From positions 1 to 64,000 of IMG/VR virus record IMGVR_UViG_3300048930_000242: 64,000 nucleotides of DNA; one strand, 5' to 3'. The notes beneath the pieces were generated by a model. That model saw nothing but the letters and a program-made list of their open reading frames with translations, was not told where the DNA came from and did no database searches. The translations under genes and the position numbers were made by a program. Below are positions 1 to 64,000 of this stretch, in pieces. The DNA is from a virus. The stretch's first letter is position 1, and each line of letters opens with the position of its first letter.

Positions 1-630
1 GCGACTCCAGGTCTCCGGAATCTCACAGCCATTTTCATCGGAGCAGGTGGTGATTACCTTCTTCTGAATCTCTCCGGCGATGGCGAAAAGGAAAAAGTTC
101 CGGTAGATTCCCTTGTACCGACTGTCTTTCTCATATGGAGAGTGATAGGCGAAGCCGGTATACTCAAGGTCATCGGTGATCATCAAATCGAGCTGAACAA
201 ATTCGCCGGCCTGAAGACCGTCGGTGTTCACGATTGGGAAGGCAATTGAGACGATTCCAAGGCCCGGCATTGGGTGGACTTGGTCAAACTTCCGCTTCAT
301 GATCTCGCCGATCTCCTTGGTCAACTCGGCGATCGTTGCGGCCGAACTGTCGAAGGTGATTCCCTTGAATGTGCCGGACTCGGCCATTGCGGTCAAGGAG
401 ATCGCCATGTCGATGTCACCGGATGTTCCACCAGGATTCTTCTTGCCGGTCGAGCCAAGGATCTTGACATCTTTCTTGGTCAACCGGAGAGAAGGGAGAA
501 CCTTGGAGAATGCAGAGGCCAAAGTAGCCTCCACATTCTCCTGGTTGATTCTGGTCACTCCGCTAACGGCATTACCGCCTTCCAGTTTGAGATGCTTTGA
601 TTCGGTAAGCCATTGAGCGTAGTCCAGCAT
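1..630 (-). CDS. Nucleotidyltransferase-fold protein (C-terminus beyond window)
   Basis: An open frame of 210 codons runs from an ATG at 630 to the window edge without a stop, so the gene is partial. The protein has the polymerase-beta-type nucleotidyltransferase signature: GSTGKK followed after a short Gly-rich stretch by GDIDMAI (the paired Asp residues), and later FVQLDLMI, which could supply the third metal-binding Asp. Its substrate cannot be told from the sequence. The start ATG shares one base with the TAA stop of the gp41 helicase gene, so the two are probably translationally coupled. In T4 the primase gene 61 follows gene 41; this protein occupies that slot but is not primase-like. 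Its N-terminus (MLDYAQWLTES) faintly resembles a capsid-targeting peptide. Confidence 0.7.
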   Translation of the reverse strand, partial: MLDYAQWLTESKHLKLEGGNAVSGVTRINQENVEATLASAFSKVLPSLRLTKKDVKILGSTGKKNPGGTSGDIDMAISLTAMAESGTFKGITFDSSAATIAELTKEIGEIMKRKFDQVHPMPGLGIVSIAFPIVNTDGLQAGEFVQLDLMITDDLEYTGFAYHSPYEKDSRYKGIYRNFFLFAIAGEIQKKVITTCSDENGCEIPETWSR

Positions 631-2051
631 TACATACTCCATTCTTCGAAATTGTTCTTTTCGGCTGCCTTGACTGCGATTGCGGCCTCTCCGACGGACA
701 TTTCCGCTGGGCTCATTCGTCTGGCCGATGGAGGAATGAACGGACCAGCTCCAGCAACTCCACTAGAGAGCTGCTTCTTGGAGAATAGTGTCATTCTGTC
801 GGCATTGATTCCGAGCTCGAAAATAGGCAGCAATTGCTTCTTGGCATATCTATTCTTCAACTGCTTGAAACACAGAAGACCTTTTGCTTCCAACTCTTCA
901 TTGGTGATCACGCCAAGCATCAAGTCAACCGTGGCCGCCAGACCGTAGGACTCAGACACGTCGTCTACGTCAATGTCTTCACCCTTAGAGACACCTTGGC
1001 GTCCGGATTGGGTGGCAGACCATCCGACCATATCAAATTCCTGGCAGAGCCCTCGGAGTTCCTCAGCGATGCTCTTCACCCACTTATAGGAGTTGCCGGC
1101 GTCCGATGCCTTGAGTCGCTGCGAGGCGCAGAGGTTCAAGTAGTCGATGAAGATGACATCCGGCTTGAAATTCTTCTTCTGGCGAAGTTCCTTGAGCAAG
1201 AACCGGAAATGACCGGCATGGGCGACCGCCGCTGGGTATTCACGGATCACCAAACGTCCGGGAGTGAGGTCCTTGATCTCCTGGACTTTCTTCTTGTAAA
1301 ATTCAAACTCCAACTTCGGAAGATCGTCGATATTGACCTTCAGCATATTGGCGTCGATTCGCTCTCGAATTCTCTCTTCGGACATCTCCAGAGTGATATA
1401 GAGAACATTCAGACCGGCCTTGGTATAAGCGGCCGCCATATGACACATCGATCCAGTCTTAAAGCCACCGGTCCTTGACGACATCAAAATGTTCAGAGTC
1501 TTTCTGGTGAGACCGTTCTTGGTGATCAGATTCAACTCTTCGATGTCGAACGGAATCTTGGTCTCCGGAGAGGTGTAGAAGAGAAACTGCTTCTCGACAT
1601 CCTCGAAGAAGTCATGACCGACTCTGGTGTCAAATGTAACCGCCAGCGCGTCCGAGAAGAGTTTCGGAAGATCGACATCTGGGAACTCTTTCGGCCGCTC
1701 TGTGACGTCGATGGCCAACGAGATAGCGCAGTTCAGCGCTCGGTCTTGACAGAATTGCTCGGCCTCTTCCAGCGCCCATTCGGTGTCGACATTCCACGGC
1801 TCATCGATTTTCCGAATGATGTCCGCGGCCTCGGAATGAACCGCCTCGGAAATCTTGAGATCTCCGAGGTCGATTAACAAGGACTCGACGGTTGGGCGCC
1901 TATTGTACTTGTCGACGAACTTCGAAATGAGCTTCAAGACCGCCTTTTCACCGGCGGTCTCGAAGTACTCTTCTTTGATGTGAGGGATTACGGCGGATTG
2001 AAAATCATCATTCTTAATCAGGCCCTGTAGGACCATCCTGGATTTGCTCAC
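630..2051 (-). CDS. 41: Replicative DNA helicase, DnaB/gp41 family
   Basis: At 473 residues it matches T4 gp41 (475), the hexameric 5'-3' helicase that drives the fork with primase. The C-terminal RecA-like core shows a Walker B segment (PDVIFIDYLNLC) and a later arginine-rich part. The Walker A region reads SSRTGGFKTGSM, so Phe stands where the Gly before the catalytic Lys is normal. The start is GTG (2049-2051) with a GAGGTGA Shine-Dalgarno about five bases upstream; an in-frame ATG lies five codons on. It follows uvsX and a small unknown gene, in the same relative order as T4 uvsX-40-41. Identification rests on core motifs, length and synteny. Confidence 0.88.
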   Translation of the reverse strand: MSKSRMVLQGLIKNDDFQSAVIPHIKEEYFETAGEKAVLKLISKFVDKYNRRPTVESLLIDLGDLKISEAVHSEAADIIRKIDEPWNVDTEWALEEAEQFCQDRALNCAISLAIDVTERPKEFPDVDLPKLFSDALAVTFDTRVGHDFFEDVEKQFLFYTSPETKIPFDIEELNLITKNGLTRKTLNILMSSRTGGFKTGSMCHMAAAYTKAGLNVLYITLEMSEERIRERIDANMLKVNIDDLPKLEFEFYKKKVQEIKDLTPGRLVIREYPAAVAHAGHFRFLLKELRQKKNFKPDVIFIDYLNLCASQRLKASDAGNSYKWVKSIAEELRGLCQEFDMVGWSATQSGRQGVSKGEDIDVDDVSESYGLAATVDLMLGVITNEELEAKGLLCFKQLKNRYAKKQLLPIFELGINADRMTLFSKKQLSSGVAGAGPFIPPSARRMSPAEMSVGEAAIAVKAAEKNNFEEWSM

Positions 2052-2060
2052 TAATTCACC

Positions 2061-2642
2061 TCAGTGGATTGTACCGCGGTGGATGCACTCTCCTTCGGCA
2101 AGATGATTGGCGAATTCAGCGCAGACCTGAGCGGCGAAGATAGGGATAGTCCATTCTATATCATCCAGGTCCGTTTGTACAGTAGTTCCTTCAGCCATCG
2201 GAATGCCCACAACGAAGAAGCCGATCAGGAGTTTCTTGTTGTCCCAGTCATAGACCTCTTGCTGGAGTAGACTACAGACCGACATGGTCTTCGCCACTCT
2301 GAAGGTTCGCCCATCTCGCTCGAAGTCAAAGATCCACATTGGCGCGGACTTCGAGTCGGCCAGTGGATTGATCTTCTTGGTCGGGCGGATGCCCATATAA
2401 TGCTTGCGTGTGAAGTCCGAGATCGTCTCGGAATGAGGGTCGATTTCCTTGACCGTGCTCTTGACATAGACTCCGGAGGTGGAGTGATTGATAAGATCCC
2501 ATTCCACCTCCTCTTCGGTCAAGGATTGAATTTCTTCAATCTTCAGGTCCAGATTCTTCCGTTCCAGGTTCCTCATTTTCGGAAGCGGAATCTTCGGAGA
2601 TTGCTCCACTGACATACTTGAACCGCTTTCCGCACCACTCAT
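2061..2642 (-). CDS. Conserved hypothetical between uvsX and 41
   Basis: A 193-residue soluble protein I do not recognise. Its first 107 bases overlap the acidic 3' end of uvsX in another frame. The ATG at 2642 has the best ribosome site (GGAG seven bases upstream), while internal ATGs at 2615 and 2576 lack one, so I keep the long form, with some doubt. No membrane segment or catalytic motif is evident; charged helical stretches dominate the first 50 residues. In T4, gene 40 sits at this place, but I see no similarity to it. A role in replication or recombination is suggested only by position. Confidence 0.6.
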   Translation of the reverse strand: MSGAESGSSMSVEQSPKIPLPKMRNLERKNLDLKIEEIQSLTEEEVEWDLINHSTSGVYVKSTVKEIDPHSETISDFTRKHYMGIRPTKKINPLADSKSAPMWIFDFERDGRTFRVAKTMSVCSLLQQEVYDWDNKKLLIGFFVVGIPMAEGTTVQTDLDDIEWTIPIFAAQVCAEFANHLAEGECIHRGTIH

Positions 2643-3642
2643 CGATTTTCTCCAGAACCGGTTGGGTGAAGAACTTCTCTGGATGTCTCAGAATAGCCTT
2701 TTCGAAAGCCTTTGAGCCATCTGGAAGCTCGTACTTATTGGCCACTTTCTTGAAGATTCCAGCGGCTTCAGCCATTGGCAAAAGACCCCAATATCGGTCA
2801 ATGCCTCCATCGTATCTAAGCAGAGATTCAACTCGCTGCTTTTCTCTGGTAAGACGAGACTTCTCGGTGACGAACTTGATTATCGAGCCGGTTGTGACCT
2901 TGTCGTCCTTGTCGTAGGACTTGGAGCAGAAGAGAAGGGTTGACGCGGCATACTGAGCACCAGTTCCGCCAGACATCGTGTTGGTCGGAATGTAGGCGCC
3001 GATCGCAGCGTAGACGTGACTGGTCAATAGCATCGGAACATTAAGGCGACCACATTCGATGGTCAGAACTCGGAAAGCTCCCTTCATCAACTGCTGCTTG
3101 GTCATGTCACGCTTATCCGATCCGGATGCGATGTCAGTGACTTCCTTCGTTGTGGAGAGGTTACCGATCGAGTCAAGGACGAGCATCAGCTTCGGAGGCG
3201 GCGCCTTGAACTTGTTCTTCTTAAGGTGCGGTCCGATCAGCTCATGGTACTTGTTCAGCACGTTCAGAGCCTTGGTCCTGAACTCCTCGACGGTCGCCAC
3301 TGGCTCAACGGCCACTCTCGAGACATCGATTCCTTGGGCTTCAAGTTGAGCTCTGGTGATTGCCGCCTCGGAGTCAAAAATGAGCACCTCATTCTCCGGG
3401 TCGATGTCCAAGAAACCCTTGATGCCACGGATGATGAAGAAGGTCTTGCCGGTCGACTTCTCACCCGCAAATCCAGTGATCTTGTTTGTAGGGAATCCAC
3501 CGAAAAGTGATCCTGAGATCAAGGCATTCAGTGAATAGCTTCCGGTGTCCATGAAGCCGGTAACGTCTCCATAGGCTCCTACATCGGCGACAGTTCCGAA
3601 TCCATCGGAAAGAGCGCTTGAAACTGCTTTCAATAACGACAT
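2536..3642 (-). CDS. uvsX: UvsX RecA-like recombinase
   Basis: Strand-exchange ATPase of the T4 recombination machinery; with UvsY it forms filaments on single-stranded DNA. Walker A is GEKSTGKT at about residues 60-67 and Walker B is LMLVLDSIG. A segment LTSHVYAAIGAYIP followed by a Gly-rich loop (MSGGTGAQYAAS) fits the L2 DNA-binding region. The C-terminus is strongly acidic (ISEDSASENEE), as in UvsX and RecA tails. Length 368 against 391 in T4. The gene starts ten bases after the preceding stop at 3652, and its 3' end overlaps the next gene. The partner uvsY and helicase uvsW are at 24-26 kb. Confidence 0.93.
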   Translation of the reverse strand: MSLLKAVSSALSDGFGTVADVGAYGDVTGFMDTGSYSLNALISGSLFGGFPTNKITGFAGEKSTGKTFFIIRGIKGFLDIDPENEVLIFDSEAAITRAQLEAQGIDVSRVAVEPVATVEEFRTKALNVLNKYHELIGPHLKKNKFKAPPPKLMLVLDSIGNLSTTKEVTDIASGSDKRDMTKQQLMKGAFRVLTIECGRLNVPMLLTSHVYAAIGAYIPTNTMSGGTGAQYAASTLLFCSKSYDKDDKVTTGSIIKFVTEKSRLTREKQRVESLLRYDGGIDRYWGLLPMAEAAGIFKKVANKYELPDGSKAFEKAILRHPEKFFTQPVLEKIDEWCGKRFKYVSGAISEDSASENEEPGTEESGPED

Positions 3643-3651
3643 TATGACTCC

Positions 3652-4737
3652 TTAATCGAAGAATGAACTCAAATCATCACATGTTTCTGGAACCGTTGTA
3701 ACCGCTCTGGCCACCTGTCTCTTTGAGATCAAATGAGGATTATCTCGGAGCCTAAAATAGATGCCGCACTGGCATAATCCGACTTCGGTTCCGTAGGTCT
3801 TCAACTCATTTTGATCTTCGGCGAAAATCTTGATTCCATTGGAAACAACATTATAGGTGGCCGGGTGAAACTTGTCTCGGAGACCTGGGAATAGTTCGTC
3901 TTGATTCTCCCTGATCCAGATCACTCGCTCTCCCATTGGGAACTCTTTCTCGGAGACTCCAGGGAAGATTTTGCCGAGTGTAAACTTCGCTCCGGGTCCA
4001 GGGGAGCAGAACGCTTCATCATGATTGAAAGGAAGACCCGGATTTACCGAATTCGAGGTTGCGCAGTGATAGCCATAGTAAGGACCAATGCCTCGAATCG
4101 ACCGAAGGTTGTCATACATATCTTTCAGTGTCTTGGACTCAATCAAGCGGTCCATCATTCCATCGTTCTTCCATGAAGCGATCCATTCCGCTACGGCCAA
4201 TGAACCAGAGGCCTTGGCGTCCGCCTCTGAGTAGGTTCTCTTCACGAACTTGTTGCCGGCATCCATGATTGAGGTGTGGAGTTCGGTGGTTCCCCAGAAC
4301 GGGAGTCCTTTTGCCTTTGACTTCGCGGTCTCTCCACGAAGCCAGGCTGTGTACTCTCCGATCTTGCCAGTCTTGGCGTAATCGAGCTGCTCCTTGGCCA
4401 GTGAATCGAAGTCCACCAGAGCGGTGTCTGGATCTTGATAGCCAGTCAAGACCGAGTGAATGCCGCGAGCTCCGTAGAAGTGTGAGATGATCGTGTTGCC
4501 GAGCTTGTTTTCCATAGAGAGACCAGGAGCGGTCACAATATGGTTCATGATGTAGACCATTCGGTCGTCGAGAGTGATCTGAGACGAGAAGTACTCAACT
4601 CCCTCTCCGAGAGCAGGAGAAGGAGCCTCATAGGCCGGAATGATACCACGAATGAAAAGGTTCCGCTCGTTGATTTTCTCTAGGAAGAAATGGAAATCTT
4701 CCAGAGCGGCCTTATCTAGTTTGCTTCTTGGATTCAT
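3652..4737 (-). CDS. Putative DNA base hypermodification protein (aGPT-PPlase / 5-hmdU kinase helical family)
   Basis: A 361-residue helical protein resembling the alpha-glutamyl/putrescinyl-thymine pyrophosphorylase superfamily, HhH-glycosylase-like enzymes predicted to replace a pyrophosphate on a 5-hydroxymethyl pyrimidine in DNA with another group. The diagnostic part is the helix-hairpin-helix-like RSIRGIGPYYGY at residues 212-223, followed by DEAFCSPGPGAK at 240-251; the PGPGA element after an acidic residue is typical of these proteins. An upstream ITLDDRMVYIMNH (54-66) fits the usual DRV segment. The family call is from memory of motifs and was not searched; the helical domain of 5-hmdU DNA kinases is the nearest alternative. 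It overlaps the FkbM gene upstream by four bases, so it belongs to the same operon. Confidence 0.65.
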   Translation of the reverse strand: MNPRSKLDKAALEDFHFFLEKINERNLFIRGIIPAYEAPSPALGEGVEYFSSQITLDDRMVYIMNHIVTAPGLSMENKLGNTIISHFYGARGIHSVLTGYQDPDTALVDFDSLAKEQLDYAKTGKIGEYTAWLRGETAKSKAKGLPFWGTTELHTSIMDAGNKFVKRTYSEADAKASGSLAVAEWIASWKNDGMMDRLIESKTLKDMYDNLRSIRGIGPYYGYHCATSNSVNPGLPFNHDEAFCSPGPGAKFTLGKIFPGVSEKEFPMGERVIWIRENQDELFPGLRDKFHPATYNVVSNGIKIFAEDQNELKTYGTEVGLCQCGIYFRLRDNPHLISKRQVARAVTTVPETCDDLSSFFD

Positions 4738-5660
4738 ACCTTCCTGCTCTTGATATAGCTCTCGAGATAATCGGCCGGTTCGCCTTTCAAGAAGTCGGTG
4801 GCCATTTTCAAGACCTCCGGTTCATTCAGGTCGAGAGACCCAAGTTTCTTCTGGAGCTGGCGATCGCATGAGCGGTGTCGATTGAACATGTCTCGCTCTC
4901 GCCAATCCCACGGACGGGAGAATCCCATCTGCATGATATTGAATCCATGGAAAGTGCAGAATCCATGGTGAGTCCATACCGGCTGGAGATTACAGACCCA
5001 CATGTCGCCGGCGAATGTCTTGCCGAAAATCGTGAACCAGAGATGATTCAATCGCTCCGGCTTATTGAAGACATGAATCTCCAGAACGACCTGGCAAACC
5101 GAGTCCGGTAGCTTACGGTCGATCAGCTCAAACTCGGCGCCTTCAACATCACATTTGAGAATCCCAGGTTTCTCTTCCTCGATCATTTTGTGGAAGTCGA
5201 TTGCTGGGACTCTCTTGACGATGCGACCCTTGGTGATCGACTCTGGACGCTTGATCTCTCCAGAGAGTTTGTCGCCGGACTCCAGAACCAGGAAGTCAAC
5301 GAATGGATCGGAGCCGCGAATGGCGGCCGCATTATGGAGCTGGTAGGAGCCTTCGGCGAACTTGTTATTCAGCTTCAAGCAATCGAAATTGTCCTCGTCC
5401 GGCTCGATTCCAATGTAGTAGGACGCTCCTTGTTCTGCGGCCAGTCGGTTGAACGAACCGGCGCATGCTCCAAGGTCCATGACCTTTCGGCCTTCGAAGT
5501 CGAGGTGAGTGTAGGACCCGAGCTCTTTCAAGCTCGGGTGAAGGGCCTTGAGCTGGTTCGAATCATTAAGATGAAAGAAACCAGATGGGTCGATCAAGAT
5601 CTCCTGGCCAGATCTTGTGAAATGGCCAGAAGACTTCGCCTTTGACGAATTATGCTTCAT
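4734..5660 (-). CDS. FkbM-type SAM-dependent methyltransferase
   Basis: A 308-residue Rossmann methyltransferase. The SAM-binding motif I is KVMDLGACAGSF (residues 59-70), and the FkbM hallmark LKCDVEGAEFELI occurs at about 168-180. FkbM enzymes usually O-methylate small molecules or sugars. Here the gene is wedged between an inositol-phosphate synthase and a hypermodification-type protein, with a four-base overlap downstream, so methylation of a modified base or of its inositol or sugar adduct is a reasonable inference. A surface-glycan role is the alternative. The C-terminal 110 residues are rich in Trp, His and Phe (VWTHHGFCTFHGF) and are not part of the core fold. The ATG at 5660 follows a GAGGGG ribosome site. 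Confidence 0.8.
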   Translation of the reverse strand: MKHNSSKAKSSGHFTRSGQEILIDPSGFFHLNDSNQLKALHPSLKELGSYTHLDFEGRKVMDLGACAGSFNRLAAEQGASYYIGIEPDEDNFDCLKLNNKFAEGSYQLHNAAAIRGSDPFVDFLVLESGDKLSGEIKRPESITKGRIVKRVPAIDFHKMIEEEKPGILKCDVEGAEFELIDRKLPDSVCQVVLEIHVFNKPERLNHLWFTIFGKTFAGDMWVCNLQPVWTHHGFCTFHGFNIMQMGFSRPWDWRERDMFNRHRSCDRQLQKKLGSLDLNEPEVLKMATDFLKGEPADYLESYIKSRKV

Positions 5661-5675
5661 TATGATGTTTGCCCC

Positions 5676-6923
5676 TCAGTCGTAGTTGCTGATGCCGCAA
5701 TCCTTCAGAGCATTCAGGTTGGCCGCTCGGTACTCGGTGCCTGGAATGTACTCGTAGAACTCCGGAGCGATTCGGCAAGAGAGCAGATCGCATTCCTCAC
5801 GAGCCATCTGAGTAGGAAGGTCGATCGGAGGAGTCTTCTGAGTCCATGCCGACGGACCGATCAGCGGTCCGACCAAGCCGATCTCTCGAGCGACTTGTAC
5901 CAGTCGGATTGCGTCGCAGACCACCGCGGCCGAGTTCGGCGAGTCCTCGACCGAAAGGTCGGCAGTGAACTCGATCGGAGCACCACCCCAAGAAGTCGCC
6001 TTGATCAGGAAGTGAGCACGCTTGTTGTCTTTCAGAGCGGTGAAGTAGGCGGCCGGGCCGGCCTTGATCGTATGAGGCTTCACCTCGGCATGAGCGATCT
6101 TCGACTGGTTGACGATCACGTTCTCTTTGGACTTCTTCTTGGACTTGAGGCGGCCCTGGTCCTGCATGTTCAAGAAGTCGGTGTTACCGCCAACATTGTC
6201 CTGGTAATGCATGGTGACGTCGGCTCCACGAGCGAGGAAAAGCTCCTGAAGGACGGCCGAGATGATGCTCGCTCCGACGCAAGACCGCATGTCGTCTCCG
6301 ATCATCGGGATCCGTGCGTCGATGAACTTCTGAGCCCACTCCTTGTTCGAGCCGATGAAGACCGGAATGCAGTTCACAAACGAGATGCCGGTCTCCAAGC
6401 AGATCTCGGCCCAGAACTCGGTGGCCTTCTGAGAGCCGACCGGAAGGTAGTTCACAACAGCCGTGACGCCAAGTTCAACGAGATGGGCCTTGATCCGCTC
6501 CTTGGAGATCTGCTCTTCAAAATTTCCAAGCTCGTCTTCGTTGATGAATCCCTCGTTATAGGCCCAACGGAAATCACGAAAGGAGTGATCGCAGTCATGG
6601 GCGTACATATGGTTCGAGACTCCATCCATGATCGGAGCCGGTCGGACAATCGGGTCATTGAAATCCTCCGAGAAATTCTTGTGGAACTCCAGAGTACAGT
6701 TCGGCTTCTTGAAGATGGCCCAGGTCAATGGCTGGCCGATCTTCCGGAAGTCGACGTCGAATGCGGCCGCGACCTGGATGTCACGGGTCTCATAGCCGCC
6801 GATGTCCTTATGGATCACGCCGCAAGCGTCCGGAGTGTCTCGGTAGAAGTCCAGGCCTTGGACAAGTGAACTGGCGCAGTTGCCAACGCCGACGATTGCG
6901 ATCTTGATCTTTTTCCTGCTCAT
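5676..6923 (-). CDS. ino1: myo-Inositol-1-phosphate synthase
   Basis: Converts glucose 6-phosphate to 1L-myo-inositol 1-phosphate using NAD. The 415-residue protein shows the family motifs in order: NAD-binding GVGNCASSLVQG at the N-terminus, GDDMRSCVGASI in the middle, NVGGNTDFLN, KATSWGGAPIEF and SVEDSPNSAAVVCDAIR near the end. The length is typical of the short prokaryotic form (about 360-420). It is the first gene of the 3.65-6.92 kb operon and has its own strong promoter (7000-7028). The enzyme is rare in phages. Its product could feed a DNA hypermodification made by the two genes after it. Host inositol-lipid or glycan metabolism is another possible use. Confidence 0.93.
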   Translation of the reverse strand: MSRKKIKIAIVGVGNCASSLVQGLDFYRDTPDACGVIHKDIGGYETRDIQVAAAFDVDFRKIGQPLTWAIFKKPNCTLEFHKNFSEDFNDPIVRPAPIMDGVSNHMYAHDCDHSFRDFRWAYNEGFINEDELGNFEEQISKERIKAHLVELGVTAVVNYLPVGSQKATEFWAEICLETGISFVNCIPVFIGSNKEWAQKFIDARIPMIGDDMRSCVGASIISAVLQELFLARGADVTMHYQDNVGGNTDFLNMQDQGRLKSKKKSKENVIVNQSKIAHAEVKPHTIKAGPAAYFTALKDNKRAHFLIKATSWGGAPIEFTADLSVEDSPNSAAVVCDAIRLVQVAREIGLVGPLIGPSAWTQKTPPIDLPTQMAREECDLLSCRIAPEFYEYIPGTEYRAANLNALKDCGISNYD

Positions 6924-6999
6924 GCTCGTTTCTCCTATTTCAGTTTCAAGTCATTGGGCGGCGAGCTGGCCGCAGTAGGACTTTGAGGTTGTAGTGATC

Positions 7000-7028
7000 A
7001 TTATACCACACCAGGTAGCCTTTGTAAA
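7000..7028 (-). promoter_or_regulatory. Early promoter of the inositol-phosphate synthase operon
   Basis: Read on the minus strand: TTTACA (7028-7023), 17 bases, TATAAT (7005-7000), with the extended -10 context TGTGGTATAAT. It is the best sigma70 match in the window. The -35 box lies inside the loop of a perfect 13-bp inverted repeat. The leader to the ATG at 6923 is about 70 bases. Confidence 0.85.
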
Positions 7029-7042
7029 CGGCTACCTGGTGT
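7008..7042. repeat. 13-bp perfect inverted repeat overlapping the promoter
   Basis: Arms 7008-7020 and 7030-7042 are exact complements, separated by nine bases that contain the -35 box. On the minus strand the hairpin follows the stop of the C5-MTase gene at 7058 but has no U-tract after it. It could be a terminator of the upstream operon, a repressor operator, or both. Confidence 0.7.
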
Positions 7043-7057
7043 TCTATCTAGTGATTT

Positions 7058-8308
7058 TTATTGGAAATAGCTGCTCATAGAAGAGAACTCGCCGGTGCTC
7101 TTCGTGGATCGGATCAAGTCCTGATGGACGTAGTCCGCACCGGAAAGAGGGAGCTCTCCGTTGACGTACTTGACGGCTTGCCCGACGAAGTACTCTCCGG
7201 TTGTGACCGGAACCGACTGAGGGATGTGAGGAACCGACTTGCGACCTTCCAGAAGTTCGAGGTCGATCGGAAGCCTCATGATGCACATCATCTCACGGAC
7301 ATTCAAGTACCGATTCTCATACGGGTGGGCGATGTTGTCGACACACTTTCCGGCGAAGGTGTTGTGGCGACCATCTGGATTGATGATGTAAGAGCCAGCA
7401 TAGTAATAGCCCATGCCGCGCTTGGTCTTCTCCATTGCGAGATTGACCTTGTAGCTGAAGTTCTTGACGCCATTGAACGGACCATCGCCGGTCCTCTCGA
7501 TGTAGTCCATGCACTCCTGGAACTTTCCGTTCTCGATCACCCACTCGATGGTAGCGATATGTTGATCGACCGGCACTACCTCGGTAGTGAATCGCTGATG
7601 ATCCATTCCGTGAAGGTCCAGAATGAAGCGATAGGCCGGATCGTAATAGGTGATTTCACCATGACGAACCGCGTGCTCTCGATTGAAAGGAGACAGAAGA
7701 GCCTCGTCGATGATCTCTCGGTAGGTCTTCATTTTGACCTTCGGAGCCTGCTCGATGAATGGAGCCGACTTCGAGTCCCAGAAGAAATAGAACGAACGGA
7801 GTCGGTTCTGTGGGAGTCCGTGGACCATCGAGTTGGTCAGTGCGGTTGAGAACGAGTACCCGTGGTCCTTGGCGATCTGCTTCAGAACGTCCAGCGTTCC
7901 CTTTCCTCTTGGCTGGACCAACCCAGGAGCATTCTCTCCGAGCATGACCTTCGGTCGGATTTGCTCGAGGACCAAGTTGGCGCTCTTGTACATCCACTGA
8001 TTCTGCTGAGCGGTCGCGCCGGAGCTGAGTGGATTCCGAGATGTGTTCAGCCTGGAGAGGCCGGCGCACGGGCAAAGAGCGGTAACGATGTCGATGTCGC
8101 CGCCGGCCATTCTGGCCTTCAGATCGTCGGTGAAACCAGACTCGTCGACCAAGTACCGAGGAACTTCCGGTCCGAAATAGTTGGTCAGATGAGATTCATT
8201 GGCATTGAATGCATTCCAAGAGACCATGAAATCCGGCTTGGTTCCGATCACATTCCGGGCGGCGATCGCCATTCCGCCGATAAGAGGTACGATAGCTGCA
8301 TGCTTCAT
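7058..8308 (-). CDS. DNA cytosine-5 methyltransferase family protein
   Basis: A 416-residue protein with most motifs of the C5-MTase fold. A degenerate motif I is at the N-terminus (VPLIGGMAIAARNV). Motif IV is ALCPCAGLS with the nucleophile Cys81, motif VI is GENAPGL (Ala replaces the usual Val), motif VIII is HGLPQNRLRS and motif X is QSVPVTTGEYFVG near the C-terminus. It probably transfers a methyl or related one-carbon group to C5 of cytosine. The target-recognition part (about 175-350) is unlike common restriction enzymes. It overlaps the SGNH-like gene upstream by four bases. In a phage that also encodes a gp42-like hydroxymethylase, a plain m5C role would be odd, so action on a specific sequence or on another base is possible. 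Confidence 0.8.
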   Translation of the reverse strand: MKHAAIVPLIGGMAIAARNVIGTKPDFMVSWNAFNANESHLTNYFGPEVPRYLVDESGFTDDLKARMAGGDIDIVTALCPCAGLSRLNTSRNPLSSGATAQQNQWMYKSANLVLEQIRPKVMLGENAPGLVQPRGKGTLDVLKQIAKDHGYSFSTALTNSMVHGLPQNRLRSFYFFWDSKSAPFIEQAPKVKMKTYREIIDEALLSPFNREHAVRHGEITYYDPAYRFILDLHGMDHQRFTTEVVPVDQHIATIEWVIENGKFQECMDYIERTGDGPFNGVKNFSYKVNLAMEKTKRGMGYYYAGSYIINPDGRHNTFAGKCVDNIAHPYENRYLNVREMMCIMRLPIDLELLEGRKSVPHIPQSVPVTTGEYFVGQAVKYVNGELPLSGADYVHQDLIRSTKSTGEFSSMSSYFQ

Positions 8309-9531
8309 GAAAAGAAATTCTCCACATTATGAGAGGTGAGCGACGAGTAATCATTCTGTCGATTATTGCGGATGTCCCAGAAGTAGAACTCCGGAGAGAG
8401 GTGAATGCCTCGTCCTTTCGTTGCTCCAGGTCGACCGGACTCCATGACCTCTGGATTGAAGCATCCTTTATGGTCTGTAAATCCGTCTGGCCACTTCAGG
8501 TAGTTCCAGCCCCGGAGCCGGCAACGATCTTCTAGTTTGTCCGACATATATCTACGGGCATAATCTCGTTGCGCCCAAGTGCCAGAGAAAGGCTGTAGCG
8601 GCCCATTGACCTGCTTTCCTTTCGCATTGGTGATCTTTGGAGCGAACATCACGGACAGTGAAATCGTTCTCGAATCGTCATTGATCGGGAACGGCTGGGC
8701 AATTGTAACTTCGTTGAGTTCCATTCCGAGAATCTGAGCGATGTAGTTGTTCACCAGATCATCAATGGTCTTTTCGACATCTGGGAACCGGCAAATATGA
8801 TGCCGAAGGTCGATGTTGCCGTAGTTGAAAATGCCACGGTTGAATCTCTTGGCCGCGCCTTTGAATACCGACTCAACGATCGCTTTGAATCCTCGCTTGG
8901 TCGCTCCGTGGAGAGTTTCACCTTTGCGGTAGATCAAAGCATGCCCCGGCCGCCAGCAAGAAAGTCCGTGTGAGTCGCCTAATACGAACCCATCATACCC
9001 TCCTTTGACCACCGAGTCCACCCAGGGGTCATAGAACTCTCTGGCTGCGCTGTCAGCTTCCGAATAGATCGAGTGATCCTCAAGGCGCTTACAGGCCGCC
9101 TCAAACAGTTCCAGAGTCGGAGTACCCTGCCATTCCGGCTTGCGAAGAGTGGTGGATGCTCTGTTCTTGAACTTGTCCGGGAACGGAAACTCAAGAGCGG
9201 TCGGATTCTTGCATTTCGCAATGGATTCCCAGCACTGATTGACTCCGTGAAGCCACCATTTATAGGTCTCCGGATCTTCGGACGCTCGGCCATATTCGTT
9301 CCAGTTCCATCCGCCGATCTCTGGGCCGCCGTAGGAGTCACCAAGGTGAATCAGTGTCTGGTGAATGCTTTGGTCTTGCATCAAATCCCATTGGTTGGCT
9401 GATGTGGTAACTTCGACATCACCAAATCCAAAGTCTCTCATTGCGGCGGCCATAATCTCCATACGACCGCGGAAGTGAGAGTTCCACTTGTTGGCAATAG
9501 GATTCGGCACACAAACGATAATAGATTTCAT
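8305..9531 (-). CDS. SGNH/GDSL-hydrolase-like protein of unknown role
   Basis: A 408-residue protein with two SGNH-type signatures in one region: GFVLGDSHGLSC (Asp-Ser nucleophile block, about 182-192) and NYGNIDLRHH (about 236-245), which resembles the Gly/Asn block and the Asp-x-x-His end of that fold. An earlier LIHLGDSYGG (60-69) repeats a GDS motif. SGNH proteins are esterases or acyltransferases. No signal peptide is present, so it acts in the cytoplasm. It sits between DNA polymerase and the C5-MTase, overlapping each by four bases, which ties it to DNA metabolism. An acyl- or glycosyl-type step in DNA modification is speculation. The N-terminal 180 residues are unrecognised. Confidence 0.55.
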   Translation of the reverse strand: MKSIIVCVPNPIANKWNSHFRGRMEIMAAAMRDFGFGDVEVTTSANQWDLMQDQSIHQTLIHLGDSYGGPEIGGWNWNEYGRASEDPETYKWWLHGVNQCWESIAKCKNPTALEFPFPDKFKNRASTTLRKPEWQGTPTLELFEAACKRLEDHSIYSEADSAAREFYDPWVDSVVKGGYDGFVLGDSHGLSCWRPGHALIYRKGETLHGATKRGFKAIVESVFKGAAKRFNRGIFNYGNIDLRHHICRFPDVEKTIDDLVNNYIAQILGMELNEVTIAQPFPINDDSRTISLSVMFAPKITNAKGKQVNGPLQPFSGTWAQRDYARRYMSDKLEDRCRLRGWNYLKWPDGFTDHKGCFNPEVMESGRPGATKGRGIHLSPEFYFWDIRNNRQNDYSSLTSHNVENFFS

Positions 9532-12101
9532 CCGAAGAAATCCTCCAAGCTCCGGTCTGGTTCAGTGAGAAGTCCAACAGCGTCGGTGATTCCTTTCAGA
9601 GGAGTCAAGAACGAGAAGTCGTACATATGCTGCCGGTCGATGAACGGCTCGATATTGAATTCTGTTGGAAGGCGAGTGAAGAAGGCGATGGTGTCGGCCT
9701 TCAATGGGTTCGGCATGTTAAGGTGAAGGTAACGGATCTTGGAACCAGGTTTGATAATCTGGTACTTGTTGTCAAGCCCCATCTTTGTAAGCCAGTGGTT
9801 GTAATAGAGGACGCCACGAATCGGAGGCTGAGCTCCTTTGCCAGGGAGGCCGTCCAATCCTTTCCATTTATCTAGCTCGGAGACTCCGCGAGGGCAAGCG
9901 ATGTCGTAGACATTCAAAGTCTCGTATTCATCACGGATTCGCTTGATCAGTGGCACCAGGCGCTCTTTGTCGTTGATGTCGCCGGTCAAAATGATCTTGA
10001 CCGCTTCGGCCAAAGCGTCTCGGCAGAACTTCGGCGTGGACGTCTGGACAAGCTGAAGACCGACGGCCTTCTGTTCCGGCTCGGCGTAGCGGACGCCTTC
10101 ATTGTCGATCACGTTCAGAGCGTACTTCTTCTTGGCCGTCCAGAAGCCCTTGTCCGAAATGGCTTCTCGCTTCATGCTGATCAGAGTCTCGCGGCACCGC
10201 ATATACTTCGCGAGCTCCTCAATAGCCGGAATGATCGCCGACTCGGTGATTCGCTCCGAGACCTTGTCCAAGAAGTCAGTGATCTCGGTTGTGGTGGCGC
10301 CTGACTTGTTCCGGAAAGACATGTCGACCAAGTCACCGAGCTCAAAGTAGACCGAGTCGGTGTCGATCGCCAAGCACCGATCCTTCGGAGGGAGATGACT
10401 CAGCACTCGGTTAAGGAACTCGTTCACACGACGCTCGATGAACTGGATCACTACCTGAGACGTCAAGGTCACGCCTTCGGCCATTCGGATGTCGAAGAAC
10501 CTGAACCACTCGTTGGCCATCGCTCCGTAGAGAGAATTCAAGAGGACCTTGATCGCGCCTTCCTTGGTCTTGTAGCTCGAGGCTTCTTTCTTCAGAGCGG
10601 CCGCTTCGGAACCGGAGTGCTTCTCGGCATCCTTCAGAAGACTCAAAGCCTTGGACTTGGTCGTCTTTCGCTCATTGAAGAGTTCGGCAACGAGGCCAGG
10701 GATGGTCGAACTCTTCGAGTGACTGAAGAGTACGCCGTTCGCCGCGACCGAGAATCCTTCTGGGCATGCTTCCACTAGAGTATTCGCCGCAGAGGTCTGC
10801 TGAACCAAGTCATTCGAGTAGTCGCGGTGTTCGCAGATCGGATTGTTCGTGACCGTCGAGGCGCACATGTTCCACTGACGGATGATCGTCGGATGCATTG
10901 AGGCTACGTCGAAAGAGACGATCCAGCGGTACATCCCAGGGATGACTTGCTTCACGTAGGCGCCAATGTATGGCTGCTTAAGTGAATGAGTAGACAGTGG
11001 AGCGGCTCGGCCGGAATCAAGGAGCTTGTTACAAATGTAGGCATCCCAGACCTTGACCGGAGAATAGACATCTTCGAGATTCACCTTTGCCGTATAGGCG
11101 ATGAACATGGCGGTCTGAATCATCTGGCGTTTGGCGTTGATCAACCAAACCAACCAGGAGTCCAAGATGTTGTAATCATTAAACTTCTGAGGATTCACAT
11201 CGTACATGTTCTGGATGGTTTCTTCGTCGGTATAGTCGATCTTTGTCGTTCCGAGCTCGACCGTGGCGATTGTGGCCAGTCGGTAATTCTCTCGCGGCTT
11301 CACCTCGAACTTCTTGTAGAGGTCTTGAAGGTCAAGCTGGGCGATTCCGTAAAGATTGACCGTAACGGCGGCATTGCCATACGAGTCTTTATACTCACGC
11401 TTGGTGACCGCTCGGAACGGAGACAGCGTCTTGGCATGAGCTTCGCCAAGCACGAAGACGATCCGATTGTAGAGGTATGGAATGTCGAATCCGCCGGAGT
11501 TCCAACCGGACACGACCATAGGATAGTTGGTTGTCCAGAAGCTCAAGTACTGCCGGAGAAGTTCCTTTTCATCGCGGCAGTGCCGGAAGATGATCTTGCT
11601 CATGAGATCCGGGTAGATCTCATTGATGAACGACTCCTTGGCCGACCACGGTGCCAATGAGAAAAGGTAGAGCTTGTCGTCCAGTGAGTCGTAATGGGAG
11701 ATCGAGAGGATCTTCTTGGCCGCCATGATCGGAGATGGGAAGCCATCGTCGGACTCCACTTCCAGGTCGAACATCGAGACCCGAGTCTTCTCGAACTGTG
11801 GATGAAGCACTTGATTAGCATAGAGCGAAGAGATCGCGTTATGCGCCCACTGGTTCTGACCATAGACCGTGAATCCGCGCTCTTGGTTCTCGTCGATGAA
11901 GTCCTTGGCCGCATTGAAGTCATCCAGCTCGACCGCTCCTAGACGAATGTTCTCGTCGAGCATCGAGGTGAACTCGCCGTTTGGCGCTTCAATGTAAAGG
12001 GTCGGCCGAAAGTCCTTGACGTCTTCTTTGCAGTCGCGGCCATGTTCATCGATGTACCGATGAAGGACCGAGTTGCCCCACTTTTGAACTGAGATGTACA
12101 T
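9528..12101 (-). CDS. 43: Family B DNA polymerase
   Basis: Replicative polymerase with 3'-5' exonuclease, 857 residues (T4 gp43 has 898). Exonuclease motifs: ExoI FDLEVESDDG, ExoII SGWNSGGFDIPYLYNR, ExoIII YNILDSWLVW. Polymerase motifs: A SFDVASMHPTI (Met-His in place of Leu-Tyr), B KVLLNSLYGAMAN, C AIDTDSVYF. The C-terminal residues SLEDFFG resemble the clamp-binding tail of T4-type polymerases. The ATG at 12101 has AGGAG upstream. Its 3' end overlaps the SGNH-like gene. A probable early promoter and a terminator hairpin lie just upstream at 12130-12188. Confidence 0.96.
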   Translation of the reverse strand: MYISVQKWGNSVLHRYIDEHGRDCKEDVKDFRPTLYIEAPNGEFTSMLDENIRLGAVELDDFNAAKDFIDENQERGFTVYGQNQWAHNAISSLYANQVLHPQFEKTRVSMFDLEVESDDGFPSPIMAAKKILSISHYDSLDDKLYLFSLAPWSAKESFINEIYPDLMSKIIFRHCRDEKELLRQYLSFWTTNYPMVVSGWNSGGFDIPYLYNRIVFVLGEAHAKTLSPFRAVTKREYKDSYGNAAVTVNLYGIAQLDLQDLYKKFEVKPRENYRLATIATVELGTTKIDYTDEETIQNMYDVNPQKFNDYNILDSWLVWLINAKRQMIQTAMFIAYTAKVNLEDVYSPVKVWDAYICNKLLDSGRAAPLSTHSLKQPYIGAYVKQVIPGMYRWIVSFDVASMHPTIIRQWNMCASTVTNNPICEHRDYSNDLVQQTSAANTLVEACPEGFSVAANGVLFSHSKSSTIPGLVAELFNERKTTKSKALSLLKDAEKHSGSEAAALKKEASSYKTKEGAIKVLLNSLYGAMANEWFRFFDIRMAEGVTLTSQVVIQFIERRVNEFLNRVLSHLPPKDRCLAIDTDSVYFELGDLVDMSFRNKSGATTTEITDFLDKVSERITESAIIPAIEELAKYMRCRETLISMKREAISDKGFWTAKKKYALNVIDNEGVRYAEPEQKAVGLQLVQTSTPKFCRDALAEAVKIILTGDINDKERLVPLIKRIRDEYETLNVYDIACPRGVSELDKWKGLDGLPGKGAQPPIRGVLYYNHWLTKMGLDNKYQIIKPGSKIRYLHLNMPNPLKADTIAFFTRLPTEFNIEPFIDRQHMYDFSFLTPLKGITDAVGLLTEPDRSLEDFFG

Positions 12102-12129
12102 TCATGCTCCTGGTTCTACATCATAAGCC

Positions 12130-12158
12130 ATTGTATCAGAAACGAAGAAGGATAGCCA
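12130..12158 (-). promoter_or_regulatory. Probable early promoter of DNA polymerase
   Basis: On the minus strand TGGCTA (12158-12153), 17 bases, TACAAT (12135-12130) with TG one base before the -10. The -35 is weak, but the sequence AATAGTGC directly before it matches the bases upstream of the -35 at 13858-13863 and, in part, at 19750-19755, which supports a real site. Confidence 0.5.
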
Positions 12159-12188
12159 GCACTATTCGGTGTCTTGGCTATCCTTCTT
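12145..12188 (-). terminator. Hairpin at the end of the small-gene operon
   Basis: Arms 12145-12158 and 12175-12188 are perfect 14-bp complements with a 16-base loop. The stop codon of the 52-residue gene lies in the loop. On the minus strand the stem is followed by CGTTTCTG, a weak U-rich tail. A likely intrinsic terminator that shares sequence with the polymerase promoter. Confidence 0.6.
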
Positions 12189-12320
12189 GCCTTTCGCTCG
12201 TTCGGCCCGGTGAGTTCGTCTCTTTGCGAACCGCCCTGGACCTTGGCCGTGTCGATTGAACGGCCGTTTGGTCCAGTACTCATAGCCAGGAGGCTTTCCT
12301 CCCTTCTTGGTTTTGCTCAT
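12162..12320 (-). CDS. Small basic conserved phage protein
   Basis: A 52-residue, Lys/Arg-rich protein. I choose the ATG at 12320 because it overlaps the TAA of the preceding gene (TAATG), although the frame extends further upstream. The pattern KPPGYEYWTKRP followed by GPGRFAKRRTHRAER recalls small proteins seen in other large phages, of unknown role; nucleic-acid binding is plausible from the charge. Its last codons form part of the terminator stem. Confidence 0.6.
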   Translation of the reverse strand: MSKTKKGGKPPGYEYWTKRPFNRHGQGPGRFAKRRTHRAERAKGKKDSQDTE

Positions 12321-12574
12321 TAGCTCTCCAGATCTTCGACCATCCAATAGTTTGATGGTGTCTTTTGGCCCCATGGAAGACACAAAAGATTCCAACCTTC
12401 CGGCAAATCTTTCTCGGAGCGGATTGTTGCCATCACCTCAAATCCATCGCGGTGCCGGCGCATGTCTTCACGAACTATCTCTTCACGTTGAGCGAAGGCA
12501 AACTCCAAGGCCTCTTTCTCGTTGTTGGCCTTCACTACTGTTAAGAGACTAAGATGTACTCGGTACAAGGGCAT
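12320..12574 (-). CDS. Hypothetical early protein
   Basis: An 84-residue protein beginning MPLYRVHLSLL. The ATG at 12574 is chosen over the longer frame because the upstream gene ends at 12579 and the extra N-terminus has a shadow-like composition. It has mixed beta and helix character (VVKANNEKEALEFAFAQREE), a layout common in small phage proteins that modulate others. No known family. It is the penultimate gene of an early operon of small genes starting near 13801. Confidence 0.55.
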   Translation of the reverse strand: MPLYRVHLSLLTVVKANNEKEALEFAFAQREEIVREDMRRHRDGFEVMATIRSEKDLPEGWNLLCLPWGQKTPSNYWMVEDLES

Positions 12575-12578
12575 GCGG

Positions 12579-13097
12579 TTACTCCGAGAAAACGTGAGGC
12601 ACGTGAGGGACCTTAATTTCGTAAAGGTCGGACGCCGTCGAAGCAGCCCAAGCATCCGGCTTGATCTTCGGGTCGATGTTGGTCATGCCGAGCACGTAGC
12701 CACGAGCCTCAGCAAGAACCGTGTTCGACTTGAAAGCCGAGTCTGGGTTCAGGTCGAGGTGGATCTCAGTGTCGCCCATCCAAAGAGGACTGATATGCCG
12801 ATAGAGATCAACAGCCCTGTAGACCTCGTTCATCAGGCGGAGCCGGAGCGAACCAGATCGATCGATTTCGGTCGACACGTCGGCGAAGACCTTACAGCCA
12901 TTGCGACCGCCAAGGTGAAACACGGCGCAAGTGGTGTAGGAGACCTTCCAGGTCTTGTGGCCGATCAAGCGACGGCGCGAGTCTGCGCCGATGTAGAGTC
13001 GAGTGGTCAAGTCGCCGAACTCGGTGAGTTCGTACTCTTGCCGACTCTCGGCGAACTGCTTGATCTGCTCTATGAATTCATCACGGAACCAACTCAT
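12579..13097 (-). CDS. RNase H-like protein (YkuK/DUF458 family)
   Basis: A 172-residue protein matching the predicted RNase H-like family of YkuK. LYIGADSRRRL (about 34-44) gives the first-strand Asp, LRLMNEVYRAVDL the helix, and IHLDLNPDSAFKSN followed by GYVLGM and KPDAWAASTASDLY the characteristic C-terminal block. Family members are predicted nucleases without a proven substrate. RNA primer or host RNA processing would suit a replication-gene neighbourhood. Neighbours are small early genes at close spacing. Confidence 0.7.
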   Translation of the reverse strand: MSWFRDEFIEQIKQFAESRQEYELTEFGDLTTRLYIGADSRRRLIGHKTWKVSYTTCAVFHLGGRNGCKVFADVSTEIDRSGSLRLRLMNEVYRAVDLYRHISPLWMGDTEIHLDLNPDSAFKSNTVLAEARGYVLGMTNIDPKIKPDAWAASTASDLYEIKVPHVPHVFSE

Positions 13098-13101
13098 GGT
13101 G

Positions 13102-13377
13102 TCACCTCATTTGCTGGAGGACGGCCTTCGTCTCTCCGGTGATTGTGTTGACCTCGGCAAGAACCTGGTTGCCGCAGGTCAATCGATAGATTCGTTGCGG
13201 CTTACGATGCCAACCCTTCACTGTTGCGATATACAGATTGGCATAGTAGGCCAGAGCCTCTTCGGCCTCTTTCAAGATGTCGAGAGTGGCCATCTTCGTC
13301 CACCAACTATCCATCTCTGGATAGTCTTTGTGATTCACTTGAGTCTGGAACTCGACGGTGTAGATCGGATCAGACAT
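13102..13377 (-). CDS. Hypothetical early protein
   Basis: A 91-residue protein starting MSDPIYTVEFQ at 13377, where the ATG overlaps the end of the preceding gene by eight bases. The longer frame to 13434 would lie inside that gene. It has an aromatic-rich central helix (EALAYYANLYIATVKGWHRK) and a C-terminal strand pair. No family recognised. It is part of the early operon driven by the promoter at 13835-13863. Confidence 0.55.
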   Translation of the reverse strand: MSDPIYTVEFQTQVNHKDYPEMDSWWTKMATLDILKEAEEALAYYANLYIATVKGWHRKPQRIYRLTCGNQVLAEVNTITGETKAVLQQMR

Positions 13378-13801
13378 CTTCACGCTCCTCGAGCTGAGCA
13401 CGGTAGGCCGAGATCTCTTCGGAGGTTGCTTCACGGAAGGTGCGCATCCCAGTCACCAAGTCGCGGTCGACCACAAAGACCGGCTCGAAATACTTCACTT
13501 CGCCATCGTACTTCAGCTGTGCGGCTTCGGACCAAGGCATCCTGGCCGTCTCCATCAAGGAGACGCCGATGACATACTCATGGCCGAACTCGTTGTTCGG
13601 CAGGAATTCATTCAACGACTCCTCCACGAAATCGAGCGAGGCGCGAAAGCCGGTGGAGTCCCAATCGGTACCTTCGAAAGCGTCTGTCATGAGCACGATG
13701 TAGTCCGAACCGCCCTTGCACTTCCAGTACGGAGCGGCGCCCGGCTCGGCGTAGTTCTCGAGGAACTGGGTGGAGACGAGGATCTTGTAGGTCTTGTTCA
13801 T
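13370..13801 (-). CDS. Hypothetical early protein, conserved phage type
   Basis: A 143-residue soluble protein starting MNKTYKILVSTQFLENYA, a beginning that recurs among small proteins of large phages. The pattern of a short strand, Trp-Lys-Cys-Lys-Gly-Gly, and a long acidic helix (DFVEESLNEF) gives no clear function. It is the first gene after a strong early promoter, so it is expressed immediately after infection. Host-takeover proteins typically sit in such places, but nothing here proves that. Confidence 0.6.
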   Translation of the reverse strand: MNKTYKILVSTQFLENYAEPGAAPYWKCKGGSDYIVLMTDAFEGTDWDSTGFRASLDFVEESLNEFLPNNEFGHEYVIGVSLMETARMPWSEAAQLKYDGEVKYFEPVFVVDRDLVTGMRTFREATSEEISAYRAQLEEREDV

Positions 13802-13834
13802 CTCGGCGAATCCTAGCTGGTTGACTATGATTGA

Positions 13835-13863
13835 ATTCTACCATAGTGGTTGGGGACTGTCCA
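13835..13863 (-). promoter_or_regulatory. Early promoter
   Basis: Minus strand: TGGACA (13863-13858), 17 bases, TAGAAT (13840-13835), extended -10 TATGGTAGAAT. Directly upstream lies AATAGTGC, shared with the sites at 12158 and, as AAGTGC, 19755. It drives the small early operon 13801-12162 and perhaps polymerase beyond the hairpin. Confidence 0.8.
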
Positions 13864-13899
13864 GCACTATTTCACCGAAGATTGTAAACTATGATGCAC

Positions 13900-14151
13900 T
13901 CATGGACTTTCGACGACAGCGTTGCGGGTCGTCTTCCCAGATCGACTCTGAGTCGAGGTCATCGATTGAGGACAACGAACCACAGTCAATCGATGACCAC
14001 TCGTCGACTTGATCACATAGATCGAGCAGTCGGAGAGTTCTGGAGGAAGCACCGGGTACCTGGCTGAAGCATCCTCATAACTCGGAGTGCATCCGAAGAT
14101 CGAGAGAGCGGCGACAATGGCGAGGATCTTTTCATGATGGTTCCTTAGCAA
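13900..14151 (-). CDS. Small lipoprotein, start disturbed by a frame problem
   Basis: The frame encodes KILAIVAALSIFGC followed by a short polar tail: a signal peptide with a lipobox (SIFGC), so probably a lipidated envelope protein, perhaps for superinfection exclusion. No in-frame ATG exists. The given start is a TTG at 14151, without a good ribosome site. An ATG at 14135 with AAGGA upstream is out of frame by one base; one extra A in the following AAAA run would give MKKILAIV, the expected beginning. So either a base is missing or the gene is broken. It overlaps the zinc-ribbon gene by seven bases. Confidence 0.5.
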   Translation of the reverse strand: MLRNHHEKILAIVAALSIFGCTPSYEDASARYPVLPPELSDCSIYVIKSTSGHRLTVVRCPQSMTSTQSRSGKTTRNAVVESP

Positions 14152-14381
14152 GTGATACGAGTTGGGCAATCCATACGAGGGCATACATAGCCCATGACTT
14201 CTCCATTGGCTCCGATACCACAGACTGGGCAACCTCGAGGAAACGGAGGAACCGCCTGCGGCATGTATGGCGCCGGAAGGTGAGGGATCGGCCACTGATG
14301 AAGAGCCCGATCTAGACGCTCACGCAGCTCGTTGATCTGCCTCTGGAGGTCCTCGTTTGAGCTTGGCGGTTGGTCACTCAT
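14145..14381 (-). CDS. Small protein with coiled coil and Cys-rich C-terminus
   Basis: 78 residues. The N-terminal 25 residues form a coiled coil (LQRQINELRERLDRAL). A Pro-rich linker leads to GCPVCGIG and YVCPRMDCPTRITC, two Cys pairs that could bind zinc. The same Cys pattern is common in uncharacterised phage proteins. Its start overlaps the kinase gene by eight bases, so it is made with it. A nucleic-acid or protein adaptor role is possible. Confidence 0.65.
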   Translation of the reverse strand: MSDQPPSSNEDLQRQINELRERLDRALHQWPIPHLPAPYMPQAVPPFPRGCPVCGIGANGEVMGYVCPRMDCPTRITC

Positions 14382-14910
14382 AGATCTTCACTCCGACAAT
14401 AGACATATTCGGGATCACCTTGAGACGATCACAAGGCACGAACCGAGCCTTCTGCTTCTCAACCCACTCAGGAGGAACTCCATGGAGGTTCTCGAACTGA
14501 GTGTACATGTCGACCACGCAGACGCCGCAACCTTCCATCGCCGCAGCCATCTTGAAGTACGGAGAAAGCTCGAAGTCGCGAGTGAGAGTGTTCGCGACGA
14601 TACAGATCACTCCACGATACAAAGAACTACGAACATCAAGCTGCAAGCGACTATGAGCATATCCAAGTTGAGCTGGCTCGTACTTGTATACGCCGTCACG
14701 GACGAAGAAGTCGTCGGTCTCGAAGGTCTTCACTGGTCCAGAGTCGATGTTGCACAAGATCTGTTCCTTGATCTTCTGAGCCATGGTGCTCTTGCCGGAA
14801 CCAGAAGCTCCACGGACAAGGATCAGCCCGAACTGGCCGAAGTCGACGCCATACTCAGGATCGAGAGCCCGCTTGGCGGTAGTCGCGAACAACATCTCCA
14901 TAAACGACAA
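14374..14910 (-). CDS. P-loop kinase (polynucleotide-kinase-like), candidate DNA-base kinase
   Basis: A 178-residue kinase. Walker A is GASGSGKST (34-42), followed by FETDDFF (catalytic Asp region), a Tyr and AH segment (EPAQLGYAHSR) and VANTLTRDFELSPYFKMA, which together follow the PNK/N4BP2-like kinase plan in which the substrate Asn-Thr motif follows the acidic lid. Such kinases phosphorylate nucleic-acid 5' ends or, in hypermodifying phages, 5-hydroxymethyl bases in DNA. Given the aGPT-PPlase-like protein at 3.65 kb, a base kinase is attractive, but repair of RNA or DNA ends is equally consistent. It is transcribed from its own promoter at 14931-14959. Confidence 0.75.
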   Translation of the reverse strand: MSFMEMLFATTAKRALDPEYGVDFGQFGLILVRGASGSGKSTMAQKIKEQILCNIDSGPVKTFETDDFFVRDGVYKYEPAQLGYAHSRLQLDVRSSLYRGVICIVANTLTRDFELSPYFKMAAAMEGCGVCVVDMYTQFENLHGVPPEWVEKQKARFVPCDRLKVIPNMSIVGVKIYE

Positions 14911-14930
14911 CTCCCCACTAAGTAGATTTC

Positions 14931-14959
14931 ATTCTACCATAGTAGGGAGCAGTTGTACA
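14931..14959 (-). promoter_or_regulatory. Early promoter of the kinase operon
   Basis: Minus strand: TGTACA (14959-14954), 17 bases, TAGAAT (14936-14931), extended -10 TATGGTAGAAT identical to that at 13835. Confidence 0.7.
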
Positions 14960-14969
14960 GTCAAGAATT

Positions 14970-14983
14970 GTAACAGATGTTAC
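14970..14983. promoter_or_regulatory. Palindrome upstream of the kinase promoter
   Basis: GTAACA-GA-TGTTAC, a perfect six-base inverted repeat starting 11 bases upstream of the -35. A related TGTTACA direct repeat lies upstream of the gp55 promoter (23282-23299). Candidate operator; its overlap with the stop codon of the next gene weakens the case. Confidence 0.35.
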
Positions 14984-15720
14984 GTCTTCTTGTTCTTGGC
15001 TCCCTTCGGACGACCACCCTTCTTCTTTTCGACCACCGGCGCTTCTTCCTGGACCGCCGCCTTTGCGAGATCGGCCTTGATCTTCGTGATGGCTTCCTTA
15101 ACTACTTCCGGCTGCTTTCCGGTCAAGAGTGTCTCGATCTTCTCATCGAAGGCCTTGACTTCAGAAGCGACCGCCACTGGTGGCAGAACGATCTCTTGAG
15201 CGACGATCTGGACGTCGAACGGAACCGAATTGACTCCGAAGTCATCTCGACGGACGACCTTCAGGTTCGGCCGGTCGATCACGACCTGCTTCCCTTCATG
15301 GAAGAACAGAGCTGTCAGGATGACCGGCTCGTTCACTCGGTCCAACTTGATCTTGAAGCTGGCCGGACCGATCGCTGGATCTCGACTCAGAACTCCTTTC
15401 TTCGAGAAGGTGAAGGTCACAACATCGTCGAAAAGGTCGTGCTCGATCGCCGCTGGCTTATCACCTTCACGATGCGCTTGGCCGTGTTGGAACCAGCCTT
15501 GAATCAGAAGTGGCCTCGAGCCAGACTCGATGGTGCCGTCGAAAGCCGGCAAATCCTTGTCGCGATGAAGCTCGTTCCTGGAGTAGAACTCCTTCAGCGT
15601 TTGACCGGTCCTGGTCGAAGAGACCCGAGCGGCCGTGTCATTGTCCGGCGATTGGAGCATGCCTTGTTCGTCGCGGTAGGTCTCGACTCCCATCGCGTAA
15701 GAACGTGAAATTTTACTCAT
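14980..15720 (-). CDS. Hypothetical protein with C-terminal AT-hook-like motif
   Basis: A 246-residue protein of unknown family. The C-terminus carries KKKGGRPKGAKNKK, an AT-hook-like minor-groove binder, preceded by a helical linker rich in Lys and Glu. The first 160 residues contain predicted beta strands (VVTFTFSKKGVL, FKIKLDRVNEPVIL). A DNA-bound role is likely from the tail. The start ATG at 15720 overlaps the next upstream gene by eight bases, making an operon of overlapping genes from 16849 to 14980. Confidence 0.6.
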   Translation of the reverse strand: MSKISRSYAMGVETYRDEQGMLQSPDNDTAARVSSTRTGQTLKEFYSRNELHRDKDLPAFDGTIESGSRPLLIQGWFQHGQAHREGDKPAAIEHDLFDDVVTFTFSKKGVLSRDPAIGPASFKIKLDRVNEPVILTALFFHEGKQVVIDRPNLKVVRRDDFGVNSVPFDVQIVAQEIVLPPVAVASEVKAFDEKIETLLTGKQPEVVKEAITKIKADLAKAAVQEEAPVVEKKKGGRPKGAKNKKT

Positions 15721-16144
15721 TCCGATGATCTCCTTGCTTTGAATTGGTGTAGCCGTGGTAGGTTTGTTCAGCTATGATTTGCATGCTGTCGTCTGGGATC
15801 GTCTTGAGCCTTGGGTTCGCTCGGACCATCTGGAACAGAATGCTTGGGTGCTCTGGAAGAGCGCCTGATCTATCTAGGCTTGCCATGATCTCCCAAGCGA
15901 TGCCTCTGGCCCGAATCACCAAGTCGCTGAAGAACTCTGAACTCTCTTGGTTGCCTTTCTGAGGAGTTCCCATCTGGTGGTCGATCTTCTCGGAGATCTC
16001 CTTGACCGCGCGTTGAAATTCCTCTGGGTGCCTGGACGCGTAGTTCTTGACCAGAGAAGCCAAAAGGATCTCATGCCTGGATGGCCGGAGCATTGAAGTG
16101 ATCACTTGGATCGCCAGGTTCGATGCCTGCTGCTCTTCACTCAT
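15713..16144 (-). CDS. Hypothetical helical protein
   Basis: A 143-residue mostly helical acidic/basic protein with no motif I recognise. ATG at 16144 overlaps the TGA of the small membrane gene (ATGA). Segments such as EEFQRAVKEISEKIDHQM suggest amphipathic helices. Operon position puts its expression early. No signal peptide or membrane segment. Confidence 0.55.
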   Translation of the reverse strand: MSEEQQASNLAIQVITSMLRPSRHEILLASLVKNYASRHPEEFQRAVKEISEKIDHQMGTPQKGNQESSEFFSDLVIRARGIAWEIMASLDRSGALPEHPSILFQMVRANPRLKTIPDDSMQIIAEQTYHGYTNSKQGDHRNE

Positions 16145-16317
16145 GAGAAAAAGGCCTGAAACAGAGCGATGAAGAACACCAGAGTAATGTTGAAGACGAA
16201 CGAGAACCAGGCGGCCAATCCTATGAAAAGTACGAAGGCCAAAGCCAAAAGAAACGGAGCCAGGGCGATTGCCCCGACTCCGAGAAAAATGTGTCCAATG
16301 ATCCTAAGAGCACTCAT
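16141..16317 (-). CDS. Small membrane protein
   Basis: A 58-residue gene, MSALRIIGHIFLG onward. It is almost entirely hydrophobic after the first few residues, with two probable membrane segments (LAPFLLALAFVLFIGLAA and the Phe-rich C-terminus). It overlaps its neighbours by four bases at each end, which supports translation. Small inner-membrane proteins in early operons often exclude superinfecting phage or inhibit host functions, but this one is unassigned. Confidence 0.65.
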   Translation of the reverse strand: MSALRIIGHIFLGVGAIALAPFLLALAFVLFIGLAAWFSFVFNITLVFFIALFQAFFS

Positions 16318-16490
16318 TGCGATAGAGCCCTTTGAACTCGCCGGCTAGCGTAGTCATAAATCTTCTGTTCGATCTCCCATGGAGTAACCTTGATCGGATC
16401 ATCAACATATTTCTCGATCAGATTCATGATCTCTTGAAGAGGGTCCGGCTTAACGACAGTCGCCTTGGCGCGGGTGGTAGAAGATTTCAT
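16314..16490 (-). CDS. Small hypothetical protein
   Basis: A 58-residue gene, MKSSTTRAKATVV onward, ending SRRVQRALSQ. The start ATG overlaps the TGA of the upstream gene and its own TGA overlaps the next ATG, so it sits inside an unbroken coupled chain. It has a basic N-terminus and one amphipathic helix (LQEIMNLIEKYV). No known family. Confidence 0.6.
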   Translation of the reverse strand: MKSSTTRAKATVVKPDPLQEIMNLIEKYVDDPIKVTPWEIEQKIYDYASRRVQRALSQ

Positions 16491-16849
16491 CAATCAAGAG
16501 CCGCGAAGTCGGACTTCAACGGAACTCGCATGAGCTTCTCGACGAAGTTGCCGTGGTTGTAGTTCTCGACCATGATGGTCGCACGAGTGGTCAGGTCACG
16601 GACGGTGTGAGCGGCCTTGCCGTTCCAGTCGTGAAGGTCGCCGTTGTCGTCGAAGTAATCGGTGACCAACGTGTCGCCATCGATGTACGACATGCCGCGA
16701 AGGATCTCGCCGTCGTAGAGGTCGAATTCGGCATCGGAGTGAGCGTCCATGCGGAGCTTCGAGGCCGTGTTACCCGAGCTCAAGCAGAAGTCGACAACAT
16801 CGTCGGCCGAGAGTTCGGTGTCCAAGAAGCTGGTGGAGTCGATCATCAT
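16490..16849 (-). CDS. Hypothetical acidic early protein
   Basis: A 119-residue, Asp-rich protein (MMIDSTSFLDTEL onward). It has repeated acidic turns (HSDAEFDLYDGE, DYFDDNGDLHDWNG) and a more neutral C-terminal helix. Acidity like this is common in DNA-mimic inhibitors, though here it may simply be an acidic fold. It is the first gene downstream of the promoter at 16882-16910, with AGGA eight bases before the first ATG. Confidence 0.6.
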   Translation of the reverse strand: MMIDSTSFLDTELSADDVVDFCLSSGNTASKLRMDAHSDAEFDLYDGEILRGMSYIDGDTLVTDYFDDNGDLHDWNGKAAHTVRDLTTRATIMVENYNHGNFVEKLMRVPLKSDFAALD

Positions 16850-16881
16850 GATGAATTTCCTGGCTGGTTGACTGTAGGTGT

Positions 16882-16910
16882 ATAGTACTACATTCTGAGC
16901 GGAATGTAAA
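16882..16910 (-). promoter_or_regulatory. Early promoter
   Basis: Minus strand: TTTACA (16910-16905), 17 bases, TACTAT (16887-16882). The -35 is strong and the -10 matches four of six bases. It separates the regA operon from the downstream small-gene operon. Confidence 0.6.
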
Positions 16911-16927
16911 CGACCATAGCACTCATT

Positions 16928-17353
16928 TTACAATTGTTTACGAGGTCTGTGGTGGACACCGATCTTGTACTTCGGAGTCAGGTACCAGTCGTCTTTCTCG
17001 GCCGTCTTGACGATCTTGATCTTGCTCTTGTCGATCCGATCCATCGTAGGAAAGTCCTCGGTCACAACGGTCAGTAGACCCCAGGACTCGAGCATCTCGG
17101 CAATCGTGTTCCTCCGAGCGAAGTCCTCTTCGGTCGCGTTGACCTCGAGGCCGTCCAGAGCCAGAAGCTCCTTGAAGTGTGTGATGTAGTACTTTCCTCG
17201 CTTATGGAGGATATGGCAGGACTGGAAAAGCTCTTTGAACTCGTCGGTTACTTTCGGGATCCCAATCCTGGTCAGAGTTTCAGCGATCATCAAGAACTGA
17301 TGCGGGTGGTCAATGGTCACTTCAATGCGTAGTAGTTCATTCTTATTCTTCAT
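16928..17353 (-). CDS. regA: RegA translational repressor
   Basis: RNA-binding protein that represses translation of early mRNAs, including clamp and clamp-loader genes in T4. The 141-residue protein shares long runs of pattern with T4 RegA: ETLTRIGI, then QSCHILHKRGKYYITHFKELL, ATEEDFARRNTIAEMLESWGL and TPKYKIGV near the end. It is 19 residues longer than T4 RegA. Position between 43 and 62 is as in T4. The ATG at 17353 overlaps the end of gene 62 by four bases. Confidence 0.93.
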   Translation of the reverse strand: MKNKNELLRIEVTIDHPHQFLMIAETLTRIGIPKVTDEFKELFQSCHILHKRGKYYITHFKELLALDGLEVNATEEDFARRNTIAEMLESWGLLTVVTEDFPTMDRIDKSKIKIVKTAEKDDWYLTPKYKIGVHHRPRKQL

Positions 17354-17751
17354 ACTCCACCTTGGTCAAGTCTGGCTAACAATTTCTGCAGTTGTGATTT
17401 ATCTAACAACTTAGAAAGTTCGCTAGCCCTTCGACTCGGCCAACCCAGGAGTTGGGTGGCGATCTTGACCAAGTCCTCTTCTTGCTTCGGCTTCTTTGCC
17501 CACTTCCCGAACCGCCTCTTCGCCGGAAGAGCGTGGAGGTAGAACTGGTAGATGGCCTCCGGAGGCGCGCCGAAGATCCGGTTCGCCTCATTGGCATAGA
17601 AGATCGAGTCGAGGTGTTGGCTGAAAGCTACATTGGTGACCCATGGAGAAAAGGCCTTAATGGCCTCCGGAGTAGTCAGCAAGTCCTGCTTGCTGGAACC
17701 CAGAGCATCAAGGAAGTCGAATAGCGCCGGAACCTTCGTCTCTTCGGTCAT
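17350..17751 (-). CDS. 62: Clamp-loader small subunit gp62
   Basis: 133 residues, between 44 and regA as in T4. The match is the segment YQFYLHALPAKRRFGKWAKK, which fits the collar region of T4 gp62. The protein is shorter than T4's (187), lacking much of the middle. With gp44 it would form the ATP-driven loader that opens gp45. The call rests on synteny plus one conserved block. Confidence 0.82.
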   Translation of the reverse strand: MTEETKVPALFDFLDALGSSKQDLLTTPEAIKAFSPWVTNVAFSQHLDSIFYANEANRIFGAPPEAIYQFYLHALPAKRRFGKWAKKPKQEEDLVKIATQLLGWPSRRASELSKLLDKSQLQKLLARLDQGGV

Positions 17752-17761
17752 AGATCACCTC

Positions 17762-18721
17762 TCAGACGAACCGGCATTCGATCATCAGGGCGACACAGCA
17801 AGCCACCGAATTGATGATCTGATTCGCCACGAAAGCCGACTTGTACTGGTAGTCCGCAATGGTTAGCACGGCGGTTGGGATCGTCGCTGGCTCGACAAAC
17901 TTCTTCAAGCCAGAATAGAGACCTTCGAAGAGTTCGGCAGGTGACATGTCCGAGTTGTCCTCGAAGAACTGGCGGATCGACTTGAAGTCCTTGGCCTTCA
18001 TGTACCCAAACAGCGCCTCGGTCTTAATCGAAGAGACGCAGGACATGATGCCAGAATCGATCGAGCCGTTACGAAGCGAGTAGGCCTGGAGTTCGTTCAG
18101 CGCCCGACGAAAGTCCGGGAAGAACTTCTTGATGACACCGGCGACCGCGGCTCCGTTGAAAGTGATTCTCTCGGCATTGAGAATCTCAGTTGCTCGACCG
18201 TAGAATTCCTTGGCCATCTGGACCGATTCCTCTGGAGTGAACCGGAAAGGAACTGTCGTGAACCTGGATCGAAGCGGCTCGATGATCTTCGATGCGTAGT
18301 TACAGGTGAAGATGAATCGAGCAGTCTTGGCGAATTCCTCGATGACTCCACGGAAAGCCGGCTGGGTGGAGTTGACATTAAGGTAGTCGGCCTCGTCGAT
18401 GATGATCACCTTGTGCTTCGCATCCGAGACCAGTGAGCCAACCGAAGCGAACTGACGAATCTTTGTCCGCAGAGTGTCAATGCCGGACTCGTCGGAGCCG
18501 TTGATCACGATGTAGTCCGATCCGATCTCTTCGCAGAGAGCTTTGGCGATCGTGGTCTTTCCACAACCAGGAGGGCCTTCAATGAGCATGTTCTGGACCG
18601 CTCGGTTGTCGACCATCTTCTGGAATGGCTCTTTGATCCGAGGAGGGAGAACCGTGTCGGCCACCGTCTTCGGACGGTAATCTTCAACGAATGCCTCGGT
18701 GGTGTTCGTGCGAATAACCAT
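17762..18721 (-). CDS. 44: Clamp-loader large subunit gp44 (AAA+)
   Basis: 319 residues, the same length as T4 gp44. Walker A IEGPPGCGKTTIAK, Walker B VIIIDEADYLN, sensor 1 FIFTCNYASKI, and the SRC-like arginine region EPLRSRFTTV. It hydrolyses ATP to load the sliding clamp at primer ends. It lies just downstream of a small unknown gene and gene 45. The ATG at 18721 has a GAGAGGAAC upstream. Confidence 0.95.
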   Translation of the reverse strand: MVIRTNTTEAFVEDYRPKTVADTVLPPRIKEPFQKMVDNRAVQNMLIEGPPGCGKTTIAKALCEEIGSDYIVINGSDESGIDTLRTKIRQFASVGSLVSDAKHKVIIIDEADYLNVNSTQPAFRGVIEEFAKTARFIFTCNYASKIIEPLRSRFTTVPFRFTPEESVQMAKEFYGRATEILNAERITFNGAAVAGVIKKFFPDFRRALNELQAYSLRNGSIDSGIMSCVSSIKTEALFGYMKAKDFKSIRQFFEDNSDMSPAELFEGLYSGLKKFVEPATIPTAVLTIADYQYKSAFVANQIINSVACCVALMIECRFV

Positions 18722-18737
18722 AATGAAGTTGTTCCTC

Positions 18738-18995
18738 TCAGGCGAGTTTAAGGCTGAAGAAATTTCCGGCGATGTTGTTGGTGATTCGCACTTCTACTGC
18801 GGTCTTGGCCGGAGGAGTCACGTAGAGCGAATTGCCTCGCTTCTTCACCTCGACCTTGCAATCCCATTCATCCCACCAATACATGCCTGGCTCAGAAGGA
18901 ATGCCGGTCCTTGCGGACCGGCCCCGAAACATCGTCGGCATCTTATTCCTTCTAGGAGGCCAGAGTTTGATCATCTGCTTCCTTGAAAGAGCCAT
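18738..18995 (-). CDS. Hypothetical protein between 44 and 45
   Basis: An 85-residue basic protein (MALSRKQMIKLWPPRRNK onward) with a Trp-rich middle (GMYWWDEWDCKVEV) and a C-terminal beta region. T4 has no gene between 44 and 45, so this is an insertion in a conserved cluster. The start is two bases before the end of gene 45. No recognised family; contact with the clamp machinery is only suggested by place. Confidence 0.55.
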   Translation of the reverse strand: MALSRKQMIKLWPPRRNKMPTMFRGRSARTGIPSEPGMYWWDEWDCKVEVKKRGNSLYVTPPAKTAVEVRITNNIAGNFFSLKLA

Positions 18996-18996
18996 T

Positions 18997-19677
18997 TCAG
19001 GACACCACGACCGGAGTCCAGTACTTCAGAACCTTGCCATTACCAAGAACGGTCTTGAACTCGGCGATGCCCCGGAGCGAGATCGAGACGGTATAGGTGG
19101 CCGGCACGAAGCGGAAGTTCTCGACCTTGAAAGAGAACGACTTTCCGTCACCAGGAGACTTCTGAGCCTCGAGCTCGATCTCGAAAGTGTTCGGATTGCC
19201 GTCGTTCTTTGCCGCCTCGGCGCAGAGAAGAACGGCATCGGAACCCTTGGTACGGAAGGCGATGTCGCCGACACCGATAGTCCGCGCAGCATTCAAGATG
19301 CCAGTCATCTGCTCCTTGGTGATCTCGACGACCAAGTCCGGAGGCGGAATGTTGGCGCTCTTCTTCGGAGCCTCGACGAGGTCCTTGGAACAGAAGGCGT
19401 AGTTCGCCTTTCGCTTTCCGGTCAAACTGGTGATCTTGACGGCATTCGAAGAGAAGTCGAAGTCGGCCGAGTCTCCGATCAGGCCAACGGTGGCCAGGAA
19501 CGAGCGAAGGTCGTAGATGTGGAACTCTGGGAGCTGCTCATCGATCTCGCAATGGGCGACAAGATCTTTCAGAGGAGTCTGGGTGCGAAGAACTTGACCT
19601 TCCCCGTCGAACGTGAATATCGGGTTGATGGCCGAGAAGTTCTTGAGGATCTCGATGGTGAGGGCGCTAATCTGCAT
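18997..19677 (-). CDS. 45: Sliding clamp gp45
   Basis: The trimeric processivity clamp, also the mobile activator of late transcription through gp55. 226 residues (T4 has 228). The N-terminus ISALTIEILKNFSAIN parallels T4 (LLKNFATIN), and the segment YDLRSFLATVGLIGD matches its central loop. The C-terminal part (VENFRFVPATYTVSISLRG) fits the last beta sheet. It follows a strong early promoter at 19727-19755. Confidence 0.92.
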   Translation of the reverse strand: MQISALTIEILKNFSAINPIFTFDGEGQVLRTQTPLKDLVAHCEIDEQLPEFHIYDLRSFLATVGLIGDSADFDFSSNAVKITSLTGKRKANYAFCSKDLVEAPKKSANIPPPDLVVEITKEQMTGILNAARTIGVGDIAFRTKGSDAVLLCAEAAKNDGNPNTFEIELEAQKSPGDGKSFSFKVENFRFVPATYTVSISLRGIAEFKTVLGNGKVLKYWTPVVVS

Positions 19678-19726
19678 TCTGTTGGATCTCCATGTTGATG
19701 GTGAAGCTTGGACGTTTGTAGGTTAC

Positions 19727-19755
19727 ATCATACCACACTAGAGAGCTGTTGTCCA
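19727..19755 (-). promoter_or_regulatory. Early promoter of the clamp operon
   Basis: Minus strand: TGGACA (19755-19750), 17 bases, TATGAT (19732-19727), extended -10 TGTGGTATGAT, and AAGTGC before the -35. Drives 45, 44, 62 and regA. Confidence 0.8.
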
Positions 19756-19762
19756 GCACTTA

Positions 19763-21523
19763 TTACATGATCATCTCTTCCGGCTCCACGACCGTGGTCT
19801 TCGAGATCTTCGAGAAGCCATCCGCCTTACTGATTTCGATGATCTGGTCGACCTGGTTCGAGATGCCATAAGGCTTGTGACTGATCACAACGACCGACTG
19901 GTTCTCTTTGTCCGAGGTCAGAATCTTCATGAAGGCGTCAAAGCCATCGGTGTCCAACGAAGAGTCACCGATCTCGTCAAGGATCAGAAGGTTGCACGAA
20001 GCCGAGTTCGAAAGCCGCGTAATCTCTCGCCAGGTGAACAGGAGAGCCAGGTCGATTCTCATCTTCTCGCCGTTCGAAAGGTTGCCGTAGGAGAATTCCT
20101 CGTTGAACCTGGATCGGATCACCTCAGAGAAGTCGTCGTTGAAGGTCATCTGGACCGGGAAGTCCAAGATTTCAAGGTACTTCTTCACCAGCAGGTTGAT
20201 AATCGGAATGTGCTCGGCGATAATCTTGGACTTCACACCTGAATCTCGGAGAAGAGCATCCAATTCCGACATGTCATTGATCTGCTCGATAATCTTCTCC
20301 ATGGAATTCATGAAGGATTCGATTTTGGCAGAGCATTCGGCAGCATCGGCTCGGATTTCATCTAGTTTCGACTGATTCGCATTGGCGATTTCATCGATCT
20401 TCTTCTGGAGATGAGCATTTTCATTATCGAGTGATTTGATCCTCGAATTCAGGTCTCGGATCTTGGTTTGATTCTGGTTGAAAATGTCCATGGTCTTTCT
20501 CAGTGCCGAAATCTGGGAAGAGAATCCATCGCGGTGTTCAATCAATGAACTGATGGCCTTGGACTTCTCTTCTTTCTCAAGACGGATCTTCTCCATGATC
20601 TCTTGCTTGAAGTCCGAGTGAATGTCCTGGCTGCATGTAGGGCAGGTGTCATTGTCATGGAAGAAGGCGAAATCTCGGTCGGCCTTAGTGACCGTGGCCT
20701 CCAAAGTGGTCAAGATCTTGTCGGTCCGGCTGAGGAGATTATTGAACTTCTCGATCTCAGCGGCGGTCTTTGCCGCGCCGTCTTCCTGGAGATCTTCAAA
20801 AACGCCTTGCCGCTCGGCTTCGGCTTCCGTCTTGAGCTGATTGTTATGGTCGATCTTCTCCTGATAGCCGGATGCCGATGTGGTGATCACCGAATCAAGG
20901 TCCTTCAGAGATCGCTTCAACGAAGTCAATTGGACCCGCTTGTTCTCGATGGCTCTGGACGTATCTTCTCTGGTCTGATTGGCCTCGCCGGTTTTTTTCT
21001 TCACGACGTTCAGCATCTGCGAGTATACGCCAAGGCTCAGGATGTCCTCGATGACTGATCGACGCTCCCATGTCTTGAGGCTCATGAACGGCACGAATGA
21101 AGTCGACCCAAGGATCACGAGCTGTCGGAAAGTACGCTCGTCCATTCGGAGCACGGTCGACTCGAGCCATCCCTGGTAGTCCCAGACCGAAGCATCTTGG
21201 TTCTTGAGGACTCCATTGAGGTAGATCTCGAAGGTGTTCGGTCGAATGCCGCGAACGATCTTCACCGGCTTACCGTCGGCCAGAAGCTCGACCTCGACGA
21301 CCGTGTTCTTGCCATTGGTCGTGTTGATCAATCCGTCCTTGTTGATCTTCCGGAATGGCTTGCCGTATAGGCCGAAGTAAAGCGCCTCATAGAATGCCGA
21401 CTTACCATCTCCATTCTTGCCGATGATCAGCGAAATTTGACCGTCTTTGAACTCCATCTCCGTCCAGGCATTGCCGAAAGACAGAAGATTCTTGAATCTG
21501 ATTCTTAGGATCTTGAGTCTCAT
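19763..21523 (-). CDS. 46: Recombination exonuclease subunit gp46 (Rad50/SbcC-like)
   Basis: ATPase partner of gp47 in end resection and host-DNA degradation. 586 residues. Walker A GKNGDGKSAFYEAL near residue 37, a long coiled coil interrupted by the zinc hook CPTC (DTCPTCSQD), the ABC signature LSNGEKMRIDLALLF and Walker B LLILDEIGDSSLD. It overlaps gene 47 by four bases, as expected for a two-subunit complex. Confidence 0.95.
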   Translation of the reverse strand: MRLKILRIRFKNLLSFGNAWTEMEFKDGQISLIIGKNGDGKSAFYEALYFGLYGKPFRKINKDGLINTTNGKNTVVEVELLADGKPVKIVRGIRPNTFEIYLNGVLKNQDASVWDYQGWLESTVLRMDERTFRQLVILGSTSFVPFMSLKTWERRSVIEDILSLGVYSQMLNVVKKKTGEANQTREDTSRAIENKRVQLTSLKRSLKDLDSVITTSASGYQEKIDHNNQLKTEAEAERQGVFEDLQEDGAAKTAAEIEKFNNLLSRTDKILTTLEATVTKADRDFAFFHDNDTCPTCSQDIHSDFKQEIMEKIRLEKEEKSKAISSLIEHRDGFSSQISALRKTMDIFNQNQTKIRDLNSRIKSLDNENAHLQKKIDEIANANQSKLDEIRADAAECSAKIESFMNSMEKIIEQINDMSELDALLRDSGVKSKIIAEHIPIINLLVKKYLEILDFPVQMTFNDDFSEVIRSRFNEEFSYGNLSNGEKMRIDLALLFTWREITRLSNSASCNLLILDEIGDSSLDTDGFDAFMKILTSDKENQSVVVISHKPYGISNQVDQIIEISKADGFSKISKTTVVEPEEMIM

Positions 21524-22605
21524 TCAAACGCTCCGGAAAGGGCTTCTGTGTAGATCTCGTTGGCGTAACTCTTTAGTCGGTTTGCCTTGTTCTGGTCCAT
21601 GCTAAACTTCGAGTCGATCTCGTCGAGAAGAGCGGTGAGAGGGTCCTTATGAGAGATCTTCTCGAGCGCCTGAACTTCGTCTGTCGAGTTCAGCGAGGTC
21701 GAGTCGACGATAGTGAAGCTGTTCGGCTCGACAGCCCGGATTGCCTTCGAGATCGCCTCGATGACGTCCGGACGATCGCCGTTCATGATGATCAGCTTGA
21801 CGAACTTGTCTTTCAGATAGAAGAAGTTCATATCGGCCAGCTGGGACCGATTCACCTTGCTCGAGTCCAGAAGGATCTTATGATGAAGCTTACTCTCGTT
21901 TTCGAACCAAGTCTCTCTGGCCTCCCCTACAGCCTCGGTGTCGAGGAGCATGACGAACTTCGGATCGGAAGCATCCGACCAGATGATGTCATACGGCGTG
22001 CCGACATAGCAAATGTTACGCTTTCTGGAATGAGTATGGAAGTGGCCGGAATAGACTTGCTCGAACCGACCAAGGAAGTCTGGGTTCGCTCCGTGTTCGC
22101 ACGGCATTCCTCGGTACATGTCATAGCCAGAGAGCTCAAAATGGCCGAAGCAGAATCGAGAGGCCGACTTTTCAACCGCCGAATAGACCTCGTCATGGTT
22201 GTCGGCGCAGACCCATGGGATGATCAGGCCGGCCTCGGTCTCTTCAGGTCGATCGAAGAGCCGCATCTTGCCGGATTGGATCAGATCACTGAACGACTGA
22301 GCGATGCCGTTCACCTCCAAGGTGTTCCGATAGTAGGTGTCGTGATTGCCAACCAAGACCCAAAACGGAATCCCGAAGTCGTGAACGATTGGGTTGATGA
22401 AGTCTTTCCGAGCACGGTCAAGCGTAGAGAAGTTAGCGAACTTCCGACGATCAAGAAGGTCGCCGAGTTGAAGCACTACGTCGGGCTTGTGTTTCTCTAG
22501 CAACGGAAAGAATCGGTCTTTATAGAATCGCATGAAATGGTCAAGAACGACCGCATTGTCGCCCCTCGCACCAATATGCGTGTCTCCAAGCAGCATTATC
22601 TTCAT
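21520..22605 (-). CDS. 47: Recombination nuclease subunit gp47 (Mre11/SbcD-like)
   Basis: Metallophosphoesterase nuclease, 361 residues. Motifs in order: LLGDTHIG, QLGDLLDRR, LVGNHDTYY and SGHFHTHS, giving all metal ligands. It works with gp46 to make recombinogenic single-stranded ends. Overlaps gene 55 by four bases and gene 46 by four bases. Confidence 0.95.
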   Translation of the reverse strand: MKIMLLGDTHIGARGDNAVVLDHFMRFYKDRFFPLLEKHKPDVVLQLGDLLDRRKFANFSTLDRARKDFINPIVHDFGIPFWVLVGNHDTYYRNTLEVNGIAQSFSDLIQSGKMRLFDRPEETEAGLIIPWVCADNHDEVYSAVEKSASRFCFGHFELSGYDMYRGMPCEHGANPDFLGRFEQVYSGHFHTHSRKRNICYVGTPYDIIWSDASDPKFVMLLDTEAVGEARETWFENESKLHHKILLDSSKVNRSQLADMNFFYLKDKFVKLIIMNGDRPDVIEAISKAIRAVEPNSFTIVDSTSLNSTDEVQALEKISHKDPLTALLDEIDSKFSMDQNKANRLKSYANEIYTEALSGAFE

Positions 22606-23213
22606 TCTGAATCAACTACCTCTGGTTCAATATCAAAGGAGATAATGGCTTCTCCGAGTTCGATTTCAACCGGCTTTTCTTTCTTCTTCCGGCGCATCTG
22701 ACGAACCGGCTCTTCTGGCCACTCTTCCTTCACTCCGAAAGTCATCTCTCGTTCGCTCATTCGACCGGCAAACGCAGTATACATGCCTTCTTCGACAGCC
22801 TCAAGGTTGTCACCACCATTCTTCAAGGCCTCTTCAAACAGAGTCTCTATTCCATGGCGTCTGGCCACTTCATGTCGCTTCAGGTACTCGAATTTCTCTT
22901 CGCCGATGACCTTCATACAGGCGTAGAAGGCGATCGTACTGAAGTAGCCGAATGGCTTTCCGTACTGAGGGTCCCAGTTGTTGATGTACCGAATGCAGTT
23001 CTCAACAGCTTGCGACGTCATGTCATCACGGATTGGCTTGAACTTCATGAACTTTGGGTGCTTGACCACGTTCTTGCCGATCAGCAGGATGGCGGCCGCA
23101 ATGGAGTTCGGGATTTTGTGATTCGGGTCGGTCTGACGCTTCTCGCGGAACAGAAGCATGTCGTTATAGAAGGCCTCGGCGTCTACATAATGAATAGGTG
23201 TTTTTTCTTCCAT
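22602..23213 (-). CDS. 55: Late-transcription sigma factor gp55
   Basis: Directs host RNA polymerase to late promoters with the gp45 clamp. The best match to T4 gp55 is MTSQAVENCIRYINNWDP followed by PFGYFSTIAFYAC, the sigma region 2 helices. The frame reaches 23252, but that would cover the promoter -10 (23243-23248). I choose the ATG at 23213 (MEEKTPIHYVD) with AGG five bases ahead, giving 203 residues (T4 185). Its presence predicts a dedicated late promoter box in this phage, and one is seen. Confidence 0.88.
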   Translation of the reverse strand: MEEKTPIHYVDAEAFYNDMLLFREKRQTDPNHKIPNSIAAAILLIGKNVVKHPKFMKFKPIRDDMTSQAVENCIRYINNWDPQYGKPFGYFSTIAFYACMKVIGEEKFEYLKRHEVARRHGIETLFEEALKNGGDNLEAVEEGMYTAFAGRMSEREMTFGVKEEWPEEPVRQMRRKKKEKPVEIELGEAIISFDIEPEVVDSE

Positions 23214-23242
23214 GGTACCTCGGCTGGAGTTGCTGACGATAC

Positions 23243-23271
23243 ATTGTAACACATCTCTCGACGAAAGTAAA
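23243..23271 (-). promoter_or_regulatory. Promoter of gp55-47-46 operon
   Basis: Minus strand: TTTACT (23271-23266), 17 bases, TACAAT (23248-23243) with TG one base before the -10. The TGTTACA repeats at 23282-23299 lie upstream. Confidence 0.65.
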
Positions 23272-23308
23272 CAGTCGAAGGCTGTTACAATCTGTTACAC
23301 AAAAAGAC

Positions 23309-23337
23309 TGGACAAGGAGCACTTCCTAGGGTACAAT
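23309..23337 (+). promoter_or_regulatory. Candidate promoter on the plus strand
   Basis: TGGACA (23309-23314), 17 bases, TACAAT (23332-23337). It matches the hexamers and spacing of the minus-strand early promoters but points the other way, into a 90-base non-coding stretch and then antisense to the genes at 23428-24109. No plus-strand gene follows. Confidence 0.5.
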
Positions 23338-23339
23338 AA

Positions 23340-23440
23340 AGAAGTACCATACAGACGGAGGAATATCTAGAGGAAGCTAAAGCTCCGTCAGAACGAGACC
23401 AGCGAAGCTGGGGAGCGAAGCGACCAACTATTCCTCTTCC
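23340..23440 (+). ncRNA. Possible small structured RNA
   Basis: The gap between gp55 and the next gene has no ORF but is rich in short inverted repeats on a transcript expected to begin near 23344. GACGGAG (23354-23360) pairs with CTCCGTC (23383-23389), CCAGC-GAA-GCTGG forms a tight hairpin (23399-23411), and GAGGAATA (23358-23365) can pair with TATTCCTC (23429-23436). No known RNA family is recognised. Confidence 0.3.
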
Positions 23441-23802
23441 AGGATGTCCTTGGACAAAGGACCATGAGGCGACCAGAGCGACTCCGAACTATGCTGGTCC
23501 GGAGCGACTCTCATTGTGCCATCGCTCATGATGAAGACGTCGATGAACTTGATGTAGTTTAGGTTAAGATTCGACAGCGCATCGTTTAGATCATCGGCGT
23601 CTTTTGGTGTGTGGCCGTCATAATAGGCCTCCAGAGCGTAGACCGCATCTCGGAGCTGTCGATCGTCGATTCTGATTCCGCAAGGAACATTCAGTCTCTT
23701 GAGAATTTGAGGCTCTTTCTCCACCAGTGGTCTCTTAGTGTCTCTTCTTGAAAGGAGTGACCGATCCGGAGGTCTTCTCTTTCTTGGCCGAGTCTTTTGC
23801 AT
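23428..23802 (-). CDS. Hypothetical protein, start uncertain
   Basis: Up to 124 residues. The first 26 are very basic (MQKTRPRKRRPPDRSLL) and lie in the overlap with the preceding gene, so translation may start later, for example at a GTG at 23724 (VEKEPQILKRLN). The remainder has a helix (LRDAVYALEAYYDG) and a beta segment (NYIKFIDVFIMSDGTMRV) ending acidic. Unknown family. It lies between the Sm-like gene and gp55. Confidence 0.5.
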   Translation of the reverse strand: MQKTRPRKRRPPDRSLLSRRDTKRPLVEKEPQILKRLNVPCGIRIDDRQLRDAVYALEAYYDGHTPKDADDLNDALSNLNLNYIKFIDVFIMSDGTMRVAPDQHSSESLWSPHGPLSKDILEEE

Positions 23803-24109
23803 GCTGCTCTTCCTTTTGTTCCTTCACGCTCTTCGACTCTTCTCGGTAGATGTCGATCAAGTGATTAGACGGAGCCATGACGCAGATCACGTGTTGCTTT
23901 GGAATAGAGACTGTCGTGGTCACCGAATATGCCGTGAAACTAATCAAGGCCAGCTGTGACAGAATCTTGTTTGAATCTTCATCATCGATGAAATTCTCTT
24001 GAAGAGTGAATGGATCTTCAACCTCCCAAAACATTCCATTGTCTTTCGTCATTCCGACGATTCTCTCGCCGGATACAAGACAAAGAATCATTGCGGTTTG
24101 TTCAGTCAT
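23735..24109 (-). CDS. Sm-like small phage protein
   Basis: 124 residues. The first 80 look like a small beta barrel (MILCLVSGERIVGMT, then FWEVEDPFTL, then AYSVTTTVSIPKQHVICVM), the layout of LSm-type proteins carried by many T4-like phages; the tail is a charged Lys/Glu helix. An RNA or protein chaperone role is possible. It follows uvsW directly by one base, so it is in the uvsY-uvsW operon. Confidence 0.55.
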   Translation of the reverse strand: MTEQTAMILCLVSGERIVGMTKDNGMFWEVEDPFTLQENFIDDEDSNKILSQLALISFTAYSVTTTVSIPKQHVICVMAPSNHLIDIYREESKSVKEQKEEQHAKDSAKKEKTSGSVTPFKKRH

Positions 24110-25639
24110 TCACTGTTCCTCCAGGTTGATTTCAAGAATCTTGGAATCGAATTTCTCTGCATCATATATCTTTGCACGCTCAAAGAAGTGTTTCATCGCG
24201 TGGTTCATCTTCATGGTCTTCGGCGTGGTCTTTGAGAAGTTGTCAATGATGTCCCAGAGGGTGACTTCCTTCTTCGTCTTCGAGACACGAAGACCTCGGC
24301 CGATCGACTGGAGCAGCCGGATCTTAGACTTCACCGGTGCGGCCAGCACGACATGGTCAATCTGCTTGATCGAGACGCCAGTCGAAAGGATTCCGTAGGT
24401 CGCAACGAAGACACCGTCATCGATCGTCTCGAGTAGATTCGAGACCTCGATTCGGGTTTCCAGAGCGTCGTCACCGGTCTTCTTGTAGATGTGGGTCTTG
24501 CCAGCGGATCGGCATTCGGCCTCGATAACCGGGAAGATCTCGTCTCCGTGCTTCTTGTTGAGGAACAGAACCAGCACATTGCCTTTAAGGCGAGACACTA
24601 ACCTGGCAATTCTGTCATTCCGCTGCTTCAATTTCCAGATGAACTTCAATTCGGAATGATAGTCGCCTTTAGAGACCGACCAGAATCTCTCGGTCTCTTC
24701 TTCTCCGTAGTTGAAGACCGTGTTCTTGATATGGAGCTGAGCGACGATTCCTTTCTCCATCAGCTCATTGGTTGATGTGAACCTCTTGACCGGTCCAAAT
24801 GCCGACTCGATCATGAACTGATGAGCCTCGGCGCCGTCCAAGGTTCCGGTCAGAGCGTATCGGTGACCAACTGCCGAACATGCGTCCATCACTTGCTGGA
24901 TCGACTTCGCTTTCGCTCCATGGCCTTCATCCAGAAAGAGAGTTCCGAACTGCTTGAACCATGAAGCTGGCATTCTGAAAATGCTCTGCCATGTTGACAC
25001 GACGATTCTGGAGTCGGTGTCTTTTCCGTGGCCGGCATAGATCTTGTGAACACCGCCTGGGATCGGATCGGCATCCGAATAGGCGAGCATGTCTCGACTC
25101 ATCTGTTCGACAAGCTGAGTGGTCGGCACAATCACTAGGACTTTCCGATCGTCATGAAGAAGCCTCCATCGACTCACCAGATAGATGATCAAGGACTTTC
25201 CAGAGGACGTTGGAGAGAGCAATGTGACCCGCTTATGCTTCACCAGCAAATGAACCGCAATTCGCTGATGATCATACGGGTCTATAGGGTCACCTAGTTC
25301 ATCTCTAAGGTCTTGAGCGTCAATCCAGTCTGCCAGTTCATCCTCGGAGTAAGAGTGATCTAGAAATGATTCTATGACCTCTGAGGTCATTCTAACCTCA
25401 TACCCTTGCTTGGCGAAAAACGAAGCGGCTCTTGGGACTAATCCGGTAGAGAGATTTGGAGACCATTCTGAATAGAGACGGATTTTGCCATCCCAAAGTT
25501 TCGCTTTGAACTTCGGCATGAACTTGTAACCAGGGACCAAGAAAGACAGATGTTCCTCGAGTTCCTTGGCCGCTCCTTGCGAGCAGTCCACGAAACAAGT
25601 CGACTCTGATACTTTCTTGATGAACACCGTCTCGGACAC
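24110..25639 (-). CDS. uvsW: UvsW RNA-DNA/branch-migration helicase
   Basis: Superfamily 2 helicase that unwinds R-loops and migrates branched DNA, shifting T4 from origin to recombination-dependent replication. Motif I SPTSSGKSLIIYL, motif II FLDEGHG, motif III LTGTLDG, motif VI QSIGRGLRVS. The start is a GTG at 25637-25639 overlapping the TAG of uvsY, with GGGAG seven bases before it; the longer frame to 25750 would lie inside uvsY. This gives 509 residues, close to T4. The N-terminal domain (YKFMPKFKAKLWDGKIRL) also matches T4. Confidence 0.93.
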   Translation of the reverse strand: MSETVFIKKVSESTCFVDCSQGAAKELEEHLSFLVPGYKFMPKFKAKLWDGKIRLYSEWSPNLSTGLVPRAASFFAKQGYEVRMTSEVIESFLDHSYSEDELADWIDAQDLRDELGDPIDPYDHQRIAVHLLVKHKRVTLLSPTSSGKSLIIYLVSRWRLLHDDRKVLVIVPTTQLVEQMSRDMLAYSDADPIPGGVHKIYAGHGKDTDSRIVVSTWQSIFRMPASWFKQFGTLFLDEGHGAKAKSIQQVMDACSAVGHRYALTGTLDGAEAHQFMIESAFGPVKRFTSTNELMEKGIVAQLHIKNTVFNYGEEETERFWSVSKGDYHSELKFIWKLKQRNDRIARLVSRLKGNVLVLFLNKKHGDEIFPVIEAECRSAGKTHIYKKTGDDALETRIEVSNLLETIDDGVFVATYGILSTGVSIKQIDHVVLAAPVKSKIRLLQSIGRGLRVSKTKKEVTLWDIIDNFSKTTPKTMKMNHAMKHFFERAKIYDAEKFDSKILEINLEEQ

Positions 25640-26052
25640 TAGTTGCTCCCGGCCTTGAACATCGCCCATTTGATCGCATTGCCCAGATTGAATGAAGCTC
25701 GATTGATGCCGTCCAAGATGCCCTCGATGTACTTCGCCGAGGCCTTCCAATAGGCCAGATTGTCCTCGGCCGCTACTAGCTCCTCGTCGGAGTTCACGTA
25801 GGCCTCGAGTTCCTTCCGGTCAAGGCGAACATCGTATTCACGGATGTACCAGTCATGCTTCTCTTTTCGGATCTTGGCGACACTCTTCTCGGCCGCTCGG
25901 ATCTTCAAGGCAGCGGTGGTGAGGTGGCGGCAGAATTTCTCGTGGAGAGCGATGAAACGAAGAGCCGAAGAATCGGAATCCTTCAGCTCGAAATTGAAAG
26001 CATCCTTGGCCTCTTCTTGGATTGAAGAGAGGAATTTTGGTTCGGTCGACAT
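25639..26052 (-). CDS. uvsY: UvsY recombination mediator
   Basis: Loads UvsX onto gp32-covered single-stranded DNA. 137 residues, the same as T4 UvsY, and in the same place beside uvsW. The pattern of a long basic helix (KIRAAEKSVAKIRKEKHDWY), then acidic VNSDEELVAAEDNLAYW and the C-terminal LDGINRASFNLGNAIKW fits T4 UvsY (LQYWGILLDFCSGALDAIKSRGFAI). Overlap with uvsW is one base. A late-type box sits upstream at 26081. Confidence 0.88.
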   Translation of the reverse strand: MSTEPKFLSSIQEEAKDAFNFELKDSDSSALRFIALHEKFCRHLTTAALKIRAAEKSVAKIRKEKHDWYIREYDVRLDRKELEAYVNSDEELVAAEDNLAYWKASAKYIEGILDGINRASFNLGNAIKWAMFKAGSN

Positions 26053-26080
26053 TGTGACCTCATGATAAGCATTTCACTGT

Positions 26081-26091
26081 AGTATCTATGC
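26081..26091 (-). promoter_or_regulatory. Possible late promoter box
   Basis: Minus strand GCATAGATACT, related to the CAATAGATA box found before structural genes. It lies 29 bases before the uvsY start. One base differs from the best copies, so confidence is low. Confidence 0.35.
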
Positions 26092-26094
26092 CAC

Positions 26095-26280
26095 TTAGTA
26101 CATCACAACCGTGAGTGAAATGTCGTCAGCGGTGTTGTAATAGGCGATCGACTTAGCACCTGGCTTCTTGAAAGTTACAGTGTCTCCGTCTCTGGTCGGA
26201 GTGTAACCATTTCGCTTAAGGAAATCACGAAGCGGATCGGCTGTTCTAACGCTTGACGCGACGCCACTAGTGTGTCTCGA
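26095..26280 (-). other. Out-of-frame continuation of the following gene
   Basis: In the frame one base behind the 158-residue ORF, an open stretch without any start codon reads TADPLRDFLKRNGYTP, then GDTVTFKKPGAKSIAYY, then DDISLTVVMY and a TAA at 26095. It has good coding character while the annotated frame ends in a Thr/Glu-rich tail. A single inserted base between 26175 and 26280, for example one more A in the CAAG at 26253, would join the two into a protein of about 185 residues. Confidence 0.55.
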
Positions 26281-26651
26281 TTAATGACTCGAAGACCTTT
26301 CACTAGATTGGCGAGATCGGTCGGATTCTGAACTGTGATCTCTTCAGCGACGAAGTTCTCATATGCCTCTATTTTCATGCTTTCCTCCACGCTGAAGACT
26401 TTCAAGTAGTCATAGAGTTCGTTCCATGACATGATTCGACCGGCTCTGGTGATCCATTCACCGTGACTTCTGTACTCGCCTTTCTCCATCTCGGCCGAAG
26501 AGCGGCTTGGTCCTTGCTTTGGAAAGAACCAGACTTCCAGGAAATTCTCATTCATCCAGATCTCTTTGATCGGATAATTGATGCGGTCGTCGAAGTCATT
26601 ATCCGTAGAAGAGAATCTGAGATTCTTTACAGCTTGTCCGGAGATTCTCAC
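26175..26651 (-). CDS. Hypothetical protein, probably frameshifted near its end
   Basis: 158 residues from ATG at 26651 (MRISGQAVKNLRFS). In T4 gene 25 follows uvsY here, but I see no gp25-like motif. The first 130 residues look genuine, with a Trp-rich strand region (EIWMNENFLEVWFFPKQG) and helices. The final 25 residues are probably out of frame (see 26095-26280). It overlaps the tail-tube-fold gene by four bases. Function unknown; operon position suggests a virion or recombination role. Confidence 0.55.
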   Translation of the reverse strand: MRISGQAVKNLRFSSTDNDFDDRINYPIKEIWMNENFLEVWFFPKQGPSRSSAEMEKGEYRSHGEWITRAGRIMSWNELYDYLKVFSVEESMKIEAYENFVAEEITVQNPTDLANLVKGLRVINRDTLVASRQALEQPIRFVISLSEMVTLRPETETL

Positions 26652-27184
26652 TGTGGTTCGCCTTTAGGTGGAAGTTCGAGTTCTTCTGGTCGAATAGCGA
26701 TGAACGAAGATGTTTGGAGTTCAGCCGTGAATGTGATAATCTCATCTCGATCGGCCGTGGTCTTGAAATTGAATGAGCCAAGTCGAGTCGGCCAGCAGTG
26801 CCGGAACACGATGTGAGAGATTCTCTGCTGGTTATTGCCACGAACCACAACTGTGAGGTCACTGTAAAGAGCTGGATTCTCGGCCAGCATATGCTGCTTG
26901 ATGTCGTCCTGGTGACGGATTGCGGTCATCCAGTCGTAGAAGTCGAACCAGCACTTCATGTCCTCATCGAGCTTCATCGTGAGGAGCAGCTTGTCACCAG
27001 ATCGGACTCCGTCCCCGGGAATATAGAATGGAGTCGTGGCGTCGAGCGTAGGCACATTCACAGGCTCGATCGACAGCTCCGGAATCTGGAAATCCTGGAG
27101 GAAGAAGGTCGAGTTAGGGAGCCGCTCGCAGACAACCGAAAAGTTGAATGGACGCAGCTCGGATGTGTTACGCGACTTCGCCAT
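26648..27184 (-). CDS. Tail-tube-fold protein (gp19/gp54 type)
   Basis: 178 residues resembling the tail-tube fold: RPFNFSVVCERLPNSTFF at the start, a central IPGDGVRSGDKLLLTMKLDEDMKCWFDFYDWM that parallels the gp19 pattern of a Pro-Gly turn followed by a strand, Asp-Glu and WxxxYxW, and a beta-rich C-terminus. A candidate for the baseplate-tube initiator (T4 gp54) rather than the main tube, since gene 19 is at 33.1 kb. ATG at 27184 overlaps the end of the upstream small gene by one base. Confidence 0.55.
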   Translation of the reverse strand: MAKSRNTSELRPFNFSVVCERLPNSTFFLQDFQIPELSIEPVNVPTLDATTPFYIPGDGVRSGDKLLLTMKLDEDMKCWFDFYDWMTAIRHQDDIKQHMLAENPALYSDLTVVVRGNNQQRISHIVFRHCWPTRLGSFNFKTTADRDEIITFTAELQTSSFIAIRPEELELPPKGEPQ

Positions 27185-27522
27185 CAGTTATAGAAATCAG
27201 CCGCGACTCGACCATCATCATCAATATACACGATGATGAATGTATCACCTTCTTCAATGTTCCAATCGTCGCCGCCAAATTCAACCTTGTAGATGAAATT
27301 GAGTCCTCGACGACCAACAATCGCCTTCAAGAATTTGCCGCTCTTCAAAATGTTGTCGGACATATCTTCATTGTTGTCGAGTGCCTGCTCTAGCTGACGG
27401 ACAGATAGACTCTTAAGACTGAACGCACGGAGATTCTCGTTCGCCTCTTTCTTCAATTCGCGCTTTGGCTTTTCACCAATAGCCTCATTCAACAGACTCT
27501 CAGCTTCTGAAATCTTCTTCAT
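27184..27522 (-). CDS. Small head-packaged candidate, paralogue of next gene
   Basis: 112 residues from the ATG at 27522 (AAAGGA six bases upstream); the longer frame is a shadow of the neighbour. The N-terminus MKKISEAESLLNEA resembles T4 capsid-targeting sequences, with a potential gp21 cleavage site after LNE. The body (ENLRAFSLKSLSVRQLEQAL, then FIYKVEFGGDDW) aligns along its length with the protein at 27533-27877, so the two are a tandem duplication. Function of the mature part is unknown. Confidence 0.6.
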   Translation of the reverse strand: MKKISEAESLLNEAIGEKPKRELKKEANENLRAFSLKSLSVRQLEQALDNNEDMSDNILKSGKFLKAIVGRRGLNFIYKVEFGGDDWNIEEGDTFIIVYIDDDGRVAADFYN

Positions 27523-27532
27523 TCTGGTTCCT

Positions 27533-27877
27533 TTAGTAATATGTCTTCTGATACCATTCGGCCGCGATTTTGCCACCGACGTCCACGAAAATCAAAGCCT
27601 GGCCAACTCCGGCGTCCTCTTCATCATCGGTCTCGTATTCGATGTCGTAAATGAATTGGACATTGGTGGACGATCCGGCCATTTTCTTGAATCTGGCTTT
27701 CTGAATGCGATTGTCCGAGTAGCCACCGTTCTCTAGAGCCTGATCAACCTGAGCGGCCGTCAACTTTCTGAGGTCGAAAGAGCGCAAATTCTCGTTGCTT
27801 TCTTTCTTCAATTCGGCTTTTGGATAGAAGCCAATGGCCTCATTCAATAGCTGCTCGGCCTCTAGAAACTTCTTCAT
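27533..27877 (-). CDS. Small head-packaged candidate, tandem paralogue
   Basis: 114 residues, MKKFLEAEQLLNEAIG onward, sharing with the previous gene the N-terminal targeting-like peptide, ESNENLRSFDLRKLTAAQ and a beta-rich end (QFIYDIEYETDDEEDAG). It lies directly downstream of the major capsid gene and has its own late box (27902-27913) after a strong terminator. That arrangement suggests expression at a level independent of gp23. Confidence 0.6.
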   Translation of the reverse strand: MKKFLEAEQLLNEAIGFYPKAELKKESNENLRSFDLRKLTAAQVDQALENGGYSDNRIQKARFKKMAGSSTNVQFIYDIEYETDDEEDAGVGQALIFVDVGGKIAAEWYQKTYY

Positions 27878-27901
27878 TAGGTGATGGCTCCTCTATGTAT
27901 G

Positions 27902-27913
27902 CTTTATCTATTG
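27902..27913 (-). promoter_or_regulatory. Late promoter box
   Basis: Minus strand CAATAGATAAAG, 25 bases before the ATG at 27877 and just after a terminator, as expected for a promoter restarting transcription. Confidence 0.6.
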
Positions 27914-27926
27914 CGGCTTCTGAAAT

Positions 27927-27954
27927 AAGAAAGGCCTCGAAAGAGGCCTTTCTT
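27927..27954 (-). terminator. Terminator after the major capsid gene
   Basis: A perfect 12-bp stem (27927-27938 with 27943-27954) and a four-base loop, followed on the minus strand by ATTTCAG. It lies 21 bases after the capsid stop codon. Confidence 0.8.
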
Positions 27955-27975
27955 TGAAACGCTCTAGTCGTGAGA

Positions 27976-29199
27976 TTAGAGGTTGGTGATCGAAACCTTA
28001 CGGAAGTAAGGGTTCTGACCGGAGACGCCAGAAGCGTATGGGTTAGCGACCAAGCCGTAGCGGGTCTTGAAGCCGATACGTGGCTGGAAGGTGTCTTCAC
28101 CCTGACCGCGGTAGAACTCAAGCGGAGTGTATGGAGCGTAGTAAGCGCCGGCGTCATACTCGTTCGAGCCCTTGTAGCCAAGGATTGCCCAGTCGGTTCC
28201 GGAGGTGGCATATGGGTCGATGTAGACGTCCCACTTACCAGCCAACTTACCAGCATAGGTCAAACCAGTCACATTGACTTCCGAGATTCCGAAGTCGCGG
28301 TCAGCAAACATGTTGAGCTTGCCTGCGAGTTCAAGAGCACCAGCAACGTCTGGAGTGGTTACGATCCAGGTAGCGCGACCTCGGCGAGTTTCCTGACCGA
28401 TGATGTTGCTCTGGCGGTCGAGAAGACGGACGAGACCCTGGTAGCGTTCAACCGACCAACGGCCGTCGGTGTCTGCAGTGACGTCGATCGTTCCACCGGA
28501 CTTAGCCTGTGAATCGATGAAGGCAAGGATTTCGTAGTCGAGTTCGGCGATGATTTCACCCTGGAGGATGGTTGCCAATTCGGACTCTGCGTCAAGGCCG
28601 TGGATAGCCTTAAGGTCCTGTGCGAGTTCGTGCGTGAAGTGAGCCTTCAGAGCACGAGCCTTTGCAGTGACCGAGATCGACGCAATGCTCATGGACATCT
28701 CACCCCATGGATTTGCGACGAAGACCGGATCTTGAGCGGCACCAGCGTCGGCGGTGTTCACCACGCGGTTCTGGCCAAGAGATTCAAGGTTTGCGGTGGT
28801 CATACCAGCGCCTGCGCCGTCACCAGAACGGTTCACGTCTGGACGGTTAGCATTCCAGGTCTCGGTTCCAGTTCCTGGGTTACCGTACCAAACCTTCTGA
28901 GCGAAGATCAGGCCGGTAGGACCGGACATTGGCTGGTTACCAACAAGGTTGGTAGCAACAAGGTTAGGCTGCGTACGACGAAGCAGCGAGATCAGGACCG
29001 GGTCAAACTTCGCAATGTCGCCAGTGCGGGTATCTTCAGTCTTGAGGCCAGCGCCGATTCCGAGTTCGCGAGCGGTGTTTTCAAGAACGCGAATCAGATT
29101 CTTCTTTTTGGTAAGATTCTTGATTGGCGAAACGTTCTTGCTTTCAACGACTGCTTCCCATCGCTTGATGGTTGCTTCGGTAAGAATTGTCTTGGACAT
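27976..29199 (-). CDS. 23: Major capsid protein gp23
   Basis: 407 residues (T4 521). Conserved HK97-fold segments: LVGNQPMSGPTGLIFAQKVWYG, LSxxAKARALKAHFTHELAQDL, and near the end VYIDPYATSGTDWAILGYKG and PYTPLEFYRGQGEDTF followed by KTRYGLVANP. A gp21-type cleavage is possible after GLKTE (about residue 55), giving the mature shell protein. It has its own late box, a ribosome site AAAGGAG, and a terminator behind it, as suits the most abundant virion protein. Confidence 0.97.
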   Translation of the reverse strand: MSKTILTEATIKRWEAVVESKNVSPIKNLTKKKNLIRVLENTARELGIGAGLKTEDTRTGDIAKFDPVLISLLRRTQPNLVATNLVGNQPMSGPTGLIFAQKVWYGNPGTGTETWNANRPDVNRSGDGAGAGMTTANLESLGQNRVVNTADAGAAQDPVFVANPWGEMSMSIASISVTAKARALKAHFTHELAQDLKAIHGLDAESELATILQGEIIAELDYEILAFIDSQAKSGGTIDVTADTDGRWSVERYQGLVRLLDRQSNIIGQETRRGRATWIVTTPDVAGALELAGKLNMFADRDFGISEVNVTGLTYAGKLAGKWDVYIDPYATSGTDWAILGYKGSNEYDAGAYYAPYTPLEFYRGQGEDTFQPRIGFKTRYGLVANPYASGVSGQNPYFRKVSITNL

Positions 29200-29220
29200 T
29201 TAGGTCAAACTCCTTTGTGC

Positions 29221-29231
29221 TTAATCTATTT
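29221..29231 (-). promoter_or_regulatory. Late promoter box of gene 23
   Basis: Minus strand AAATAGATTAA, 22 bases before the capsid ATG. Confidence 0.55.
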
Positions 29232-29256
29232 TTCTAAAAAATTCGCGAGAGTGATT

Positions 29257-29988
29257 TTAGACTCTAGCAGCTCTTGCAATCACACTCTCAGTGGTCAAAT
29301 CCTGAGACTTCTTGTTTGGCTTGGGATCGGTCTTCGCTGGCTGACCAATTACGGATTCGCGAACGATTTTGGCCGATTCAACAAACTTCTTCAGATCAGA
29401 AACTCTGGACTCCATTGCCACCTTAACGAACTTCTCTCGCTGAGAAGCGGTAAGATCACGAGCGAGTCTTTCGAGAACGACCATTTTCTTCAGACGAAGC
29501 ACAGCTGACTCGTTGGTCTTTACTGCGCTAGTTGCAGCTACAAGCTGCTTGCTGAGATCTTCCACCTTGGTGGAAAGCTTCCCAACAATCTTCTCAGCCG
29601 ATGTGCCAGGGACCTTGACGTGGACCTTCTTCATCGACTCGACAATCGCATCAACGATCGCCTTGTTACGCTTTGCTTCGATCACATCCTTGATTTCTGG
29701 CTTGTTCTTCTTGAGCCATTCAGCAACGACATAATTGACATACTTGGCTACCTTTGCATCCTGGCGCTTCGAGTAAATCTTCACAGATTCCTTGGCGACC
29801 TTGACGTAATGAGCCTTGAAATTCTTGGAGAGACCAAGAGCGATTTCCTTGACCTTTGCATTCATCAAAGATTCAAGGGTGGTTGCGATCGTTCCTACTG
29901 CTTCCGCAGTAAGGGCTCCATCACTTGCCTGCAAAAGTGCCGCCTTGTGGCTTTCAGTAAGGGAGATTTTCTTAAGCTTGATTGTCAT
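29257..29988 (-). CDS. 22: Prohead scaffold protein gp22
   Basis: 243 residues, almost all helical, Lys/Glu-rich, located between 21 and 23 as in T4. The segment DAKVAKYVNYVVAEWLKKNK is the family hallmark. Coiled-coil stretches follow (KVEDLSKQLVAATSAVK), and short LTES and TTES sequences could be gp21 cleavage sites. It forms the internal core around which the capsid assembles and is later degraded. Confidence 0.9.
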   Translation of the reverse strand: MTIKLKKISLTESHKAALLQASDGALTAEAVGTIATTLESLMNAKVKEIALGLSKNFKAHYVKVAKESVKIYSKRQDAKVAKYVNYVVAEWLKKNKPEIKDVIEAKRNKAIVDAIVESMKKVHVKVPGTSAEKIVGKLSTKVEDLSKQLVAATSAVKTNESAVLRLKKMVVLERLARDLTASQREKFVKVAMESRVSDLKKFVESAKIVRESVIGQPAKTDPKPNKKSQDLTTESVIARAARV

Positions 29989-30024
29989 TTACTTTGACTC
30001 CGCATTTGTGTGTTGGAGAATTTT

Positions 30025-30035
30025 CTTATCTATTG
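30025..30035 (-). promoter_or_regulatory. Late promoter box of gene 22
   Basis: Minus strand CAATAGATAAG, identical in its first ten bases to the copy at 27902; 37 bases before the gene 22 ATG. Confidence 0.6.
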
Positions 30036-30056
30036 CTGGTTCTGAATACTGATCTG

Positions 30057-30701
30057 TTAGACCTGAATAGAATCAAAAATGCTCTTCACCGCTTCCCTCA
30101 TGACGACATCGAGATTCTTCGCTGGAGCCTTTTTGATTTTCTTCTTGGCTTCTTCTAGAGCCTGCGGCCTGAAGAAGCCATTTTCGTAGATCCATTGACG
30201 ACCTTCCATAACACCTTGCACGAATGCATCTGGAGCTGATGGATTAGAAACCACGTCGGCAGCTGCGCAGATATAGAAGTCATTTTCAATGACCTCCACA
30301 TCGCCTTCCATTCGGACTGACGCCAATCCTCTGGAGGACACCGCGATCTGATACTCGTCTTCAATCAAGTTTCTTACTAGTTGACCGAGCGGAGTACTAA
30401 GGACCAGTGCCTTTCCGATGTAGTTGTTTCCTTCCTTTTCGAGGGAAACGGTTCTGATGCAAAGTCGTTCTGGATTGATCTCCGGAGACTCTGGGTGATT
30501 AAGCTCTCCACCAGCCCTATTGGTCTTGATGAATTCTTCGTTGTATCTGGACACGGCCTCATCAAGCACTCCGATTGGGTACTTGCGACCATTTCCATTC
30601 ACAATCTCACCTTGGAGAAAGATCCCCTCGATATACATCTTCTTCCCGTCCTCTTCAGGACGGGCCGAGAAGTTCTCAATTTTCTCGCGGATTAAGAACA
30701 C
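30057..30701 (-). CDS. 21: Prohead core protease gp21
   Basis: Serine protease that matures the prohead, 214 residues (T4 212). Catalytic His lies in GELNHPESPEINP and catalytic Ser in AVSSRGLASV, with DVVSNPSAPDAFV following as usual. The start codon is GTG at 30699-30701. Its cleavage motif (L/I-x-E) fits the N-terminal peptides of the small proteins listed elsewhere in this window. Confidence 0.93.
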   Translation of the reverse strand: MFLIREKIENFSARPEEDGKKMYIEGIFLQGEIVNGNGRKYPIGVLDEAVSRYNEEFIKTNRAGGELNHPESPEINPERLCIRTVSLEKEGNNYIGKALVLSTPLGQLVRNLIEDEYQIAVSSRGLASVRMEGDVEVIENDFYICAAADVVSNPSAPDAFVQGVMEGRQWIYENGFFRPQALEEAKKKIKKAPAKNLDVVMREAVKSIFDSIQV

Positions 30702-30707
30702 GGCAGA

Positions 30708-31184
30708 TTAGACTCCGAGATTGCCTTCTTCGTCGTCTTCCATGTCGGCGCCGGAAATTTCTTCCTCGTCACCTTCTTCGTCGACAACTTCCTGGCCTGG
30801 CTCGACATCAATCTCGAGATCGTCGGACTCTTCAACATCTGCGCAAGCTTCATCGAGCTCGTCGAAATTGAAACCGGCTTCAAGGACTTCTTCCTCGTCT
30901 TCACCATCGATCATCTCGATAGAGAATTCGGTGTCGTCTTCCTCGCCTTCTTCTTCGTTCAGCTGGGCTGGATCAGCGTCGGCATCGACAGCCGGCTGTG
31001 AGTTATCGCCGGCGACATCTCCATCCTGCTCAGAAACGGTCTCTTCATCTTCCGGCTCTGGAGTCAAAACTTCGACATCATCTTCCTCGCCCTCTGACTC
31101 AGACTTGATCTGCTCAGCAAGAAGCTTCTTTGCGCTTTCATCAAGCAACTTCTCAAGGGCGTTAATGAATTTTGATACGCTCAT
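30708..31184 (-). CDS. 67: Acidic prohead core protein, gp67-like
   Basis: 158 residues; after a helical start (MSVSKFINALEKLLDES) it is dominated by Asp and Glu (EDEETVSEQDGD, DEEGDEEEISGADM). T4 gp67, between 20 and 21, is likewise very acidic and helps shape the scaffold; this one is about twice as long. Assignment is by place and composition, because such sequences diverge quickly. A late box precedes it. Confidence 0.75.
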   Translation of the reverse strand: MSVSKFINALEKLLDESAKKLLAEQIKSESEGEEDDVEVLTPEPEDEETVSEQDGDVAGDNSQPAVDADADPAQLNEEEGEEDDTEFSIEMIDGEDEEEVLEAGFNFDELDEACADVEESDDLEIDVEPGQEVVDEEGDEEEISGADMEDDEEGNLGV

Positions 31185-31220
31185 TGTTCTGGTTTCCTCT
31201 TACTAAGGTTACAATTCTAG

Positions 31221-31233
31221 GAATATCTATTAG
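31221..31233 (-). promoter_or_regulatory. Late promoter box
   Basis: Minus strand CTAATAGATATTC, 37 bases before the acidic core protein start and just after the portal stop. Confidence 0.6.
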
Positions 31234-31242
31234 TTGAAGCAA

Positions 31243-33060
31243 TCATTCTTGATCTTGATTATCTTCATCTTCATCGTCTTTCTTCTTCTCTTCATCATCA
31301 ACTGGTTTCTCATCCTTGCTCTTTGCATCTTTTTCATCATCAGTTGATTTCTTCTTCTGGAACGGATTATCACCGCCAGAATCTTCTTCACCATCTCCTT
31401 CAAGACCGTCTAGTTCTCGAGACGGAACGTCTTCAATAGGAGTAGGTGTAACTTCTTGTCCGTCGGTCGCTCCGCCCTCATAATCGGGATCCATGAAAGC
31501 GTTGCCGATCGCTCCGGTAGCTGCTGGAACCAACTCACCGGCCTTCTTGTCTTGTTCGATCTTCTTCTTCTGCTCTTCGGCTTCGGCCGGAGTCATACGA
31601 AGGACATTCTCGTAGACGAAGTCCTTACAGACATATGTGCCGACAAGGTTATTCATGCGGTCAAGCATGTTCAGACGAGCGTCCCAGAGTTCCAAGGACT
31701 TCATTTCGCGGAAGTAAGAAACTCCATGCCACTTGACCTCGGCGTACTTCTTGACCTCGTCCCATTCCTTTTCGGTGACGACCTTCCGAAGAATGAGCTG
31801 CTTCTTCAGGATGTCGATCAAGGCCTCAGAGAACTTCCGGCGGTAGACGTTCACCATCTTGGCGAACCTGACCTCATCTCTAGTGATTTCTGCGGACCGG
31901 CCGAACTGGTATGTTGCCTCGGTGCTCAAACGGCTCTCAGGGATACCGAAGGCCTTGTAGAGCTTCTTCTTGAACCAGTCAACGGTCTCCATCTTGTCCT
32001 GAAGAGCCTTGCCGGACTCGAGAGTCGAGACCTCGGTGTTCTTCGACTCCTGGTGACCACGAGGAATCCAGATGTCTTCAAGGACATTCTTGATCTGATA
32101 CTGGTTCTGGACGAGGCCTGTCTCGGAGTTATAGATCTCCGACGAGTTATACTGCCTCATCAGGTCTTGGATGTATGTCTTGGCCTGCTGCGGACTCAGA
32201 TCGCCGACGCCGATGTACCAGATTCTCCTTTCTGGAGCTCTGGCGATCGCGTAAATGATCGTTGAATCTTCCATCATCGAAAGCTGATTGAACGGCTTGA
32301 TCGCATGATGGAGGGCCGAGATCACTTGGTTATAGATCGAGACCTCGCCGGAGTCCGAATAGGCGATGGCATCTTGAGAAATCTCAAAGAGTGAATCGTC
32401 GGAGGTCTTGATATGAGAAGACAAGAACGAGACATTGATGCTGTTGTTTCTGGACAGCTCTTCGTCGGTCGGTCTGGAATACAGATAGACGATCTTGCTC
32501 TTCGGATTGAAGAGATTTTCTTGGTGAGTTCTGGTCGGATCATGCTCGAGCTTCATCACCCGCTTGATATAGCAGGCGTCGATCTTTCTGATCTCTTTGA
32601 ACCCGAGTCTGGTATTCGCATGCGGAATCAGATAGAAGAAATGGCGCCCGTCGATGAACCATTCCTTGAAGTACTCTTCGGCATTATTGTTGAACTCCAT
32701 CAAGTTCAACACAGTCTCAAACTCGTCTTCAATCAGTTTCTTGATATTGTCCGAGAGATCCTTGGCCTGACGAAGGTCCAAAGAGATTGTCTTGCCGGAT
32801 GTTTCGTCTTGGTCGACGGCCTCGTTCACAATGTCCGAGATACAATCCTTGACATAGGCGTCGGTTGCCATGGTCCGGTAAAGCTCAATCTGTTTCTTGT
32901 CTTCTTCAAAAATAAGGCCAACAGCCGCCGAGTGATGAATGTTGCCACCTGCTGCGGTGAGCACCATATCAACTGGCTGCTGTTGGCCCTTAATTACATC
33001 ATTCGGAGAGACCGGAACTTCTTTCTTCCGGAATCCGAAATTCCAACCAAAAATCTTCAT
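31243..33060 (-). CDS. 20: Portal vertex protein gp20
   Basis: 605 residues forming the dodecameric DNA channel. Conserved central block: WYIGVGDLSPQQAKTYIQDL, then MRQYNSSEIYNSETG, EDIWIPRG, and TYQFGRSAEITRDEVRFAK. The C-terminal 100 residues are a low-complexity acidic/basic tail (DEEKKKDDEDEDNQDQ), making it longer than T4 gp20 (524). The gene lies between 67-like and 19, as in T4. Confidence 0.95.
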   Translation of the reverse strand: MKIFGWNFGFRKKEVPVSPNDVIKGQQQPVDMVLTAAGGNIHHSAAVGLIFEEDKKQIELYRTMATDAYVKDCISDIVNEAVDQDETSGKTISLDLRQAKDLSDNIKKLIEDEFETVLNLMEFNNNAEEYFKEWFIDGRHFFYLIPHANTRLGFKEIRKIDACYIKRVMKLEHDPTRTHQENLFNPKSKIVYLYSRPTDEELSRNNSINVSFLSSHIKTSDDSLFEISQDAIAYSDSGEVSIYNQVISALHHAIKPFNQLSMMEDSTIIYAIARAPERRIWYIGVGDLSPQQAKTYIQDLMRQYNSSEIYNSETGLVQNQYQIKNVLEDIWIPRGHQESKNTEVSTLESGKALQDKMETVDWFKKKLYKAFGIPESRLSTEATYQFGRSAEITRDEVRFAKMVNVYRRKFSEALIDILKKQLILRKVVTEKEWDEVKKYAEVKWHGVSYFREMKSLELWDARLNMLDRMNNLVGTYVCKDFVYENVLRMTPAEAEEQKKKIEQDKKAGELVPAATGAIGNAFMDPDYEGGATDGQEVTPTPIEDVPSRELDGLEGDGEEDSGGDNPFQKKKSTDDEKDAKSKDEKPVDDEEKKKDDEDEDNQDQE

Positions 33061-33083
33061 ATTGAATTATCTCTCAGTGGAGA

Positions 33084-33512
33084 TTACAGTTCGAAGTAGT
33101 CGTAGGCAAACGTTGCCTGTACTTCGGAGATCGCGTTGGTCGAGTCACGGTTGAGGTCGACACCAGCCACATTGGTCAGAAGCATGCCGACCAAACGGAA
33201 GGTGATGCCGGTCGAACCGTCCTTCATGATGGCTTTGACCGAACCGTCGGACTTGACTGCCGAGACGGCACCAGGACCAACGTTGCCGACCGAGCTGTTG
33301 CACTCTTCGTGCCAGTTGTAAAGGTCACGACGGATGGTCATGTCCTTGTCCAACATGACGGTCACCGACCAATCTTCGTATTCACGGTCGCCTGGGATTG
33401 GAATGGTTCGGCCCATATAAGGGACCTTCACCGCCTGGATGATAGAACCAGGAAGCGAAGCGGCCTTACAATGGAACTTCATCTTGTTTCCATTCAGACG
33501 GGTGACATTCAC
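33084..33512 (-). CDS. 19: Tail tube protein gp19 (true N-terminus upstream, no start codon)
   Basis: The contractile-tail inner tube. From a GTG at 33512 the ORF has 142 residues with the gp19 pattern (GSIIQAVKVPYMGRTIPIPGD, DKDMTIRRDLYNWHEE). However, in-frame codons continue upstream to 33584 and encode TNVNAFKGSFADFSRPNLFE, the normal beginning of gp19 proteins. Adding them gives about 163 residues, the T4 length. No ATG, GTG or TTG occurs in that frame. A GTG (33577) and an ATG (33579) right after AAGGAG are out of frame. So the start is lost by an indel, or translation begins in an unusual way. Confidence 0.88.
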   Translation of the reverse strand: MNVTRLNGNKMKFHCKAASLPGSIIQAVKVPYMGRTIPIPGDREYEDWSVTVMLDKDMTIRRDLYNWHEECNSSVGNVGPGAVSAVKSDGSVKAIMKDGSTGITFRLVGMLLTNVAGVDLNRDSTNAISEVQATFAYDYFEL

Positions 33513-33584
33513 TTCGAATAGGTTAGGGCGGCTGAAATCAGCGAAAGACCCTTTGAAAGCGTTGACGTTCGTGACACATTCTCC
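33513..33584 (-). other. Start-less 5' extension of gene 19
   Basis: Open and in frame with gene 19, 24 codons, with a TAA just before. AAGGAG at 33587-33582 is a perfect ribosome site; the ACG at 33572-33570 lies eight bases from it. One extra A in the GAAC at 33567-33570 would put the GTG at 33577 in frame (MSRNVNAFKGS). Confidence 0.75.
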
Positions 33585-33591
33585 TTATTTA

Positions 33592-33603
33592 GTATAGATA
33601 AAT
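33592..33603 (+). promoter_or_regulatory. Late-type box on the plus strand
   Basis: GTATAGATAAAT, the same core (ATAGATA) as the minus-strand late boxes, but reading toward the HNH gene and 25 bases before its ATG. Confidence 0.5.
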
Positions 33604-33627
33604 TGATTCAAAGGACACGAGGCCACC

Positions 33628-34293
33628 ATGAATTACAAAAGTATCTATAACAAGTTAATCACTAAATTTGCACATCACAGCAAAGAATCTGCTAGAAGCG
33701 CGTATGGCTATTCTGAAGCGCATCATGTCATTCCGAAGTGTGTTGGTGGAACAGATGACGAATCAAACATAGTTCATCTGCCGGCGAAAGCTCATTTCAT
33801 CGCTCATTATCTTCTTGTAAAACTATACCCAGATTCTCAAGGACTATGGGGAGCCTTTAATCTGATGTCCGGCCAAAGTTCAAAGCAGCATCAAAGAGAC
33901 TATTATGTGAGTGCCAGAGTCTATGAACTTTGCAAGAAAAATCTCAGTAGACTAGGACTATCTGAAGATGCTAAAAAGAAAATTTCTGCGACTCTAACTG
34001 GCAGGAAAATCTCAGAAGAACACAAGCGAAATATGATAGCTGCTCGTATTGGAACAAAGCGATCAGAAGAAACTAAACAACGTATGAGAGAAGCTCATAA
34101 AAGAAGAGCTGAACATTATGTTGTTTCTGAAGAGACTAGATCTAAAATGAGAGCTAAAAAAGTTGGAAAGAATCTTACTGAAGAGCAAAGAGCAAAAATC
34201 GGAGTTGGAAACAAAGGAAAAACCGTAACTGAAGAGACTAAACAAAAAATGAGAGAAGCTTGGAAAAGAAGAAAGGTTCACTCATATAAGTGA
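33628..34293 (+). CDS. HNH homing endonuclease with NUMOD3 repeats
   Basis: The only convincing plus-strand gene. 221 residues: an HNH nuclease core (EAHHVIPKCVGGTDDESN followed by HLPAKAHFIAHYLL) and then at least four DNA-binding NUMOD3 repeats (GRKISEEHKRNM, GTKRSEETKQRMREA, GKNLTEEQRAKI, GKTVTEETKQKMREA). It is AT-rich, with AAA/AGA-heavy codon use unlike its neighbours, so it arrived recently. It is free-standing, inserted between gene 19 and a small-gene block. Such enzymes cleave phage DNA lacking the gene to spread. Confidence 0.92.
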   Translation: MNYKSIYNKLITKFAHHSKESARSAYGYSEAHHVIPKCVGGTDDESNIVHLPAKAHFIAHYLLVKLYPDSQGLWGAFNLMSGQSSKQHQRDYYVSARVYELCKKNLSRLGLSEDAKKKISATLTGRKISEEHKRNMIAARIGTKRSEETKQRMREAHKRRAEHYVVSEETRSKMRAKKVGKNLTEEQRAKIGVGNKGKTVTEETKQKMREAWKRRKVHSYK

Positions 34294-34300
34294 ACCTTTC
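34271..34300. terminator. Bidirectional terminator at the HNH gene end
   Basis: Perfect 12-bp stem (34271-34282 with 34289-34300) with a six-base loop. On the minus strand it is followed by TTCTTTTCC, so it can stop transcription arriving from the right; on the plus strand it ends the HNH message but lacks a clear U-tract. Confidence 0.75.
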
Positions 34301-34305
34301 CAGTA

Positions 34306-34899
34306 TCAAAGATCCATCCGAATAGAAACTTCGGCGGTTGGCTTACTCTTTCTGATGGCTGCTGCATAGGCGGTCGCTCTGTTACCAGGAAGACCGCTCT
34401 TTACTGCCTTCTTTCCAATGTACACCGAGTAGGTTGCGGTGCGGAAATCAATCGGCTTCGGATCTTCTTCACCTTCATCTGACGCTCCGCCCATTCGGTT
34501 TCCAAATCCGTCGTAGTACTTCTGGTCGCTGTAGCTGCCAGCTTCTTTCTTCGAGAAAGTAGGCTTCAGGACAATGTGAACCTTGCCACCATTGCTATCG
34601 CCTTCATCGCTTCTGCTCGAGATCAGATCAAAGGTGATTCCGTAGTTCTCTCTGAAGTACTTGGCATAATGACCAGTGGTCCATGCCTTCTCCAGAGTGT
34701 CGATGGCCCTTTGGCTTCCGTAGAAGTAGGAGTCAGAAATCTCGAGATTCTGGCCTACAGCCTTTGCGCCACCGTTTCCGCCGGACTTGCTAAAGCCCAT
34801 GTCTGGGCTTTGGAGAAACCGAATGAGCTCCCTGAGATTAGAAATAGAAGCTGGTTCCGCTTCGACGGCGAGTGAGAATGCTTCTTCAATTAGTTTCAT
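34306..34899 (-). CDS. Small virion-targeted candidate with MKLIEEAF leader
   Basis: 197 residues. It starts MKLIEEAFSLAVEAEPAS, one of several near-identical leaders in this window resembling T4 capsid-targeting sequences, with a possible cleavage after AVE. The mature part holds a Gly-rich stretch (SKSGGNGGAKAVG), a region with many Tyr and Lys (SYSDQKYYDGFGNR), and a beta-rich end (TYSVYIGKKAVKSGLPGNRA). No family recognised. It overlaps the next gene by four bases. Confidence 0.6.
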   Translation of the reverse strand: MKLIEEAFSLAVEAEPASISNLRELIRFLQSPDMGFSKSGGNGGAKAVGQNLEISDSYFYGSQRAIDTLEKAWTTGHYAKYFRENYGITFDLISSRSDEGDSNGGKVHIVLKPTFSKKEAGSYSDQKYYDGFGNRMGGASDEGEEDPKPIDFRTATYSVYIGKKAVKSGLPGNRATAYAAAIRKSKPTAEVSIRMDL

Positions 34900-35168
34900 T
34901 TTGCGCCCTTCTTATCCAAACTTCCGTCGTTAAACACTCGAAGATCGAATTCATTACAGAGTTCGTTAATGTGTTCGATTAACTCGTCTTTGTCATTGGT
35001 CTTTGGAGCTGACCAAGACGAATCAATTCCGTGTTGCTTAACAGCGGCCGCAATGATAGATTTCAATTTAGCAACAGAAAATTTCTCAAGTGTGTCTACC
35101 GGGTCAGATGATTGTTGTTTCTCTGATACCAAACTCAATAGAGTGAATGCTTCTTCGATTAGTTTCAT
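34896..35168 (-). CDS. Small virion-targeted candidate, SAP-like body
   Basis: 90 residues; leader MKLIEEAFTLLSLVSEKQQ and a helical body (LEKFSVAKLKSIIAAAVKQ, then DKDELIEHINELCNEF) that recalls a SAP-type DNA-binding helix pair, though the match is weak. It lies between two genes with the same leader. If packaged, a DNA-binding internal protein would be sensible. Confidence 0.55.
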   Translation of the reverse strand: MKLIEEAFTLLSLVSEKQQSSDPVDTLEKFSVAKLKSIIAAAVKQHGIDSSWSAPKTNDKDELIEHINELCNEFDLRVFNDGSLDKKGAK

Positions 35169-35190
35169 TTTGGGCCTTCTTAATAGATCG

Positions 35191-35436
35191 TTAAAGCGGA
35201 GATTTGATTCCGTGCTTCTTTATGAAGTCGTTGGCGAAATTTGTCGCTTTTTCACTAGAATCAAATCTACCAAGCTCAAAGCTTTTCTTTGCTCCGCCTT
35301 TAATGTTCGTCGGATTTTTGTATACCACGACATACTTATCAGGAGCGAGAGCGGCAAAAACTGAAACCGAAACACTTCCATCCGGCGAGATTTTCGCTTC
35401 TTCAACCAGTTTGAATGCTTCTTCGATCAGTCTCAT
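35191..35436 (-). CDS. Small virion-targeted candidate
   Basis: 81 residues; leader MRLIEEAFKLVEEAKIS with possible cleavage in LVEEA. The body has beta strands (SVSVFAALAPDKYVVVY) and a Lys-rich helix (SSEKATNFANDFIKKHG). First gene of a three-gene run sharing the leader. It follows a strong hairpin after the tail sheath gene, so how it is transcribed is unclear. Confidence 0.55.
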   Translation of the reverse strand: MRLIEEAFKLVEEAKISPDGSVSVSVFAALAPDKYVVVYKNPTNIKGGAKKSFELGRFDSSEKATNFANDFIKKHGIKSPL

Positions 35437-35450
35437 ATTACCCCCATAGT

Positions 35451-35478
35451 TGAAGGGGAGGATTTCTCCTCCCCTTCA
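35451..35478. terminator. Hairpin after the tail sheath gene
   Basis: Perfect 12-bp stem (35451-35462 with 35467-35478), with a GAAA loop on the minus strand, ten bases after the sheath stop. A T-rich run (ATTTTCTTCTTTT) follows only on the plus side, so on the minus strand it may be a terminator or mRNA-stabilising element. Confidence 0.65.
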
Positions 35479-35488
35479 TTTTCTTCTT

Positions 35489-38056
35489 TTAGATTTCTGA
35501 GACCGCCTTTGGAACCAACTCTTCGAAGATCGCTCCGGTCTTTGTTGCGGCGAAGACCAGTTCGATGAAGTTGATCGAGCGGTTTGGACGGATCAAGATC
35601 AGAGCCTTGAATTCCTGGCGATCGATAACCTCTGGAGTGTTGACTCTCTCGTCGGCGACAACCAAGAAGCCTGGGCGGCCTGGCTTGTCGGTCTGGATAC
35701 CACGGCGACCCTGAACATCTCGGAGGAACGGAGTTACCATCGAGACGAACTGAGCCTGTGTGGTCTCATCGTTGAATTCGAAGAGCAAGTACTTGGAAGC
35801 AGTAGCAATTGCCTTTTCGATGACGATGAACAGACGACGAACGTTCACTGCGCGGAAAGCCGATGGACGAAGGAGTGTGGTGCGGTCACCAAAGAGGAGA
35901 GCGCCTTCACCCTTGGTCATGACGACCGGGTTGATCGAGTAGGTGTAGAGTTCGTCACGCTGAGCCTTACCTGGGTTGAAGGCAAGACGAGTAACGTTCT
36001 TCACCGCACCGCGATTGTAACCAGCGAACGACCACCATGGATCGGCGATGTTGTCGGTAGCAGCAGCAAGACCAGCCATGTCACCGTTAAGTGGAAGCCA
36101 GCGGTACTTGTCATTGAACTGGTCGAACTGATACTTGTAGTTACCATCGAAGAATCCGTACGAGCTGTTCACATTGATATTGTCGGTGCCGTTTCCGGTG
36201 CGACGAGTGACCAGGTTCGAGACCGGATTGATTGCGTTCACGACGTCAGCCTGGTGAGGCGAGACGAAGGCGACGCAGTCCATACGGGTAGTTGCGATGT
36301 TCTCGATGACGAACTTCGAGACGGTTCCAGAAGCGCCTGCAAGCATCAACAGGTTGATGTCGAGCTCTTCTGCATCCTGGAAGACGTTGGTCCAGACCTG
36401 GATGTAGTCGTCGGCCGTTGGAGCATCACCGTCAAGACCACCAGCAAGATCAAATGGAGTGTCGCCAAAGTTCTGCGAGTAGAGCTCGGTGACTCCGGAG
36501 GTGAATCCTTCCAGGACCTTCTCATCGTTGAAATAGACGTACTTCGAGAAACTTGCAATGGAGGTTCCAATGTAGTTTGGCTGGTTGTTGGAGTCTACTC
36601 GACCGCGAACAGCGTCGACCACGAAGGTCTCAACGATGATGTCATCAAGGAAGACAACGACAGCAACCTCGTCGCGCTGACCGGCAGTGGACTCAGGACG
36701 GAACTGGAAGAGATTCTTGTAGTTCCAGTTTTCCCAAGTGGATTCCCAAGGACCGCGGTTGGTCCAGGTCACCGTTCCGTCAGTGATGGTGTCACCAACT
36801 TCTGGTGCCAAAGACCAATCTGGTTCTGCTCCAAGGCCGGATGCTCCGTCAAGGACAAGGACAACTGGTCCGACATCATGGGTGATTGGAGTGGTTCCAG
36901 AAGTAGGCCAGACCGGCTCGGTGGCACCGGCAAGAGTTCCACCAGTGACAACGCGGTAGCGGTAGCCGTTGGAAACTGACGGAGTAACGAAGTCGCCAGC
37001 TACGAGAGCGGTAAGACCTGTGCTCCATGGATCAGTCTGAGCGGTGGTTCCACCGGTGGTTGCTTCGAAGCGGTATGGATTTGCGACTTCGTCGGTTGGC
37101 TTGCGGTACACGCCAGTTGCCACAGCGGCATTTGCAGCCCAATCGGTTGGAGTGTAGGTACGACCGTCGCGGTATGCAACAGAGATTCTGTTACCAAACG
37201 CGCCAGGGTACTTGCCAATCCAGTCAGCGGACATCTGAGTCTCTCGAGTTCCCTCAAGATTCTCCCAGTCAAGCGCATTCTTCACAACCTTCGAAGACTC
37301 ATTGTCGGTTTCGTTACCGGAGCCATCAGCGATGTAGTAGGCGTTAGTTGGGCGACCGTTGATTGGACCGACGTTCTCCCAAGTGATGTCTCCGTCGGTG
37401 ATCACCGAACCAAGAGCAGTAGCATTACCCCAGTTTGGACCAGCTCCGAGCTCTTCGATTCCATCAAGAACCAAAGTAGCTGCGCCGGAAGTGATTGGAG
37501 TGGTTCCAGAAGTTGGCCAGGTTGGCTCAGGACCAACTGTCAAACCACCGACGGTAACCTTATAGCGGTAGCCATTTGGAACGGTTGGGATGACATAGTC
37601 ACCGGCGACCAAAGTGGTAACCGACCAGACGTTAACCGAGGCGTTCGCTGTCTGATAAGGAGCCGAGCCGCTGAGCGCATATGCCTTGTAACGGAATGGG
37701 AAAGCGGCCTGAGCGTCAGCAACCGGAAGAATGATGTCCCCGACGGCCTTGGTAGAAGCTGGAATCCAAGTAGTGGTATAGACACCAGGGCCGGAAGTGT
37801 TCGCTACACGAGCGACACGGATCGAAGTGGTGTACTGCAAGAAGTTCCAAACAGTGAACCAGTCTTTCGCGTTACGATCGTCTGGCAGACCATACTGGAG
37901 TTGGAAATCATCAACTCGGCCGATCAGAACAGCTTCGCCGATAGGACCCCACTGTGTATCAATTACGGTTGCGCCGATTGAAGTAGCAACAGCCGGAATG
38001 AACAGGCTGAAGTCTTTTTCAATCACATTTACGACAGGCGACAAATAAAATGGCAT
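35489..38056 (-). CDS. 18: Tail sheath protein gp18 with inserted adhesion-like repeats
   Basis: 855 residues, about 200 longer than T4 gp18. The N-terminal MPFYLSPVVNVIEKDFSLFI, the middle (TRRTGNGTDNIN) and the C-terminal RRGIQTDKPGRPGFLVVADE, then NRSINFIELVFAATKTG, are sheath-like. Between about residues 140-231 and 343-436 are two copies of a module: AGDYVIPTVPNGYRYKV, EPTWPTSGTTPI, DGDITWENVG, with a partial copy at 97-134. Modules with YRYK...EPxWP...DGTxTW patterns are common in phage surface proteins, so they probably decorate the outer sheath. The late box lies at 38093. Confidence 0.9.
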   Translation of the reverse strand: MPFYLSPVVNVIEKDFSLFIPAVATSIGATVIDTQWGPIGEAVLIGRVDDFQLQYGLPDDRNAKDWFTVWNFLQYTTSIRVARVANTSGPGVYTTTWIPASTKAVGDIILPVADAQAAFPFRYKAYALSGSAPYQTANASVNVWSVTTLVAGDYVIPTVPNGYRYKVTVGGLTVGPEPTWPTSGTTPITSGAATLVLDGIEELGAGPNWGNATALGSVITDGDITWENVGPINGRPTNAYYIADGSGNETDNESSKVVKNALDWENLEGTRETQMSADWIGKYPGAFGNRISVAYRDGRTYTPTDWAANAAVATGVYRKPTDEVANPYRFEATTGGTTAQTDPWSTGLTALVAGDFVTPSVSNGYRYRVVTGGTLAGATEPVWPTSGTTPITHDVGPVVLVLDGASGLGAEPDWSLAPEVGDTITDGTVTWTNRGPWESTWENWNYKNLFQFRPESTAGQRDEVAVVVFLDDIIVETFVVDAVRGRVDSNNQPNYIGTSIASFSKYVYFNDEKVLEGFTSGVTELYSQNFGDTPFDLAGGLDGDAPTADDYIQVWTNVFQDAEELDINLLMLAGASGTVSKFVIENIATTRMDCVAFVSPHQADVVNAINPVSNLVTRRTGNGTDNINVNSSYGFFDGNYKYQFDQFNDKYRWLPLNGDMAGLAAATDNIADPWWSFAGYNRGAVKNVTRLAFNPGKAQRDELYTYSINPVVMTKGEGALLFGDRTTLLRPSAFRAVNVRRLFIVIEKAIATASKYLLFEFNDETTQAQFVSMVTPFLRDVQGRRGIQTDKPGRPGFLVVADERVNTPEVIDRQEFKALILIRPNRSINFIELVFAATKTGAIFEELVPKAVSEI

Positions 38057-38092
38057 GGATTTCTTCCTCGTTCTTGTATGGCAAATCTATGA

Positions 38093-38103
38093 GTTATCTA
38101 TTC
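38093..38103 (-). promoter_or_regulatory. Late promoter box of gene 18
   Basis: Minus strand GAATAGATAAC, with a second weaker copy (CATAGATTT) at 38083-38091, 37-47 bases before the sheath ATG. Confidence 0.6.
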
Positions 38104-38133
38104 ACTCAACCAAAGAAAGACTGATTTGAAAGT

Positions 38134-39837
38134 CTATCCTTTGGCAAACCATTCTCTTTCGTGTCTTTCGAGATATTCGACGCCTCTTGGTCTGACGGAG
38201 AAAGTCTCTGAGATCGAAATCATTCCGCCGGTACTTGGTCTTGTTGAGATGATAGGGACGTGGATTTCTGATAGTGCTTTCGCAATGTCCGACCTATCGG
38301 ACACCGACTCTTTGAACATCTCAAGGAGGCTCTTGGTCTCAAAGGCATTTTCAAAGTGCTTTGTTCCGAAAATGAATGAGAGATTGACGAGCGGCATCAC
38401 CAGGTCATCATGGTAACCATCTTCGGCCTTGAAAGTACCTTCTTTCTCGGCGACTTCCGGCGGCCGTACAAAATGCTTCAGTTCCTCAATAGTTCTGGCG
38501 CATTTCAACTTAAACTTGCCCTTCTCGAGGAACAGTTTGAAGTTGATGCACCCGATTCTCTTTGTTCTCTTATTGACTCGAAGTCCGTAATCTCTGGACT
38601 TGTCGGCCGATGGTCTGGCCGGATCGATCTCTTGGCGAGTTCGAATCACCTTCTCGTATTCAAGATCGATTTTGAGGTATCTAACGACTTGTCGGCCAAC
38701 ATCGTTTGCCTCAACAAGGATTGGAGCGGTGTTGTAGTATGTGCCGATTCGGTAAAGAGTAGAGGCGAAGGTGATTGGGTCCATTCGGTTATCTTGGAAT
38801 GAAGCGACCTCTTCGAGCATTCCGTTCTTCATGTCAGTCAATTTGAACACATGGAACGTGGAATGGTCTTGAGCCAGGCCTTCGGAGACGTCGGCCGTGA
38901 TGCAGTAGTTCTGGTCCTTGATCGGAGCCTCGAAGACCCAGAGGCCCTCAGCAATCTCGATCGGATCTTCGGCCTTCAAAGTGGTCAGTGTGCCTGGGTT
39001 GATCAACGAGTAAGATGACCCGATGAACGAGCATTCCATTTCCTGAGCGAATTGCTCAACGGTCATCTTGCCAAGGGTGATCTTCTTCCATTCCTCATCT
39101 CGGTTTGGATGGAGTTCCCATGTCGCATCCGAGATCACGAAGCCATTGGCCGGAGAACCGACATAGAACTCGTAGAAGTGATTCAAGCCCTTCGGAGTCG
39201 AGACGAAGATCATCTGGGTCGTGTCACCGGACGTCAAAGTCGGATAGGACGAGAGGTAGAACTGGTCCCAGAGCTTCTTCGGAATGTGCGCGACTTCGTC
39301 GATGAATAGAATGTTGACCGACTTACCACGAATAGCTGATGGAGTGGTAGCCGAGGCCAGGATTCTCGAGCCATTCTCGAGACCGATCGACTTGACATTC
39401 CATCTCTTAACACCTTGCTGGAGCCAGATCGGAACCGACTCGTACATTTCCTTCACACGGTAAAGGATTTCGAAGGCGATTTCGGCCTTGTTGGCCATAA
39501 TCGAGATGAACTTCTTCTTGTTGAAGATCATGTACCAGACGAAATAGGCGGCGCATGTGGTCGACTTACCCATCTGTCGAGCCCACCGCGCGAGCACGAA
39601 TCGATTTTGGTGGATGGTTTCGATGAAGCCTTTCTGATACTCGTAGAGTTCGAATGGAACTTCACCGTGGTCGAGCGAGATGACCTTCAGATACTTCGTG
39701 ATGAAGTAGATCGGATCATTGGCGCAGAGCACGTATTCAACGGCTTGGTCCACAGTCATCTGAATCTTAACCCCAACCTGCTTAAGGTTAGGGTTATTCA
39801 TGAAGCTGTCGGATTCGTTAATTTCCCTGGATGACAT
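38134..39837 (-). CDS. 17: Terminase large subunit gp17
   Basis: DNA-packaging motor and headful nuclease, 567 residues (T4 610). ATPase: Walker A RWARQMGKSTTCAAYF, Walker B ILFIDEVAHIP. Nuclease: CITADVSEGLAQDHS, ILVEANDVGR and GYHDDLVMPLV supply the acidic metal ligands. It overlaps gene 16 by 20 bases, as terminase pairs often do, and is followed by the sheath gene. Confidence 0.96.
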   Translation of the reverse strand: MSSREINESDSFMNNPNLKQVGVKIQMTVDQAVEYVLCANDPIYFITKYLKVISLDHGEVPFELYEYQKGFIETIHQNRFVLARWARQMGKSTTCAAYFVWYMIFNKKKFISIMANKAEIAFEILYRVKEMYESVPIWLQQGVKRWNVKSIGLENGSRILASATTPSAIRGKSVNILFIDEVAHIPKKLWDQFYLSSYPTLTSGDTTQMIFVSTPKGLNHFYEFYVGSPANGFVISDATWELHPNRDEEWKKITLGKMTVEQFAQEMECSFIGSSYSLINPGTLTTLKAEDPIEIAEGLWVFEAPIKDQNYCITADVSEGLAQDHSTFHVFKLTDMKNGMLEEVASFQDNRMDPITFASTLYRIGTYYNTAPILVEANDVGRQVVRYLKIDLEYEKVIRTRQEIDPARPSADKSRDYGLRVNKRTKRIGCINFKLFLEKGKFKLKCARTIEELKHFVRPPEVAEKEGTFKAEDGYHDDLVMPLVNLSFIFGTKHFENAFETKSLLEMFKESVSDRSDIAKALSEIHVPIISTRPSTGGMISISETFSVRPRGVEYLERHEREWFAKG

Positions 39838-40360
39838 CGGACTTAATCTTGCCCATCTTTCGGAGCACTTCGATCATGTCTTCGGTAGTGCCGGTCATGA
39901 AGATATTGTCACCGCTCTTCTGTTCCACAACGGTCGGCTCTTCGTTCTTCTTCTCAGGATTTGGTCTCTCTTTCGAGGCCCTGGCCGCAGCACGGTGAAT
40001 CTCAATGAGACTCTTATTGCCGGCCGTGAGCTGGGCCATCAAAGAGGCGACGGCCGAGAATCCTTCTGGATTGCCGCTCGCAATAGCCGCCGAGATCGCT
40101 TCTTGGAGCGCTTGCCCGGCCGATTCGATGATCATCTGTTGGCTCTTTCTGGCGAATGTGAAGTCGTCTAGGAGGTCTTGCTCCTCGATTGGCTTCGCTT
40201 TCTCAAGAGCGGCCGCGACCGGAACGGCCTTCGGGTCATAGGTAGAAACAGAAAGACTTGTTGATTCACCGTCTTCGGTATCGATCGGAGCTGCGTCCTT
40301 CGATGATGGTGAACCAATTGCCGAGCTGATCTGATCAAACACGACTCTTGGATTTGACAT
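39818..40360 (-). CDS. 16: Terminase small subunit gp16
   Basis: 180 residues, immediately upstream of 17. The central helices (LDDFTFARKSQQMIIESAG, then FSAVASLMAQLTAGNKSLIEI) fit the oligomerisation core of T4 gp16, and the C-terminus (TGTTEDMIEVLRKMGKIK) resembles its tail. It would recognise and regulate packaging of concatemeric DNA. Assignment by place and helical pattern. Confidence 0.82.
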   Translation of the reverse strand: MSNPRVVFDQISSAIGSPSSKDAAPIDTEDGESTSLSVSTYDPKAVPVAAALEKAKPIEEQDLLDDFTFARKSQQMIIESAGQALQEAISAAIASGNPEGFSAVASLMAQLTAGNKSLIEIHRAAARASKERPNPEKKNEEPTVVEQKSGDNIFMTGTTEDMIEVLRKMGKIKSDVIQGN

Positions 40361-40361
40361 G

Positions 40362-41126
40362 TTATACGTCGATCTCTATTTGAACGTAGGAGTTGTTCTT
40401 GTCGCTCAATTCACCCGGATTTGCCCCGACGGTGATTGTCTCAAGGTCATAACGATAGTCGGTCAGAGGATTATCGATGTCGGCAATCACCTTGGTGATG
40501 ACCTTCTGCTTCTTGACCGGTGGGTAAAGCCAACCGGAGACTTCAAATGAGAAGTCCATTGTGATGGTTCGGCGCTTCGAGAATCCTTCCTCGAACGAGT
40601 CGGCCATTGTCGGAGACGAAGCCAGCGCGATTTCGATGTCGCTCCAGTGATCCAGCTCTGGAATCTCCAAGACCTTGAGATTCACGGTCGGAGAGAAGAA
40701 TGGCAGAAACTGCTCAGTGATCTGAAGGATGTCGTCCATATTCTTGGAGTAGATCGTCAGATCAAAGTTGAACTTCCATGGAACCTGCATCAGAGCGACC
40801 GATCTGACCTTTCCACCGGCTTCGTCTTCCACCACTTCATCGTATCGAAGCTGGTTAAGGCGGTTCAACGCTCTGGAAGCATCGTATGAGCCGGAATTAA
40901 ACACGAATCCCATTCTCGGAACTGGCAGAGAGGATTGATTCTCCGGGCCATCTTCAAGGCGATAATACCAATGGCTCTTGGCTCCATAACCGACAGGCAC
41001 TGAATAGATCTTACCGGAAGGACCATCATCCTTCCGGAAGATCTTCAATCCATTGAACACAGTCCCAAAGGCAACCACCAGTTTCCTGATGGTGCCATGG
41101 GAATAGTGCTGCCGCTCAAAGTTCAT
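40362..41126 (-). CDS. 15: Tail terminator gp15
   Basis: 254 residues (T4 272); it caps the tail and joins it to the neck. Matching features: an N-terminus with YSHGTIRKLVVAFGTVFNGL, VPVGYGAKSHWYYRL, the middle FDLTIYSKNMDDILQITEQFLPFF, and FSFEVSGWLYPPV, the last two very close in pattern to T4. Between 16 and a secreted protein, then 14. Confidence 0.9.
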   Translation of the reverse strand: MNFERQHYSHGTIRKLVVAFGTVFNGLKIFRKDDGPSGKIYSVPVGYGAKSHWYYRLEDGPENQSSLPVPRMGFVFNSGSYDASRALNRLNQLRYDEVVEDEAGGKVRSVALMQVPWKFNFDLTIYSKNMDDILQITEQFLPFFSPTVNLKVLEIPELDHWSDIEIALASSPTMADSFEEGFSKRRTITMDFSFEVSGWLYPPVKKQKVITKVIADIDNPLTDYRYDLETITVGANPGELSDKNNSYVQIEIDV

Positions 41127-41663
41127 TTAGAGATGGCATCCAAGCGGAGTTGGGTAATACAGATGGACTGCTCTGGCTAACACGATAGTGCCATTGAAGC
41201 CGAAGGTGTTCTGACTGAATGTAACCGTCAGCTGGTTCGCCACTGGGTCAAATGAATCGATTCGGACATATGAGGCAATTCCAGGGCGGCCAGGGATTCG
41301 AATCAAGAATTCGGTTCCGAAATTGACCGGATTGGTCGGGTCGAGAATGTCTCTTTCACCAGCGATCGCGGTATTTGGGTTCGACTTTGGGAACGACCCA
41401 CGGATTCCAAGGTAATTGCCGCATGTATCGACGGTGCCAGGCCACTGCGCCGGAATGAAGTACTTGCCGGAAATGACGGTCAGCGACAGGCCGATCGTCT
41501 GAGGATGAAGAGTCGGATTGACCGGAATCCAGACACCGGACACTTCATTGGTGATTGCTTGGGTAGTGACTGGAGGCAGAGTTTGGTACACCGGCTTTGC
41601 AACAGCTCCAAATGCCACAGCCAGTCCAAGTACAGCTCCGAAAATCCAATTGCGAATGCTCAT
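41127..41663 (-). CDS. Secreted/periplasmic protein of unknown function
   Basis: 178 residues with a clear signal peptide: MSIRNWIFGAVLGLAVAFGA, ending VAKPVYQ. The rest is beta-rich, with one Cys in DTCGNYLGI and another at the C-terminus (PLGCHL) that could pair as a disulfide in the periplasm. No family recognised. A secreted protein inserted between neck genes 15 and 14 is unusual; it might act in envelope modification or exclusion during late infection. Confidence 0.6.
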   Translation of the reverse strand: MSIRNWIFGAVLGLAVAFGAVAKPVYQTLPPVTTQAITNEVSGVWIPVNPTLHPQTIGLSLTVISGKYFIPAQWPGTVDTCGNYLGIRGSFPKSNPNTAIAGERDILDPTNPVNFGTEFLIRIPGRPGIASYVRIDSFDPVANQLTVTFSQNTFGFNGTIVLARAVHLYYPTPLGCHL

Positions 41664-41675
41664 TTGTTTCTCCTG

Positions 41676-42308
41676 TTAATAGTCTCCGAATGGAGACTTC
41701 TCACTAAAATCAATGATTGGAGCGGCTTCTTCTTGTAGTAGCACGTTGTCCGCATGGTTAGGCATATGTTCTTCCGGAGTCTCCTGAAGGTCATTAAGAC
41801 CAATGGCGTCCGTAATCTCCGGAATATCTATCTTCTCTCTGGATGGCTCAATGGTTTCGCAACGGAGGACGTAGGACATTCTGGTTCCAAGAGGATAGAA
41901 CTGGCTTTCGTGTTCGACGAACTTGATCTCAAACACTTCCTTGTTCATCGGATTGTAAATGATGTCCCCATCTCGCGGGACTCTCATTCCAGTGTTCTCG
42001 GTGAAAGCCTTCGCCGAGATCTTGATTCTCATCTCATCATGAGCTCGGATGCCGAGGCGCGAGATGATGTCGCCATCTCCTTCAAAGCCATCGAATGTCT
42101 CGATCCAACCTTCAATCTCCTTGGCTTCCGAAAAGGCCGAAGAGAGGTCTTCACCGAAGAGGCGGTCCATATTGGTCAGCTCTCTCTTGGCATAGAGAAA
42201 CAAGCAGCCATGAATCTGGATCACTTCCTGGTGCATTCCACGGTACAGCTCCGGCTCCGGTGAAGGACCGTTCTGTGAGTGGAAGTTGAAGTACGGATTA
42301 AGAGGCAT
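41676..42308 (-). CDS. 14: Neck protein gp14
   Basis: 210 residues (T4 256); with gp13 it forms the head-tail connector. Features: MPLNPYFNFHSQNGP, YRGMHQEVIQIHGCLFLYAKRE, and the central EAKEIEGWIETFDGFEGDGD and IYNPMNKEVFEIKFVEHES, all in line with gp14. Located in the 13-14-15 block. Confidence 0.88.
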   Translation of the reverse strand: MPLNPYFNFHSQNGPSPEPELYRGMHQEVIQIHGCLFLYAKRELTNMDRLFGEDLSSAFSEAKEIEGWIETFDGFEGDGDIISRLGIRAHDEMRIKISAKAFTENTGMRVPRDGDIIYNPMNKEVFEIKFVEHESQFYPLGTRMSYVLRCETIEPSREKIDIPEITDAIGLNDLQETPEEHMPNHADNVLLQEEAAPIIDFSEKSPFGDY

Positions 42309-42679
42309 TATGACTTCTTGAAAGATCCGGTCGTTTCGCTGAAGGTGATTGATCCGTTATTGACTCTGACGGTCAAGACGCCGCCCCACTTGAATCGAAT
42401 CTGAACTCCGCCGCCATCTCCATTGAAGAATTTCTTCCCAGAAATCGCCCAATCCGGATCATTCGCGAGTTCTTCAGCGGTATGGCCTTTCGAAACCAGC
42501 CAATCGGTAAGCGCGGTGCTGAATGATTTAGCGACATCAGCGTTGTGAATAGCCTTATTCACCGACTTCTTAACTTCTTCAACCCACTGAGCATAATCTT
42601 TCGCGATAGATCGCTCGGCATTTTTCCATGTTGGCTGAATCTCCGCAGATTCAAACAATAGACCGATTAGTCCTTCCAT
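42308..42679 (-). CDS. Small hypothetical between 14 and 13
   Basis: 123 residues starting MEGLIGLLFESAEIQP, a hydrophobic/acidic leader that may be another variant of the capsid-targeting type. The middle is helical (DYAQWVEEVKKSVNKAIHN) and the end beta-rich (GGVQIRFKWGGVLTVRV). Its ATG overlaps the gp14 start region by one base. Function unknown. Confidence 0.55.
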   Translation of the reverse strand: MEGLIGLLFESAEIQPTWKNAERSIAKDYAQWVEEVKKSVNKAIHNADVAKSFSTALTDWLVSKGHTAEELANDPDWAISGKKFFNGDGGGVQIRFKWGGVLTVRVNNGSITFSETTGSFKKS

Positions 42680-42693
42680 CTTTGATTCTCCGT

Positions 42694-43494
42694 TTATTCG
42701 CCAGTTGCTACAATTCTGCAGAACCTAAGGAAATCCTTATAGGCCTGCGAGTTAAGTGGGATTGACATTCCAACTCTTTCCTTGTTTCTTCCGACCATAT
42801 AGACGTCGATAGACTCAGGATAGTACTCAAGAGTCAAAGCTCCGCCATCGGCTTTCACTACAGCTCTGGCCTTCCCCTCAGTCTTCAGCTTCTTAGGACT
42901 TGGTGCTTTCATCAATTCTTCAACTAGGCTTTCCATTTTCGATTCTCCGATTTGAATTGGTGGTTCATAAGGTGCTTGAGTATCTCCATGTGTCAGCCAG
43001 TTTCGGAGACCCTTGATTGTGGTTTCGTCGATGGTTCCAAGTCCTTTCCATCCAGGAGTGAAGTTGATCAGATAGCCGGCTCTGGCCGAGTTGAGATCAC
43101 AATAGCCGATCATGACCTTATGCTCATCGAACTCGCCGAATCGCTCACCATCGACTCTGATCTGATTCACAATGAAGACAGGGCATTTTGGATTCTCGCA
43201 GTCTGGACCAAGGAAGCAATCGACATGACCGCCGTCGGCACCGACTGTGCCTTTGAAGTAACCATAATGAGCGGACATTGTGACAGCCCAACTCTTTCCG
43301 GTTGGATCTACTCCACGACGAACTGAGCCAAGCGGATTCTCAATTGAGATCGACATTCCATGAAGGCGGATAGAACCCTTCTTGTAGTTGCCGGCTCTCT
43401 TCTGAGCGGCCGTCGGTTGTGGAGTGTCATTCAGCGGAGAAGTGGCCGCCGAATGCGCCAGATCTCGAAGACACATTTCTTGGAAAAGTTTCAC
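42694..43494 (-). CDS. InPase-domain protein (polyvalent-protein type)
   Basis: 266 residues. The central domain (about 25-170) matches the pyrophosphatase-like InPase domain described in phage and plasmid polyvalent proteins: AGNYKKGSIRLHGMSISIENP, GVDPTGKSWAVTM, HYGYFKGTVGADGGHVDCFLG, EHKVMIGY and GWKGLGTIDETT, then WLTHGDTQ. Such domains are typically carried into the new host with the DNA. It has an MKLFQEM leader resembling the window's targeting-like N-termini. The C-terminal 80 residues contain a Lys-rich linker and a beta domain. It sits between neck genes 14 and 13. Confidence 0.7.
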   Translation of the reverse strand: MKLFQEMCLRDLAHSAATSPLNDTPQPTAAQKRAGNYKKGSIRLHGMSISIENPLGSVRRGVDPTGKSWAVTMSAHYGYFKGTVGADGGHVDCFLGPDCENPKCPVFIVNQIRVDGERFGEFDEHKVMIGYCDLNSARAGYLINFTPGWKGLGTIDETTIKGLRNWLTHGDTQAPYEPPIQIGESKMESLVEELMKAPSPKKLKTEGKARAVVKADGGALTLEYYPESIDVYMVGRNKERVGMSIPLNSQAYKDFLRFCRIVATGE

Positions 43495-43495
43495 G

Positions 43496-43825
43496 TTATT
43501 GAGTGATCATCACTGTCGATTTTCCGTCATCCCGACGATCACCGATCTCATATTGAAAATCCACTTCAAGGAGTTCATCGCCGATCATTTTAGCACCCAT
43601 ATCGTAGACGCTAAGATAAGTTGCTTTGTTTATCCCCATAGCATTTCTGAACCAAGTTACTAACGAACTCACGTCGTCCTTTTCGCTGTTAACGGATGAG
43701 GCAATATCACGAAGAGAATCAAATGGAAGCTTCACTCCTTCTTGCCATTTAGCAACTCTCTTAAGGCGCATAGCAAATTCAGAGCCCTTGGCTTCGTTAA
43801 CTTGAAACTGTTCAAATGTTTTCAT
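43496..43825 (-). CDS. Small virion-targeted candidate with MKTFEQF leader
   Basis: 109 residues. MKTFEQFQVNEAKG is the closest in this window to the T4 internal-protein leader MKTYQEFIAEA, with a possible cut after VNE. The body is helical then beta (DVSSLVTWFRNAMGINK, SVYDMGAKMIGDELLEV). It precedes the InPase gene by one base, so the two are likely co-expressed and perhaps co-packaged. Confidence 0.6.
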   Translation of the reverse strand: MKTFEQFQVNEAKGSEFAMRLKRVAKWQEGVKLPFDSLRDIASSVNSEKDDVSSLVTWFRNAMGINKATYLSVYDMGAKMIGDELLEVDFQYEIGDRRDDGKSTVMITQ

Positions 43826-43828
43826 CAG

Positions 43829-44581
43829 TTATCCCCGGAAAATTCCGTACGGTAGTTGGTACTTGAGAGTGAATGACTCTTCGAGCTTGTCGATTTCGGC
43901 CTGAGCCTCTTCCCAGATCTTCTGACCCTGGACCGTCACACCGCCGGCCATCTGGACGCCTTCGTACTTCTTGAGATTCTCGCCCCACTGGCGTTTGACA
44001 AGTTGAGTGGCGTAGTCCTTAATCCATTTCTCATTGAAAAGATTCGGTGAATTCTCTGGAGTCCTGGAGACCAAGCATGTCATGATAATGAAGTTGGTCG
44101 CCAGAATTTGGTGAGACGGCACCTTGACCAATCCATTGATCTTGTCAACTTGGTAATTGATTGGGCGATTGAAGTACCGCTGAAGGAGTGAAAGGTACTC
44201 CATCGTGACATGATAATTCTTCAGGTCATGGCTTTGGCCATTGTTCGTAGAGATTCTGAAGAATTCGGACTGAGAGATCAGATAATTGAGGCGCTCGAAT
44301 TCCTCGGAAGATGAAGTCTCACCTTCCGAGAGGTTGAAAATCTTGTTGATGTGAACTACGTCTTGAGGAAGCGGAAACGACTGAGTCGCCTCGTCGGCAT
44401 CTGTGAAGTCCACTCTGAAGATTTTCTCGGTGACACCGTCATGGTGCCTCTCCACAAAGTAGAGAATGGCATCATCGATTCGGTCACGCAGCTGCTGGTC
44501 CTCCACTTCGTTCTTGATGACCGGGGAGCCAAGGCGCCGTAGAATATAACCGGCCAGATCTTCGTAAGAGGAGAGAGCCAT
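43829..44581 (-). CDS. 13: Neck protein gp13
   Basis: 250 residues (T4 309). Signature start SYEDLAGYILRRLGSPVI, then RDRIDDAILYFVERHHDG, and the C-terminal KRQWGENLKKYEGVQMAGGVT. It completes the filled head with gp14. It lies just after the spanin genes, overlapping Rz1 by one base. Confidence 0.9.
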   Translation of the reverse strand: MALSSYEDLAGYILRRLGSPVIKNEVEDQQLRDRIDDAILYFVERHHDGVTEKIFRVDFTDADEATQSFPLPQDVVHINKIFNLSEGETSSSEEFERLNYLISQSEFFRISTNNGQSHDLKNYHVTMEYLSLLQRYFNRPINYQVDKINGLVKVPSHQILATNFIIMTCLVSRTPENSPNLFNEKWIKDYATQLVKRQWGENLKKYEGVQMAGGVTVQGQKIWEEAQAEIDKLEESFTLKYQLPYGIFRG

Positions 44582-44877
44582 TACTTGGTTTCTTCCTTTG
44601 GTTTAGCGATGAATGGAGCCAGAGCGGCGCGGAGCATGTCGGCATGGCTCTTCAGAATCTGTAGGCTTTGCGCGTAGGCCTTGGCTACTTCTTCGTCGGA
44701 AGAGTCCTTGCTCAAGGCCGACACCGGCAGATAAGGCTCTTCGATGTCTTCAGCTTTTGGCGGGTCTTGGTGGACCGGAACGGCCACAGAAATCACTTGA
44801 GGGTCTGGTCTGGTTGCCTTATCACCGCAACCAACAAGTGCCAAGGAGAGGGCTAGAGCGGCTAGTAGGCGGTTCAC
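44581..44877 (-). CDS. Rz1: Rz1-like outer-membrane spanin lipoprotein
   Basis: 98 residues from a GTG at 44875-44877 (AGGAG seven bases upstream) that overlaps the Rz TGA. The N-terminus is a lipoprotein signal (LLAALALSLALVGC), followed by a Pro-rich segment (HQDPPKAEDIEEPYLP) and a short helix. Outer-membrane spanin partner that fuses membranes at lysis. The frame extends further upstream but that part is inside Rz. Confidence 0.85.
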   Translation of the reverse strand: MNRLLAALALSLALVGCGDKATRPDPQVISVAVPVHQDPPKAEDIEEPYLPVSALSKDSSDEEVAKAYAQSLQILKSHADMLRAALAPFIAKPKEETK

Positions 44878-45278
44878 TTGGTGATCTCCTGTGCTCGGTC
44901 GATCATCCAATCGAACTTGGCCTCGCAGGAGGCCGGGACCGGAACTCTTCCAAGGTGGTCCAGTGCCTTGTCACGCTCCTGACGGATCTTCCGGATCTTG
45001 GCCTTGGATTCTTCGACTTCAGCAGCGAGCTCTTCATTCTTGGACTTGAGTTCCTCAATGCCGAGATTCTGCTGATCGATTCCATACTCTAGATTCATTG
45101 TAAGATTTTCACATGCCGTCACCTTAGCAGTCAATGCTGTAATGGTCTCAGATTGCTCTTTGATTGTGCCGACCATCGATGTATACTTGAAGTAACCAAC
45201 GGTGCCAAGAGTAAGGCCAATGGCCGCTATAACGGACAGAATGATGAGCTTTGGAGAGAAAGTGAATGGAATGAACAT
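44874..45278 (-). CDS. Rz: Rz-like inner-membrane spanin
   Basis: 134 residues: an N-terminal membrane anchor (LIILSVIAAIGLTLGTVGYF), a coiled coil (ELKSKNEELAAEVEESKAKI) and the Rz-like C-terminus VPVPASCEAKFDWMID. Works with the adjacent lipoprotein in the last step of lysis of a Gram-negative host. Confidence 0.88.
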   Translation of the reverse strand: MFIPFTFSPKLIILSVIAAIGLTLGTVGYFKYTSMVGTIKEQSETITALTAKVTACENLTMNLEYGIDQQNLGIEELKSKNEELAAEVEESKAKIRKIRQERDKALDHLGRVPVPASCEAKFDWMIDRAQEITK

Positions 45279-45544
45279 TATCTTTTTCCGGTTGTGTTCT
45301 TTTCGAATCCATCAAAATCCTGACCGGGCTTCAATCCTTGCTTTGTTAGCATATCGAATGCCAAATTAACAGCATGGTTATATGAAGTGGCCTTTACCTT
45401 GACGGTGTATTTCTTAGTTTTGCCGGTTGGCGGATTAGAAGTGACCGCGTAATCAGACAGTGTGTGCCCAGCCGCCTTACTCAAAGGAATAGTTCTACCT
45501 GGCATATGATCAACGTCTGGAATGAATGCTTCAAACAGTTTCAT
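45278..45544 (-). CDS. Small protein with MKLFEAF leader inside the lysis cassette
   Basis: 88 residues, MKLFEAFIPDVDHMPGRT onward. The leader resembles the targeting-like peptides seen in the head-gene regions. The body is Lys-rich with a beta pattern (KKYTVKVKATSYNHAVNLAF). It lies between the transglycosylase and Rz, where no lysis gene is expected, overlapping Rz's start by one base. Confidence 0.5.
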   Translation of the reverse strand: MKLFEAFIPDVDHMPGRTIPLSKAAGHTLSDYAVTSNPPTGKTKKYTVKVKATSYNHAVNLAFDMLTKQGLKPGQDFDGFEKNTTGKR

Positions 45545-45549
45545 TTCGG

Positions 45550-46116
45550 TTATCCTAGTTTCTTAAGGCGGTCGAAGAAGACCCAAATGCGAGACACATA
45601 TGTCTGAGTCTCCTTGGCGTGCTTCCCAGTGATTTTCGGCAGACATTCGTGAAGTATTGGCTTCCAGTCCGAATTGGCTGGGCAAGATCTCTTGGCCTTC
45701 AGAATGTGCCCCGCTCCGGCGTTATAAGAAGCGATCGCCAGGGACTCCCGGTTCTCAATGAAAGCCTCGGAGCGGAAGAACCAGCGCATCCGGTTCATGT
45801 AATGAGCGGCGAACATGATGCTAAGTTCAGAGTCATAGGCCGATCCCTTCTGCTTGATCAGATTCTCGGTCTCTTTCCAAGTGGCCGGCATGAACTGACA
45901 GAGTCCAGCCGCTCCGACATAGGACTTCGCATTCGGATCGAAGAGAGACTCCTGGTAGCACTGAGCTTTCAGAAGCCTCCAATCACGGCCGGGCATATAC
46001 ATCGAGGAGTACTCTTTGAAATGCTCGTCGTACTTCGAATTTTCAAGCGGCAAACGCTGAGCCTCAGCAGTGAAGCTGAAAAAGAGCAGAGTGAGTGCCG
46101 CAAGAAATCGATGCAT
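45550..46116 (-). CDS. Lytic transglycosylase endolysin (SLT fold)
   Basis: 188 residues that degrade peptidoglycan. Signal peptide MHRFLAALTLLFFSFTAEA with a likely cut before Q, so it is exported by Sec. Catalytic Glu lies in CYQESLFDPNAKSYVGAAGLC, followed by QFMPATW and the AIASYNAGAGHI motif, typical of SLT/gp144-like enzymes. It follows the holin-like gene by two bases. Confidence 0.88.
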   Translation of the reverse strand: MHRFLAALTLLFFSFTAEAQRLPLENSKYDEHFKEYSSMYMPGRDWRLLKAQCYQESLFDPNAKSYVGAAGLCQFMPATWKETENLIKQKGSAYDSELSIMFAAHYMNRMRWFFRSEAFIENRESLAIASYNAGAGHILKAKRSCPANSDWKPILHECLPKITGKHAKETQTYVSRIWVFFDRLKKLG

Positions 46117-46118
46117 GC

Positions 46119-46355
46119 TTAAAACACCGATCCGAACAGAATGCAGACGCCGACCAGGCGAAGACCGTAATAGATCGCCTTGGCCTGATAATCGGCCGAC
46201 TCAATCCAGTCCTTGACCTCGTCTACGCCAAGTGCTCGGTCCATCTGATTCAAAGCGAACCGGACACCGATAAAGGCGATTGAAGCCAAGAAGATCTTGA
46301 ACATCGCCGAGACCAGCATGATTCCAAGATCGGTAAAGTTTACAATCTCATCCAT
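46119..46355 (-). CDS. Holin-like membrane protein
   Basis: 78 residues with two membrane segments (IMLVSAMFKIFLASIAFIGVRF and IYYGLRLVGVCILFGSVF) joined by an acidic loop. Located directly before the endolysin, it is the best holin candidate. No family match can be claimed from sequence alone. Confidence 0.6.
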   Translation of the reverse strand: MDEIVNFTDLGIMLVSAMFKIFLASIAFIGVRFALNQMDRALGVDEVKDWIESADYQAKAIYYGLRLVGVCILFGSVF

Positions 46356-46366
46356 TATGTTTCTCC

Positions 46367-46738
46367 TCAGGTGATTGTGTAGGTAACAGGGAAGGTTGGA
46401 GCGTTAAGAGTGATGGTGACCGGTGTAGTGATATCGCCGACATTGCCGTTCGCGTCAACCGGAGCCACGCCAATATAGAGAGTTCTGGAAGGAGCTCCAG
46501 CGGTGATCTCGATCAGTGGAAGCAAGAATGGAAGCTTGACCTTGATCCGATGAAGGGTCGTGTTATCTTCCACAATACCCGGCTGGTCGTAATAGCCAAT
46601 CGGAATCGACGGCTCGGCATGCGAAAGCGTGGTTCCAGAAGTAGCCGGACGGTAATATAGACGGAATCCACCAGCCGGCTTTGAGATCTGATTGGTGTAG
46701 TTGATGTAGATCGTGTTTGTTGGCTTAACGAGAGACAT
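46367..46738 (-). CDS. Virion beta-sandwich protein, unknown
   Basis: 123 residues, beta-rich, with an FnIII/Ig-like look (YINYTNQISKPAGGFRLYYRP, then VAPVDANGNVGDITTPVTI). It precedes the lysis cassette and belongs to the fibre and neck region. Probably a decorating or fibre-linked protein. No close family recognised. Confidence 0.5.
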   Translation of the reverse strand: MSLVKPTNTIYINYTNQISKPAGGFRLYYRPATSGTTLSHAEPSIPIGYYDQPGIVEDNTTLHRIKVKLPFLLPLIEITAGAPSRTLYIGVAPVDANGNVGDITTPVTITLNAPTFPVTYTIT

Positions 46739-46741
46739 GCT

Positions 46742-46987
46742 TTAGTCCTTTATGATTTCTACTAGTTCTACTGGAGTGAATGTCTCATCTCCACGATTGA
46801 ATGTTTGCGAGTTCCATGCTGGATTCCATTCTGATGAAACGACGAATTGAATCACGTCTACATCAACTCCAGAAGTTTCTTCTTCGAGCTCGGCTGGAGA
46901 AGCGTCAAAACAGATGACAGAAGCATTCACTTCTCTCCGTTTATCTAACCCAACATATCGCTGCTCGTCGAAGGCGTCTATACTCAT
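46742..46987 (-). CDS. Small hypothetical
   Basis: 81 residues (MSIDAFDEQRYVGLDKRR onward) with a beta pattern (SGVDVDVIQFVVSSEW). It overlaps the next gene by four bases, so it is co-translated. Unassigned; possibly a partner of the structural gene upstream. Confidence 0.5.
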   Translation of the reverse strand: MSIDAFDEQRYVGLDKRREVNASVICFDASPAELEEETSGVDVDVIQFVVSSEWNPAWNSQTFNRGDETFTPVELVEIIKD

Positions 46988-47427
46988 GGGAGGAGAGTTC
47001 CAATTGGACGAACCGCATAGGTAAGAGTCGCGTCGGCCGCAACGGTGGCCTGACCTTGAGCGTAGGTGAAAGCGTCATGACCAACCACGGCGGTTCCATC
47101 ATCAACCTCGACAACTCTCTGGAGGTCCCATGAGTACTTTCGACCATTCTGGAAGATGCTGGTCTTCTCCGGTCCAAGGCGAAGAGTCACATCGCCGTTG
47201 ACGGCGTCGCGATTGGCGAAAAGGAGAGATTGAGCGTCTGTCGCCGCAAGGTCGTAGACCTGCTGAATGGCCGAAGACGAAGTGTCCGGGAGGGCCAGAT
47301 CGGGCTTGAATGTCAAGTAAAGCTGCCAACCAGTGATGTCGATTGGCAGCTTAGTGACGGTGTTGCGGAATCGAAAGCGAAGAAGGAGAGTATCTCCGCG
47401 TGTGACAGTCAGATTGATATTGGCCAC
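46984..47427 (-). CDS. Baseplate/fibre beta-rich protein
   Basis: 147 residues. The first part (NLTVTRGDTLLLRFRFRN, then PIDITGWQLYLTFKPD) is the pattern of phage receptor-binding or upper-baseplate domains (BppU-like N-terminal). The C-terminus is a beta-rich tail. A late box at 47460-47470 lies upstream. Confidence 0.6.
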   Translation of the reverse strand: MANINLTVTRGDTLLLRFRFRNTVTKLPIDITGWQLYLTFKPDLALPDTSSSAIQQVYDLAATDAQSLLFANRDAVNGDVTLRLGPEKTSIFQNGRKYSWDLQRVVEVDDGTAVVGHDAFTYAQGQATVAADATLTYAVRPIGTLLP

Positions 47428-47459
47428 GAGAGCTGGAGTCCTAGGTAAGAGTTTCTACT

Positions 47460-47470
47460 CCTATCTATTA
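47460..47470 (-). promoter_or_regulatory. Late promoter box
   Basis: Minus strand TAATAGATAGG, 33 bases before the ATG at 47427; restarts transcription after the early-type kinase operon. Confidence 0.55.
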
Positions 47471-47490
47471 CTCCAGCTCTCTATTATAGG

Positions 47491-48063
47491 CTAAGACCAG
47501 ACTGCCTCTTTGAAGATTTCAAGAGGATCACGGAAGCTGCCATTGGCGTCTTGAGTGTAAACCATGGCCTTGTTCTTGATAATGCTTCGATTGAAGCCAT
47601 CGATGAACATCGCTTGCTCATTGTTGGCCTTCGAGACGTCAAATGACTTGCCGTCGTCTGGCAGCTTTCCTGGATTCGATGCGACCAGAAGAACCAGACG
47701 GATCTTGGTCTGGTTAAGAACACCGATTCCGCGGAAGAAAAGTTTCTCCATTTCGAAGACGTAGTCCCCGGAATAGCCACGGTAAAGCGGAGAGTAGACG
47801 AGTTCACCGAGATGGAATCTGTCAAAGATCAGCTTCGGGGTCTTGCTTTGCGGTAGCAGAACATTCTGAATCAGGCCAAAAGAGTTCTTGAACGACTCTC
47901 GCTGGTAGGTCTGAAGGTTTCCATTATAGCACTGGAGTCGCTTCGGTTTGTCGAATTTGATGGTCTGGTGGAAGCCGAGGCGGTCATTGATCGTCTCAAT
48001 GAGAGTGCCCTTTCCGACATTGTCGATGCCTTCGATAATGAAAATAGACGGTTCGCCGTTCAT
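47491..48063 (-). CDS. Deoxynucleotide monophosphate kinase (thymidylate-kinase-like)
   Basis: 190 residues. P-loop EGIDNVGKGTLIE (11-23) as in thymidylate kinases, followed by FDRFHLGELVYSPLYRGY, which has the Asp-Arg motif and lid of that family. It would phosphorylate dTMP or a modified dNMP such as 5-hydroxymethyl-dCMP. It lies two bases after the hydroxymethylase gene, which suggests joint use. T4 gene 1 has an equivalent role but a different sequence type. Confidence 0.8.
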   Translation of the reverse strand: MNGEPSIFIIEGIDNVGKGTLIETINDRLGFHQTIKFDKPKRLQCYNGNLQTYQRESFKNSFGLIQNVLLPQSKTPKLIFDRFHLGELVYSPLYRGYSGDYVFEMEKLFFRGIGVLNQTKIRLVLLVASNPGKLPDDGKSFDVSKANNEQAMFIDGFNRSIIKNKAMVYTQDANGSFRDPLEIFKEAVWS

Positions 48064-48065
48064 GA

Positions 48066-49019
48066 TCAGAAGCCCTCATCAAGCGGGATTTGGAGTAGAT
48101 TCTCGTCCTTTTCTTCGGCCGCTTCGGATGCCTTGTACCACTGGCCGATGCTAGGCGCGAAGAATCTGACAAGCCATTCATAGTTGGTCAATTCGGTGGC
48201 ACGACTTGGTGGCACTATGTTATACCTAGTGAGACCGGAAACGAACACGAACAAGTGATTCTTGAACGAAAAAGCATCTCGACTCTCTTCTTGGAAAACA
48301 GAATTAGCGTGCGGATTGAACTCGTCTTTGTTCCAATGCTTTTCGTAGATGTGAAGAGAGCCGGCATTGTGGTAGTAATCGCCTAGCTTCAGATTGTTCA
48401 TTCCGCGGCGGAACTTCAAGACTGCGTACATCATCCAGGCGATGAACTGGAACTGAAGGATGTCATTGCACCAGCCGACCACCAAATCGTTTGACCGCAT
48501 GTTCACGATCATATGGAGTTCATCGTTGCGGATCAAGAACTGGAGAGAAAGCGTACATGGGGTGTCTTTTGGATTGAGACCGGAATTGTCGACTCCGTGG
48601 ATGTTGATGATCGCCTTTCTGGACTGAGGATCGGCAGCCAGAAGGTTCACGCAGTTGTCGAAGCGAGAGATCAATTCGGAGCTTGAACCGTTAGAGAGCC
48701 CTTCATGCTCAGCGAAAATCCAGTACCCGTAATTCGAGATCACATTTCCGCTGCCATCCTTAAGCGTATCCCAGAAAGGAGCGGACTTGGAGATTCCGGC
48801 CGCTTTCAAGCTCTTCGACATGTACCAATTGAACTCGTCGATAACATACGACGGCTTCAGTTTCCTGGAGCCAAGAGTGACCACCAATGGATCGTTGAGA
48901 TCGAAAAACATTCGTGAGGCGATCACTTCTTTCGATCTGGTGCCGCGAGTCTCAACCAGAAAGCCGTCTTCCAAGATATTTTGGCCGGCTTTCTGGTACA
49001 TTTCGTTCACAATACTCAT
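48066..49019 (-). CDS. 42: Deoxypyrimidine hydroxymethylase (gp42-like, thymidylate-synthase superfamily)
   Basis: 317 residues. Catalytic Cys155 is in DTPCTLSLQFLIR, and IVNMRSNDLVVGWCNDILQ (171-189) matches T4 gp42 NMRSNDVVFGFRND closely. The residue in the place of thymidylate synthase Asn177 is Asp186, as in T4 dCMP hydroxymethylase, which favours dCMP over dUMP. NAGSLHIYEKHW is the conserved C-terminal motif. The ATG at 49019 (AAGGAG five bases upstream) is preferred to a GTG at 49025. The enzyme makes 5-hydroxymethyl-dCMP with methylenetetrahydrofolate. Early promoter at 49060. Confidence 0.82.
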   Translation of the reverse strand: MSIVNEMYQKAGQNILEDGFLVETRGTRSKEVIASRMFFDLNDPLVVTLGSRKLKPSYVIDEFNWYMSKSLKAAGISKSAPFWDTLKDGSGNVISNYGYWIFAEHEGLSNGSSSELISRFDNCVNLLAADPQSRKAIINIHGVDNSGLNPKDTPCTLSLQFLIRNDELHMIVNMRSNDLVVGWCNDILQFQFIAWMMYAVLKFRRGMNNLKLGDYYHNAGSLHIYEKHWNKDEFNPHANSVFQEESRDAFSFKNHLFVFVSGLTRYNIVPPSRATELTNYEWLVRFFAPSIGQWYKASEAAEEKDENLLQIPLDEGF

Positions 49020-49046
49020 ACTCACTCCTTCTCATGTTCACAGTTC

Positions 49047-49082
49047 AGCACTTCGGACTATTGTATCATAGTCCGAAGTGCT
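49047..49082. repeat. 14-bp perfect inverted repeat containing the promoter -10
   Basis: Arms 49047-49060 and 49069-49082 are exact complements with an eight-base loop. Most of the -10 box lies in the loop, and the -35 is directly beyond one arm. Without a U-tract on the minus strand, an operator or a terminator-promoter fusion are both open. Confidence 0.65.
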
Positions 49083-49088
49083 TGTAAA
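49060..49088 (-). promoter_or_regulatory. Early promoter of the hydroxymethylase operon
   Basis: Minus strand: TTTACA (49088-49083), 17 bases, TACAAT (49065-49060), with TATGA before it as an extended -10. It places an early-type operon inside the late region. Confidence 0.75.
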
Positions 49089-49096
49089 TGGGCTTC

Positions 49097-50341
49097 TTAG
49101 ACGGCGCGAACGATCAGGGAGAGATCAGTGACCGTGATGTTGGTCGCCGATGTATTGTTCGCAACGAAGACTTCGATGTACTCGTTTGGCGCGAGTTCAA
49201 CGGCAGTTTGCGCTCCGGCGTTTTCGGCCTTGCCGGTACCAGATGTCGTGATCAAGATCTTGGAGTCCGGCAGTGTGGACCCGCCTTTGGCAATATAGAC
49301 CGCAATGATATGGTTGTTGCCAGACTCGGCCGAAAGCGTTGCGGAGACCAAGAAAGTTCTGGTCTTCGATCCTGTGTATGTTAACCTACCGCTTGTAAAG
49401 TCAAACTTGCCCATCACTCCACCGGTAGTTGTGGCGTCGGCTTTCACCGGTGTAGATGGCGCGGCAATAACCGTTGCTGTGGCGTTTGCATGCCAATAGA
49501 TTTGACCAAGCACTCCGGAATTAGGCACTCCAGAGCAGTCGATGAACATCGACTCTGCGGCCGCAGCGGTGATACCGACAAGAGGAGTTCCGGCGCCTGT
49601 GAATGTGACAGAATCAAGAACAAAATTCTCGTCAGGAATGGATGCCCCGGCAATCACTTCAATGCCGGTTTTGCTTGCCGCGTCAAGAGTGAAACCAGAG
49701 TAAAGGATCTTAAATCTTGAAGAGATCACGGCGGTGGCGGCAAGCGTCAAGAAGGTGGAAGAAGCCTGCGGCTGGAACATACATCTGAAGAAAGTTGCAA
49801 CTCTCGTGGTGCCATCGATTACCAATTCAGCCGAATCGGCGAAGACGCAGTTATCGGCGACAATCATTCCGTAATTGAGAACGGTTCCAATCTCCGCCAC
49901 GGTGTCGAAATGCATTCCGTAAAGGGTCAATGAAGCGGCCGGGTTGAGGGTTGCGTCAAGAGCCAGAGCTGGCGCGCCAGCTGCAAGGTCGGCAATCTCA
50001 AAGTTTTGAAGTGTGAGATCTTGCTGGGCGGAGATCAACGGAGCGCCTGCGAGGCCGGTGCTCTTCAGAATCGAATTAGAGGCTGCATTGCCGGCGATCA
50101 CATTGCCTAGCCCACAAACCAATCTATTGCCGGCAAGATCCACTGTGCCGACTATGAAGTACGTTGTGTCGTTTGCCAGAGTGATTACATCTATGACCGG
50201 GTCTGGAAAATCCGCCAGTGCTTCTACATAGACGAGTTTGCTAGGTAGGGAAAGACCAGCACCAATAGCGTCGAATTCAGCACGAAGCGCGTTTACTTCT
50301 GCTCTATATGCTGAAAATCCATCAGATGCTCTAAGTGCCAT
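49097..50341 (-). CDS. Tail spike/fibre with beta-helix and C-terminal head domain
   Basis: 414 residues. The N-terminus MALRASDGFSAYRAEVNALR resembles fibre attachment regions. The middle has repeated short strands in the manner of right-handed beta-helix spikes (LTLQNFEIADLAAG, GMIVADNCVFADSAELVI, LDSVTFTGAGTPLVGI). The C-terminal 110 residues form a jelly-roll-like head (GKFDFTSGRLTYTGSKTRTF). A host-receptor protein, enzymatic or not. A weak late box (TAATAGACTAGG) lies at 50353-50364. Confidence 0.65.
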   Translation of the reverse strand: MALRASDGFSAYRAEVNALRAEFDAIGAGLSLPSKLVYVEALADFPDPVIDVITLANDTTYFIVGTVDLAGNRLVCGLGNVIAGNAASNSILKSTGLAGAPLISAQQDLTLQNFEIADLAAGAPALALDATLNPAASLTLYGMHFDTVAEIGTVLNYGMIVADNCVFADSAELVIDGTTRVATFFRCMFQPQASSTFLTLAATAVISSRFKILYSGFTLDAASKTGIEVIAGASIPDENFVLDSVTFTGAGTPLVGITAAAAESMFIDCSGVPNSGVLGQIYWHANATATVIAAPSTPVKADATTTGGVMGKFDFTSGRLTYTGSKTRTFLVSATLSAESGNNHIIAVYIAKGGSTLPDSKILITTSGTGKAENAGAQTAVELAPNEYIEVFVANNTSATNITVTDLSLIVRAV

Positions 50342-50352
50342 AAATTTCTTTT

Positions 50353-50364
50353 CCTAGTCTATTA
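50353..50364 (-). promoter_or_regulatory. Possible late promoter box
   Basis: Minus strand TAATAGACTAGG, one base off the common TAATAGATA; 12 bases before the start codon, close for a leader. Confidence 0.3.
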
Positions 50365-51282
50365 TTGCTTGATGGTGTACGAAATGTAATCAATCCAAAG
50401 TCTCATATCACCACCAAGTGGAACCAGCGCATCGCCAGTAGACTTGAATCGGAGGAAATTGTTCAAGTCGGATGTCGCCGCCGCGAAATTGGTTGTGACA
50501 AACGAAGTAGCCAGAGTTCCATTGACATAGAAATTAACAACCGCGTTGGTGATTTCGATCTTTAGAGAAACTGCCTGCCAATTGGTGACATTTCCAAAGA
50601 CGCCTGGAGAAATGATTTGATCGAAGATCACCGCGCCGGTTGGCCAATTGTCATTTACGACAACGGCGCGAAGGACAGGAACAGCTAGCAGATCAGCAGT
50701 TGCCGGAGACTGAATCTCAAAGAATGCGCCACCTTCTAGTCTTGGGTCAGGCTGCGCGGCTGTGTCGGTTAAGTAGAATCTCCTGCTGAAGCCAAAATTC
50801 ACAGTCATCGGAATGGATTCGGCGACGCTGACATTTTGTAGAGCCAGTTTTGTTTCTCCAATCAGCGCTCGATTGTCGTTGCTTCCTGGAGGAGCAAATC
50901 CTTGCGACATTAGGCTCGACCAAACCTGCGAAGTGTCGTCATACACTCCGTGAGTTATAGCAAGAGCGCTCTGGTTAACACTTCTGGCTTTTGAAGTTGA
51001 TCCGCTCTGACCAGCCACGAATCTATAATCAGCCGATGGCTGATATTGAAATGGAGTCAATGAAGGATCGTACGGCTGATTCATTCTGGTAAAATGCTCA
51101 AGAACATATGTGTCCCCGATGATCGCTTCATTAACTTCAGGATCGATCAAATCAACGGCCGCGCCAAGCGCGTTAATCTTCTGGCGTTGGATTTCAAATG
51201 TGTCGGTTCTTTCAACCTGAGTGAATGCCATTGTGCTAAGTCCTAATCCTAGAATGAAAACGAGTTTGGAAATGAAGCTCAT
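50362..51282 (-). CDS. Lectin-like fibre protein, start ambiguous
   Basis: 306 residues. From 51282 the start is MSFISKLVFILGLGLSTM, a signal-peptide-like stretch unusual for a virion fibre. An internal ATG at 51231 (MAFTQVERTDTFEIQRQKIN) gives the ordinary fibre N-terminus with AGGA nine bases upstream. The body is beta-rich; the C-terminal half (WQAVSLKIEITNAVVNFYVN, MRLWIDYISY) fits a concanavalin-like lectin fold. Probably an adhesin. Confidence 0.6.
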   Translation of the reverse strand: MSFISKLVFILGLGLSTMAFTQVERTDTFEIQRQKINALGAAVDLIDPEVNEAIIGDTYVLEHFTRMNQPYDPSLTPFQYQPSADYRFVAGQSGSTSKARSVNQSALAITHGVYDDTSQVWSSLMSQGFAPPGSNDNRALIGETKLALQNVSVAESIPMTVNFGFSRRFYLTDTAAQPDPRLEGGAFFEIQSPATADLLAVPVLRAVVVNDNWPTGAVIFDQIISPGVFGNVTNWQAVSLKIEITNAVVNFYVNGTLATSFVTTNFAAATSDLNNFLRFKSTGDALVPLGGDMRLWIDYISYTIKQ

Positions 51283-51300
51283 GATAATGTTGACTCCTGG

Positions 51301-51537
51301 TTATGCTTCTGGTGGAGTGATTATGTCAATCACCTCGTTCAGCGCAATCACTTGACCCTGCAAATCTTGAACGATCTTAACAAGGTCTCGAATGGTCTCT
51401 TGTTCTTTCTGCCGCTCTTCTACCAGCTTTCTCCGGACCTGAGCTTGCTTGAAGCCTCTGGAGCCGGTGAATACAACGGCCCCAGAGTTCGGATCGCGGA
51501 ATGCTTCATAGGAGGATAGTTTGTTGAAGTCAGTCAT
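51301..51537 (-). CDS. Small coiled-coil protein
   Basis: 78 residues: a short ordered start (MTDFNKLSSYEAFRDPNSGA) and a coiled coil (KLVEERQKEQETIRDLVKI, then VQDLQGQVIAL). Such proteins accompany large structural genes in T4-like marine phages. A trimerising or assembly-helper role for the adjacent fibres is plausible. Confidence 0.5.
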   Translation of the reverse strand: MTDFNKLSSYEAFRDPNSGAVVFTGSRGFKQAQVRRKLVEERQKEQETIRDLVKIVQDLQGQVIALNEVIDIITPPEA

Positions 51538-51539
51538 GG

Positions 51540-54500
51540 TCAGATCACCGCAATTGCACGAAGGTTCTTCACGATTGGCACGTCGATGGTGTTCTTGGAG
51601 TACATTTCGATCTTGATTGCGAAGGAAGTGAACTCTTCTGGAACGTCCGACGGCTTGTATTTGTACTCAACGAATCTGGTTCCGACCGAGATATTTGGGT
51701 TGACGTCTTCGTCAAGGACCATTTCTCTCCATTCAACTTCTTCACCAGCGGTGACCGGTGTTCCGATCTCTGCGTACGGAATATCTATCCAGGCCGATCC
51801 ACCGATAGCTGGCTCCATACCAGGAGCGTATTCGGTGAATGACGCGTTACGCTTCCAGAGGCGAGAAGCATGGAAGACATACTGAGGGAAGACGAATGTT
51901 CCACCAAGGCCGGAGGCATCGGCGTAATTGTCGATGGCATTCCAATCGTCTACTTTCTGAACACTCTGCGCCTCCATGTCCACGGCGGTTGCTTCATCGA
52001 CAAGGAAACTTCGATCGATATTAGACAAAGAAGGATCGCCTTCCATTTTGAACTTCGAGATGTCATTGATCGACTTGATATAGACTCTTGGAGTCTGCAC
52101 GTCGGTAACCAAGCAACGTGCTCTTGGGTTAGAGGAGCTGGTGAACGAAGGGACCAAGTTAGGATTCGTTCCGTTCGGGTTACCGACGATCTCAGAGGCG
52201 ATCTCACGGTAGATCAAACGGCAGGTCTTTCCAATCAGAGCCGTCGAAGTCACGGTAGAAGCGCCAATATCGAAATACGACGGAGTGATTACCGAAGTAC
52301 GATAATAGATCTTCAAGAGACTGTCATTAGGCAACTTGGCATCGACAAGGACCTTGAGGTCATCCGAAGGATTCACCAGATTGATCGCCTTGGTCACATA
52401 GGTTCCGGCGTCCCAAGCTGGTCCGAAATCGAATGCAGGCGCATCAATCAACGGAAGAGCTGGATCAGACAAATCGTAAGGCGAGGTCAAGTACCGACCG
52501 GTGATCAGTCTCATCTGCTGCTTGTCGATAACTGGGGTCAGAAGTGGATCGGTGGTTCCGAGAGCGATCTGGGCCGAGTAGTTACGACGGAGAGCGGTGT
52601 TTACATTGTTGTCTAGGCACTTCTCTTCGGTGAGGTAGACGAATTCCTTGTTGGTGATTGTCTGGAATCCAGAGCCAGATTCTCCATTATGGAAAGCCTG
52701 AGAATACTGAGCCGAAGTTCCAGGGAGAACCATTTCACCGACATTCAAGACCGACATAGAGACCTTAAGGGCTCCTGGGTTGTTCAATTGGTCTCCGTAG
52801 ACCTGATCTGGGAACGGATAGATTGAAGTGCCGGTCTGATTGATCGAACCATAACCCTCAGAAGAAGCTCCACCGACGTCAGTGACCTGATTCGAAGGAA
52901 GAGTCTTCTTGTCGCGAAGCACGACGGTAGAAGGAGCGGTCGCGAATCTGTGGCGGTAGATTCTGAACGTGATGTCGGACATCTGGTCCGGAGTCCAAGT
53001 CGTGGAGTTCTGCGACTTGAACAACGATCCAAGGTATGGCTGTTCGGCAATACCACGGCCGCCAGAGTTGGTTCCACGGAATGCGATCGTTGGGTCGATT
53101 CTTGGAAGGAAGCCGCCGTTGGTTTCGTTCTGAATGGTTGGCTGGTCCGACGGAATCTCAGTTGGGCGAATGTCGGTTTCACCGCCGGTTGAACGGAAAC
53201 GTTCCTGATTGAAAGCGGCCAAAGTGGCTTCGTTTTCAATTCCGAGGCTTCGATTTTCTTCCGGCGGAAGCGGAGTGATGATCTCACCGGTTCTTGCGTA
53301 GTAATCAAAGATGTCCTGTTCGCCGAGCGTGGAAATCCATGCTTCATACTTACGGCTGTTGGTGAACAGGACGAAAGCGTACTCGGTGTTGCCTTCCAAG
53401 TAAACTGGATCTCTGAAAGTGAATCTGGTTGCACCATCAGAAGGAATGGTTGCGCTGACATTACATTGCGCCGGCGACTTATAGGCCATCGAGAATGGAA
53501 CAATTCTGTTTGTAGGAGTTCCGTTCTCCATTTCGACAATGTAGATCGAGACGGCCTGATAATCGACACCATCAGAGAGTACTGGAATCTTCTTGAAGAA
53601 GACTTCAATCGACTCCAAGAAGCATCCATTTGGCTCTTCAATCAAGAACGACTGAGCGATCGGATCGCGCCACTGACGAGGACGAGACGGAACGGTCGCA
53701 CGGATCTCTGGGATGGTTGGAAGCCCACGGATGATGCTTGTGTTTCGAACCGAGGTAATGGTGCGCTGACGGGTCTGGATAGAACCATTGGCCGTGAACG
53801 TGGTCGAAGCCGAAGAAGCGTCCTCATCGTCGATGATCAAGAACTGCTTGGTTCCGGTTGGAATGACGCCAGGCGGCACTGTGAAAGTTCCAATGAACTC
53901 CCCGTCGTCAGAGACTCTTGGTCGACCTGCGCCGGCCGGATCTCCAGTAGGAGTCACGAACTCCGAAGACGAAGGGTAAAGGATAACCTCGTGATTGTCC
54001 AAGTAGCCTTTGACCGGAGCGCCTTGTCTCATTCCGCGTGCATGGACAGCAACCGGAATCGACCGCATGAATGGAGCGATGCTGGTCGCGATTACACGGT
54101 CATCGCCGACAGATGTAGTAGTAGTGGTGGTCGTGGAAGAAAGTCCGAGTTGGCTGGCGATCTGAGCCTGACGAACCGACCAAGCGGCCAACTCTTCTTC
54201 GAATCGAGCGTTAGCGGCATCCCATGCGGCGCCCCATCGACGTTCGACCTCATTGATCCATGCGACGCCGTTACCGAATCCGACAACCGGAGCGATAGAA
54301 GTTGGCATCGAGAATGTAGGAGCCGGCTCGAATGTGCCAGGAGGCGGCTGAATCAACACGGTGGTAGTTGTGGTGGTGCCTTCTTCTTGGTTGATGATGT
54401 CCGGAGCCCGATTGGTGTCAATCCAAGTGTCGACCGAAGGATCAAGCTCGACCGTGCCGTTCCATGTGTAGAACAGATATGGATTCAGGTTGACACCACC

Positions 54501-57500
54501 GGAGGCGTATTCATTCTTGATGAATACTTCCTGGGCTACCGAAGGAAGAGTGATCGTGTTGTCCCAAGTGGTTGGCTGAGACACGATGTCCATGTCCAAC
54601 GCATAGGTCGAGTTCGGGCAGATGATGCCTCCACCGAAGATCATCTCCACAGCAGCTCGGTATCCTAGATCGGTAGTGTCGCCGAACTGGTGGTTTCTGA
54701 ATGGATCGGCAAAGATACCGTTCTTGAACTTGTTGAATCCAGTGTTGGCGTCGATAATCTCCATGTCGTTGGCTCGAAGCTCGAGGAGAGACATCGACAC
54801 ATATTCTTCGAGGTTCGAGAGTCTCTTGTCCAGCGCTCCGATGTCCTTCATCGTGTAACGCTTGTTACAAATCTTGGTGACCTTCAGGTCTTTCTCGTTG
54901 AATGTGTACGGATTCAAAGAGACTGTGTAAAGGGTGACAGCATTCGAAGGCTCGTTCGGAAGGATTGGATTCCTTGCTCCGATACCCTTGACGACATTGA
55001 ACACGCCGGTTGAGGTCAAGACCACTCGGTCCTTGCGGCCAAGGTATGTCTCGATGTCTGTGCGGAATCGGGTGTTCGGCTGAAGCATGGTGCGGCCAGC
55101 GATCTCGCTCCTCTTCGAGCGGAAATCGATGCAGTTCACCATCTTATAGGTCTTTCCATTCGAAGCCTTGAAATTCGGAACCAGATCAAGGTCATTGGCC
55201 GAGAATGGGTAGGAATTGACGCAGAAGAATCCATGAGCGCCGGCCGAGTGATTGAAGTACTCGTAGGTAATCTCAAACTGTGTAGCTACACCAGTATTAG
55301 CGTAGGTGTCAAGGCGGTTCCAAGCGGTGATAGAACCGTTATCATAGAAGAAATCACGCTGGCCATTATCGAACTTAAGCTTCGCAATGTCGGCTTCGGT
55401 TAGGTTATATGGCGAAGTGTAATCGCTTCGGACATTGGTCATCTGACGAATGCCAACGATTCGTACGCAGTCTTCCTTGGCCAAAGTCAAAACCGCTCCG
55501 GAGTTCGGAATGAAGGCCGCTGGAGTCTCAACAAAGTTGTCCAGCGTCTTGGTGCGAACCGATCCTTCGGATTCGAGGACCTTCAGATAGGCGATGACAG
55601 GCCGTCCTGCATGAGACGCGTCGGTGGTGAGGACGATCGTAGCTGGATCGGACGCATTGTTGATAGTGACGGTTGGGTTTGTAACATGAACCCAGTTTCC
55701 ACCGTTATTCTCAATCAAAAGAGCGATGCCATCTTCAGCAGCGGTGAAGAATTCCTGATAGATGTTATCGGCCGTGAATGAGACTGCTCCGGCGCCGTTG
55801 AACACACCTTCCTTCTTCACCATATGGAGGTAGGAAGTTTCACCGGAGATCACATTCTTGAGAATGGTCGCTCCGTCAACTCCATAGACCAATGGGTCTC
55901 TGAAAGAACCACCAACCTTCGCGGTGCCTGCGATGTCCGATCCTCTGGACTCTTCGAAAGTCTTGACCACAATGACCGGTTCTGACGCGCCGGGTGCCGA
56001 AGAGGTCAGACGAAGGCTCTTCACCGAGCCTGCGTTATTCGCCAAAGAAGAAGAGGCGTCGGTGATGTAGATTCGCCATTCGTTTCCGTACTTCACCAGA
56101 GAGTGAACACGGCAAGTGCCGATGACTCTGGCCGTTGGGTCGGCTCTGGAAATAGAAGCACCGGTTGATCGGTCGACCGCGACATTATAGGCGGTCAATT
56201 CAATTCCAGCTTCAAGATTCATGTTCCTGAAAATCATTGGAGATCCAACAGGAACACCACCAGCGGCGGCCGAAGCGTTATCGACAATGAAGTAGGCGTG
56301 TTCGGAACCCTGGGCGTAGGTGTTATTCACCCCAATGTATTCTCTGGCCTTCTCTACGGTGACCGGAGTCGTGGTGAGCTTCTCGATCTCGTACCCAAGC
56401 ACGTAAGCCTTACCAGGGCCGAGATTATAGACCAAGTTGGCTCCGTCAAGAGCGCTTTCCGAAACTCCAAGAGAGAATTCTCTTACCGTGTAGTTGCCAG
56501 ATTCATCGTAGGTTCGACGAGCCAAAAGGTCGAGCAGTTTGGCATACTGGGTGTCTCTCTGGTCAAGAGTGATCTTACCATCTCTGGTTTCTACCAAAGA
56601 AGAGAACTTGGACAGCCACTGGTTGAATTCAGTCGTTGGGAATAGATTATCGCCCGGACTGTCCGGATCAGGAACATAGTTCAGATCGTAGAAATCAAGG
56701 ACCGGCATCACCTGATAGCGGTGAGCGCCAGGCGCTGCCTGATTATAGAATCCCTGAGCATTATCAAGGAGAGTCGCACCGAAATAAGGATCAGCTTCGG
56801 TGATCAGACGCTCGTCGAAACGGAACCCAATAGCGAATGCATTGGTGGCATGATCCTTACCTGGTCCAACGATGATTTCTTGAGACATCACCGAGACAAA
56901 ATTGCCGTCACGGTATACCACACCAGGCTCGCAAGAAGCCGACAAACCAAAGAAGAGATCGCCCTTGGCCTTAAGCACGGTTCCGCCGGAGCCTACAGCA
57001 TCGAAGTAAAGATTGTCGGTCTGGACTGGAGAGCCACCGAAAGTGAAGTAGAGAATCAAGTCCTCTTCATTAGGACCGGAAATCACAGCATGGGTGATAG
57101 TGAATGTCTTGGTGGCGACTCCGGATGCGCTGGTGTTCTGGCCAAGAGGGTCGACGTTATTGAACTTACGACCAATGAAGTCGCTAAGCGAATACATCGC
57201 ACCAGGATTCGATCCAACCAGTGGCGGCCCCAAGAAAGTTCCAGTCACACGGTCAACAAGGCGGTTATGGAAGACAGCGCCAGGCTTGCTTGTGTTCAGA
57301 TTGATCTTGGCTCCAAGCACAGGAGTTCCATTGCGGAACAAGTGATTGGACACCTGAGCGATCTGATTCTGGAGAATTGTCTGAGCCTGGGTCAATTCAC
57401 GTGCTTGAATTGGTCGTCCAGGAACCGAGAGGATTCTCAGAAAGTTCAACTCTGGGTTGAAATCATCGTTATATGGAGCACCTCTGGTTAGATCTTTATA

Positions 57501-57506
57501 GCTCAT
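51540..57506 (-). CDS. Giant virion structural protein (DUF4815 type)
   Basis: 1988 residues, the largest gene here. The N-terminal block (RGAPYNDDFNPELNFLRIL, then GRPIQARELTQAQTILQNQI) is the DUF4815-type start of large structural proteins in T4-like marine phages. Around 1100-1400 come TTTTT linkers, SIAPFMRSIPVAVHARGM, a GTFTVPPGVIPTG segment and PIAQSFLIEEPNGCFLESI, all typical of that family. The C-terminal part (from about 1600) is beta-rich. It lies between the wedge gene 8 and fibres, so it is probably a baseplate-linked component comparable to T4 gp10-12. Confidence 0.8.
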   Translation of the reverse strand: MSYKDLTRGAPYNDDFNPELNFLRILSVPGRPIQARELTQAQTILQNQIAQVSNHLFRNGTPVLGAKINLNTSKPGAVFHNRLVDRVTGTFLGPPLVGSNPGAMYSLSDFIGRKFNNVDPLGQNTSASGVATKTFTITHAVISGPNEEDLILYFTFGGSPVQTDNLYFDAVGSGGTVLKAKGDLFFGLSASCEPGVVYRDGNFVSVMSQEIIVGPGKDHATNAFAIGFRFDERLITEADPYFGATLLDNAQGFYNQAAPGAHRYQVMPVLDFYDLNYVPDPDSPGDNLFPTTEFNQWLSKFSSLVETRDGKITLDQRDTQYAKLLDLLARRTYDESGNYTVREFSLGVSESALDGANLVYNLGPGKAYVLGYEIEKLTTTPVTVEKAREYIGVNNTYAQGSEHAYFIVDNASAAAGGVPVGSPMIFRNMNLEAGIELTAYNVAVDRSTGASISRADPTARVIGTCRVHSLVKYGNEWRIYITDASSSLANNAGSVKSLRLTSSAPGASEPVIVVKTFEESRGSDIAGTAKVGGSFRDPLVYGVDGATILKNVISGETSYLHMVKKEGVFNGAGAVSFTADNIYQEFFTAAEDGIALLIENNGGNWVHVTNPTVTINNASDPATIVLTTDASHAGRPVIAYLKVLESEGSVRTKTLDNFVETPAAFIPNSGAVLTLAKEDCVRIVGIRQMTNVRSDYTSPYNLTEADIAKLKFDNGQRDFFYDNGSITAWNRLDTYANTGVATQFEITYEYFNHSAGAHGFFCVNSYPFSANDLDLVPNFKASNGKTYKMVNCIDFRSKRSEIAGRTMLQPNTRFRTDIETYLGRKDRVVLTSTGVFNVVKGIGARNPILPNEPSNAVTLYTVSLNPYTFNEKDLKVTKICNKRYTMKDIGALDKRLSNLEEYVSMSLLELRANDMEIIDANTGFNKFKNGIFADPFRNHQFGDTTDLGYRAAVEMIFGGGIICPNSTYALDMDIVSQPTTWDNTITLPSVAQEVFIKNEYASGGVNLNPYLFYTWNGTVELDPSVDTWIDTNRAPDIINQEEGTTTTTTVLIQPPPGTFEPAPTFSMPTSIAPVVGFGNGVAWINEVERRWGAAWDAANARFEEELAAWSVRQAQIASQLGLSSTTTTTTTSVGDDRVIATSIAPFMRSIPVAVHARGMRQGAPVKGYLDNHEVILYPSSSEFVTPTGDPAGAGRPRVSDDGEFIGTFTVPPGVIPTGTKQFLIIDDEDASSASTTFTANGSIQTRQRTITSVRNTSIIRGLPTIPEIRATVPSRPRQWRDPIAQSFLIEEPNGCFLESIEVFFKKIPVLSDGVDYQAVSIYIVEMENGTPTNRIVPFSMAYKSPAQCNVSATIPSDGATRFTFRDPVYLEGNTEYAFVLFTNSRKYEAWISTLGEQDIFDYYARTGEIITPLPPEENRSLGIENEATLAAFNQERFRSTGGETDIRPTEIPSDQPTIQNETNGGFLPRIDPTIAFRGTNSGGRGIAEQPYLGSLFKSQNSTTWTPDQMSDITFRIYRHRFATAPSTVVLRDKKTLPSNQVTDVGGASSEGYGSINQTGTSIYPFPDQVYGDQLNNPGALKVSMSVLNVGEMVLPGTSAQYSQAFHNGESGSGFQTITNKEFVYLTEEKCLDNNVNTALRRNYSAQIALGTTDPLLTPVIDKQQMRLITGRYLTSPYDLSDPALPLIDAPAFDFGPAWDAGTYVTKAINLVNPSDDLKVLVDAKLPNDSLLKIYYRTSVITPSYFDIGASTVTSTALIGKTCRLIYREIASEIVGNPNGTNPNLVPSFTSSSNPRARCLVTDVQTPRVYIKSINDISKFKMEGDPSLSNIDRSFLVDEATAVDMEAQSVQKVDDWNAIDNYADASGLGGTFVFPQYVFHASRLWKRNASFTEYAPGMEPAIGGSAWIDIPYAEIGTPVTAGEEVEWREMVLDEDVNPNISVGTRFVEYKYKPSDVPEEFTSFAIKIEMYSKNTIDVPIVKNLRAIAVI

Positions 57507-57518
57507 TTTGATTCCTGT

Positions 57519-58637
57519 TTAGAATACAAAGATTGTCTTGAACTCTTCAGTCTGATTCTCTTCTCGAGTAATCGGGCTTCTGTTTTCAAGATAGATGATG
57601 TCACCAATGAATGGTTCGAGCTGGTTTGCTACCAGATTGATCGAATTGGCCTGATAATAGATCGGTGCGGCGGCTCTTGTGAATGTACCAGCAAGGCAAG
57701 GATTTTTGACCAGAGCTACCTGTCTGTATCTAAGGCCTGCTGGAAGCAGCCCAGACACAGCATCGCCGGCGGTCAACTCAGAGCGGATAATGACATGGCG
57801 TGCTCCGAGTAGCGAATACGCGTCATCACGGCCACGATCTCTTTCCAGGAGAGCGGTCTGAGAGCCAGTCGGCCAGAGTGAATCGTTGGTGCATGGAACT
57901 GGAATCCAATCATCAAGAAGGAGAGTGTTAATCAAAGTTGCTGTGAGCTTGAACATGTACTTCCATACATATCCATCTCCGGTGGTTGGAGAGCCGAAAA
58001 TCGAGGTCTTTCCGTCACGGAAATAAGACGTGTCGGCTGTCAAACCGCCGGCGGCCAAAGAAGGCTGAATTGTGGACGTTGTCGCCACGATTTCCGGAGG
58101 TCCAAGACCTGGATCGGCTCCCTTCGCCACACAGAGCCAAACTTCTTCGTCAGAGTTCAAGATATAGAAGTCGTTGTCCGGTGGATTGACATCGTACCAA
58201 GTGTTTCCAACCACTCCATCGGCTGGACGAACATTATAGACGGTGCCGGTGACCCAATTGATTCTCGGAATCATCAGGTGAATATCAGACGGGGTCACCT
58301 TCTTTGCCGCAATAGCGGTCGCCCAGAAGCGATTGGCCATCTGAATAGACTTGGTGGCGGTTGGTGGCTCGTCATCGCTATTGCCATCGTCGGTCAAATA
58401 CAGACCACTTCCCCAGATTCCATCTCCAGCGGCGTATGCTCCGGAGAGAGTCCATTTTCCGTTGGTGAGTTCATTCAACTTCAAACCAGTTGGGTCGTCT
58501 TCACGGCCAATCATGGTGTAAAGGTGATTGTCCTTGCTCGTGTCTCCGAGGCCGGAATTGTTGGCCCGGAACTGATTCACGAAGGCGTAGGCTCTCTCGG
58601 AGCGAAGCTCGTGGCGGGCGATAGCATTAGATGGCAT
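57519..58637 (-). CDS. 8: Baseplate wedge protein gp8
   Basis: 372 residues (T4 334). The strongest matches are GDGYVWKYMFKLTATLINTL, then LDDWIPV, and the C-terminus FIGDIIYLENRSPITREENQ followed by TEEFKTIFVF, which is the gp8 ending. It links neighbouring wedges. A late box lies just upstream and overlaps the preceding gene's stop. Confidence 0.85.
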   Translation of the reverse strand: MPSNAIARHELRSERAYAFVNQFRANNSGLGDTSKDNHLYTMIGREDDPTGLKLNELTNGKWTLSGAYAAGDGIWGSGLYLTDDGNSDDEPPTATKSIQMANRFWATAIAAKKVTPSDIHLMIPRINWVTGTVYNVRPADGVVGNTWYDVNPPDNDFYILNSDEEVWLCVAKGADPGLGPPEIVATTSTIQPSLAAGGLTADTSYFRDGKTSIFGSPTTGDGYVWKYMFKLTATLINTLLLDDWIPVPCTNDSLWPTGSQTALLERDRGRDDAYSLLGARHVIIRSELTAGDAVSGLLPAGLRYRQVALVKNPCLAGTFTRAAAPIYYQANSINLVANQLEPFIGDIIYLENRSPITREENQTEEFKTIFVF

Positions 58638-58660
58638 TGTTTAGACTCTCCGAATGTATG

Positions 58661-58673
58661 AAATATCTATTAG
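58661..58673 (-). promoter_or_regulatory. Late promoter box of gene 8
   Basis: Minus strand CTAATAGATATTT, 24 bases before the ATG; its TAA is the stop codon of the upstream gene. Confidence 0.55.
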
Positions 58674-61657
58674 ATGAAATAGACCGGCTTATCAAGTCCA
58701 GACCCGTTATTGAACAGCGCGTCTAGCTCATGATCACGAAGGCTTAGGTTCCAAAGCGCGAAATGAGCCATGGAGCCATGGAATTTCAAATCTGGATCAA
58801 GGCCATCTTCTCCGATGTTACAATTGCCGGACGTGATATTCAGCACGGTCGCCATAGGAGTTGAAACCGAGACTTTGCCGAGGGCGGTGGATCTCACATC
58901 GAGCTTAAGATCAGTTTGATCGTAGCGAACGGTTACCATAAACCACTGGTCTTCGTAAACAGAACCGAGAGCTGTCTCTAGATTTGTTGTGGTCGTTCCA
59001 TTTCCGCATCGAGCCCGTAGTTTGAAATCCAGTCCGACTTTTTCTACCATAAGGTGAAGCGTTGAATCTTCAAGAGTTGGATTCGAACTCAAACTTTCTC
59101 CAAACCAACAGATCACGTGATCGCCGGCAAGCTGCTTGAATTTCATCCAAACATTCACAGTAAACGGATCGCCGGCAACTGGAATGAAAGTCGCTGGGTC
59201 AAAATACGTCGACATGTACATTTCTTCGTCGTACGCGCCAAAATTAGGAGTCTTCAGATTATCAAACGGTGCGGTGTCTTGATAATCTACTTCTAGGAAG
59301 TAACCTTCTAGATCGGCAGTTCCCCATACCGGAGACCATATTCCGTTGTACATGTCATAAGTGTCTCTTTCAAGAGTCCACCAAACCAAGCATTCCGAAA
59401 TGGATGTGGCGAGCTTAGACGGAATTACTTCAAGCGGAGCGTCCACCGGCCGAAGCAACTTATAAGTCTCGTCTGGGCCGACCATTGGCTTCAAGATCAT
59501 TCCAGTCGATCTGTCGGCTCGAAGAACAAACAGGTCCAAGACATCTCCAGCCGCCGGGCTGAAGTTAAGGAGCAGAGTTCTAGTTCCAAGCGAATTCTGT
59601 ATGTTATAGTCTTGGCCAGGAATCAAATTCCAGCCCTTATGGAATGCCAATAGAGATTCGTCTTTTTCTGGCAACGAAGTCCATGACACGCTGGTTTGAC
59701 CGGCAGTCAATGTGATCGCTGTTCTATTCTCTTCAACGTCTCCCATATCTCTTTCTGAGAGGTAGACAATTTCGAAGAGTGGCTTTGACACGATCCAAGG
59801 CCTTGGGAAGATTCCAAGAGAATTATAGTCGAGTTTGATCACTCGTTGACCTTCCACCACCTCGGTAGAAATTGTGGCCAACGGCTGCTTGATCAGTTTG
59901 CCGTCATGGAAAACCAAGGCGACTTTTCCGGAAGTTCCACCATTGGTCCAATCAGCATCTACTGGCTGCGATCCGTATCCAGTATGATTTCCAACAATTG
60001 TAGTCTCGAAATCGGCATCGATCGTCAAGACCTCGGATCGGACTTCTCTTCTGGCTAGATTACGGCAATACGCTTGATCAGATTCAGCGATAGTGAAATT
60101 CTCCATAGTTTCAATAGAGAATCCACCAAAACCAATGGAAGCGACTTGATCAGCGTAACCAAAGACTCTGGCTCCATTATCGACATGCCCGTAAACTTGT
60201 TCATTTCCGCACGGCATTTTGTATCCACCAAACGAGACAAAGAGATTGAACTGCGGTTCATCTCTCTCGATTGTGGTCATCGTAATCGAATCCATCAAAA
60301 ATGCATCAGAATAGACTCGTGCGAATGCTGGACTATCTAGATCCAAGAAGAGCTCTCCAACGTCCACATAGGACTGGACAAATGAAGAGAATCCGTATTT
60401 TCTTGGAAGCTGAATCATCACGATCTCTTCAGCATCATCATCCATCGTTCTATCAATATGGATGGTGAGAGTTCGAATCAAATCGATCTCTTCGTCTCCA
60501 TCAGGATCAATCACACCTGGATCTTCTTCGGTGACTCGAGCGAAGATCTTGAAGCCGGCCGGGTGAACGTTCATCACCAGCGGATTCACAATGTCGGAGA
60601 TCTCATTAGGTGAGATCACGTCATAAGAAAACTCTTGCCAGTAGTAAGAGTCTTGAAGTCGCTTGGTCGAAGACGGCATTCCATCATCGGTCAAGAACGA
60701 CCCTTCTTGGAACTCAATGCCTCCGAGCGGAATCCAGAGATCCACAGTGGTGCCGTCGGTCTTGGTGATTGTAACAGTCTCGCCGGGAGTGAACTCTCCG
60801 GAATGCGCCAAGATTTCGATGACCGGACCTGACCGAACGGTTCCTAGCCATGCCGTCTGCTTGGAAGTCTGACCGTACATGGATGCGTCGAACAGCCCCT
60901 CAAGGCCCTCGGTGTCCAAGAGAGCCCCTCCGAGCGCCTGCAGCTGGGTTACATAAGGAACATACCAAGTGTTATAGGAGGCCCGTACAAGGTCAACCTT
61001 AGGGAGGTAGATTCTGGAGAACGTGTTGAAGACCGAACGGAAGAAGAACTGGATCGAGTTCTCGGTTCCCTTCGAAAGGTAGAAGTCCTTGATGTTCTTC
61101 AGGAAGGTCCGGAGGTCATAGGCCGTTGTGGCTGGAAGGTCTCGACCGAGCTTGATCTTCAGAAGTTCGACGAATTCTTGCTCGGTCTGATCGATGTCCG
61201 CCGTCTCAAGAAGATTCTTGAGGATGTGGTATGGGCCAGGCTGCGGCACTCCTTCTGGAGTGTACCGCTTCTCGATGAAGTCCAAGAAGGTCTCGGCGAA
61301 TTCCACGAAGGTCGGATACGCATCGAAGACGAACTGCGGGATCATCTGGTAAGAGAGCGCGCGAAGAGTCTTCTTCTCGGCCACAAACGAGCGACCTACC
61401 AGATTCACTCTGATAAGGTCAGAAAGATTTACAATCGCACCGGTTGGATTGTAGGAAGGTCCCTGCTCCAGAAGTAGTTCGAAACTTGGCTGGAACTGGA
61501 TTGAGACCGGAACAGTTAGCTGGTTTGAACCGGGTCCAAAGGCGAAAATTGGACCGGTGATTCCAAGATCAACAGACACACTAAGTTCACCATCGACTGA
61601 TTCGATAGGAAAACCGAGAGTGCCTAACCCAAGCGAGCCAGTTCCAAGAGTGCTCAT
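58670..61657 (-). CDS. Large baseplate wedge protein with C-terminal lectin-like domain
   Basis: 995 residues, in the place of T4 gene 7 (1032 residues). The region 100-230 (AYPTFVEFAETFLDFIEKRY, FLKNIKDFYLSKGTENSIQF, FFRSVFNTFSRIYLPKVDL) is a conserved wedge-type block of T4-like phages. The C-terminal 170 residues are a LamG/ConA-like lectin (AGDHVICWFGESLSS, DQWFMVTVRYD, HGSMAHFALWN), absent from T4 gp7. It may act as both structural and receptor-binding element. Confidence 0.65.
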   Translation of the reverse strand: MSTLGTGSLGLGTLGFPIESVDGELSVSVDLGITGPIFAFGPGSNQLTVPVSIQFQPSFELLLEQGPSYNPTGAIVNLSDLIRVNLVGRSFVAEKKTLRALSYQMIPQFVFDAYPTFVEFAETFLDFIEKRYTPEGVPQPGPYHILKNLLETADIDQTEQEFVELLKIKLGRDLPATTAYDLRTFLKNIKDFYLSKGTENSIQFFFRSVFNTFSRIYLPKVDLVRASYNTWYVPYVTQLQALGGALLDTEGLEGLFDASMYGQTSKQTAWLGTVRSGPVIEILAHSGEFTPGETVTITKTDGTTVDLWIPLGGIEFQEGSFLTDDGMPSSTKRLQDSYYWQEFSYDVISPNEISDIVNPLVMNVHPAGFKIFARVTEEDPGVIDPDGDEEIDLIRTLTIHIDRTMDDDAEEIVMIQLPRKYGFSSFVQSYVDVGELFLDLDSPAFARVYSDAFLMDSITMTTIERDEPQFNLFVSFGGYKMPCGNEQVYGHVDNGARVFGYADQVASIGFGGFSIETMENFTIAESDQAYCRNLARREVRSEVLTIDADFETTIVGNHTGYGSQPVDADWTNGGTSGKVALVFHDGKLIKQPLATISTEVVEGQRVIKLDYNSLGIFPRPWIVSKPLFEIVYLSERDMGDVEENRTAITLTAGQTSVSWTSLPEKDESLLAFHKGWNLIPGQDYNIQNSLGTRTLLLNFSPAAGDVLDLFVLRADRSTGMILKPMVGPDETYKLLRPVDAPLEVIPSKLATSISECLVWWTLERDTYDMYNGIWSPVWGTADLEGYFLEVDYQDTAPFDNLKTPNFGAYDEEMYMSTYFDPATFIPVAGDPFTVNVWMKFKQLAGDHVICWFGESLSSNPTLEDSTLHLMVEKVGLDFKLRARCGNGTTTTNLETALGSVYEDQWFMVTVRYDQTDLKLDVRSTALGKVSVSTPMATVLNITSGNCNIGEDGLDPDLKFHGSMAHFALWNLSLRDHELDALFNNGSGLDKPVYFI

Positions 61658-61681
61658 TTACGAGTTGTCCGATTTGTTAAT

Positions 61682-61765
61682 TCAAAGATGATTGTCAAGC
61701 ATCACCGTCGCGTTAGTGTTCGCGGTTGGAAGCGTGTCCAGTGTAATAGGATAAGTGCTTGGCAT
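61682..61765 (-). pseudogene. Truncated paralogue of the fibre gene at 63341
   Basis: A 27-codon frame, MPSTYPITLDTLPTANTNAT onward, that aligns with the first 20 residues of the 177-residue protein at 63341-63874 (MPSTYPTSLDSLSTTSANAT) and then ends at a TGA. It has a similar ribosome site (CAAGGAATC). It is either a decayed duplicate or a very small peptide gene. Confidence 0.6.
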
Positions 61766-61802
61766 TGTGATTCCTTGAAAATGTTATGCGGCTTGATTAA
61801 GA

Positions 61803-63350
61803 CTACTGTGGCAACAGAAGAGAACGAATAGTTGCTCTGCTTGCCTGGTGCGAAGAATAGATCACAGACCCTGCTATCAGACCATCAAAATGAGCGTCAC
61901 CGTGGTGGCCTGAACCAATTCTTGGGTCGGACACGAGGGTAAGGGTGTTAAGCCCTAAGTAGTTTTCGAGTCCGTTGATCCACACATACCAATCGTTAGT
62001 GGCCGCCCTCGCATTGTACATGTGAGGATTCGTCAAAGAGTTAGCAGGATTGCCGACTGTCACTCGGACTGCGCTACCAAATCGATCATATATCAAACCA
62101 TCCGTGAATGGATAATGAGAAGACGAAGACCCGACTGCGTCTGAATAGCAAAACGGGTGGCCGGACCGAGCCGAAGAGCTTGGAGGATCCAAAGTGGTTT
62201 TTACCCCACCGAATAATTCAATCGCAGTCAAACCGCTGACGCTAACATCATTAAAGTAGGCCGGGGTTCCTCCGATATAGAATCTAGGAGCGAACGTGTT
62301 TCCGACGACTCCAGACATCACACCGGCGTCGCAGATCACTGGTTGGCTGGCCGCTGTGGTTTGCGTTAGGTGTCTTCCATTTCCAGACTGATCGTAAATC
62401 GTAGTCACATAACCAGTGGACATTCCGCAATGAGCGAGAATCGCAGTTTCGTTCACCCGTCCATTTGGCTTATAGCCAATATCTACCTCTGCGTTATCCG
62501 AGGAACGACGAACTCGAATCAAGTTCCCGGTGTATGAAGTCAGAAGCCTTCGAGTCCAACGTGCAGCCCATAGGCCGGAAGTGTAAGAATCAAGCGCCGG
62601 AACAAATGAAGTGGAAAGAGCGGCATCATGAAGAGCTAGCATGCCATCTGCTCTGATGTCAGAATTGAACACGGCGACTTCATCGATGCGGCCATCTACT
62701 TTATATTGACCGGAGGCCCACATACCAATGAAGATTTTCTCGGTGGTTCCTGATAGATTAAGCGACCCGGCTACCGTGCCAGTGACTCCAGATTGCATTC
62801 CATTGACAAAAACGGTCACGACCCCAGTAGAAGACCGGGTGAATCCAATAGAGTATGTGACTCCTGTGGTTATCGCTCCTGACGCGCCATAAACTGGAGT
62901 GCCACCAAAGTATGCGTAGACTTGACCGGCCGAGGAAACCCAAATCGAGAGACCTTCTCTTCCAGCGGAGCCATCTCCTAATAGAAAGATGCATCGGCCA
63001 TCGCCGGTCAGAGAATCAAGATTTATGAGGGCGAACATACTACAAGGTTGATTGTTTCCGCCAAACGCGGAATCCATTGCGGCGGCGTATGACGCGGTTG
63101 TTTGCCCAATGTAATGGCTAGTCCCATTGAAGTCCCAGCATTTGCCAACGCTGTCGAGTCCGGCGATGTTTTGTGTCGCTCCTCCGAAATCGATATGACG
63201 GGCGTTTCCTGAAGAGTCCAGCGCACCGGAGCCGCCAGACGTTTCTTCTAGTCTATAATAGGCCCACGGAGAACGTGCGGTGATTTCATTATAGACCGTT
63301 GGATTGGATTCAACCAACGCCATAATGAATGGATTTACGATCATCCCCAT
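61803..63350 (-). CDS. Adhesin with LamG and arabinofuranosidase-like lectin domains
   Basis: 515 residues. The first 250 form a LamG-like sandwich (AYYRLEETSGGSGALDSSGN, CSMFALINLDSLTGDG, VDGRIDEVAVFN). The second half (TSGLWAARWTRRLLTSYTG, LIRVRRSSDNAEVDIG, YDQSGNGRHLTQTT) resembles the catalytic ConA-like domain of alpha-L-arabinofuranosidase B seen in phage fibres. Probably binds or trims host surface glycans. It overlaps the upstream fibre gene by ten bases. Confidence 0.7.
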   Translation of the reverse strand: MGMIVNPFIMALVESNPTVYNEITARSPWAYYRLEETSGGSGALDSSGNARHIDFGGATQNIAGLDSVGKCWDFNGTSHYIGQTTASYAAAMDSAFGGNNQPCSMFALINLDSLTGDGRCIFLLGDGSAGREGLSIWVSSAGQVYAYFGGTPVYGASGAITTGVTYSIGFTRSSTGVVTVFVNGMQSGVTGTVAGSLNLSGTTEKIFIGMWASGQYKVDGRIDEVAVFNSDIRADGMLALHDAALSTSFVPALDSYTSGLWAARWTRRLLTSYTGNLIRVRRSSDNAEVDIGYKPNGRVNETAILAHCGMSTGYVTTIYDQSGNGRHLTQTTAASQPVICDAGVMSGVVGNTFAPRFYIGGTPAYFNDVSVSGLTAIELFGGVKTTLDPPSSSARSGHPFCYSDAVGSSSSHYPFTDGLIYDRFGSAVRVTVGNPANSLTNPHMYNARAATNDWYVWINGLENYLGLNTLTLVSDPRIGSGHHGDAHFDGLIAGSVIYSSHQASRATIRSLLLPQ

Positions 63351-63874
63351 AGGAGAGAAACCTTCAAGCCCTTGGCTGTGCCGTCTCCGAGGCCGTCGAT
63401 GTCAATTGTAACTTCGTCATCGTCGGCGAAAGCCGGAACAGAGATCACGGCCGGAGTGGTTGCCGTCAATGAGGTCTTATGGGTGTTGTCGATAGTCAAC
63501 TTGGTGCTCAAGACCGTCGTGCCGTTCTTGTTGACGTCGACGGTCAGAATAGAACCGGAAGTCTGGGCGGTCGACAATGAGCCTCGGACACCGACAAGAT
63601 TCTTGGCTCCAATGATTCGGAACGTGACCTTTGCGGTGCCGGCGGTAAGAGCGGTGGATTCATCGGAGCAAGCGACTGTGGTGACGTCTACATCCTCCAG
63701 TCGCTCCTTGACGGTCGTTCTGGAGCCGGATGGAATGGTGCCAAGTTCGGCCTCAATCTTGTTGATCGCATCGTTGGCGTCATTATGAAGAGCCGGATGG
63801 GTGTTCTCGGACGGAGTCGCATTCGCACTGGTGGTCGAAAGTGAGTCCAGAGAAGTTGGATATGTGCTTGGCAT
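63341..63874 (-). CDS. Short fibre/adhesin protein
   Basis: 177 residues. The start MPSTYPTSLDSLSTT, then HPALHNDANDAINKIEAELG, is a repeated phage-fibre attachment theme. The rest is beta-rich (GILTVDVNKNGTTVLSTKLT-type strands and a final DGTAKGLKVSLLWG), like a small head domain. A late-type box precedes it. Confidence 0.65.
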   Translation of the reverse strand: MPSTYPTSLDSLSTTSANATPSENTHPALHNDANDAINKIEAELGTIPSGSRTTVKERLEDVDVTTVACSDESTALTAGTAKVTFRIIGAKNLVGVRGSLSTAQTSGSILTVDVNKNGTTVLSTKLTIDNTHKTSLTATTPAVISVPAFADDDEVTIDIDGLGDGTAKGLKVSLLWG

Positions 63875-63897
63875 TGCGATTCCTTGATTAAGCTCTA

Positions 63898-63907
63898 TTA
63901 TCTATGA
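63898..63907 (-). promoter_or_regulatory. Possible late promoter box
   Basis: Minus strand TCATAGATAA, 24 bases before the fibre ATG; one base off the consensus. Confidence 0.4.
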
Positions 63908-63915
63908 AACTGAAA

Positions 63916-64000
63916 TCAGCCAGGATGGACCCTTGGGATGATTATGTCTCTCTCAGTTGAGATGCCCATGATCTGTACATCATACCCTTGTGTGCGAGCT
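63916..64000 (-). CDS. 3' end of a gene entering from the right edge
   Basis: A partial frame reading QGYDVQIMGISTERDIIIP and ending TGA at 63916. Only about 27 codons are visible, so the product cannot be named; its place suggests a baseplate or fibre gene. Confidence 0.5.
   Translation of the reverse strand, partial: ARTQGYDVQIMGISTERDIIIPRVHPG

Follow-up and report, generated by a model that had tools for sequence, protein, structure and literature searches.

We propose that the phage of IMG/VR record IMGVR_UViG_3300048930_000242 encodes a cytosine hypermodification system decorating its DNA with inositol, a reading to which the sequence leads us to assign a probability of about 0.55. The stretch analyzed, hereafter the window, covers positions 1-64,000 (64 kb) of the 153 kb phage. 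The groups known from phage hypermodification are sugars, amino acids, polyamines, carbamoyl groups and 7-deazaguanines. Inositol was never tied to phage DNA modification in our literature search, to which Iyer et al. 2013 and the thymidine-pathway paper were outside scope. The genes concerned are the following.

3652..4737, minus strand: P0001, 361 aa, helical protein of the HMUDK_hel/aGPT-PPlase type (PF18723, 3.3e-13)
4734..5660, minus strand: P0002, 308 aa, FkbM-family methyltransferase (PF05050, 2e-9; TIGR01444, 3.6e-13)
5676..6923, minus strand: P0003, 415 aa, myo-inositol-phosphate synthase (MIPS, Ino1; PF01658, 1.1e-22)
7058..8308, minus strand: P0004, 416 aa, cytosine C5-methyltransferase (C5-MTase) homologue (PF00145, 2.7e-17)
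8305..9531, minus strand: P0005, 408 aa, N-terminal Rossmann-like and C-terminal SGNH-fold domains, candidate activating or esterifying enzyme
48066..49025, minus strand: P0006, 319 aa, dCMP hydroxymethylase of the thymidylate-synthase (TS) fold (PF00303, 3.7e-26)
101464-102156, same phage: T4 gp1-type dNMP kinase (PF21448, 6.8e-13)
111961-112386, same phage, beyond the 64-kb window: small HAD phosphatase homologue

The first five open reading frames, all on the minus strand, occupy the interval from DNA polymerase to uvsX, where the first-pass annotation had placed them, and the tight spacing claimed for them agrees with the overlaps and gaps that we measured. The family B DNA polymerase (phrog_262, 1e-242 by profile match) overlaps P0005 by 4 bp (9528-9531), and P0005 overlaps the C5-MTase by 4 bp (8305-8308). 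The C5-MTase is separated from MIPS by 134 bp and MIPS from FkbM by 15 bp, while FkbM and P0001 share 4 bp (4734-4737) and 9 bp separate P0001 from the UvsX-like gene on the other flank (phrog_97, 2.6e-69, also by profile match). Pfam profiles bore out the identities given to FkbM, the inositol-phosphate synthase and the C5-MTase. The dCMP hydroxymethylase and the HAD phosphatase are two partners of the system that the annotation did not contain.

Whether the same gene set recurs in related viruses had been posed as a question, and the set was indeed found again. Scanning IMG/VR with single P0001 or P0005 sequences gave no matches; relatives of both proteins were retrieved by alignment queries. 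With P0001 alone, 80 viral contigs were fetched, and the 60 that extend at least 4 kb upstream are the basis for our counts; clustered at 85% identity, the P0001-anchored set amounts to 24 representatives. MIPS and HAD are each present on 60/60 of these contigs and P0005 on 59/60, and MIPS and HAD occur in 0/64 P0005 loci without P0001, the negative control. This co-occurrence is not chance: the genes recur together in dozens of viral contigs, and the control gave 0/64. The core of the system consists of P0005, MIPS, HAD and P0001, together with the dCMP hydroxymethylase. The P0001-type cassettes yielded no kinase. A P0001-HAD fusion at two loci (L187 and L229) was also considered and rejected, as HAD does not lie inside the long open reading frames examined there.

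It might be argued that MIPS and HAD supply host metabolism (lipids, osmolytes or carbon) and are only passengers beside the DNA modification genes, since the pair is found in three different neighborhoods, as a mobile metabolic module might be. We consider this quite unlikely. The linkage to P0001 in 60/60 against 0/64 in P0005-only loci speaks against it, a DNA-modification neighbor or marker is present at 80/80 MIPS loci examined, out of 547 viral MIPS loci in total, and phages of the 44RR type described below pair the same transferase subfamily with a sugar-type symporter, not with MIPS.

The hydroxymethylated pyrimidine assumed by the annotation gains substance from P0006: as a dCMP hydroxymethylase is encoded in the same window, the base is most likely cytosine. 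P0006 matches the T4 gp42 structure 1b49 (E 4.8e-22) with the catalytic Cys aligned. Its residue at TS position 177, within RSNDLVVGWCND, is Asp and not Asn, and Asp is likewise found in 44/44 TS-fold enzymes linked to P0001 cassettes. Asp at this position marks dCMP-specific enzymes (PMC8670742). The assignment of cytosine as the modified base, via 5-hydroxymethylcytosine (hmC), is well supported. We detected no dCTPase of the T4 type in the window phage. An origin of hmC from TET/JBP oxidation of 5mC was rejected, as the phage has no PF12851 match, and a thymidylate-synthase-like open reading frame on the plus strand (137847-138656) proved to be an antisense shadow of a normal TS.

P0003 matches the M. 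tuberculosis Ino1 structure 1gr0 at E 1.5e-76 and the Ino1 profile at 4.9e-112. Lys262, 266, 301 and 363 are invariant among 21 viral MIPS; K262, K266 and K301 fall at the SKxxSK and DxK sites when aligned with solved eukaryotic and bacterial MIPS, and K363 is the C-terminal K site of the active-site set. In yeast MIPS numbering these sites are presumably K369/K373/K412/K489. The HAD motifs are kept in 82-88 of 88 members. An inositol supply encoded by the phage through MIPS and HAD appears well supported. The second-best PDB match of P0003 is a five-membered-cyclitol-phosphate synthase (6k96, E 2e-41), and because of this relationship the ring product could differ. Inositol phosphate might then be a mere precursor, and the final group might be another polyol or cyclitol, or be phosphodiester-linked, rather than plain or O-methyl inositol. 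Such a reading would also suit the SGNH chemistry of P0005, which is not pinned to one reaction, and the free swapping of groups among other hmC phages. It seems unlikely to us, as the four lysines and the strong Ino1 match favor myo-inositol phosphate, the association of a HAD phosphatase with MIPS points to a free polyol, and the cassette core has no recurring oxidase, isomerase or aminotransferase.

The joining of inositol to the base would involve P0001, which scores above the cutoff of PF18723 (HMUDK_hel), a profile matched by 25/25 of its relatives. The AF2 model of P0001 has a pLDDT of 90, and its predicted fold compared with BFVD matches the helical domain of the 5-hmdU DNA kinase of Bacillus phage SP10 (E 3.7e-6), aGPT-PPlase clade 1 proteins (E 5e-4 and 2.2e-3) and further HMUDK_hel proteins (TMt 0.59-0.67). 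A fold check of 3652-4737 had been suggested for the "aGPT-PPlase-like" label, and both families are matched; the label itself holds in second place, the nearest family being that of the 5-hmdU DNA kinase helical domain. The fold search against the PDB gave no significant match, the highest-probability one being a 5-PmdU glycinyltransferase (8z2n, E 0.83). P0001 has no Walker A motif. We rejected its identification as a 5-hmdU kinase, as the P-loop kinase domain is absent and the match is confined to the helical domain, and as ADDT (PF18724), to which profile-profile comparison (hhalign) shows no relation; PF18724 has zero matches in the window phage. P0001 is predicted to be a DNA base-modification transferase without a P-loop.

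P0005 has no match in Pfam. Its AF2 model (pLDDT 81, pTM 0.84) matches the SGNH sialate O-acetylesterase 7pzg in the PDB (E 1.3e-4), and the SGNH-like identity proposed earlier was confirmed by this predicted structure for the C-terminal half. The 50 P0005 homologues conserve GDSH (S187), G209, GNID (N239) and H377, and SGNH blocks I (GDS), II (G), III (GxND-like) and V (His) are present. A weak match to the beta-glucosyltransferase profile PF09198 in 2/50 P0005 relatives (0.019) was not borne out, since the N-terminal profile has no PDB match. P0005 is not specific for inositol, because it is present in 64 hmC loci that lack MIPS, and it also accompanies PLP-enzyme cassettes and a putative UDP-galactopyranose mutase. 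It appears as a candidate for an activating or esterifying enzyme in hmC hypermodification. These other partners, together with the closeness of P0001 to thymidine-hypermodification proteins that use amino acids, might suggest that P0001 and P0005 draw on host metabolites, with the hmC of the DNA either left undecorated or linked to a common sugar or amino acid. We think this quite unlikely: the window phage lacks TET, ADDT and a T4-type glucosyltransferase (no match to the T4 beta-glucosyltransferase profile PF09198), and the near-obligate MIPS and HAD would lose any role.

FkbM occurs in 34/60 cassettes measured (~57%) and the C5-MTase in 7/60 (~12%); therefore neither belongs to the core. 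P0002 scores above the TIGR01444 cutoff and is predicted to O-methylate the attached polyol. The methylation step of the annotation stands in that FkbM is present, but not as a core step. P0004 is an optional member of the cassette. Its PC (C81), ENAP (E125) and QxRxR (R169/R171) motifs are invariant among 11 homologues, and it departs from the C5-MTase consensus in having ENAP for ENV and PLIGG for motif I. CmoX, the 5-carboxymethylcytosine enzyme, is likewise a phage C5-methyltransferase homologue inside a hypermodification locus and is defined by an SPPC motif and the carboxylate-binding Arg350 (PMC12783734). P0004 was rejected as a CmoX, as all 11 homologues carry CPCAGLS in place of SPPC; the handle in its cassette would be hydroxymethyl.

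MIPS is accompanied by HAD in three DNA-modification settings. Caulobacter Cr30-like phages have the pair beside ADDT (PF18724, 1.3e-52 in Cr30) with a P-loop kinase (PF18751) nearby, and by analogy this branch may supply the activation logic for the hydroxymethyl group. In the Stenotrophomonas phages Moby and Mendera, MIPS and HAD lie within a 7-deazaguanine cluster. ORF233c of Aeromonas phages 44RR2.8t and 31 (795 aa) fuses two halves, the N-terminal one homologous to P0005 and the other resembling P0001; the latter is 55-57% identical to proteins of three MIPS and HAD loci (L186, L238, L243). Aeromonas 44RR retains dCMP hydroxymethylase; MIPS was not detected in it, and a vSGLT-like sodium/solute (sugar-type) symporter is encoded immediately upstream of the fusion gene. 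Inositol could, tentatively, be a general phage DNA decoration, in which one MIPS and HAD module serves at least three unrelated base chemistries and phages of the 44RR type import the polyol. The chemistries in this broader reading would be hmC with P0001/P0005, a hydroxymethyl pyrimidine with ADDT and P-loop kinase, and 7-deazaguanine.

The enzyme families, the dCMP specificity and the co-inheritance of the genes, which the sequences support, suggest a possible pathway for inositol decoration. P0006 would yield 5-hydroxymethyl-dCMP, and the gp1-type dNMP kinase and the polymerase would place hmC in the genome. MIPS would convert glucose 6-phosphate to inositol phosphate, from which the HAD phosphatase would release myo-inositol. 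The hmC in completed DNA would then be the substrate of P0005 and P0001. P0001 might be the base-handling transferase that links the 5-methylene carbon to a hydroxyl of inositol, and P0005, with its SGNH active site, might activate the 5-hydroxymethyl group or otherwise finish the link. Where its gene is present, FkbM would O-methylate the inositol. Inositol as the attached group, the ether bond, this division of labor between P0005 and P0001 and any role of the C5-MTase are what we infer.

The system resembles thymidine hypermodification (SP10, ViI, M6, PhiW-14) in its hydroxymethyl pyrimidine handle and in a helical protein of transferase type whose predicted fold P0001 shares, and the Cr30-like branch shares ADDT and the P-loop kinase. 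In contrast, the base here would be cytosine, given by an Asp177 enzyme, P0001 lacks the P-loop kinase domain, and a polyol from MIPS and HAD apparently takes the place of the amino acid as the small molecule. T4 glucosylation and RB69 arabinosylation of hmC share the dCMP hydroxymethylase, the gp1-type dNMP kinase and post-replicative decoration, whereas a MIPS-made polyol would here replace the UDP-sugar and the transferase is of a different class. The 5-carbamoyloxymethylcytosine found by MetaGPA also starts from hmC made by an Asp177 TS homologue, after which a partner enzyme, a carbamoyltransferase, modifies the 5-hydroxyl; the paper (PMC8670742) makes no mention of inositol. The Aeromonas phages share both protein halves and, in 44RR, the dCMP hydroxymethylase, and differ from the window phage in the symporter in place of a detectable MIPS.

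Inositol-hmC and glucosyl-hmC have identical formula and mass, therefore mass alone cannot distinguish them, and LC-MS peaks taken for glucosyl-hmC could be inositol-hmC. Isolated phages that bear on the prediction are Aeromonas 44RR2.8t and 31, Caulobacter Cr30, and Stenotrophomonas Moby and Mendera. The proposal gives a concrete candidate function to two widespread protein families, P0001 and P0005. If true, the decorations known on DNA would gain a new class, the cyclitols, which come with a synthesis module of their own, and the phage DNA would likely be shielded from restriction enzymes and CRISPR nucleases.

Five genes occupy the interval between DNA polymerase and UvsX in this T4-like phage, whose virus record of 153,340 bases includes the window as one part. 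All five lie on the minus strand and are given here in transcription order between their flanks.

9528-12101, family B DNA polymerase (flank)
8305-9531 (-), P0005, SGNH-fold protein
7058-8308 (-), P0004, C5-methyltransferase (C5-MTase) homologue
5676-6923 (-), P0003, myo-inositol-phosphate synthase (MIPS)
4734-5660 (-), P0002, FkbM methyltransferase
3652-4737 (-), P0001, helical protein
2536-3642, UvsX-like recombinase (flank)

The tight packing described in the first-pass annotation is borne out by 4-bp overlaps at three junctions and remaining gaps of 134, 15 and 9 bp. The MIPS, FkbM and C5-MTase identities, which it had drawn from motifs, were each matched by a profile, and P0001 matched the helical domain of 5-hmdU DNA kinase. 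The C-terminal half of P0005 is predicted to adopt the SGNH fold, as had been proposed. A 405-aa open frame antisense to MIPS (5652-6869, +) is without support as a gene and is taken as a shadow ORF.

The proposed handle, a hydroxymethylated pyrimidine, would be supplied by one of two thymidylate synthase (TS)-fold genes in the record. Both are listed here with two partner genes found elsewhere in the phage.

48066-49025 (window), dCMP hydroxymethylase, nearest to that of T4 (1b49, 4.8e-22)
137853-138638 (record), normal TS
101464-102156, T4 gp1-type dNMP kinase
111961-112386, small HAD (phosphatase-family) protein with HAD motifs kept, homologue of Cr30 gp118

The 48066-49025 product has Asp at the position that specifies dCMP in TS homologues (PMC8670742). 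Cr30 gp118 lies near the MIPS of Cr30. The phage also carries an NAD salvage pair, nicotinamide phosphoribosyltransferase and a nucleotidyltransferase-Nudix protein (G000 105482-107914; L007:4482-6914), apparently present in L015:13336-16676 as well.

With P0001 as the only bait, aligned with two relatives, we took the best 80 of 153 viral contigs. Nearly all carry P0005, MIPS, HAD, optional FkbM and P0001 on one strand, often with dCMP hydroxymethylase upstream. The gene set does recur: among the 60 loci with 4 kb or more of sequence upstream of P0001, MIPS and HAD are each present in 60 and P0005 in 59, with a dCMP hydroxymethylase at most 6 kb away in 22. The median MIPS-to-P0001 distance is 1,875 bases, and all linked TS-fold enzymes (44/44) have Asp at position 177. 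Since 24 representatives remain at 85% identity, this is not one phage resampled. MIPS, HAD and P0001 were all absent by tblastn from control P0005 loci lacking P0001 (n = 64, 658 kb). Methylation after attachment, also proposed earlier, is consistent with FkbM in 34/60 cassettes, but FkbM is an optional rather than a constant member. A DUF6378 (PF19905) protein, perhaps a nucleotide pyrophosphohydrolase helper, often lies directly upstream of P0005 (L062:4316-4651 and 36 other cassette loci).

PF18723 is matched by 25/25 members of the P0001 family. The AF2 model of P0001 (pLDDT 90) matched in BFVD the Aeromonas phage 31 fusion protein (1.9e-12), SP10 5-hmdU DNA kinase (3.7e-6), other HMUDK_hel proteins and aGPT-PPlase clade 1, in agreement with the aGPT-PPlase-like fold first suggested. 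A PDB fold search gave nothing significant, the highest-probability match being the 5-PmdU glycinyltransferase PUGT (8z2n; prob 0.41, E 0.83). P0001 has no Walker A motif, and profile comparison found no relation to the amino acid:DNA transferase ADDT (PF18724). Four homologues (L019, L021, L187, L229) are extended C-terminally by about 100-150 aa without a Pfam match.

In Aeromonas phages 44RR2.8t, 31 and relatives, counterparts of P0005 and P0001 form the two halves of a single 795-aa protein; a search of these phages for MIPS gave no match. Over its full length, the 44RR half corresponding to P0001 shares 55-57% identity with proteins of L186, L238 and L243, loci that contain MIPS, HAD, P0005, C5-MTase and dCMP hydroxymethylase; 44RR itself has a dCMP hydroxymethylase with Asp. 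In each of the three records examined (44RR, UP87, AS4), the fusion gene is directly preceded by a gene of about 507-519 codons. It encodes a vSGLT-like sodium/solute symporter in 44RR (L004:5091-6614; closest to a Vibrio sodium/galactose transporter, 3e-103), is annotated as sodium/glucose cotransporter (sglT) in AS4, and is a hypothetical protein of equal size and place in UP87. The simplest reading is that the symporter loci would import the same class of small molecule that the MIPS loci would synthesize.

A reciprocal search with the MIPS alignment gave 547 viral relatives. Among the best 80 loci, which we read, P0001 is present in 53, ADDT in 11 and FolE/QueC in 2; the remaining 14, mostly short contigs, have P0005 (12) or a P-loop kinase (2). 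HAD follows MIPS in both P0001 and ADDT settings. In Stenotrophomonas phage Moby (L003:14213-19627) both lie within a 7-deazaguanine cluster (folE, MIPS, HAD, queC, TGT, queE), suggesting inositol on 7-deazaguanine. Mainly because HAD tracks MIPS across settings and not one base chemistry, we read it as a predicted inositol-phosphate phosphatase. The ADDT branch, represented by Cr30 and several other loci, has a PF18751 P-loop kinase downstream of HAD; its homologue Cr30 gp114 (L002:18051-18596) is annotated as terminase small subunit, probably wrongly. Kinase and transferase are common to this branch and thymidine-type hypermodification, but inositol supply stands where an amino acid would be. 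As the sole TS-fold gene of Cr30 has Asn, its modified base may be thymine-derived.

P0005 had no Pfam match, and its conserved positions (GDSH, GNIDxRHH, PIxxxSR, SVHLS-type) form a complete SGNH-like set. It also occurs in 5-hydroxymethylcytosine (hmC) loci without MIPS, namely L134:3467-8594 and some 60 loci resembling it (L099-L173), together with dCMP hydroxymethylase, two uncharacterised helical families (clusters 6 and 14) and a PLP enzyme (phrog_7093, threonine dehydratase). This looks like another recurrent, undescribed hmC-type hypermodification system. In Aeromonas Tulanevirus (L175:3389-6663, L016:7763-11047), the P0005 homologue adjoins a putative UDP-galactopyranose mutase and an uncharacterised 358-aa protein, possibly a sugar-furanose variant of hmC modification. 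Given its presence in several kinds of hmC loci, P0005 probably performs a reaction step that several hmC hypermodifications share, for example 5-hydroxyl activation.

P0004 keeps the C5-MTase catalytic motifs and is optional in the cassette (7/60 loci). On fully hmC DNA it would be idle unless its substrate is residual or host cytosine, or it applies the covalent C6-adduct chemistry typical of C5-MTases to hmC; C5-MTases couple thiols to hmC in vitro. Its assignment as CmoX was rejected by the SPPC criterion (PMC12783734).

In the proposed pathway, dCMP would be converted to hm-dCMP and then appear as hmC in DNA, and glucose 6-phosphate would yield inositol phosphate and then inositol. The 5-hydroxymethyl group would be activated by P0005, or by a second function of P0001, and P0001 would transfer an inositol hydroxyl to form an ether, with optional O-methylation of the inositol by FkbM. 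The enzyme classes, dCMP-specific residue and gene linkage have sequence support; we infer which group is attached, the kind of bond and the sequence of the final steps. Phage ViI, in which a serine hydroxyl is coupled to activated thymine, offers a precedent for O-linkage. Because inositol-5hmdC has the same formula as glucosyl-5hmdC (C16H25N3O10), the mass test of the first-pass annotation needs a sugar-specific control. Our literature search, incomplete in its coverage of key literature, found no link between inositol and phage DNA modification. The system would be DNA hypermodification of a known sort with a new small molecule.
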